Positions 1 through 20,063 of a stretch of 20,063 nucleotides of DNA are shown one piece after another. Source of the DNA: a virus; the IMG/VR virus record IMGVR_UViG_3300009553_000529, positions 1 through 20,063 of that record; one strand, 5' to 3'. The notes beneath the pieces are model-generated. The model ran no database searches and was not told the DNA's origin. It saw nothing but the letters and a program-made list of their open reading frames with translations. The position numbers were made by a program, and so were the translations under genes. Numbering within the stretch: position 1 is the stretch's first letter; each line of letters begins with the position of its first letter.

Positions 1-1
1 C

Positions 2-250
2 AAGGCGGTCTACCCCGAGGCGTTCCTGCAGGAGGCCGCCTACAGCGTCGCGCTCGAGGAGATGGGCTACCGCGAACCGACCGAGGCGATCGTGCTGCGG
101 TTGCCGAAGGTGGCCAGCGACCCGGGCTTCGAGGCCGTGCCCGTGCCGGCGCGCGCCGAGCTGTTCCCAGTGTTCCTCGCGGCGAAGGCGCTCTGGACCT
201 GGCAGTACGCGAACGAGGCCAAGTGGCGCGCCCGCCGGCGGGTCGCCTGA
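2..250 (+). CDS. PD-(D/E)XK (RecB/Cas4-like) nuclease, C-terminal fragment
   Basis: The gene enters from the left edge and its start lies outside the window; 82 residues are visible. The fragment has the pattern seen at the end of phage RecB/Cas4-like exonucleases: YPEAFLQEAAYSVALEEMG, where the Q and following helix resemble motif QxxxY, then a strand (AIVLRLPK), a second strand and a helix ending in ALWTW. Such enzymes degrade or process DNA ends in phage recombination. The catalytic D/E/K residues would lie upstream and cannot be checked. Its stop overlaps the next start (TGATG), so it heads or continues a rightward operon. The family call is by pattern memory and moderately sure. Confidence 0.6.
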   Translation, partial: KAVYPEAFLQEAAYSVALEEMGYREPTEAIVLRLPKVASDPGFEAVPVPARAELFPVFLAAKALWTWQYANEAKWRARRRVA

Positions 251-339
251 TGGACCTCGGCGACGCCGTCGTCACCCTGTGGCTGTTTGTCGTCGCGCTG
301 GCGATCGGCGGATGGATCGAGGAACGGACGCGCCGGTGA
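250..339 (+). CDS. Small single-pass membrane protein
   Basis: A 29-residue reading frame overlaps the upstream stop (TGATG) and the downstream start in the same way. Residues 7-22 are hydrophobic (VVTLWLFVVALAIGGW) and are followed by a charged tail (EERTRR), giving one predicted membrane helix with a positive C-terminal end. No family is recognised. The tight coupling on both sides and GC-rich third positions support a real gene; the small size keeps confidence moderate. Confidence 0.5.
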   Translation: MDLGDAVVTLWLFVVALAIGGWIEERTRR

Positions 340-479
340 TGCCCTATGTCTTCGCGCCCTACATCGCGCCGCCGATCGCGCCGCCGCGGTGCGCGTTCTG
401 CCTGGTCGCCCTGCAGTGTCTCGATCGCACGCACTGGCGGTGTGTCGACTGCGGGCGCGACTGGATCGCGCGGACGTAG
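339..479 (+). CDS. Small zinc-ribbon protein
   Basis: This 46-residue protein starts at an ATG overlapping the previous stop. It has two cysteine pairs, C18-x2-C21 and C35-x2-C38, spaced as in a treble-clef or zinc-ribbon fold, with a proline-rich lead-in (APYIAPPIAPPR). Proteins of this kind are frequent among phage early genes and usually have unknown roles, possibly nucleic-acid or protein binding. A longer in-frame reading exists upstream, but it would overlap the membrane protein heavily, so the coupled start is preferred. Confidence 0.55.
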   Translation: MPYVFAPYIAPPIAPPRCAFCLVALQCLDRTHWRCVDCGRDWIART

Positions 480-482
480 ACT

Positions 483-496
483 ATGCAAAATTGCAT
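483..496. repeat. Palindrome ATGCAA-AA-TTGCAT over the start codons
   Basis: Six-base perfect arms flank a two-base centre. It is AT-rich in a GC-rich setting and spans both candidate start codons of the gene beginning here. It may be an operator or a translational control element; no binding protein can be named. Confidence 0.3.
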
Positions 497-758
497 GGCG
501 GCCCACACACCCGGCCCGTGGGAATGGGACGGCAAATTCACGGTCGGGATTCCGCACGCGCGAGGCTTGTGTTACTTCCGCGTCGAACCTGAGGACGCGC
601 GCCTCATCGCCGCCGCGCCGGCCCTGCTCGACGAACTGCGCATCGCCCGGAACGTCATCTCGACGGCCTGCGGGGAGCGGGCGCCGTTCGCGAAGGTCGC
701 TCTGGCGCGGATCGACGCCGCGATCGACAAAGCGACTGGCCGTGTCTCAGACGTCTGA
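483..758 (+). CDS. Widespread phage hypothetical protein (ARLIAAAP family)
   Basis: This is a 91-residue protein. It contains HTPGPWEWDG near the N-terminus and DARLIAAAPALLDELR in the middle, a combination typical of a very common small phage protein of unknown function. Two starts are possible: the first ATG at 483 or MAAHTPG at 495. The second fits the usual N-terminus of the family, but neither has a clear Shine-Dalgarno sequence. The start region is covered by a palindrome (483-496) and the last codons by a 20-bp perfect palindrome (743-762). It is the last rightward gene before the attachment region. Confidence 0.75.
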   Translation: MQNCMAAHTPGPWEWDGKFTVGIPHARGLCYFRVEPEDARLIAAAPALLDELRIARNVISTACGERAPFAKVALARIDAAIDKATGRVSDV

Positions 759-762
759 GACA
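743..762. repeat. 20-bp perfect palindrome TGTCTCAGACGTCTGAGACA
   Basis: Every base pairs with its partner across the centre. The palindrome covers the stop codon of the upstream gene. Related GTCTCAGAC/GTCTGAGAC units recur at 9489-9528 and 9875-9892, about 9 kb away, which suggests a shared binding site rather than chance. No T-run follows, so a rho-independent terminator is not supported. Confidence 0.6.
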
Positions 763-817
763 GACGTGGCGCCTCCATCTATCGCCAGCTTCCGCCTCGC
801 AGGGCTGAGGGTGCGGG

Positions 818-1132
818 TTACTTCGTCGGGGTCTTCGGCGTCCGCCCGCGCGTCCCGCCGGTGACGAACGTGAACGGCTCGAGCGTGATGTTGGTGATCC
901 GCTCGGTCGGGATCCAGGCGGTCTCGCCCTGCGCATCGACGCACTTGGTCACGGGCGAGAAGCCGACCATGTTCCCCTCGCCGTCGAGGCGGACCAGGTG
1001 GCCGTCGACCTCGCCGTAGCGGGGCATCTGGTACAACTCGATCACGGTGAGCGAGCCGATCGGCAGCGGGCCGGTCGTGTCGGGGTTGGCTTTGAGCTCG
1101 GCGCGGAGTTTCTTCGCGAGGGCGAGCAGCAT
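818..1132 (-). CDS. Hypothetical protein, leftward, across attP from integrase
   Basis: The 104-residue protein begins MLLALAKKLRAELKANPD and has a central beta-rich section (SLTVIELYQMPRYGEVDG, then MVGFSPVTKC, then ERITNITLEPFTFVTGG). It ends in a short basic, Thr/Pro-rich tail. No family is recognised. The start is well supported: an AGGAGGT sequence at 1142-1148 on this strand lies nine bases before the ATG. That ribosome site is partly buried in a hairpin (1144-1177). No promoter is obvious between it and integrase. On the unintegrated genome it may be read from the integrase transcript through attP; integration would break that link. Confidence 0.7.
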   Translation of the reverse strand: MLLALAKKLRAELKANPDTTGPLPIGSLTVIELYQMPRYGEVDGHLVRLDGEGNMVGFSPVTKCVDAQGETAWIPTERITNITLEPFTFVTGGTRGRTPKTPTK

Positions 1133-1141
1133 AACTGGGGG

Positions 1142-1177
1142 ACCTCCTGACCGCGGACGGGCGGTACGGTTCAGGAG
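1142..1177 (-). promoter_or_regulatory. Hairpin sequestering the Shine-Dalgarno of the leftward gene
   Basis: CTCCTGA (1144-1150) pairs perfectly with TCAGGAG (1171-1177). After a one-base bulge, CCG (1151-1153) pairs with CGG (1167-1169), leaving a 13-base loop. On the minus-strand RNA the AGGAGGT ribosome site (1142-1148) falls in this stem, so folding would hide it. The position, just beyond the attachment site from integrase, is the place where lambda carries the sib retroregulator. That parallel is inference only. Confidence 0.45.
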
Positions 1178-1186
1178 TCTACACCC

Positions 1187-1212
1187 GCGAAACCTTACCG
1201 GCTGGCCTTACC
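1187..1212. repeat. Left putative integrase arm sites (CCTTACC pair)
   Basis: GCGAAACCTTACC at 1187-1199 is followed by a second CCTTACC at 1206-1212. The same 13-mer and a second CCTTACC recur in the same orientation on the other side of the tRNA core (1362-1386). Paired direct repeats flanking a core are the layout of arm-type sites of lambda-family integrases. Binding is inferred. Confidence 0.55.
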
Positions 1213-1214
1213 AT

Positions 1215-1230
1215 GTTGAAAAGAATCAAC
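1215..1230. repeat. Inverted repeat GTTGA-6-TCAAC next to the att core
   Basis: Five-base perfect arms surround AAAGAA, between the left arm repeats and the tRNA core. It could be an excisionase or host-factor site, or a weak hairpin. A GTTTTCT stretch follows, but the stem is too short to call a terminator. Confidence 0.25.
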
Positions 1231-1247
1231 GTTTTCTGGAGTTCGAC

Positions 1248-1297
1248 GCAGCCTCCGAAGCTGTAGGCCAGAGGTTCGAATCCTCTCGGGCGCACCA
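1248..1297 (+). other. attP: attP core: 3' half of tRNA-Arg(CCG)
   Basis: The segment folds as the 3' half of a tRNA. It has an anticodon stem GCAGC/GCTGT around loop CTCCGAA (anticodon CCG at 1255-1257, T before it), a five-base variable region, T-arm AGAGG-TTCGAAT-CCTCT, acceptor strand CGGGCGC, discriminator A and CCA. No matching 5' half (acceptor GCGCCCG, D-arm) lies upstream, so this is not a whole tRNA gene. Phages commonly integrate into tRNA genes from the anticodon loop to the 3' end and restore that part. Phage-like genes and arm-like repeats on both sides favour attP. Confidence 0.8.
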
Positions 1298-1320
1298 TTT
1301 TCCCTCTGTAAACATCGGCC

Positions 1321-2610
1321 TCATTCGCGTCGCGTCCGGACACGGCGGGACCGTTTGGGGGGCGAAACCTTACCACCCACCTTACCGGGGCGGCGGGCCG
1401 TCGGCAGCGGCCGCGCGGCCCGACGAGCGACTCGGGAGAGCTTCCCGACCGAGTCCACCTGGTGCGCCTGGACGGCGGCCATCGCATACCGCTGGCTCTG
1501 CTCGATCGTCGCGTGGCCGAGCAGATCCTTGACGAGCACGAGATCCTTCGACGATCGAAACACTTCCGTCCCGAACGTGTGGCGGGTGAGCTCGACCAGG
1601 CCCAACGTCTCGGGGATCGGCGGCAGCCGGCGCCGCGCGCGGACCTTGTTCGCGGCGCGGATCGCGCGCTTGATCGACCGCCCCAGCGACGTCGGGGAGA
1701 ACGGCCGATTGGCGCCCATCGCGAAAAACCGTTTGAGGACCGGCACGGCCGCCGGCATCAGCTGCCGCGGCTTCACCTTGCGCCGGGCGCGCGCGCGCCG
1801 CGATCGCCGCCCCTTCGATCGTTTCGGCGGCGTCACGGTCAGAAGCTCCCAATTGACGTGCGCGGGTTGCAGCTGGCCCAGTTGTTTCGGGGGACAGCCA
1901 GTGACGAGCATCGTTTCGAAGCGGATGCGACTGAGCGAGCCGGCTTCGCGCGCTTCGTCTTTCTTCGAGCGCGTGACGTCCGGCATGTACGACAGGATTT
2001 CGTACGCGAGCGCGAACGTGTGGCCCTTCGGCAGCTCCTCGGGCGGCTCCGCCTCGTCGACCTCGCGCACCGGGTTCCGCGCATGCAGCCCGTCGAGCAC
2101 CGTGAAGAGGTTCTCGAGCGCGCGGAGCCGATGATTGACAGCCGACGCGGAGAGGGGCAGGGCGCGGGTTTCCCAGCGCGCCTTCTCCCCCTTGGGTTTC
2201 ACGAGCACCTGCCGCGGCCCGACGGTCAACCACAGGTCGCGCTGCGCGCGGATTTCGTGCGGCTGGATGTCCGTGCGCGGCCGCTCGCCGAAGATCACCG
2301 CCCACTCCCGAATGTGCTTGCGCCGATCCTTGATCCCGACCATCGCCTGCACGGCGTCGAGGTAGATCTCCGCGTCCGCGAGAAAGCCCTCACCGACCGG
2401 GATCGGATCGTCGCCCTTCTTGCGGCGCGCCTCGACGCGGCGATCCTCCTGCCAGGCCTGCATCTCCTTGATCGTCGGCTCATAGGTGTCGGTCCGACGA
2501 AACCGCTTCGATCGCACGCGGCCGTCGGGATAGCCGGGCCAGGGCACCCACTGAAAGACCCGAAACCCGGTCGCCGTCGCGACGATACCGGTCGGCAGTG
2601 CGCGCGCCAT
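1321..2610 (-). CDS. int: Tyrosine recombinase (phage integrase)
   Basis: This 429-residue protein integrates and excises the phage at the adjacent tRNA-Arg core. The N-terminus (about 1-60) looks like an arm-binding domain, residues 75-175 like the SAM-like core-binding domain, and 190-385 like the catalytic domain. Visible motifs are RHTFGTEVF (343-351), LGH (364-366) and the tyrosine in QSQRYA (Y375). The usual first arginine box reads TGCPPKQLGQL (from 237), with proline where TGxR is expected, and no histidine precedes RHTF, so the active site is divergent. The basic tail (400-429) is encoded over the right arm repeats. The start overlaps an upstream stop (TAATG), implying coupling to the repressor region. 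Confidence 0.92.
   Translation of the reverse strand: MARALPTGIVATATGFRVFQWVPWPGYPDGRVRSKRFRRTDTYEPTIKEMQAWQEDRRVEARRKKGDDPIPVGEGFLADAEIYLDAVQAMVGIKDRRKHIREWAVIFGERPRTDIQPHEIRAQRDLWLTVGPRQVLVKPKGEKARWETRALPLSASAVNHRLRALENLFTVLDGLHARNPVREVDEAEPPEELPKGHTFALAYEILSYMPDVTRSKKDEAREAGSLSRIRFETMLVTGCPPKQLGQLQPAHVNWELLTVTPPKRSKGRRSRRARARRKVKPRQLMPAAVPVLKRFFAMGANRPFSPTSLGRSIKRAIRAANKVRARRRLPPIPETLGLVELTRHTFGTEVFRSSKDLVLVKDLLGHATIEQSQRYAMAAVQAHQVDSVGKLSRVARRAARPLPTARRPGKVGGKVSPPKRSRRVRTRRE
1362..1386. repeat. Right putative integrase arm sites (CCTTACC pair)
   Basis: GCGAAACCTTACC (1362-1374) plus CCTTACC (1380-1386) match the left pair in orientation and nearly in spacing (12 versus 13 bases). They lie inside the 3' end of the integrase gene, where they encode its GKVGGKV segment. 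Confidence 0.55.
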
Positions 2611-2810
2611 TAGTCCAGGTCCGCGAGAAAATCAGCGACGAGGTTTTCGACCGCGCGGACCGCCGCCGGCCGCGCGGACACGAGTCGCTGCAGCATGTCG
2701 CCGAGCCTTCCGCGTGTCCGCCGCTTCGATTTCTGCCGTGGCTTTTTTGAAGGCCGCGAGGGTCTGCGCGCGCGGGCGCGGCGCGCGGGGAACGGGATTA
2801 GCTTGGTCAA
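2610..2810 (-). CDS. Overlapping frame at the repressor 3' end; possible true repressor C-terminus
   Basis: This 66-residue frame overlaps the last 179 bases of the repressor gene in another frame and ends TAATG on the integrase start. Its first half is very basic (RRARARRPSRPSKKPRQKSKRR). Its second half (DMLQRLVSARPAAVRAVENL) looks like an ordinary amphipathic helix with GC-rich third positions, whereas the repressor frame there is Ala/Arg-rich with poor codon choice. Its only start near the 5' end is a TTG without a ribosome site. A +1 shift or a lost A in the A6 tract (T6 on the plus strand, 2743-2748) would join it to the repressor. It may be a separate gene, a frameshift product or the result of a sequence error. 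Confidence 0.4.
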   Translation of the reverse strand: MTKLIPFPARRARARRPSRPSKKPRQKSKRRTRGRLGDMLQRLVSARPAAVRAVENLVADFLADLD

Positions 2811-3345
2811 CCGGCGGATCTAACGAAGCAAGGTCGCGGCCGTCGTCTTTGTTCGTCGATTCGACCGCCGCGGCCGTCGCCGTGTGCGACCCTGAGACAT
2901 GGGTGTGCTGAATCGCGTCAACGTCGGGCCCGTCGCCGCGCGCCCGTTTGGCCTGAATCACGAATCCGACGGTCGATCGAACGACCGCTTTCTCGTCGCC
3001 CGTGAACGTCGGCCAGTGTCTCAGGAGCCGCAGCACCAAGGGTTCACTCACCACTTTCTCAGGTCCGTACAGCGACTCAATTAAGTCCGCGATGTCCCCT
3101 TTGCCGGCGGCGCGGAGCACGGCCGACGCCGGTTCGCCGGACACCTGTGCCAGACGTAGACAGTTCTCCACATTGAAGGGGAAGTCGCCCGTGTTGATCG
3201 CGCGACTGAGTCGCGACGAGTCCATCTGCAGTGCGTCCGCGAGCGCTTTTTTCGATTCGAATCTTCGCGCGACCCGAGAGAGCAGCTCCTTGAAAGCATC
3301 CACTGACCCGACGATAGCCACGGGTCCGGCCGTGCTGCAAAACAT
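2632..3345 (-). CDS. Helix-turn-helix transcriptional regulator, likely lysogeny repressor
   Basis: This is a 237-residue protein. Residues 31-72 (KKALADALQMDSSRLSRAIN and what follows) form a clear XRE-type helix-turn-helix. A middle helical region (96-135, with HWPTFTGDEKAVVRSTVGFV) and a disordered basic tail follow. No LexA/CI-type S24 peptidase motif is seen, so it would not be a self-cleaving repressor. It is divergent from the Cro-like gene and separated by an operator-promoter region, the classic genetic-switch layout, and lies upstream of integrase in the same direction. The start is uncertain (ATG 3345, or GTG codons 9 or 15) because no good ribosome site is seen. The last 60 residues may be in the wrong frame. 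Confidence 0.75.
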   Translation of the reverse strand: MFCSTAGPVAIVGSVDAFKELLSRVARRFESKKALADALQMDSSRLSRAINTGDFPFNVENCLRLAQVSGEPASAVLRAAGKGDIADLIESLYGPEKVVSEPLVLRLLRHWPTFTGDEKAVVRSTVGFVIQAKRARGDGPDVDAIQHTHVSGSHTATAAAVESTNKDDGRDLASLDPPVDQANPVPRAPRPRAQTLAAFKKATAEIEAADTRKARRHAAATRVRAAGGGPRGRKPRR

Positions 3346-3378
3346 CAGGACAGGGTAGGGAAGCAGTTCCGGTCATTC

Positions 3379-3407
3379 TTGACAGTACAGCCACGTACCT
3401 GTATCGT
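3379..3407 (+). promoter_or_regulatory. Sigma70-type early rightward promoter
   Basis: A consensus TTGACA (3379-3384) is followed after exactly 17 bases by TATCGT (3402-3407), four of six matches to TATAAT. Transcription should begin around 3413-3415, on or next to the ATG of the Cro-like gene, which has no ribosome site. A leaderless mRNA is therefore likely. Confidence 0.7.
3386..3403. promoter_or_regulatory. Operator candidate TACAG-8-CTGTA within the promoter
   Basis: Five-base perfect arms TACAG (3386-3390) and CTGTA (3399-3403) sit in the spacer between -35 and -10. A repressor bound here would block RNA polymerase, fitting control by the divergent HTH gene or by the Cro-like product. 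No second copy was found in this intergenic region. Confidence 0.5.
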
Positions 3408-3414
3408 GCAGCGC

Positions 3415-3678
3415 ATGGGAGTAAAGCCCGCGAACGTTGACAGCGAGTCCGAGGACCTCCTCGACCAGTTGAACCAAGTCCGACTGACGCGTGACTGGTC
3501 GTACCGGCAACTGTCGGACGACATCGAGAAGGTCACCGGGTACGTGGTCTCCGCGCAGACGCTGCAGCCGCTGCTGTCGGCGCCGAGAGCCGAGCGGGCC
3601 AAGCCGTTCGATCGGACGTTGCACAAGATCCGTCGGTACCTCGACGCCCTCCGCCCCCCGAAGCGGCGCGCCTCATGA
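3415..3678 (+). CDS. Cro-like small DNA-binding protein
   Basis: This 87-residue protein starts MGVKPANVDSESEDLL. Residues 21-70 (RLTRDWSYRQLSDDIEKVTG, then SAQTLQPLL) resemble an XRE-type helix-turn-helix, followed by a helix KIRRYLDALRPPKR. It is the first gene of the rightward early operon, divergent from the repressor, so a Cro-like role is likely by position. A longer start at 3379 is rejected because it begins inside the -35 box. With the mapped promoter, translation would start at the mRNA 5' end. The gene ends in an ATGA overlap with the next. Confidence 0.68.
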   Translation: MGVKPANVDSESEDLLDQLNQVRLTRDWSYRQLSDDIEKVTGYVVSAQTLQPLLSAPRAERAKPFDRTLHKIRRYLDALRPPKRRAS

Positions 3679-3929
3679 GCCCTGGCCCGCGGCGCCTGAC
3701 ACACCTGATGGCCGGCCTCGTCCCACAGCGCGACTGGCTGACGATGGCGCAGCTCGCCGAGCACGGGAAGTTCATGACGAAAGACGGGCAGCACTTCAGC
3801 CCGGAAGCCGCCCGGAAGTTCGTCACCCGCCACAAAGATTTGCCCCGCGGCCACCGCGGCCGCCAGCTCCTCGTCGATCGCGTCGTGTTCGATCGCTACG
3901 TGATGCAGGCGCGACAGGTTGCCTCATGA
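3675..3929 (+). CDS. Small excisionase/MerR-like DNA-binding protein
   Basis: The 84-residue protein contains RDWLTMAQLAEHGKFMTKDG (19-38), then EAARKFVTRHKDLPRGHRGRQLLVDRVVFDRYV. This resembles a winged-helix domain in which the second helix reads DNA and a basic wing follows, as in phage excisionases and small MerR-like regulators. It is translationally coupled to the Cro-like gene by ATGA and to the next gene in the same way. An excisionase or early regulator is plausible, but the sequence does not decide between them. Confidence 0.6.
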   Translation: MSPGPRRLTHLMAGLVPQRDWLTMAQLAEHGKFMTKDGQHFSPEAARKFVTRHKDLPRGHRGRQLLVDRVVFDRYVMQARQVAS

Positions 3930-4285
3930 CCCCCATCGTGCGCGACCCGCAGACCTCAAGCCCACGAGAAGTACTTGCGCCGGTGTGTACGACGCGCCTC
4001 CGCGACGTCGCCGGCGACTCCCTGCGCACGGTCAGCGGGAACGCGCGCGCGGCGGCGATCGACATGGACATCCACGAGGGCCATCTCTCGCGATCGCTGA
4101 AGGACGGGACGATTCGGCTCGAGCAGCTCGAATGCCTCGGGCCGAAGTTCGCGGCCAAGTTCGGCGCGGACCTGGTGGAACGCTTCGGGCCGGTGCTCGA
4201 CAAGAAAGCGCGAGCGCGGCGGCTGATTCGGGATTTGCGGCGCGGACTCGACGAGCTCGACGAACTCGCGGAGGCCGTTGCATGA
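3926..4285 (+). CDS. CII-like or other HTH regulator
   Basis: This 119-residue protein has residues 39-70 (NARAAAIDMDIHEGHLSRSL, then DGTIRLEQLECLG) reading as a helix-turn-helix with a recognition helix near HLSRSLKDG. A charged C-terminal helix with RARRLIRDLRRGLDELDELAE follows. This size and layout resemble lambda CII-class activators or similar phage switch proteins, but no specific family is recognised. The ATG overlaps the previous stop. It is third in the early operon, the position where lambda-like phages carry cII. Confidence 0.55.
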   Translation: MTPIVRDPQTSSPREVLAPVCTTRLRDVAGDSLRTVSGNARAAAIDMDIHEGHLSRSLKDGTIRLEQLECLGPKFAAKFGADLVERFGPVLDKKARARRLIRDLRRGLDELDELAEAVA

Positions 4286-4302
4286 GGTGAGGAACGACCC
4301 GC

Positions 4303-4365
4303 CGCGACGCTGCGAACGTCGCGACGGGGCAGAGCGTAGACCCGCAATCGGCTGCAAAGGAGCCG
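4303..4365 (+). promoter_or_regulatory. Two leader hairpins, the second around the ribosome site
   Basis: CGCGACG (4303-4309) and CGTCGCG (4317-4323) form a perfect 7-bp stem with a 7-base loop. CGGCT (4349-4353) and AGCCG (4361-4365) form a 5-bp stem whose loop exposes most of AAAGGAG (4356-4362), the ribosome site of the gene at 4371. The pair may tune translation or antitermination; no known motif is matched. Confidence 0.4.
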
Positions 4366-4370
4366 ACGCC

Positions 4371-4736
4371 ATGTCCGTTTTCAATGTAGCAAAAAGTCCA
4401 GCTGAGTTCAGTGCGGTCCCTAACAGAGCGGACGAGGCGGGCCTGGTCGGCATCCACGACGCCGCCCGCGCGCTTCATCTCTCCGTGTCCGGCGTCCGGT
4501 ATCTGGTCAAGGAAGGGCAGCTCGCCTGCGAGCGGATCTCGCGGCGCCGCGTGTTTCAGCCGGACGACGTCGTCGAACTCGCGCACCAACGCGCGCACGC
4601 GACGCTCGTGCCGCCGCCCGCCCCGTCGACGCCGAAAAAACGCGGCGCTCCCCGTCAGCTCAGGTTGCGCTTGTTTCGTACGGAAGGGCGAAAGGTCACT
4701 GTAGATCGGTGCAGCGAAACGTCGGGCGATCACTGA
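4371..4736 (+). CDS. MerR/excisionase-family helix-turn-helix protein
   Basis: The 121-residue protein has a clear helix-turn-helix at 25-72 (LVGIHDAARALHLSVSGVRY, then LVKEGQLACERI), a wing with RRRVFQPDDV, and a Pro/Lys-rich tail (PPPAPSTPKKRGAP). These domains bind DNA in excisionases and small phage regulators. The start at 4371 is chosen because AAAGGAG lies eight bases upstream. An earlier in-frame TTG at 4278 would add an arginine-rich, implausible leader. It follows the CII-like gene after an 85-base leader with two hairpins, unlike the tight overlaps elsewhere, suggesting separate control. Confidence 0.68.
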   Translation: MSVFNVAKSPAEFSAVPNRADEAGLVGIHDAARALHLSVSGVRYLVKEGQLACERISRRRVFQPDDVVELAHQRAHATLVPPPAPSTPKKRGAPRQLRLRLFRTEGRKVTVDRCSETSGDH

Positions 4737-4753
4737 GGAAAATCGCGGGCGTC

Positions 4754-4846
4754 CGTCCTGATAAGAAATCTTATGTTAACCGCCGAATGCGCTGATTTTT
4801 CAGGACGTTACGGGCTATCGTGACCGCTTTGGAAATTACGGTTAAC
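4754..4846. promoter_or_regulatory. AT-rich regulatory gap with nested inverted repeats
   Basis: The 132-base gap before the gene at 4869 is far more AT-rich than its surroundings. It holds ATAAGA-AA-TCTTAT (4761-4774), an 8-bp inverted pair CGTCCTGA (4754-4761)/TCAGGACG (4800-4807), and another 8-bp pair GTTAACCG (4775-4782)/CGGTTAAC (4839-4846). This looks like a promoter-operator region, but no convincing -35/-10 pair can be fixed. Confidence 0.45.
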
Positions 4847-4868
4847 CCCGTTTTCGGGAGGGCTGCCG

Positions 4869-5051
4869 ATGACTGAAGACGATCTCGTCGCGGATCTCGC
4901 CCGACTCTTGCGCGATGGGTTGGTGTATCTCGACGGCGTGGACGACGTGCCCCGCTTCGCGGTGACGGCGAAGGGCCGGGAACTCTCGACGGCCGAGCGG
5001 CTGTTCACGAAACCGCATTTTCAAAATGCAGATTCCGAGGCGACCGCGTGA
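4869..5051 (+). CDS. Small winged-helix-like protein
   Basis: This 60-residue protein has a helical N-terminus (TEDDLVADLARLLRDGLVYL) and then RFAVTAKGRELSTAERLF. The VTAKGREL turn is typical of the wing and last helix of MarR/winged-helix proteins, but the domain is short and the family is uncertain. A GGGAGGG ribosome site lies just upstream (4856-4862). It opens a new run of overlapping genes after the structured gap, so it may be first in a second early transcript. Confidence 0.55.
   Translation: MTEDDLVADLARLLRDGLVYLDGVDDVPRFAVTAKGRELSTAERLFTKPHFQNADSEATA
5015..5029. repeat. Palindrome GCATTTT-C-AAAATGC
   Basis: Seven-base perfect arms surround a single central base inside the 3' end of the small winged-helix gene, shortly before the GTG start of the next gene. 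Its AT content stands out locally. It may be a binding site or an RNA hairpin before the start. Confidence 0.35.
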
Positions 5052-5368
5052 CGGTTCCCACCGCCCGCACGATTGCGCGCTGGACGCTCCGGGCCAGCCT
5101 GGGGTGGAACGCCGCCCTGATCGTCGTCAACGTGGTCGGCCGGCGTTACGAGAGCGCGGGGTTCATCCTGATCGTCGTCGCCTTCCTCGCGACCTGGCTG
5201 TGGGCCTCCCCCAAGATCGACGCGCACCTCGACGCGCGGCTCGGCGAGGCGATCGCGCAGCGGACGATGGCGGAGATCGCGCTCACCGAACTGCAACGAT
5301 CGCAGCGGGCGGGCGAGTTGCGGGTCGACTTGAGTGTGGAAGGCCACCGGGAAGGACGGGCGCACTGA
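5048..5368 (+). CDS. Two-pass membrane protein with cytoplasmic helix
   Basis: This 106-residue protein starts at GTG in a GTGA overlap, with GAGGCG upstream as a ribosome site. Hydrophobic segments at about 17-30 (SLGWNAALIVVNVV) and 38-53 (GFILIVVAFLATWLWA) predict two membrane helices. A charged helical tail with DARLGEAIAQRTMAEIAL follows and could form a coiled coil. The function is unknown. Small early membrane proteins in temperate phages often serve in superinfection exclusion, but nothing here proves that. Confidence 0.6.
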   Translation: MTVPTARTIARWTLRASLGWNAALIVVNVVGRRYESAGFILIVVAFLATWLWASPKIDAHLDARLGEAIAQRTMAEIALTELQRSQRAGELRVDLSVEGHREGRAH

Positions 5369-5697
5369 TGACCGCCGACCTCGACCTGGACGCGATCGCG
5401 AAGCGCATCGACCTGGCCCGGGAGGTCTACGGGGCCGACTTCACCCTCGGCACCGTGGAGTTTGCCAGCGGCGAGCTGACCCCGCGGGCGACGGTGGACA
5501 TCCTGCGGGATCTGGACCGGGTGGCGCTCTTTCGGGAAGTGCGTCGGCTGCGCCTCGCGCTGCAGGACGCGGCCGTGACGCGGCAGTTGGTGCGGGAGGC
5601 CTACGAGGCCTTGACGAATCCCGAGGGGCACGTGGACCTGCGCGACTGGCTGAAGACCGCGGCGCCGTTTGTGAAGCCGTCCACCGTTGAGCCATGA
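5368..5697 (+). CDS. Hypothetical early phage protein
   Basis: The 109-residue protein starts at an ATG overlapping the previous stop (TGATG). It is soluble and mostly helical by eye, with an acidic start (MTADLDLDAIAKRIDLAREV) and a middle rich in Arg/Leu helices (ILRDLDRVALFREVRRLRLA). No family is recognised. It ends in an ATGA sequence. Good codon choice and tight coupling support it as real. Confidence 0.6.
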   Translation: MTADLDLDAIAKRIDLAREVYGADFTLGTVEFASGELTPRATVDILRDLDRVALFREVRRLRLALQDAAVTRQLVREAYEALTNPEGHVDLRDWLKTAAPFVKPSTVEP

Positions 5698-5850
5698 ATG
5701 TCGGCCTGGATCTACGTCCCCGCGCTCGTCGTCCTGATGGGCGTGCCGTGCCTGGGGCTCTGGTGGTGGCTCGTGCGCGACCCGAACGATCGCGGCGCGT
5801 CGGTCTCCAGTACCTGGCTCGACGAACACATTCGCGGCCGCCGCGACTGA
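5698..5850 (+). CDS. Small tryptophan-rich membrane protein
   Basis: The 50-residue frame starts at ATG 5698, directly after the upstream stop. Residues 4-26 (WIYVPALVVLMGVPCLGLWW) make one strong membrane helix bounded by WWWLVRDP, and a soluble charged tail ends HIRGRRD. An alternative 98-residue frame from 5694 through 5990 is Arg-rich with poor codon choice over this stretch and lacks the hydrophobic helix, so it is rejected. Function unknown. Confidence 0.6.
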   Translation: MSAWIYVPALVVLMGVPCLGLWWWLVRDPNDRGASVSSTWLDEHIRGRRD

Positions 5851-5864
5851 GAAGGGAGCGATCG

Positions 5865-5990
5865 ATGGCGCTCATCGACGACGAACCGGACGAAGGCGAG
5901 CCCGACGACGACGGCGATCCGGACGACGACGAGCTCGAGGATCCGGACGACGACGATGAGGACGACGAGGAAGAGCAAGCCTTCGCGTAG
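5865..5990 (+). CDS. Ultra-acidic 41-residue protein
   Basis: A GAAGGGAG ribosome site lies seven bases before ATG 5865. The product begins MALIDDEPDEGEPDDDGDP and has 17 Asp and 9 Glu among 41 residues and no Lys or Arg, a net charge near -26. Extreme acidity suggests a DNA mimic or a ligand for basic proteins, a strategy phages use against restriction enzymes or nucleoid proteins; this is inference from composition only. Repetitive GAC codons could also reflect a low-complexity expansion. It is the last gene before the replication leader. Confidence 0.6.
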   Translation: MALIDDEPDEGEPDDDGDPDDDELEDPDDDDEDDEEEQAFA

Positions 5991-6254
5991 ACGAGCGACC
6001 GTCGGCGGATCCAGGACGGGGTCGAACCTGAGTCCGCCGACTCACCGGTGAGCACTACATCGCGTCGGATCGATCCAGCCTCCCAGCACGGATCGGGTCT
6101 GACACACACGGCCCGACGATCGGCTGCAGCCTGGAAACTTCAGGCCGACCGGGGGCGAGAGGCGCGCGTCGATGTCGGCTGGAATAGCCAGAAATTACCA
6201 AACTCTTTTTTGCCCTGCAAGCGTCTCAAATGACTGCGCTCCGATCGGACGCCG
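5991..6254. promoter_or_regulatory. 264-base non-coding leader before the replication gene
   Basis: No convincing gene is present. GTCGGCGGA (6001-6009) and TCCGCCGAC (6033-6041) form a perfect 9-bp stem with a 23-base loop. It is followed at once by the palindrome CTCACCGGTGAG (6042-6053), which shares the CACCGGTG centre of the origin iterons. A short AT-rich patch (about 6189-6208, with T6) lies nearer the next gene. A promoter is expected but its boxes could not be fixed. Confidence 0.45.
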
Positions 6255-6995
6255 ATGAGTGGCGATCGCGAGCGCTATCCCTCGGTGCCGGAGCGCATCA
6301 CGTGGACGACGGGGTTCCGCGTCGCGACTGATAAGTCAGTGCTCGGGACGCTCTCAACGTTTGCGAATTTCAGAACCGGGAAGGCGGCGCGGATGTCGCT
6401 GCGCGCGCTCACGATGCGCTCAGGCCTCCCCCGGCGGACGGTCCAGCGCGCGTTGCAACGACTGGAGGCGGACGGGTGGATCGTTGGTCACCGATCGCAC
6501 CGACACGCGACGTCGTGGGACATCAATATTGAACGCCTGGCGGAGAACTGGGTGGGAGCGAAAGTGGTGAGCGATCGGTCCGACGTACTTACAGATCTGA
6601 GCGCCACCGGTGGCGCTCAAGAGGAAGAATTTCGGTTCGTTCTGAGCGCCACCGGTGGCGCTCAAGACCCCGATCTGAGCGCCACCGGTGGCGCGCAACA
6701 CTCCGATCTGAGCGCCACCGGTGGCGCACCGATCCCCTGTACGTACGTAGATCCCCTGTACGCCGATCACAAAGAACCGGCGCTGCGCGCCGCCTCTCCC
6801 AAGAATTCGGAAACGTCGACGACGACGGGTGTCGCGACGAACGAGGCGAAAGGCGACGACGGGACGCCCCAACAGCTCACGTTCGGACCACACGACGTGC
6901 GGCCGCCGCCGCACGATCCGAACTGGACGCAGCGATTCGCGGAGACGCTTCGCACCGCCCTTCGGACACCAGCGGATCGGAAAAAACATGGCTGA
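6255..6995 (+). CDS. Phage replication initiator with internal origin (lambda O-like)
   Basis: This is a 246-residue protein. Residues 48-92 (LRALTMRSGLPRRTVQRALQ, then RLEADGWIVGHRS) form a winged helix-turn-helix like those of phage and plasmid initiators. The middle carries four repeats of LSATGGA(Q) at about 115, 130, 141 and 152, encoded by four near-identical palindromes (6598-6730) that look like iterons. The C-terminus is Pro/Thr-rich and less ordered, as in lambda O, where it recruits the helicase loader. No helicase or loader gene is visible nearby, so host or distant phage proteins must supply that role. The stop overlaps the start of the HNH gene. Confidence 0.72.
   Translation: MSGDRERYPSVPERITWTTGFRVATDKSVLGTLSTFANFRTGKAARMSLRALTMRSGLPRRTVQRALQRLEADGWIVGHRSHRHATSWDINIERLAENWVGAKVVSDRSDVLTDLSATGGAQEEEFRFVLSATGGAQDPDLSATGGAQHSDLSATGGAPIPCTYVDPLYADHKEPALRAASPKNSETSTTTGVATNEAKGDDGTPQQLTFGPHDVRPPPHDPNWTQRFAETLRTALRTPADRKKHG
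6598..6730. repeat. ori: Four palindromic iterons, presumed replication origin
   Basis: Copies at 6598-6619, 6643-6664, 6676-6697 and 6709-6730 share the 16-bp perfect palindrome GCGCCACCGGTGGCGC. The first two extend to 22 bp, the third has one arm mismatch, and the fourth loses its right flank. Start-to-start spacing is 45, 33 and 33 bp. Four palindromic iterons inside the initiator gene match the lambda ori layout. Confidence 0.72.
6731..6762. repeat. 13-bp direct repeat GATCCCCTGTACG next to the iterons
   Basis: Copies at 6731-6743 and 6750-6762 start immediately after the last iteron, spaced 19 bp. They encode different residues in frame, so the repeat is conserved at DNA rather than protein level. 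They are likely part of the origin, such as a second protein-binding site. Confidence 0.45.
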
Positions 6996-7782
6996 CCTTC
7001 CCCGGAACAGCGCCGCCGAGATTCAGCGACTGCGGGATTTGCCGTATCACGATGGCTATCTGAAATCCTCGTGGTGGCGCCGGCGCCGACACGTCCGGCT
7101 GCAGAAGGCCAAGGGCAAATGCGAGAAGTGTGGAGCCGTCACCTCGTTCCAGGACGTGCATCACGTGCACTACGACCGACTGGGCGAGGAGCGCGATAGT
7201 GATCTTGAAGTGGTCTGCCGTGACTGCCACGGCAAGGCGCATTTCGACCAGAGTCGCCAGCAGAACATCGGGGTCTACGAAAAACTCGCGCGCGAAACGC
7301 TGCGCCTCGACAAGCCCACGACGGCGACTGACTTCAAAGACGCGTTTCGGCTACGACTCGACCAGATACACCTCCCGATCGACCATCGGGTCGACGACGC
7401 CGTCTCGATCGTGTGGAAGCACGAAGCCGTGAGCCTGGCTAGTGAGGAACGGCGGGCGCGCGTCGCGCACGTCCTGGCGAAGGCGGGCGAGCTGCCGCCG
7501 ATCAGTGTGCCCGAGGGGATGGCGTTGCTGCGTCGGATGGGCTACTCGCGCGTGCCGGTGCGCGGGATGCCGACGATGTTCGGGCCCGGTACCGGCGTCG
7601 CGTTCATCAGAGCTCGCGCGGCCGAACGGTTGAAGGGAACCCGCTGTCCGGCCTGCGCGCATCACGGCGTCCAGCTCTCACGCGAGCCGCCGGGTTGGGT
7701 GTGGTGCGAGCACTGTCATCACAAATGGGATCTCCTCAGTGAGGAAGTTGAGCGCCTCGGGTTCACCGGGAGTTCTGAATGA
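6988..7782 (+). CDS. HNH endonuclease-like protein with C-terminal zinc ribbon
   Basis: This 264-residue protein has an N-terminal HNH/treble-clef domain: C45-x2-C48, H58-H59 (DVHHVHYDRLG), then C77-x2-C80-H81 and H85 (CRDCHGKAHF), with the usual acidic segment between. The C-terminus has a second zinc ribbon, C220-x2-C223 and C240-x2-C243 (CPACAHHG, then WCEHCHHKWD). The middle (about 95-215) is unrecognised and helical. HNH proteins cut DNA in homing, packaging or restriction roles. Placed directly after the origin gene and overlapping it by eight bases, a recombination or replication-linked nuclease is possible. The two-zinc-module architecture is unusual. Confidence 0.75.
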   Translation: MADLPRNSAAEIQRLRDLPYHDGYLKSSWWRRRRHVRLQKAKGKCEKCGAVTSFQDVHHVHYDRLGEERDSDLEVVCRDCHGKAHFDQSRQQNIGVYEKLARETLRLDKPTTATDFKDAFRLRLDQIHLPIDHRVDDAVSIVWKHEAVSLASEERRARVAHVLAKAGELPPISVPEGMALLRRMGYSRVPVRGMPTMFGPGTGVAFIRARAAERLKGTRCPACAHHGVQLSREPPGWVWCEHCHHKWDLLSEEVERLGFTGSSE

Positions 7783-8036
7783 TGACCTTCGGCGATCTCG
7801 CGATCGGCGAGATCTTCTACTGGCCCGAAGGCGGTGGGCCGATCACCAAGGTCGACGCGACGCACTACGAGTTCACGATCCACGGCGGCCGCCCGGTCGA
7901 CGGCCAATGGCCCGACGGCACGCCGCGCATGGCGACCGGCACCGCCGAGCCGCACTATCGCGTCCGACGGACGCGCACCAGGAGGACAGCGACATGGACG
8001 ACGCGATCGAGACCCAGCCACCCGCAGACGATCTGA
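7779..8036 (+). CDS. Small hypothetical beta-rich phage protein
   Basis: The 85-residue protein overlaps the previous stop (ATGATGA; the second ATG at 7782 is equally possible). Its N-terminal 55 residues (FGDLAIGEIFYWPEGGGPIT, then YEFTIHGGRPVD) look like a small beta-barrel, similar in feel to phage proteins that begin with a TFGDLxxGxxF motif. The C-terminal tail runs into the next gene for 43 bases and is Arg/Thr-rich, so only the N-terminal part is likely constrained. No function is assigned. Confidence 0.6.
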   Translation: MMTFGDLAIGEIFYWPEGGGPITKVDATHYEFTIHGGRPVDGQWPDGTPRMATGTAEPHYRVRRTRTRRTATWTTRSRPSHPQTI

Positions 8037-8716
8037 CCCTGGTCGCGCTGACGCCGTCGGACATGGTGCCGGCGCAGGTGAATCTCGCCGCCTGGTGCGA
8101 CCGCAAAATCGCCGCGCTGCGCGTCGAACTGTCCGACCTCGAAGCGAACCTCGAGCTGGCGACCGCGCACGGCTGGAAATATGAGACCGTCGCCTCAACG
8201 CTCAACCGCACGGCCCGCCGCATCACGTACTACGAAAAGCTGCAGGCCGCCGTCCAGGCGGGGTACCTCCTGATCCCGAACCTCACGGTCGACGTGTTCG
8301 CCGTCCGCGTGAAGCGCGCGAAACAGCCCGAGAAGGTCCACGACAACCAGTGGCCCAGCAACTTCGAGGCGAAGGCCCAAGTCCTCCCGGCCGGCGAAGG
8401 CCGCTACGTCGACGACGTCGTGCAATACCGCGACGAATCGCGCGTCCAGACGATCGACGGCAAAGAGAAACTGATCCGCCGCTACGTCTCGGACGACTAC
8501 GACAACGTTGATTTTCCAGTCGCCCTCGTCAAGCCGTCCGTGCTCGAGGCGACAACGCGCGCGATGGCGCTCAAAGTGTTCGACCAGATCGGCGTCGTGC
8601 GGAACGACTATCCCGGCAAGGATCCGATCGTCGTCGGGATCCTGCTCGACCCGCGCGGCAATCGTCGGCGGTCCACGTTCTTCATCGCCTGGTGGCTGGA
8701 CACCGCGAGCCTATGA
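7994..8716 (+). CDS. Hypothetical phage protein, about 240 residues
   Basis: The start is well set by AGGAGG (7980-7985), eight bases before ATG 7994. The protein has an acidic head, a coiled-coil-like section at about 33-60 (CDRKIAALRVELSDLEANLE), a possible helix-turn-helix-like stretch (ETVASTLNRTARRITYYEKL), and a beta-rich second half ending RSTFFIAWWLD. Internal motifs such as IPNLTVDVFAVRV and GVVRNDYPGKDPIVVGILLD look conserved but match no family I can name. As one of the larger early genes with its own strong ribosome site, it probably has a central early role. Confidence 0.7.
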   Translation: MDDAIETQPPADDLTLVALTPSDMVPAQVNLAAWCDRKIAALRVELSDLEANLELATAHGWKYETVASTLNRTARRITYYEKLQAAVQAGYLLIPNLTVDVFAVRVKRAKQPEKVHDNQWPSNFEAKAQVLPAGEGRYVDDVVQYRDESRVQTIDGKEKLIRRYVSDDYDNVDFPVALVKPSVLEATTRAMALKVFDQIGVVRNDYPGKDPIVVGILLDPRGNRRRSTFFIAWWLDTASL

Positions 8717-8916
8717 AGGCCCGTATCGACGTCGCCAATCGAACCGAAGCGGAACAGATCCGACGCGCCCTCGCGGATCCGAAGGTCCGCGCGCTCGTCC
8801 TGATGATGGGCGAACTCCTCGCGCTGCCGAGCGACCGCGCGCGCGAGCGGGTGTTGCGTTTTGTCGACGATCACCTCGACGAACAGGATCCGGCTTACGT
8901 GTCGGTGTTCCGATGA
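8713..8916 (+). CDS. Small hypothetical protein
   Basis: The 67-residue protein is coupled to the previous gene by ATGA. It is helical, with NRTEAEQIRRALADPKVRAL followed by GELLALPSDRARERVLRF. This resembles short helical repeats found in several phage hypotheticals, but no family is assigned. An upstream in-frame start would lie within the preceding gene and is rejected. GC-rich third positions and coupling on both sides support it. Confidence 0.6.
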   Translation: MKARIDVANRTEAEQIRRALADPKVRALVLMMGELLALPSDRARERVLRFVDDHLDEQDPAYVSVFR

Positions 8917-9089
8917 GCCGCGATCGCATCGCCGAAGGCCTGGAGCTCCTGCTCGTGCAGCTCGCCAACAGCGACAGCCATGCGCCCCCGCCGGACTGGC
9001 TGCCGCACGAGTGGGCGTATATCCGCGGCTTGGCGTCGGCGGGGATCTGGGAGCTGATTAGTCGGCTCAAACGGTCGGGGTCGTCGTGA
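8913..9089 (+). CDS. Small hypothetical protein
   Basis: This 58-residue protein is coupled by ATGA to the gene before. It has a helix (SRDRIAEGLELLLVQLANSD), a Pro/Trp linker (PPPDWLPHEWAYIRG) and a second helix (WELISRLKRSG). No known family is recognised. The short stretch after it is less clearly coding, so it may end this run of tightly coupled genes. Confidence 0.55.
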   Translation: MSRDRIAEGLELLLVQLANSDSHAPPPDWLPHEWAYIRGLASAGIWELISRLKRSGSS

Positions 9090-9223
9090 CCGTGGGGGTC
9101 GCGACGATCGGGTGCTGGTCGGACCGGCTCGCTCTGGATCACTCGGCAAAGGGGTTCGACGAGGGGGATCCGATCAGCACCTCCCGAAGGGAACAGGTAT
9201 CACGATGGCCAAGAAACGGGTGA
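9086..9223 (+). CDS. Possible 45-residue GTG-start frame
   Basis: A GTGA overlap with the previous stop could start a 45-residue product (MTVGVATIGCWSDRLALDHS and onward) that ends inside the next gene in another frame. It lacks a ribosome site and recognisable features. The alternative is that 9090-9204 is a 115-base non-coding leader. It is listed as a weak candidate only. Confidence 0.2.
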   Translation: MTVGVATIGCWSDRLALDHSAKGFDEGDPISTSRREQVSRWPRNG

Positions 9224-9462
9224 AAGCAATCCTCACGATCGGCGTCTCGCTCGTGCCGGGCGTCTGCCGCTGGTGTCAGTGCACCGAGACGACGCCGTGC
9301 GCGAACGGCTGCGCATGGGTCGAGCGGTCCTACACCCTCTGCTCCGAATGCGTGCCCCTCGACAAAGCGCTGCGGACGAGGGCCGGCCGCCGCCAGCTCG
9401 CCGAGTTCATCCAGGAGCATGTCGAAGGGGGCGCGATGCCTGTGACCGAGGCGGGCCGATGA
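9205..9462 (+). CDS. Small cysteine-rich zinc-binding phage protein
   Basis: The 85-residue protein carries C21-x2-C24-x-C26, C32, C36 and C46-x2-C49 (GVCRWCQCTETTPCANGC, then LCSECV). This seven-cysteine pattern is very common among small phage proteins and is usually described as a zinc-binding hypothetical. A helical tail with RAGRRQLAEFIQEHVEGG follows. GAAGGGAAC upstream may serve as a ribosome site. It ends in an ATGA overlap with the double-HTH gene. Role unknown. Confidence 0.7.
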   Translation: MAKKRVKAILTIGVSLVPGVCRWCQCTETTPCANGCAWVERSYTLCSECVPLDKALRTRAGRRQLAEFIQEHVEGGAMPVTEAGR

Positions 9463-10031
9463 TCCCGAACGTGGAACGTGGAACGTCCCAGACGTCCGAG
9501 ACTCGACACCGTGTCTCAGACAGTGTCTATGACTCCTGGCTCACGAAAGACCAGGCCGCCGCGGCGATCGGCGGGTCGACCAAGATGGTCGAACGGCTGG
9601 CCGCGGAGGGGAAGATCCAGCAAGCCTCTACGCAGCGCGAGGGCCGCGGCGCCTTCCGGACCGTCTACCACCCTGACGACGTCGCCCGCATCGCGCGGGA
9701 GCGGCAGCCAGGGGCCACGGCGTTCGTTTTACCGGTCGGTGTGACCCCGCCGAGCAACGGGAACGGACACGGGACACGATCCGCCCTCCAAACGCGGGAG
9801 ATCGTGTCCCCCCCGGAGGGGTCGAGTTCGGGTATGGAGGCGCTGACCGCGTTCGCCGTCGCCCTGCGACAGTTGTCTGAGACGTCTGAGACACGATCGG
9901 CGTACGTCGACAAGGCCGAGGCCCTCGCGATCGCCGGCGTGTCGTATGGGGAGCTGCGGGCGGCGGTCCAGGCGGGTGAGGTGAAACAGCGGGGCCGGCG
10001 GTACCGGCGGCAGGACCTGGAGGCGCTGTGA
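9459..10031 (+). CDS. Double helix-turn-helix regulator with SQTSET linkers
   Basis: The 190-residue protein has two excisionase/MerR-like domains. One is at about 26-80 (WLTKDQAAAAIGGSTKMVER, then YHPDDVARIARER) and one at 148-190 (YVDKAEALAIAGVSYGELRA, then RRYRRQDLEAL). A Pro/Ser/Gly-rich linker joins them. SQTSET (10-15) and SETSET (140-145) precede the two domains and are encoded by GTCTCAGAC/GTCTGAGAC-type DNA also found at 743-762. A DNA-binding early or late regulator with two half-site readers is likely. The sites in its own gene could be its operators, which is inference. Confidence 0.65.
   Translation: MIPNVERGTSQTSETRHRVSDSVYDSWLTKDQAAAAIGGSTKMVERLAAEGKIQQASTQREGRGAFRTVYHPDDVARIARERQPGATAFVLPVGVTPPSNGNGHGTRSALQTREIVSPPEGSSSGMEALTAFAVALRQLSETSETRSAYVDKAEALAIAGVSYGELRAAVQAGEVKQRGRRYRRQDLEAL
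9467..9528. repeat. Tandem GAACGTG heptamers and GTCTCAGAC-type units
   Basis: Three heptamers (GAACGTG, GAACGTG, GAACGTC) run 9467-9487. They are followed by CAGACGTCCGAGAC (9489-9502), an imperfect copy of the palindrome at 743-762, and GTGTCTCAGACAGTGTCT (9511-9528). All lie in the 5' end of the double-HTH gene, close to its start. Confidence 0.5.
9875..9892. repeat. GTCTGAGAC direct duplication
   Basis: Two abutting copies of GTCTGAGAC form an 18-mer that differs from the palindrome core at 744-761 by one base. It encodes SETSET just before the second HTH domain of the same gene. Confidence 0.5.
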
Positions 10032-10288
10032 TGTGCGAGCGCGTCGCGCTGCCGGGCGGCGGGTTCGCAATCGTCTGCGGCACCCGCCGCGGCCGGCGCT
10101 CCACCTGCGCGCATTGCGGCCGACCGGCGTCGCTCCTCTGCGACGGGCCGGCGCGCGACGGCGGCGTCGGTACCTGCGATCGCGCGCTCTGCACCCATTG
10201 CCGGATCCACGTTCCGCCGGATCGGGACTATTGCAAAGGACACCGCGAGGCCGCGCGCGATGCGGCCGCGCAATTGAGGCACTTCTAA
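10031..10288 (+). CDS. Cysteine-rich phage zinc protein
   Basis: This 85-residue protein (86 if the overlapping GTG at 10028 is used) carries C26-x2-C29, C37, C49, C54-x2-C57-x2-H60 and C68-x2-H71 (TCAHCGRP, CDGP, TCDRALCTHCRIHV, DYCKGHR). Such treble-clef-like proteins with a CDRxLC motif are frequent in temperate phages and have no settled function. TGATG couples it to the double-HTH gene, and TAATG couples it to the next. Confidence 0.7.
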   Translation: MCERVALPGGGFAIVCGTRRGRRSTCAHCGRPASLLCDGPARDGGVGTCDRALCTHCRIHVPPDRDYCKGHREAARDAAAQLRHF

Positions 10289-10548
10289 TGACCCTGGTCC
10301 GCCGCGGCTCCGCGAAGAAGAAGCACGAGGCGCGGGTGGCCTGGCTGAAGCCGGACCTGGATCTTTACGCCGACGTCCCTGGGATCCGCGACGACGTGAC
10401 GGACGCGAACCGACCAGCGCTCGATCGCCTCTGCGCGTTGATGGACGCGCTGCAGTTGTTCGGCCAGGCGTCGCGGGAGACGCGCCGCGAGACCGTGCGC
10501 CGGCTCGTGAGCGAGCTGCGCGGGGAAGACGTCGGGGTGGGGTGGTGA
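10288..10548 (+). CDS. Small hypothetical helical protein
   Basis: The 86-residue protein begins MTLVRRGSAKKKHEARVAWL and is helical and charged throughout, with LDRLCALMDALQLFGQASRE and a last helix (RRETVRRLVSELRG). The stop of the preceding gene overlaps its ATG. It is not recognised. Coupling on both ends and good codon use make it likely real. Confidence 0.6.
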   Translation: MTLVRRGSAKKKHEARVAWLKPDLDLYADVPGIRDDVTDANRPALDRLCALMDALQLFGQASRETRRETVRRLVSELRGEDVGVGW

Positions 10549-10832
10549 CGCGATCGCGCCGGGCGCTCGACGCGGCCGAGCAGGTGCTCCTGCAACAGAT
10601 GGCGCGCGAGATCGCCGCGCTCGAGGCGGCGCCGATGGAGATCGTCTTGCGGCCGCAGACCGCGATCGCGCTGGCGGGCCTGGTGCAGCTCGCGCTGCGG
10701 CATGAGGGCACCGCCGGCGACATCCAGGCGATCGGGCACCTGTTCGTCGACAGCGTTCGCGAGTACTTCGCCGACGCGCCGGCGGTGCTCGAGGTCCTTC
10801 ACAAAGGCGACGACCCGACGGAGGATCGCTGA
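10545..10832 (+). CDS. Small hypothetical helical protein
   Basis: The 95-residue protein starts at GTG in a GTGA overlap, and a GTG one codon earlier is also possible. It consists of three or four helices, including EQVLLQQMAREIAALEAAP and ALAGLVQLALRHEGTAGD, and ends with an acidic tail. No family is recognised. The LRPQTAIALAGLVQLALRH section resembles short phage proteins beginning with a strand and long helix, but no assignment is safe. Confidence 0.6.
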   Translation: MTRSRRALDAAEQVLLQQMAREIAALEAAPMEIVLRPQTAIALAGLVQLALRHEGTAGDIQAIGHLFVDSVREYFADAPAVLEVLHKGDDPTEDR

Positions 10833-11036
10833 ATGGCCTTCGGTCCCGGCAAGTACGACGACGCGGTGACCACCCTGCGCGAGATCCTCGGCGCGCGGGG
10901 CATCCTCCTGGTCGTGGTCGACGGTATTCACGGCAGCGGGTTCTCGGCGCAGCTGCCGCCGCGGGAGACCCTGACCCTCCCCGAGATCTTGCGCCACCTC
11001 GCGGACGAGATCGACCAGAAGGGGCTGACCGTGTGA
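10833..11036 (+). CDS. Small hypothetical protein
   Basis: The ATG follows directly on the previous stop. The 67-residue product has a beta core (GILLVVVDGIHGSGFSAQL) and two helices, the second being LTLPEILRHLADEIDQKG, consistent with a compact alpha/beta domain. A small phage protein with a similar VxxGxxGxGFxxQ strand is familiar from other phages but unnamed. It ends with GTGA into the next gene. Confidence 0.6.
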   Translation: MAFGPGKYDDAVTTLREILGARGILLVVVDGIHGSGFSAQLPPRETLTLPEILRHLADEIDQKGLTV

Positions 11037-11308
11037 CGGTCAAGTGGCCGACGGGGAAGCGCTTCACCTTCGACGAGACCGGCGTCGTCGAGGAGCTGCC
11101 CGCCGATCACCCCGTCCAGTTCTGGGTGTGTTGTCGCCTCGACGAGCCGTGGACCTGGCGGGTGCTCCCGCATCAACACGTCGCCCCCTGCGTCGACTGC
11201 GGCGCCGCGCTCATCTACCGCGTGAGCGAGAAGAGTCCGAGCGACCCCGCGGTGCAGAAGGTCTGCCGGCGCTGCATGGTCCGCCTGGCGGCGAGTCGAC
11301 CGCAATGA
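11033..11308 (+). CDS. Zinc-ribbon phage protein
   Basis: The 91-residue protein uses a GTG start in a GTGA overlap. An N-terminal beta section (WPTGKRFTFDETGVVEELP) precedes a zinc ribbon C53-x2-C56 and C78-x2-C81 (APCVDCGAAL, VCRRCMVRL). It is the fifth small cysteine-pair protein since position 339. The role is unknown; nucleic-acid or protein binding is plausible. It overlaps the next start by ATGA. Confidence 0.62.
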   Translation: MTVKWPTGKRFTFDETGVVEELPADHPVQFWVCCRLDEPWTWRVLPHQHVAPCVDCGAALIYRVSEKSPSDPAVQKVCRRCMVRLAASRPQ

Positions 11309-11670
11309 ACGACAAGTACATCCTCGACGCCGCCGGCGAGCCGCACCCCTGCGAGGACCTCTTCGCGTGGGGCCGCTGGATGCAGACCGCGGATCGTCAC
11401 GTGGCCAAGACGTTCTTTGGGGAGGTCTGGGTCTCGACCGTGTTCCTCGGGCTCGATCACAGCTTCCGCGAGATCGACGCGGCGATGGGGCGCACGCCGG
11501 GCCCGGCGATTCTCTGGGAGTCGATGGTGTTCGGGGGACCGCTCGACGGCGAGCAGAGGCGCTATGCGACGCGGGCGGAGGCGGATGCCGGGCACACCGC
11601 GTTGTGCATGGCCGTCGTGCGGGCGCTGGAGGTGGGCACGGCGCCGACGCGCGACGAGCGATCGACCTGA
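11305..11670 (+). CDS. Widespread phage hypothetical (VSTVFLGLDH family)
   Basis: The 121-residue protein contains KYILDAAGEPHPCEDLFAWG, then RHVAKTFFGEVWVSTVFLGL followed by DHSF, ILWESMVFGG and YATRAEADAGH. This string of motifs is typical of a very common temperate-phage protein of unknown function found among early or late-early genes. The full length is present. It is the last gene of the long rightward run. The 31 bases after it, before the end of the leftward block, hold GC-rich arms but no clear terminator. Confidence 0.78.
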   Translation: MNDKYILDAAGEPHPCEDLFAWGRWMQTADRHVAKTFFGEVWVSTVFLGLDHSFREIDAAMGRTPGPAILWESMVFGGPLDGEQRRYATRAEADAGHTALCMAVVRALEVGTAPTRDERST

Positions 11671-11701
11671 TCGTCGGCGCCGGCGTGCCTTCCCGAATCG
11701 T

Positions 11702-12022
11702 CTACGCCGCCGGCGTGTTCTTCACCACGGCGTCCGCCAGGGCGTCCGTGTTCGTCTTCAGCGAGTCCTGCAGCGCCTGCAGTTTCACCGGATCGGTCCC
11801 CGCGGCGGCGAGCGCGGCCGCGAGGCCATTGAGCAGCACGACGGCTGACTGTTCGGCGGTGGTGGTGGCGGCGACCTGGTCGGTGAGGGTGTCGAGCACA
11901 GCCATGATGGAGACTCCTTGAGCTTCGAGTTTGATCAGACGCGTGAGGATTTTCGCGAGGATGGGGTGCACGCTCACCGCATCGTCGGCCGGATCGAAGT
12001 GGACGTGCACGTCAATCTGCAT
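11702..12022 (-). CDS. Small coiled-coil phage hypothetical
   Basis: The 106-residue protein has a short beta start (MQIDVHVHFDPADDAVSVHP) and a long helix-forming body with Ala/Thr/Asp repeats (DTLTDQVAATTTAEQSAVVL, then AGTDPVKLQALQDSLKTNTD). Proteins of this AGTDP-KLQAL type occur in many phages without a settled role. It is last in the leftward block and converges on the rightward early operon. A GAGG ribosome site lies upstream (12026-12032 region). Confidence 0.62.
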   Translation of the reverse strand: MQIDVHVHFDPADDAVSVHPILAKILTRLIKLEAQGVSIMAVLDTLTDQVAATTTAEQSAVVLLNGLAAALAAAGTDPVKLQALQDSLKTNTDALADAVVKNTPAA

Positions 12023-12028
12023 ACAGCC

Positions 12029-12205
12029 TCAGCGCGGAACCTTCCCGAAATGCGGTTCGGAGGGCGGCCGGTTGGGCCACACCCGATCGGCCAGCCCGCG
12101 GATCTGCGCTTCGATCGCCGGCCGCTCGGCTTCGGGCGCCGTCTTCAGTCGGCGAAAGAGCTGCGTGATCGCCGCCAGGAGTTCCGCGCGGGTCGCGGCA
12201 TCCAT
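12029..12205 (-). CDS. Small hypothetical helical protein
   Basis: This 58-residue protein was found by translating the gap between neighbours. It starts MDAATRAELLAAITQLFRRL and continues with two helices (APEAERPAIEAQIRGLADRV), ending in PNRPPSEPHFGKVPR. Third positions are GC-rich and it fits exactly between the flanking leftward genes with a few bases on either side. No family is recognised. Confidence 0.55.
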   Translation of the reverse strand: MDAATRAELLAAITQLFRRLKTAPEAERPAIEAQIRGLADRVWPNRPPSEPHFGKVPR

Positions 12206-12208
12206 GCC

Positions 12209-12328
12209 TCATCCCCGCACCAGGGTCCAGACGTCGAGCGCGCGCGATCGCCAGGTGCCATGCGGCCAGCGGGCCCGCAGGATCCACCAGCGCGTCCGCA
12301 GCGGCCAGTGGCCGGTCATCGGCTTCAT
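12209..12328 (-). CDS. Tiny tryptophan/arginine-rich protein
   Basis: The 39-residue product (MKPMTGHWPLRTRWWILRAR and onward) has six Trp and many Arg. Its ATG overlaps the upstream stop (ATGA). Its amphipathic, basic nature could suit membrane or nucleic-acid contact, but no family is known. Being so short, it could be spurious; the exact coupling argues for it. Confidence 0.4.
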   Translation of the reverse strand: MKPMTGHWPLRTRWWILRARWPHGTWRSRALDVWTLVRG

Positions 12329-12735
12329 CGCCGCCGTTTCTCCGTGAGGGCTTTGCGGACGTGGGCGCCCTTCGACGGCTTCACGGTCGCCCAGAGCGCG
12401 GGATCGCCGGTCTCCGTGCAGTCGACGAGCATCGCCTCGACGCGGTCCCGATCGAGGCCCGCGGCGACGAGCTGCTCGGCCAGCATGTCCTGATTCAGCC
12501 GGCGCGTGCCTTGGCGTTCGTGGTGCCCGACGTCGTAGCCGTTGCACGTCACGCTGTCGTTGGACGCGAGGCCCGCCGCCAGGAGCAGGACATCGATGTC
12601 GTGGCGGAGGGCTTTCTCCTCCTCGACGAGCGGCGCGAGCGGGAGGATCTTCGCTTCGAGCGTCCGCTGTTTCCGCACCAGCGGCGGCAGGGGCGCGAGC
12701 GCGGGGTGCGTGGTGAACGTCCCGGTGTCAGGCAT
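12325..12735 (-). CDS. Hypothetical helical protein, about 136 residues
   Basis: It starts MPDTGTFTTHPALAPLPPLV and has a long helical first half (RKQRTLEAKILPLAPLVEEE then KALRHDIDVLLLAAGL). The middle reads SNDSVTCNGYDVGHHERQGT, and another helical pair follows (DMLAEQLVAAGLDRDRVEAM). The second half, with VAAGLDRDRVEAML and WATVKPSKGAHVRK, resembles phage proteins that have an N-terminal coiled coil and a C-terminal sequence-reading domain, but no name is justified. A longer start at 12810 adds CASC and CPGC pairs with poor codon usage and is less likely. The stop overlaps the next gene by ATGA. Confidence 0.6.
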   Translation of the reverse strand: MPDTGTFTTHPALAPLPPLVRKQRTLEAKILPLAPLVEEEKALRHDIDVLLLAAGLASNDSVTCNGYDVGHHERQGTRRLNQDMLAEQLVAAGLDRDRVEAMLVDCTETGDPALWATVKPSKGAHVRKALTEKRRR

Positions 12736-12895
12736 CCGGCCACATCCAGGGCAGACAGGGCGGCGCCGCCCAGAGACACCGCGGCAGGAGGCGCAGGATC
12801 TCGATCTCATCTTGCGCGCCGCGTTCGGCGGTCTCGCGGACCGTGAGGCGGGCGAGCACGGCGGGGAGCTGGGCGGTCGTAACGCTGTGGCCCAC
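12728..12895 (-). CDS. Possible 55-residue GTG-start protein between Acb2-like gene and its neighbour
   Basis: GTG at 12895 follows the stop of the Acb2-like gene directly, with AAGGGGA about nine bases upstream. The frame has high GC at third positions (about 48 of 55 codons by hand count) and begins MGHSVTTAQLPAVLARLTVR. It overlaps the next ATG by eight bases. The second half of the same DNA reads as a Cys-pair extension of the downstream gene in another frame. Which frame is used is unclear; codon use and the ribosome site favour this one. Confidence 0.45.
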   Translation of the reverse strand: MGHSVTTAQLPAVLARLTVRETAERGAQDEIEILRLLPRCLWAAPPCLPWMWPDA

Positions 12896-13114
12896 CTACG
12901 AGATCCCCTTCGTCGCGATCGCGGCGTTCAGGGTCATCACACATTCCCGCAGCTTGCGGATGGCGGCGGTCTGGTCGGCCGACGTCGGCGAGTTCTCGAG
13001 CGCGATGTACGCGAAGGCCTTCGCGCCGTTGCGGATCGCCTCGTACTGCTGCGCCTGATTGCCCTCGGGCGCGTGGTACGTGAAGAGGTCCTCGATCTTG
13101 TCCTTCAGGTCCAT
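12896..13114 (-). CDS. acb2: Acb2-like cyclic-oligonucleotide sponge (anti-CBASS)
   Basis: The 72-residue all-helical protein contains DLFTYHAPEGNQAQQYEAIR (9-28), then AKAFAYIALENSP, a basic helix (IRKLRECVMTLNAAIATKG) and a short end. The pattern F-x-YH-x-P, Q-x-x-YE-x-IR, a mid helix with SP and a last helix ending NAAIA is the one I know from Acb2 (the T4 Vs.4 / Pseudomonas phage type). Acb2 forms a small oligomer that binds cyclic di- and trinucleotides and starves CBASS effectors. Length matches the family. GAAGGG is upstream of the ATG. It lies in a leftward block of unrelated small genes, as expected for an accessory anti-defence gene. Assignment is from motif memory, not a search. 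Confidence 0.72.
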   Translation of the reverse strand: MDLKDKIEDLFTYHAPEGNQAQQYEAIRNGAKAFAYIALENSPTSADQTAAIRKLRECVMTLNAAIATKGIS

Positions 13115-13118
13115 CGGG

Positions 13119-13955
13119 TTATCCCTTCGCCCGGAACGCGGGCTCGTCCCAGCGCTCGATCACAAATTGCTGGCCGGCGATCTCGACCAGGAGGAACGGA
13201 TCCGGAATCGCCTCGCCCGACATCTCATCGCTGACATAGAACCGCGCCGACGGGCACGCATCGCGGACCGCCTTCACCGTCAGGAGCACGGGATACGGGA
13301 TCGGCTTGGTGTAGGGCTCGACCCCGCGTTGGACTTTGCCGTTGTACCCGGCGGCCGCGCCGGGGACGCGATCGATCGGCCGTAGCGGCCGCCAGCCCCA
13401 GACCACGCGCGGCGTGAGGTCGCCGACCGGGACCTTGTACAGGCTGTGCAGGTACTCGCGCACTTCCGCATCGACGTAGACGTGCAGCCCGAGCTCGGGG
13501 ACCAGCGCCTTGAAGCGTTCCAGGTCGACGGCCGCGGAGTTGATCCCGAGGTCCGCGACCAGGGCGGCGTAGTCGGCGTCGATCGCGGCCGGCTCACCGA
13601 TCGTTGTCGTCGACGTCGGGGCTTTGGCGGGCGGGCGCGTCTGTGGCGTGGGCGGCGTGCCCCAATCGACGCCGGACACGTAGGGCGACGGGATCGGGAG
13701 GTACGTGTCGAGCCGCGCATCGTACACCCGCCGCAGGTCAGGCGCCTGGTTCGCCGTGGCCGGAGGACGCGCCTGCATCCGCCGCAGGTCGTCCTCCGTC
13801 CTCGCGTTCATGTACGCGAGCAAGTCGCGCTGGAAGTTGTCGGCGACACGGGCGGACGCCCGCTCGGCCGTCTCCAGCGCGGTGCGCTCCGTGCCGCGCA
13901 TCGCGCTATTGCGGAGGACTTCGATCGACTCCAGGTAGTCAGAGAAGCTGGGCAT
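13119..13955 (-). CDS. Large hypothetical protein of the accessory block
   Basis: The 278-residue protein is well supported by GAGGTGA just before ATG 13955. It has a helical N-terminus (FSDYLESIEVLRNSAMRGTE, then ERASARVADNFQRDLLAYMN), a Pro/Thr-rich low-complexity middle (about 100-120, RPPAKAPTSTTT) and an alpha/beta C-terminal half ending DPFLLVEIAGQQFVIERWDE. No family is recognised. The C-terminal GGxxFVIERWDEPxF-type ending recalls small phage proteins describing DPFL-GRWDEP motifs, so a domain fusion is possible. It directly precedes the Acb2-like gene, so it may share its regulation and perhaps its counter-defence role. Confidence 0.7.
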   Translation of the reverse strand: MPSFSDYLESIEVLRNSAMRGTERTALETAERASARVADNFQRDLLAYMNARTEDDLRRMQARPPATANQAPDLRRVYDARLDTYLPIPSPYVSGVDWGTPPTPQTRPPAKAPTSTTTIGEPAAIDADYAALVADLGINSAAVDLERFKALVPELGLHVYVDAEVREYLHSLYKVPVGDLTPRVVWGWRPLRPIDRVPGAAAGYNGKVQRGVEPYTKPIPYPVLLTVKAVRDACPSARFYVSDEMSGEAIPDPFLLVEIAGQQFVIERWDEPAFRAKG

Positions 13956-13958
13956 CGG

Positions 13959-14153
13959 TCACCTCATCTCAGGGCGGACTTGTGCGGTAGGGCTATGGGT
14001 CACTGCACTCGTTGGTGGCCGCGCGTCCACAAAGCGTCGTCGGTGTCGTCGTCCGTCGTCCTCACGGTCGTACGGATGCGACCACGCGCAGCGGTTCAGG
14101 CGCCAGTTGATCACGTTCACGATCGTCGCGACCAGATACGCCACGGTCCTCAT
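13959..14153 (-). CDS. Small protein with N-terminal membrane segment
   Basis: The 64-residue frame begins MRTVAYLVATIVNVINWRLN, a hydrophobic stretch suitable for a membrane helix, then turns Arg/Asp-rich (SHPYDREDDGRRHRRRF). Codon use is good over the first half and poor over the second. It overlaps the 3' end of the zinc-ribbon gene for 92 bases in another frame, where its own codon pattern is the better of the two. It ends just before the large hypothetical gene. Its reality is uncertain. Confidence 0.42.
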   Translation of the reverse strand: MRTVAYLVATIVNVINWRLNRCAWSHPYDREDDGRRHRRRFVDARPPTSAVTHSPTAQVRPEMR

Positions 14154-14325
14154 GCAGGGGCAGCGTCCGGCCCGTCGCCGACTCCGCCGTTTCGAAGAGC
14201 TGATGGCAGGAGTCGCAGTGCCGCCAGCGCAGGTAGCGCAGCGCGTCGATCTTGTCGGGGCGCGAGTCGATCACCCGCGACTTCCACCCATGACAGGTCG
14301 GACACTGAAACTTGTCGGTCGTCAT
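14062..14325 (-). CDS. NrdR N-terminal-like zinc-ribbon protein
   Basis: The 87-residue frame starts MTTDKFQCPTCHGWKSRVID and carries C8-x2-C11 and C37-x2-C40 around RVIDSRPDKIDALRYLRWRH, then LFETAES. This CPxC-x-VIDSRP-x-R-R-x-CxxC-x-x-F-x-T pattern closely follows the DNA-binding zinc ribbon of NrdR, the repressor of ribonucleotide reductase genes. The ATP-cone domain that NrdR needs is absent, so it may be a stand-alone phage reader or a decoy. It is the first gene of the leftward block, next to a palindromic operator candidate. The tail past residue 57 overlaps another gene and has poor codon use. Confidence 0.6.
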   Translation of the reverse strand: MTTDKFQCPTCHGWKSRVIDSRPDKIDALRYLRWRHCDSCHQLFETAESATGRTLPLHEDRGVSGRDDRERDQLAPEPLRVVASVRP

Positions 14326-14472
14326 CCCCGCGCACCGGACAGCGTAAACCAAGCTCCGCTGGGCGCGTTCTACATCTAGAACACCTGCCCGAACGGCCGA
14401 CCTACGCTGAAGGTCTCGCCGCGCGTCGACCTGGCGCGTCACGTCCTCGTCACAACTGAAGGGATCCCGCGT
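14326..14472. promoter_or_regulatory. 147-base divergent intergenic region
   Basis: This is the only spacer between the leftward accessory block and the rightward late genes. It must hold promoters for both directions, but no convincing -35/-10 pair was found by eye. It contains the perfect inverted repeat GTTCTA-CATC-TAGAAC (14367-14382) and, on the right, GAAGGGAT as the ribosome site of the next gene. Confidence 0.5.
14367..14382. promoter_or_regulatory. Operator candidate GTTCTA-CATC-TAGAAC
   Basis: Six-base perfect arms flank a four-base centre, in the middle of a divergent promoter region. The spacing suits a dimeric helix-turn-helix repressor. The protein is unknown; candidates in the window are the repressor, the Cro-like protein, the double-HTH protein or the NrdR-like zinc ribbon beside it. 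Confidence 0.5.
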
Positions 14473-14628
14473 ATGCGGAGCGCGTCCACCCTGACCGGCG
14501 CGCTCTCCTGCCTCCCGCGACAGCTCGGCCTCGGCTGGGGCAAGGGCCGCCGCGTGATCCTGACGATCGTCCCCCGACGTCCCGAGAAACTGCGCATGGC
14601 GAAGGCCACCCTCCGAGCGGTCGCCTGA
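14473..14628 (+). CDS. Small hypothetical protein at start of late region
   Basis: This 51-residue protein was found by translation of the gap. GAAGGGAT lies just upstream of ATG 14473. The product (MRSASTLTGALSCLPRQLGL, then GWGKGRRVILTIVPRRPEKL) is basic with a short beta hairpin-like middle and ends TLRAVA. No family is recognised. TGATG overlap couples it to the next small gene. It is likely the first gene of the rightward late transcript. Confidence 0.5.
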   Translation: MRSASTLTGALSCLPRQLGLGWGKGRRVILTIVPRRPEKLRMAKATLRAVA

Positions 14629-14783
14629 TGAAACGCCCGCGCCGCTACGCGATCGACGGCGGCCGCTTCACGCTCGACGGCGGCGATCTCCTCGTCACCG
14701 ATCCGATCGCCGAGCCCGCCCCGGACGGCTGGGGCTTCGATTGGGCCCACTGGCACGCCCAGAAAGCCCGCCGGCGTGGCTGA
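14628..14783 (+). CDS. Small hypothetical protein
   Basis: This 51-residue frame was found by direct translation and is coupled by TGATG. The sequence has a beta start (RRYAIDGGRFTLDGGDLLVT), an acidic Pro-rich link and an aromatic end (GWGFDWAHWHAQKARRRG). It is unrecognised. The next gene starts eight bases before its stop. Confidence 0.5.
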   Translation: MKRPRRYAIDGGRFTLDGGDLLVTDPIAEPAPDGWGFDWAHWHAQKARRRG

Positions 14784-15090
14784 CGGCCACGGCGTCCGCC
14801 GGACGTATCAACGCGGCTGCAGCTGCCCGCGCTGCACCGACGCGAATCGCCAGTACAGCGCACGCTATCGAGAGGCGCGACGCGCGGGTCGGCCGCTCCT
14901 CGGGGCGCATGTCCCCGGCACCGAGGCGGCGCGGATCATCGCGGCACTCGTCCAGGAGGGCTACTTGAAGCAAGAGATCGCGGCCTGGCTGGGCCATCAG
15001 CGGCGGGAGCTGCAGTTCCGCCGCGGCGCCGGCGTGACGTGGCGGACGACCTTGCGGCTGCGCGTGATTCAGCGGCGAGTCTGCGGATGA
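14776..15090 (+). CDS. Phage HTH protein with Cys-rich head
   Basis: The 104-residue protein uses a GTG start. The head GVRRTYQRGCSCPRCTDANR carries C15, C17 and C20 and the HG-x-R-x-x-Y-x-x-GCxCxxC pattern common in phage proteins near terminase. Residues about 50-80 (GTEAARIIAALVQEGYLKQE, then IAAWLGHQRREL) read as a helix-turn-helix where Q73-E95 would touch DNA. It lies directly before TerS and could regulate the late operon or help packaging. The stop overlaps the TerS start by ATGA. Confidence 0.65.
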   Translation: MADGHGVRRTYQRGCSCPRCTDANRQYSARYREARRAGRPLLGAHVPGTEAARIIAALVQEGYLKQEIAAWLGHQRRELQFRRGAGVTWRTTLRLRVIQRRVCG

Positions 15091-15734
15091 CAGCAAAGAA
15101 AAAGGCGGCGAAGATGAAACCTCGGCGCCGTCGCGCCAGCAAGCCGCACGGGGTCGGTGTAAAGGTTGCGCCGCGTCAACCATCGGCGCCGGTCCTCGAC
15201 CCCGTAGGGCCGGCGGGTCTCTCCGTCCAGCATCAACGGTTCGTCGCCGAATACCTCATCGACCTGAACGCCACCGCGGCGTATCGCCGGACCTACGGCC
15301 TGGTGAAAGATGCCGACGTCAGCGGCCCGCGGCTGTTGGGAATTGTTGGGATCGCGGAGGCCATCGCTGTCGGCGCCGCGGCGCACCTGGCGGCCAACGA
15401 CCTCAGCGCGTCTCGCGTGCTCGAGGAGCTGCGCCGCATCGCGTTCGCCAACGTGCGCGAGTATTTCGAGGACACCGGCGACGCGAAACACCCGCACAGC
15501 CTCAGCGTCGAGCAAGGCGCCGCGCTCGCCGGCTTCGAGGTCCTGATCAAGAACGCGAAGGCCGGCGACGGCGTCACCGACACGATCCACAAGTTCAAGC
15601 TCTGGGACAAAGTGAAATCCCTCGAGCTGCTCGCGAAGCACTTCCACCTGGTCGACGAAGTCCTGACCATCGACACGGTCAAGGCCGATGAGCGGGTCGC
15701 GCGCCTGACGGCCGCGCGGAAGCGCACCACATGA
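15087..15734 (+). CDS. terS: Terminase small subunit
   Basis: The 215-residue protein has a Lys/Arg-rich start (MTAKKKAAKMKPRRRRASKP), then GLSVQHQRFVAEYLIDLNAT and AAYRRTYG (44-71), the hallmark of the Terminase_2 small-subunit family, where a helix-turn-helix binds the packaging start site. Residues 107-125 (SASRVLEELRRIAFANVRE) and the helical C-terminus with DKVKSLELLAKHFHLVDE complete the family pattern. TerS recognises viral DNA and hands it to TerL. ATGA coupling to both neighbours fits the late packaging operon. Confidence 0.9.
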   Translation: MTAKKKAAKMKPRRRRASKPHGVGVKVAPRQPSAPVLDPVGPAGLSVQHQRFVAEYLIDLNATAAYRRTYGLVKDADVSGPRLLGIVGIAEAIAVGAAAHLAANDLSASRVLEELRRIAFANVREYFEDTGDAKHPHSLSVEQGAALAGFEVLIKNAKAGDGVTDTIHKFKLWDKVKSLELLAKHFHLVDEVLTIDTVKADERVARLTAARKRTT

Positions 15735-17284
15735 GCGCGGGCTGGCGGGCCGCGACGCACGTGGCCGCCGGTGCCCAGAAACGGACCGCGGAGACGACCG
15801 CGACGGTCGAAGCCGACATCGAGCGCTGGGTCGCGAGCTGCTACTTCGATCCGCTCAAGTTCGTGCGCGGCGCGTATCCCTGGGGGGACCCCGGGCCCCT
15901 CGCCGACGAAACCGGGCCCGACGACAATCAAACCGAATTCCTCACGGAACTGGGCCGCGAGGTGACGGCGCGCGCGTTCGACGGCCTGGCGCCCGTCATG
16001 CCCGTCCTGATGGGGGAGACCTCGGGCCACGGCACCGGCAAGAGCGCGCTCGGCGCGTGGATCGCGGACTGGATCCGGTCCACCCGCCCGCACTCGATCG
16101 GCACGGTCACCGCGGGCACGGCGACACAGCTCGAGGAGCGCACCTGGGCGGCGATTCTGTTCTGGGGCAAGCTCTCGATCACCGCGCCGTGGTGGGACTT
16201 TCAGTCGCGCGGCATCTACTCGAAAGACTACCCGTCGACCTGGAAGGTCGTCGCGCAAACCAGCAAGGACCAGAACGCGCAGAGCTTCGCCGGCCAGCAC
16301 GCGAAGACGTCGACGTCGTGGTACCTGTTCGACGAGGCGAGCGAGATCGGCGACAAGATTTTCGAAACCGCGTACGGCGGCCTCACCGACGGCGAACCGA
16401 TGATGTTCGTCTGGGGCCAGATGGTCCGGAACACCGGCGAGTTCTACCGCGTGAGTTTCGGCAGCCTCGCCGCGCGCTGGAATCATCGCCGCGTGGACAG
16501 CCGCTCGAGCCGCTTCACCAACAAAGCGCTCATCGAGCAGTGGATTCTCGACTACGGCATCGACAGCGACTACATCAAGGTGCGCGTGCTCGGCCTCCCG
16601 CCGAGCGCGAACGAGCTGCAGTACATCGACAAGGCGCGGATCGACCTGGCGCGCGCTCGCGTGATGGTGCCGCTGCCCGACGATCCGCTGATTGCCGGCT
16701 TCGACGTCTCGGGCGGGGGGAAGGCCTGGAACGTGATCCGCTTCCGCCGCGGCCTCTGCGGCAACCCGCTGGGCGCCGACGGCAAGCCGCTGGGCCCCAT
16801 CCGGATGCCCGGCGAGAAGGACCCGGATCGATCGGCCCGCATCGCGCTCTGCGCGGAGCTGCTCAGCGATCGCCGACCCGGGCACGAGCTCGCCGCCCTG
16901 TTTGTCGACTCCGCCTTCGGCGCCGCGATCGTCTCGCGGCTGCACGCGCTCAAGTTCACCAACGTCCACGAGATCAACTTCGGCGGCGAGAGTCCGGACC
17001 CGCACGACTACAACCGCCGCGCCAACATGGCCCACAAGTGCAAGGACTACCTGCTCCTCGGGTCGCTGCCGGACGAGGACCGCCTCTGTGAGCAGCTCGG
17101 CCTCGCCGGCTATCACCACACCAAGGGCAAGCTCGTCATGGAATCGAAAGAGAGCATCCAGGCGCGCGGGGAAGCGAGCCCGGACGACAGCGACGCCTTC
17201 TGGTTGACCTTCGCGAGCGCCGTCGCGGTTCCACAAAAACCCACCACCCCCGCGCCGGCGCCGCCGTCGTCGCGATGGGGCTGA
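15731..17284 (+). CDS. terL: Terminase large subunit
   Basis: The 517-residue protein is the DNA-packaging motor and nuclease. The ATPase has Walker A SGHGTGKS (98-105) and Walker B YLFDEASE (198-205, D201/E202), plus a QLEERTWA helix after the first strand. The C-terminal RNase H-like nuclease shows three likely acidic positions, D325 in GFDVSGGGK, D393 in FVDSAFGAAI, and D485/D487 in SPDDSDAF. The P/A-rich tail (501-517) is probably disordered. Full length for the family. It is coupled to TerS by ATGA, and the next gene starts inside its last codons. Confidence 0.93.
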   Translation: MSAGWRAATHVAAGAQKRTAETTATVEADIERWVASCYFDPLKFVRGAYPWGDPGPLADETGPDDNQTEFLTELGREVTARAFDGLAPVMPVLMGETSGHGTGKSALGAWIADWIRSTRPHSIGTVTAGTATQLEERTWAAILFWGKLSITAPWWDFQSRGIYSKDYPSTWKVVAQTSKDQNAQSFAGQHAKTSTSWYLFDEASEIGDKIFETAYGGLTDGEPMMFVWGQMVRNTGEFYRVSFGSLAARWNHRRVDSRSSRFTNKALIEQWILDYGIDSDYIKVRVLGLPPSANELQYIDKARIDLARARVMVPLPDDPLIAGFDVSGGGKAWNVIRFRRGLCGNPLGADGKPLGPIRMPGEKDPDRSARIALCAELLSDRRPGHELAALFVDSAFGAAIVSRLHALKFTNVHEINFGGESPDPHDYNRRANMAHKCKDYLLLGSLPDEDRLCEQLGLAGYHHTKGKLVMESKESIQARGEASPDDSDAFWLTFASAVAVPQKPTTPAPAPPSSRWG

Positions 17285-17604
17285 GGGCTATGGTGAAGGG
17301 CATGGACGAACAGGCGATCGAACGCGCCGGCCGGCACGTGGCGCACCTGGATCTGGCGGATCACATCCTCAGCTGGGACAAGAAACAGGCGCGCGACACC
17401 GTCGAAGTCACGCCGGGCAACGCGGCGGACCTGGTGCAGGGCTTCGACAGCCAGCGGTATCGCCTCGTGCCGAACCCGGACGCGCGCCGCTGCCCGGTGG
17501 ACCCGTCGCACGGGATGCTGCAGATGCACGCGAGCGGCTCGCAGCTCATGTGCTGCACCACGCGCCCGACCGTGTGCGACTACGCGGAGCCGGTGAGCCG
17601 GTAA
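17275..17604 (+). CDS. Small late protein with Cys-rich end
   Basis: The 109-residue protein starts at ATG 17275, overlapping TerL by 10 bases; ATGs at 17290 and 17302 are also possible and none has a well spaced ribosome site. The N-terminus is helical (MDEQAIERAGRHVAHLDLAD). A C-terminal Cys/His section (RCPVDPSHG, then LMCCTTRPTVCDY) suggests a small zinc site. Unknown function. Its place between terminase and portal suggests a late structural or assembly role. Confidence 0.6.
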   Translation: MGLRAMVKGMDEQAIERAGRHVAHLDLADHILSWDKKQARDTVEVTPGNAADLVQGFDSQRYRLVPNPDARRCPVDPSHGMLQMHASGSQLMCCTTRPTVCDYAEPVSR

Positions 17605-17607
17605 GTC

Positions 17608-17847
17608 GTGCCGAGTCATCCCGATCGCGTCGCGTCGGCCGGCTTGTCCGCCGGCTATCAGTTCGGTGACGCGCGACACGAGGACTGGTTCATGACGCCG
17701 CAGTCCCTCGAGGAGCTGCGCGCCGCGATGTACGGCCCTGACTGGCGCCCGCTGCACGCGAACGCCGCGGACCACATCAAGGCCCGACAGGTCGCCGCCG
17801 CGCTCAACGATCCCGACCACTGGAATGTGATCGAAGGCGACCGATGA
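17608..17847 (+). CDS. Small hypothetical late protein
   Basis: The 79-residue protein starts at GTG 17608, four bases after the previous stop, with no strong ribosome site; MTPQSLEEL (residue 29) is an alternative start. It is helical with FMTPQSLEELRAAMYGPDWR and HIKARQVAAALNDPDHWN. No family is recognised. The gene follows the same small-late-gene run toward the portal. Confidence 0.5.
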   Translation: MPSHPDRVASAGLSAGYQFGDARHEDWFMTPQSLEELRAAMYGPDWRPLHANAADHIKARQVAAALNDPDHWNVIEGDR

Positions 17848-17848
17848 G

Positions 17849-18133
17849 ATGCCCCTCAGCCGACGCTTCCGCCACCGCCGCGACGACTGGGTCGTACATG
17901 GCCAGTTACACCCCATGAGTGCGATTCCCTGTCCCGTCTGCGGCACCACGGCGGAGCCCGCCGCGCAGGTCGGGGCGATCCTGATCTGCGCGAATCCCAC
18001 GTGCGGCGCCAGCCTCGTCCAGGAGAGCGGCCTCGAGGGCGACACCGTCCGCCGCGCGACGGCCGCCGACACGACGGTGCTGACCCCCGCGGAGCTGCAG
18101 GCCCTGCGCAGCGCTCGCAGGCGGACCCGATGA
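17849..18133 (+). CDS. Small zinc-ribbon late protein
   Basis: The 94-residue protein carries C28-x2-C31 and C47-x4-C52 (PCPVCGTTAE, LICANPTCGAS), a compact zinc ribbon, and a C-terminal helix (LTPAELQALRSARRRTR). GAAGG upstream supports ATG 17849. The internal ATG at residue 23 begins right before the ribbon but lacks a ribosome site. A small zinc protein beside terminase could act in packaging, but this is not shown. Confidence 0.6.
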   Translation: MPLSRRFRHRRDDWVVHGQLHPMSAIPCPVCGTTAEPAAQVGAILICANPTCGASLVQESGLEGDTVRRATAADTTVLTPAELQALRSARRRTR

Positions 18134-18387
18134 ATCGCCGCCAGTTTCTCACCAGGCTGTTCGGCGCCGGAGCCGCGCTCGCGGTCGGTCCGACGCTGCT
18201 CGCGTTCGTCCCGGCTTCCAAGCCCCTACGGCTCGAGTTCACCGTGCCGTGCGCGGATCTCGCGATGACCGAGGAGCTCCTCGCGCGGTACATCAGACCG
18301 GCCGCGCTGGCGATGGCGGACGACGTCGACCGTCGCTGTCTGGACTTCTGCTACGCCGAGCCTCTGTATCTCGAGAAAGCGGCCTGA
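18130..18387 (+). CDS. Small protein with twin-arginine signal and coat-like segment
   Basis: The 85-residue protein begins MNRRQFLTRLFGAGAALAVG, a textbook twin-arginine (RRxFL) signal with a hydrophobic stretch (11-26), so it may be exported folded or anchored. The rest (RLEFTVPCADLAMTEELLAR, then YIRPAALAMADDVDR) resembles the short N-terminal segment of P22-like coat proteins, where a helix ends RYI-x-PAA-x-x-LAD-x-VD. A signal peptide on such a segment is very odd for a capsid-region gene. The coat likeness is by eye and weak. Confidence 0.55.
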   Translation: MNRRQFLTRLFGAGAALAVGPTLLAFVPASKPLRLEFTVPCADLAMTEELLARYIRPAALAMADDVDRRCLDFCYAEPLYLEKAA

Positions 18388-18391
18388 CCCG

Positions 18392-18664
18392 ATGAATCCC
18401 GAGCAGCAGCGCGAGCGCTTCAGTCACACCCAGCGGCTCGAGAAGCGCCTCGAGGACCTCGAGCTCGTGGTCGAGACGATGGCCGTCGAGACCGTGAAGG
18501 CCGGCACCGCGCACCACCACCAGATCGAAGCGCTCGGCGAGGCGATGAACACCGGCCTCGACAACGCCCTCACCCGGCACGTCGCGCTCGCGGAGGCCTT
18601 CCTGGCCTTCGAACAGCAGACTCTCTGGCAGCGCCTGCGCTGGCTGGTGCGAGGCGCCCGATGA
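18392..18664 (+). CDS. Coiled-coil late protein
   Basis: The 90-residue protein starts four bases after the previous stop and is one long helix with heptad-like leucines (RLEKRLEDLELVVETMAVET) and a charged end WQRLRWLVRGAR. It may be a scaffold or small structural protein; no family is recognised. Its stop overlaps the start of the next small gene (ATGA). Confidence 0.6.
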   Translation: MNPEQQRERFSHTQRLEKRLEDLELVVETMAVETVKAGTAHHHQIEALGEAMNTGLDNALTRHVALAEAFLAFEQQTLWQRLRWLVRGAR

Positions 18665-18840
18665 AGGACCTCCTCGCCTTCGTGTATCAGCGCGTCGTCG
18701 CCGCCAACACGCTCGACGTCGCCGTGACGCTCGTCCGTCGTGACTGGAAACCGCGCCCGACGCCCCTCGCGCATGCCCTGCTCCATGACCGCCAGCGCCT
18801 CGATCCGACCTGGCTCGCACGTCAGTTGGCGGGCGCCTGA
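18661..18840 (+). CDS. Small hypothetical late protein
   Basis: This 59-residue product was found by translating the gap (MKDLLAFVYQRVVAANTLDV, then AVTLVRRDWKPRPTPLAHAL). The ATG overlaps the previous stop, and its own stop overlaps the portal start (TGATG), so it is almost certainly translated. The sequence is helical and basic, ends DRQRLDPTWLARQLAGA and matches no family I know. Confidence 0.6.
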   Translation: MKDLLAFVYQRVVAANTLDVAVTLVRRDWKPRPTPLAHALLHDRQRLDPTWLARQLAGA

Positions 18841-20063
18841 TGGCCGAGTATCCCGATCCCGACAAGGCGAACGACCCCAAGCCCGGGTCGGACGAGGCGA
18901 TCCTCAAAGACATCCTCGACGACTACGACTACGACGTCGCCAACTGGGCGCCGATCCGCCTGCAGGCCAACATCGACGTCGAGTACGCGAGCAACAACAC
19001 CTGGGACGAGGCCGACACCACGCTGCGCGGCAACCGGCCGATGGTCAACCTCGATCAGCTCTCCCAGTACCGCAACCAGGTCGAGAACACCGTCCGCCAG
19101 AACAAGCGCGGCGTGAAGGTCTCGCCGGCGGGGAAGGGCGCGACGCCGGAGAGCGCCGAGCTGCGCGCGAACCGCATCCGCGAGATCGAATACCAGTCGC
19201 ACGCGCAGGAGGCCTACAGCCAGGCGTTCTCGGATTGCCTGACGCGCGGCTTCGGCTGGGCGCGCATCGTCGCCGAGTACGAGGACGAGGACAGCGACAA
19301 CCAGGTGTTTCGGACCAAGAGCATCCCGAACCCCAGCCAGGTCGTCCCGGACACCGATGGCCAGAGCACCAGCGGCCGCGACTGGACCCGGTGCGTGTTC
19401 CTCGATTCGCTGAGCCACCGCGAGTTCAAGAAGGCCTACCCGGACGCCGCGATCCGCGACTTCGACCCCGAGACGATCGCGGCTGCCCCGAAAGGCTGGC
19501 TCACGCCGACGCGCGTCCAGATCGCCGAGGCGTGGCGCGTGACGGAGACCCCGAACCCGCGCGGGACGGGCAAGCCGACGCGGGAAGTCTGCATGTACCT
19601 CACGAATGGGCTCGAGCTCCTGGCGAAGCGCGGGGAACCGAAGAAGCATCCGTGGAAGGGCAAGTACATCCCCTTCGGCGCGTGCCTCGGGCGCATCGTC
19701 TACAAGGACAGCGCCGACGGCGCGAGCCAGAAACTGATCCAGTCCTACATCCGGTTCGCGCGCGACGCGGCCAAGACGTTCAACTGGACCTGGTCGACGA
19801 TCCTCGAGAAGCTCGCGCTCCCGGTGAAGGCCTCGCTCATGGGCTACAAGGGCCAGGCCGACCAGGACACGATCACCAAGATCACGCAGGCGACCCAGAC
19901 GCACGTCCCCTGGCTCGAGTTCAACGCGGTGATGGACGCGACGGGCACCGCGGTCCTCCCGCTGCCGCAGTACGGCACGCGCGAGCCCGACATTCAGGCG
20001 GACCTGATGGTCGCCGAAGCCTGCTCGCGCAACATCCAGAACGCGCTCGGCCACTTCAACGCG
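18840..20063 (+). CDS. P22-type portal protein, 5' part
   Basis: The first 408 residues are present and the gene leaves the window. It has the P22 portal pattern: RPMVNLDQLSQYRNQVENTV then RQNKRGVKVSP (66-96), AELRANRIREIEYQSHAQEA YSQAFSDCLTRGFGWARIVAEYEDEDSDN split over helices, then NPSQVVPDTDGQ and GRDWTRCVFLDSLSHREFKK. The portal is the ring at the capsid vertex through which DNA is packed and ejected. It follows TerL after six small genes, and a coat and scaffold gene are expected next. The call rests on motif memory and order. Confidence 0.85.
   Translation, partial: MAEYPDPDKANDPKPGSDEAILKDILDDYDYDVANWAPIRLQANIDVEYASNNTWDEADTTLRGNRPMVNLDQLSQYRNQVENTVRQNKRGVKVSPAGKGATPESAELRANRIREIEYQSHAQEAYSQAFSDCLTRGFGWARIVAEYEDEDSDNQVFRTKSIPNPSQVVPDTDGQSTSGRDWTRCVFLDSLSHREFKKAYPDAAIRDFDPETIAAAPKGWLTPTRVQIAEAWRVTETPNPRGTGKPTREVCMYLTNGLELLAKRGEPKKHPWKGKYIPFGACLGRIVYKDSADGASQKLIQSYIRFARDAAKTFNWTWSTILEKLALPVKASLMGYKGQADQDTITKITQATQTHVPWLEFNAVMDATGTAVLPLPQYGTREPDIQADLMVAEACSRNIQNALGHFNA

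Follow-up and report, generated by a model that had tools for sequence, protein, structure and literature searches.

A tRNA-Arg(CCG) 3′-half attachment site with direct arm repeats in a viral record, and a clade of phage integrases with an apparently relocated catalytic arginine

A viral record of 20,063 bases, analysed here over its full length and referred to as the window, carries near its left end a fragment of a tRNA gene flanked by short repeats, towards which a tyrosine integrase gene is read (Table 1). This arrangement raises the question whether the locus is an intact phage attachment site, and how such a site could be used by an integrase in which the first arginine of the catalytic set (Arg I) is missing. 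The record is linear by classification and has no end repeats, and its GC content ranges from 64 to 72% along the window. The joint reading of site and protein, which we hold with high confidence, is that the locus represents the intact attP of a tRNA-targeting temperate tailed phage, together with a member of an integrase clade that most likely uses a relocated arginine, R264.

Table 1. Features of the attachment site and of its flanks in the window
Feature	Position	Strand	Basis
Phage exonuclease, C-terminal part	2–250	+	phrog_298, E 1.6e-5
Phage protein, function unassigned	483–758	+	phrog_1273, E 1.5e-10
P-arm repeat, first site (GCGAAACCTTACC)	1187–1199	+	no mismatch in G005, 1 in G006, 2 in L054
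P-arm repeat, second site (CCTTACC)	1206–1212	+	sequence repeat
attP core, tRNA-Arg(CCG) 3′ half from the anticodon stem through CCA	1248–1297	+	host tRNA identity
Tyrosine integrase, 429 aa	1321–2610	-	profile matches, structure model
GTCCGGACA block with 8-bp palindrome, inside the integrase frame	1334–1342	+	present in 4/4 related attP regions
P′-arm repeat, first site (GCGAAACCTTACC), within the integrase 3′ coding end	1362–1374	+	exact in 4/4 related sites
P′-arm repeat, second site (CCTTACC), within the integrase 3′ coding end	1380–1386	+	sequence repeat
MerR-like/excisionase-type regulator, distant from the integrase gene	9273–10031	+	phrog_2474, E 1.9e-11; phrog_66, E 1.6e-6
Terminase small subunit (15039–15734) and large subunit (15731–17284)	15039–17284	+	profile matches
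P22-like portal protein, truncated at the record end	18840–20063	+	PF16510, E 1.1e-59

The core comprises 50 nt and contains the anticodon stem-loop GCAGC-CTCCGAA-GCTGT (anticodon CCG), the variable loop, the T arm, the acceptor strand and CCA. An earlier note on this DNA had described it as a clean tRNA 3′ half and had proposed a search for a host tRNA-Arg(CCG) gene with an identical 50-bp 3′ end; such genes, intact according to ARAGORN, are found in four Acidobacteriota MAGs, where the 3′ end matches the core base for base (50/50 nt). When the genome collection was scanned with the exact 50-mer, only these MAGs matched; the 50-mer is also present in one other viral contig. Identity between the core and the host tRNA begins with the first anticodon-stem base, with no extra bases on the left, and ends 0–3 bases past CCA. 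The claim that the 5′ half of the tRNA is absent is borne out as well: ARAGORN detects no tRNA in the window, and the Rfam tRNA score, 21.3 bits, stays below the gathering score of 29. When the host 5′ side and the phage 3′ side are joined in silico to give attL, ARAGORN calls one full tRNA-Arg(CCG), at the level of sequence only; it calls no tRNA in the attP and attR sequences. The tRNA-dependent lysogeny outlined in PMC10865867 was set aside, because the core extends to CCA and thus rebuilds the entire tRNA.

On each side of the core the 13-mer GCGAAACCTTACC is accompanied by CCTTACC, in one orientation, and the repeats span positions 1187–1386 exactly, as had been noted before. Their description as symmetric is loose, since they are direct repeats, with no inversion. 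The left 13-mer begins 61 nt ahead of the core and the right one 65 nt past the final core base, and the two CCTTACC sites of a pair are spaced by 13 nt (left) and 12 nt (right). The arm repeats are beyond chance expectation: CCTTACC occurs four times in the 20,063 bases (both strands counted), always on the plus strand and within the attP site (starts at 1193, 1206, 1368 and 1380), compared with a mean of 0.44 in 500 dinucleotide shuffles, one of which reached four; a repeated 13-mer in the 270-nt region was absent from all 500 dinucleotide shuffles. The P′ arm, on the right, sits within the integrase reading frame. Its codons are identical in all four phages compared below at 7/7 scored sites, a small sample, versus 100/231 for the whole gene, which fits selection on DNA in addition to protein. 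For the GTCCGGACA block, coding constraint may be the source of its conservation, and the block, with its palindrome, is a possible site for an additional protein. An IHF-type site near position 1224 was considered on the basis of the consensus and rejected, as this block is not conserved in G006 or L054.

The site was compared with those of three related phage records, G005, G006 and L054, the integrases of which are 86%, 73% and 70% identical to that of the window, respectively. A common layout is observed in all four, with a core, spaced arm repeats and an integrase gene reading toward the site. The arm blocks, the short P′ arm blocks and the core, save three positions, are common to the four sites, and the linkers diverge. 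One of the variable core positions is located in the anticodon loop and the other two form a pair in the T stem. The left 13-mer is exact in two of the four sites and the right one in all of them. Recurrence of the arm blocks in the three relatives, together with the presence of phage genes on both sides, supports the earlier assignment of the site as an attP with arm repeats.

Phage-family matches flank the site on both sides in the window, as claimed previously, and also in two relatives. The right flank of the window contains genes of replication type, an HNH type, the terminase and the P22-like portal; left of attP a virion structural protein is encoded in G005, and a portal and a tape measure protein in G006. 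The regulator at 9273–10031 may be regarded as a candidate directionality factor. The same integration module is observed in a phage with a P22-like portal (the window) and in a tape-measure phage (G006; L017, L018), and since the two share the module yet differ in build, it has moved between phages of different build. Two further observations concern G006. The integrase frame (L007), starting at 6001, has no stop ahead of the attP core (7319–7368) and runs on across the tRNA half and into the P arm; on integration the last residues of the protein would therefore change. In addition, a helicase-like gene (L018:10028–11293, phrog_16) adjoins attP and is preceded by an HNH-like stretch recognized by eye; these genes are possibly defence or nuclease cargo.

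The proposal that sampling caught the genome as a circle, as a replicating phage or as a tandem prophage does not follow from these data, because an intact attP occurs in linear virion DNA too, and the window record is linear. Circularity is shown only for a relative, the L054/L065 contig, by a 123-bp terminal repeat with the integrase spanning its ends.

No integrated copy, attL or attR was found, the integrase search giving no match in 399 genomes of the class and three distant ones in 396 genomes of the phylum; a search of 193 genomes from a single class for the core variant of L007/L054 gave no match. The contigs around the matching Acidobacteriota tRNAs have a GC content of about 55%, compared with 64–72% along the window. 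Since this gap is large for a phage and its host, the true host may be other than Acidobacteriota. The host is uncertain, as the core match is confined to Acidobacteriota, yet the GC contents differ and no integrated close relative was found.

The catalytic columns of the window integrase are occupied by P240 (at the Arg I place), R264-x-K266-G267, R343, H344, H366 and Y375. Box I reads TGCPPKQL, with a proline at the Arg I position, the first His of the RKHRH pentad is replaced by Val, and a V-E-L-T-R stretch is present with one inserted residue. The Pfam score is 24.7, below the cut-off of 27.1, and phage integrase profiles match weakly. A tyrosine-recombinase fold is predicted by an AlphaFold model based on 17 sequences (mean pLDDT 81), which replaced a poor model from 4 sequences (mean pLDDT 51.7). 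In this model the N-terminus shows a strand-strand-strand-helix arrangement (strands 9–12, 15–24 and 27–38, helix 47–67), followed by core-binding and catalytic parts, and the N-terminal domain is predicted to be of the arm-binding type. The structural matches include λ Int (1z19_B, Z 15.9, rmsd 4.1, 257 aligned residues; 1z1b_B, Z 16.1, rmsd 18.1, 308 residues aligned over model residues 1–391); further fold matches are Tn1549 Int, Xer, and the YopR and SroF chains at Z 9.3 and 9.9.

A set of 146 loci with related proteins was reduced to 81 non-redundant relatives by removal of near-duplicates; two of the relatives gathered were drawn from genomes. Not included were L065, which lies on the contig of L054, and L168, which did not match the profile. 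Arg I is absent in 67 of the 81. Its place is taken by Pro in 35 of these proteins, Thr in 14, Ala in 11 and Ser in two, and by Glu, Asn, Gly, Gln and Ile in one each. R264, K266, G267, R343, H344 and Y375 are kept in all 67, the R-x-K-G motif being invariant; the Arg I and R264 columns lay outside the patterns used for the scan. Tyr replaces the first His in 63/67, a count enriched by design, because the scan patterns held RHTF-, YDLRHS- or TGL-type stretches. In a canonical set of host recombinases from the four MAGs (25 non-redundant of 37 profile-matching open frames), Arg I is present in 25/25. No relatives of the window integrase were found in 50,697 phage records; L061 and L066 likewise gave no matches to phage records, L062, L064 and L068 matched weakly, and L072 and L061 gave no matches to plasmids.

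When the trait columns are excluded from tree building, the 67 Arg I-less proteins fall inside a clade of 73 rows (SH-aLRT 98) together with six Arg I-positive proteins, and the Arg I label requires 4 changes, versus a mean of 31.8 when shuffled. Three of the six nested proteins, L112, L114 and L115, keep the lysine and have Thr in the R264 column. In our reading, the Arg I and R264 columns offer two alternative seats to one catalytic arginine. An arginine at the R264 place (K-2) is not diagnostic by itself, because it is seen by eye, in addition to Arg I, in 10 of the 25 canonical host recombinases and in the viral L164. A Fisher test on a 67/0 versus 0/14 table was made and its p-value discarded, as the alignment had masked this arginine in some of the Arg I-positive proteins and the table is in part an alignment effect; the position tolerates Arg anyway, and the 2×2 table overstates exclusivity.

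A tRNA 3′ half with CCA is present at 36 of the 67 Arg I-less loci, nearly always 3′ of the integrase gene, and five of these 36 also have a complete tRNA; the other 31 have no tRNA half. In a control with 13 of the 67 loci, a half was found at seven and none was found in 100 shuffles. In view of these counts, the Arg I-less proteins look like tRNA-targeting phage integrases. Inspection by eye (L129, L119, L124, L189 and others) shows CAC (Val) halves at several loci and CCT (Arg) at many others, and the clade seems to prefer a small number of tRNAs. In an Acidobacteriota genome (L051:2445–2472), an Arg I-less integrase gene is followed after 63 nt by a tRNA-Arg(TCG) 3′ half in the same orientation, a layout opposite to that of the window.

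In the proposed mechanism, the integrase would carry out recombination between the 50-bp core and the matching 3′ half in a host tRNA-Arg(CCG) gene, while its N-terminal domain would hold the GCGAAACCTTACC/CCTTACC arm sites on both sides. The crossover point likely lies in the anticodon loop (CTCCGAA), which the stem halves GCAGC and GCTGT enclose, with cuts probably at the edges of this 7-nt loop and the anticodon stem providing the inverted core sites. After integration, attL would carry a complete tRNA, and attR would be left with a 3′ remnant. We infer the direction of control in the same manner as the protein binding and the crossover point. The invariant R264, two residues before the catalytic lysine, most likely does the work of Arg I. 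The attP itself is ordinary in kind, and the integrase is a member of a well-populated variant with a probably relocated catalytic residue.

Several other explanations have to be weighed against this reading. Chance, or an unrelated regulatory element, as the origin of the tRNA fragment and the arm repeats is contradicted by the shuffles and by the conservation in four phages, and can practically be dismissed. It is also very improbable that the window edge cut off a single integrated prophage and that the site is its attL or attR. This would agree with the short left flank, of which only about 1.1 kb lies in the window and whose genes lack homologues in the two compared relatives; however, since the integrase is located 3′ of the core, the 5′ half of the tRNA would be expected immediately upstream of the core in an attL, and it is absent there. 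Instead, the upstream DNA consists of the P arm, conserved in relatives, followed by two phage-family genes. Host DNA at positions 1–1140, which the earlier note named as the finding that would turn the site into attL or attR, is not seen; this stretch holds phage matches (2–250 and 483–758).

The remaining alternatives concern the protein. YopR and SroF of SPβ-type phages are DNA-binding repressors with a recombinase-like fold, and their appearance among the structural matches, together with the missing Arg I, would be compatible with a similar, non-catalytic role for the window protein. This role is improbable, given that the lysine, the second arginine, the neighbouring histidine and the tyrosine nucleophile are invariant in 67/67 proteins, that an intact attP directly adjoins the gene in four phages, that tRNA halves are present at 36/67 relatives, and that active integrases match better (λ Int, Z ~16). 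An integrase that works without any equivalent of Arg I, R264 being a structural or DNA-backbone contact as it maybe is in canonical Xer proteins, appears unlikely, though it deserves some weight. The canonical host proteins with both arginines, again as counted by eye (10/25), speak for such a contact, but all proteins without Arg I keep R264, and the three nested Arg I-positive proteins have Thr in its place. It seems rather probable to us that a broad, working clade of tRNA-targeting temperate-phage integrases moved its first catalytic arginine from box I to the strand before the lysine, with exchanges between the two places within the clade; such a family may also supply a function for the IntDes type (see below).

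Such a clade matters because Arg I, as part of the tyrosine-recombinase pentad, is described as otherwise strictly preserved in PMC8138268. The clade constitutes a large natural set of proteins without Arg I and with attP sites attached, so that a two-position swap can serve as a test of whether a catalytic residue has been relocated. The score of the window integrase below the Pfam cut-off suggests that annotation based on box I and profile cut-offs can miss phage integrases of this type. In the literature searched, mostly freely accessible papers, no report of a phage clade of this Arg I-less type was found, and IntDes and tyrosine recombinase are named together only in PMC8138268.

Among known systems, the λ Int-type arrangement shares with the present one the direct arm repeats on both sides, the integrase gene ending at the site and the predicted arm-binding domain, and the tRNA 3′-half core is as in tRNA-targeting attPs; P22 is a phage that uses a tRNA target. 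The window differs in the unidirectional pairing of GCGAAACCTTACC and CCTTACC, in the location of the P′ pair inside the integrase coding end and in the absence of Arg I. A relocated arginine is a feature of IntDOT, in which the pair R285/K287 would give the same R-x-K spacing as in the window clade. By description in PMC8138268, IntCTnDOT/IntDOT has lost Arg I, uses an arginine further downstream instead and has an arm-binding domain, but belongs to conjugative elements of Bacteroidetes, whereas the proteins described here belong to phages with tRNA targets. IntDes, compared by the description in the same paper and presented there as restricted to Desulfovibrio and of unreported function, is likewise arm-binding; its first Arg is shifted and its first His is replaced by Tyr. 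In the present clade Arg I is absent with an alternative Arg present, and the Tyr is seen in 63/67 proteins. IntDes differs in its confinement to Desulfovibrio, compared with phages with attP sites here, and from the window integrase, which has Val where IntDes has Tyr and carries the V-E-L-T-R stretch with one inserted residue.

Follow-up and report, generated by a model that had tools for sequence, protein, structure and literature searches.

The locus raises the question of whether palindromic repeats embedded in the gene of a predicted winged-helix protein constitute a replication origin, as in phage lambda, where four inverted-repeat iterons and an adjoining segment of lower stability make up an origin located centrally within the initiator gene (PMC7466680). 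The window (the whole 20,063-base virus record) harbored exactly four copies of GCGCCACCGGTGGCGC, at 6601-6616, 6646-6661, 6679-6694, and 6712-6727, with start-to-start intervals of 45, 33, and 33 bp. All four were located within the ORF at 6255-6995 and each encoded LSATGGA, in full agreement with the counts, spacings, and peptide given in the initial annotation. Judged from its sequence, this ORF is very likely a replication initiator gene whose linker doubles as the replication origin and which would work like lambda O/ori (probability about 0.86). The lambda-O-like interpretation with a new iteron word, put forward at the outset, was supported, with DNA binding and origin activity as its predicted elements. 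The features and the iteron words of the related phages are collected in Table 1.

Table 1. Features of the initiator locus in the window, and iteron words of the homologous genes.
Feature	Position	Strand	Description
Initiator gene, 246 aa	6255..6995	+	winged helix-turn-helix at the N-terminus, then a linker predicted to be disordered and a short helix at the C-terminus (HTH_24 over cut-off, PHROG weak, AlphaFold2)
Winged-helix DNA-binding domain (predicted)	6282..6548	+	about residues 10-98
Iteron 1	6597..6620	.	CTGAGCGCCACCGGTGGCGCTCAA; 22-bp perfect palindrome 6598-6619
Iteron 2	6642..6665	.	identical to iteron 1; palindrome perfect over 22 bp, 6643-6664
Iteron 3	6675..6698	.	CTGAGCGCCACCGGTGGCGCGCAA; 16-bp perfect core
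Iteron 4	6708..6731	.	CTGAGCGCCACCGGTGGCGCACCG; 16-bp perfect core, degenerate right flank
Second DNA repeat, copy 1	6731..6743	+	GATCCCCTGTACG; near-invariant across five phages, two reading frames
Second DNA repeat, copy 2	6750..6762	+	GATCCCCTGTACG; near-invariant across five phages, two reading frames
Candidate DNA-unwinding element adjoining iteron 4	6731..6770	.	low stability; putative function
C-terminal helix, candidate partner-binding end	6924..6965	+	residues 224-237; putative role; a DnaA domain-I-like module takes its place in some relatives
L007 iteron word			TTGAGTGCCACccGTGGCACcCAA
L009 iteron word			TTGAGTGCCACgGTGGCACCCAA
L010 iteron word			TTGCGCGTCACngGTGACGCGCAA
L008/L018 iteron word			CCGCCACcgGTGGCGG
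L011/L012/L024 iteron word			CTGCCAnnnTGGCAG
L015 iteron word			TTGACCGTCAnnnnTGACGG
L023 iteron word			CTGAGGATCAnnnTGATCC
L025 iteron word			CTGAGGCTCAaaaTGAGCC
L026 iteron word			TGATGCTCAaaaTGAGCA

None of the shuffled windows attained the observed number of GCGCCACCGGTGGCGC copies, and no fifth copy was detected in the whole record with up to one mismatch allowed. An exact search of 2.9 million viral contigs for two or more copies of the same 16-mer was also empty, indicating that the iteron word itself is not widespread; the iteron sequence of the window phage is new, and the kind of arrangement is known. In all four copies, LSATGG was encoded by the same codons, including GGT, a codon used for 9-11% of glycines in the window phage. 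When the protein was held fixed and synonymous codons were redrawn 100,000 times, 99,090 draws contained no perfect 16-bp palindrome, 909 contained one, a single draw contained two, and none contained more, compared with the four observed. Iterons 1 and 2 were perfect 22-bp palindromes (TGAGCGCCACCGGTGGCGCTCA), so the site exceeds 16 bp, and the family comparison points to a full site of 23-24 bp (YTGAG..CTCAA); copies 3 and 4 were perfect over the 16-bp core. At 10.5 bp per turn, 33 bp corresponds to 3.14 turns and 45 bp to 4.29 turns; approximate phasing is therefore limited to the last two intervals, and the spacing of three helical turns first ascribed to them is approximate rather than exact. 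A GC-skew inflection, suggested as a check on the locus, was not seen at the iterons.

The window protein matched HTH_24 over the Pfam cut-off and HTH_36 (PF13730) below it (18.8 bits, cut-off 25); HTH_36 was over the cut-off in the homologues L009, L010, L012, L024, L025, and L026. Its PHROG matches were weak and comprised replication initiation and O-like families (O-like 7.8e-4 and 2.5e-3), and nearly all of its weak profile matches were phage replication-initiation families, several of them named O-like. The O-like matches were stronger for L009-L011 (1e-7 to 1e-10, best 1.3e-10), and those of the window protein and its homologues lay mainly over the winged helix-turn-helix (wHTH). RepA_N was not among the Pfam matches of the window protein, and Pfam recognised no helicase-binding domain in its C-terminus. 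An AlphaFold2 model built from 13 homologues predicted the wHTH confidently at residues ~10-100 (pLDDT about 90 or more), followed by a linker, including the iteron-encoded part, predicted to be disordered (pLDDT <50) and by the short C-terminal helix; such a disordered linker would be free to carry DNA sites. Foldseek searches of the PDB retrieved generic winged helices, none at E<=1e-3, and the structure matches among viral models were phage helix-turn-helix proteins whose names included replication initiator and, in one case, replication protein O. AspA and TubR, two centromere-binding wHTH proteins, were also among the weak Foldseek matches, a result that would fit a parS-like centromere bound by a TubR/AspA-like partition adaptor. 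However, this is very unlikely, given that a ParA-type ATPase was found in 0 of the 13 records, that the window phage has an integrase, and that the profile matches are to initiators and not to partition proteins.

Three rounds of profile scans of viral contigs yielded 12 distinct homologous genes from other uncultured phages (L027, a weak match without repeats, was excluded); over the wHTH, the majority were 46-70% identical, and the most distant about 40%. A scan of genome contigs revealed no relative with the window protein and two weak ones with the first two-sequence alignment, and the homologue L025 had no match in a plasmid collection. No published description of this initiator family was found in a literature search whose coverage excluded many journals. 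All 12 homologues carried three to five repeats directly after the wHTH, in the same linker, mostly palindromic and of differing sequence. The family half-site was about YTGASnnnCA, with middle letters that vary between phages, and both even and odd half-site-to-half-site spacings were present across the family. Most members had its TGA in codon frame 1, and L023, L025, and L026 had it in frame 2, with copies in both frames inside a single gene in L009, L011, and L012; in L009, one DNA repeat encoded two peptides, LSATVAP and FECHGGTQ. The third frame, in which TGA would be a stop codon, was used by no true iteron across the family. Given that the repeats occur in two frames with differing peptides across the homologues, the DNA and not the peptide is conserved, the opposite of an LSATGGA peptide retained while the DNA varies, which the initial annotation had named as the pattern speaking against its proposal. 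The four window copies do share one frame and one peptide, as peptide repeats with DNA similarity left by a recent tandem duplication would, but the probability of such a protein feature is close to negligible: it is contradicted by the frame changes among copies (L009, L011, L012) and homologues, by the persistence of palindromic repeats in the 12 homologues while their peptides differ, and by the excess over the codon null.

In a sum-of-arms palindrome test, the window and 7 of the 12 homologues reached significance; L007, L011, L012, L015, and L024, which have imperfect repeats or repeats cut down to half-sites, did not. Each palindrome could form a short hairpin on either strand, and RNA hairpins acting in attenuation, as terminators, or in translational control were considered as their function; this is highly improbable, because L011, L012, and L024 keep repeats cut to one half-site, which are unable to form a hairpin, and no T-run follows the window's palindromes. 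Adjacent iteron spacings were at 21-22 or 30-33 bp in 26 of 36 cases, giving phase coherence at 10.5 bp that is confounded by shared ancestry and codon steps. Moreover, half-site differences tracked recognition-helix differences (Mantel r=0.48, p=0.0006), a correlation to which the same two confounders apply. The distant initiators L023 (1075-1240) and L026 (2925-3090) were also found to have a common middle region, CAHP..HAWCDGR.HVPR.LHFEFLDRL, absent from the others.

Directly after iteron 4, the 13-bp sequence GATCCCCTGTACG occurred twice, and in a five-phage alignment this block was the most conserved linker DNA, with the frame of each copy varying between phages. Just 2.75% of 40-bp windows in the record were less stable than the segment at 6731-6770, a modest value for a segment that is not AT-rich. 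This segment with GATCCCCTGTACG represents the best candidate unwinding element, at which strand opening might begin. It occupies the place that the AT-rich segment has in ori-lambda (PMC7466680), and GATCCCCTGTACG equals in unit length the 13-mers found in the unwinding elements of oriC and RK2 (PMC4980987).

For the helicase step, no DnaB (PF03796), DnaC/IstB-type loader (PF01695), or D5-type primase-helicase (PF08706) was detected in the 13 uncultured records, which may be fragments, by a search confined to these three families; JBD68 served as the positive control for PF03796 and PF01695, and both were found in it. The window record is a 20-kb fragment, and the absent helicase and loader genes might be located beyond its ends. 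A ResIII-type helicase gene was present in L023 alone. The consensus DnaA box TTWTNCACA occurred four times in the 13 records (about 450 kb), and three of the four, all TTTTCCACA, were inside the initiator gene (L007:4330, L010:4333, and L012:4471); TTTTCCACA occurred nowhere else in the set. Initiator genes make up ~2.4% of the sequence, and the chance of at least three of four boxes falling inside them is thus about 5e-5, a value that ignores the several features examined. DnaA-box matches were likewise seen inside the initiator gene of L030, at 2130 and 2178, and outside the initiator genes such matches were almost absent from these phages. Furthermore, the C-terminus of the L026 initiator (3201-3497) was a DnaA N-terminal domain (DnaA_N, 31.6 bits, cut-off 24.6), the C-terminus of L018 (5490-5771) aligned to this DnaA-like end with 35% identity, and that of L008 (4470-4765), without a separate significant match, resembled a DnaA domain-I-like module by eye. 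DnaA domain I has a role in helicase loading (PMC4980987). Boxes (L007, L010, L012) and fused module (L008, L018, L026) never occurred together among the 13 uncultured members, and the window phage had neither a DnaA box in or near its array nor a DnaA-like module. Tentatively, and with considerable doubt, these phages might represent a loader-free initiator family in which helicase recruitment is a swappable DnaA function, supplied by host DnaA via in-gene boxes, by a fused DnaA domain-I-like module, or by some other short C-terminal end, and in which iteron word and recognition helix change together between phages.

The palindromes could also be operators, with the wHTH protein acting as a transcription regulator that represses early transcription from within its own gene and has no role at an origin. 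The profile and fold matches to generic MarR/ArsR-type winged helices are in line with this, and in iteron systems iteron binding often autoregulates too. Nevertheless, such a regulator is unlikely, as arrays of three to five sites in mid-gene with a conserved low-stability repeat block adjoining them point to an origin, as do the replication-family profile matches and, in relatives, the DnaA boxes and the fused DnaA domains, and no full iteron was found in the record outside the gene. According to the preferred initiator-origin reading, the winged-helix domain would bind the four palindromic iterons, probably as dimers, and the bound array would wrap or bend the DNA and could thereby open the weak downstream segment at 6731-6770 with GATCCCCTGTACG, whereupon the host helicase would be brought in. 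In the family, this last step probably proceeds via host DnaB/DnaA and not via a phage-coded loader, and its route may be the C-terminal end of the initiator, which in up to three relatives is a DnaA domain-I-like module, or DnaA boxes in the array, as in three others.

Compared with lambda O/ori, the window shares a predicted mid-gene origin, four inverted-repeat iterons, and an adjoining weak segment. In contrast, its iteron sequence is unrelated and perfectly palindromic, whereas that of lambda is a 19-bp imperfect inverted repeat; the segment beside its iterons consists of a GATCCCCTGTACG/GTAC repeat instead of AT-rich DNA; and no DnaC-type loader was found here, with relatives having DnaA boxes or a DnaA-like domain instead. 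Most of the sequence similarity is confined to the wHTH, and neither a DnaC-type loader nor a DnaB gene was detected next to the initiator; membership in the lambda O family is therefore not claimed. The same plan was identified in cultured phages with more distantly related HTH_36-type initiators: behind an N-terminal winged helix, their linkers also contain DNA repeats in mixed frames, but with other iteron words. Pseudomonas phage JBD68 gp54 harbored the palindrome GGTGCAACGGTTGCACC and single repeats, with a spacing of 22 and mixed frames, and its palindromes (17-18 bp) were near-perfect to perfect. The initial view that perfect palindromes are unusual was therefore not borne out, as JBD68 and the uncultured relatives have them too. 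The gp54 homologue in vB_Pae_U2 is annotated as a replication initiation protein, with genes for a DnaC-like loader and DnaB coming after it, and these adjacent genes distinguish the JBD68 type from the present family. Gordonia phage Chickadee gp53 had repeats in two frames and two perfect DnaA boxes (TTATCCACA), with no further copy in 56 kb, and Streptomyces TurkishDelight gp71 showed the same plan less cleanly. These cultured phages suggest that the arrangement is common among phage initiators and no curiosity of the window phage.

Among other systems, the RepA_N initiators of plasmids and satellites (pSK41, pTZ2162, and PLE RepA) bind semi-palindromic iterons with their N-terminal domain and have a variable C-terminus (PMC7145576). 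The window protein would share this plan, with a predicted N-terminal DNA-binding domain, iterons, and a C-terminus that varies in its family, but it lacks a RepA_N match. RK2 oriV combines iterons, a DNA-unwinding element of 13-mers, and DnaA boxes (PMC4980987), all of which have counterparts here, the unwinding element as a candidate and the boxes in some relatives of the window phage; the differences are that the origin here would lie inside the initiator gene and that one winged helix alone is recognised in the initiator. The present set adds 13 uncultured GC-rich phages with a lambda-style origin-in-initiator-gene arrangement and many different iteron words, providing natural data for reading winged-helix specificity and for seeing how one stretch of DNA serves as both coding sequence and origin. 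Should the DnaA-module reading be true, it would also show how loader-less phages can seize the host helicase.

In addition, a short, very acidic Asp/Glu-rich ORF was located just upstream of the initiator in both the window (5865-5990, ending EEEQAFA) and L005 (4600-4830, ending DDEAAFA). Lone exact half-sites, TGAGCGCCA, were present outside the array at window positions 5866 and 8565 (minus strand), which may be chance; the one at 5866 coincides with the start codon of the acidic ORF. Downstream, the likely ATG of an HNH endonuclease-like gene (6988-7782) overlaps the initiator stop by 8 bases, suggesting that the two genes may be translationally coupled.
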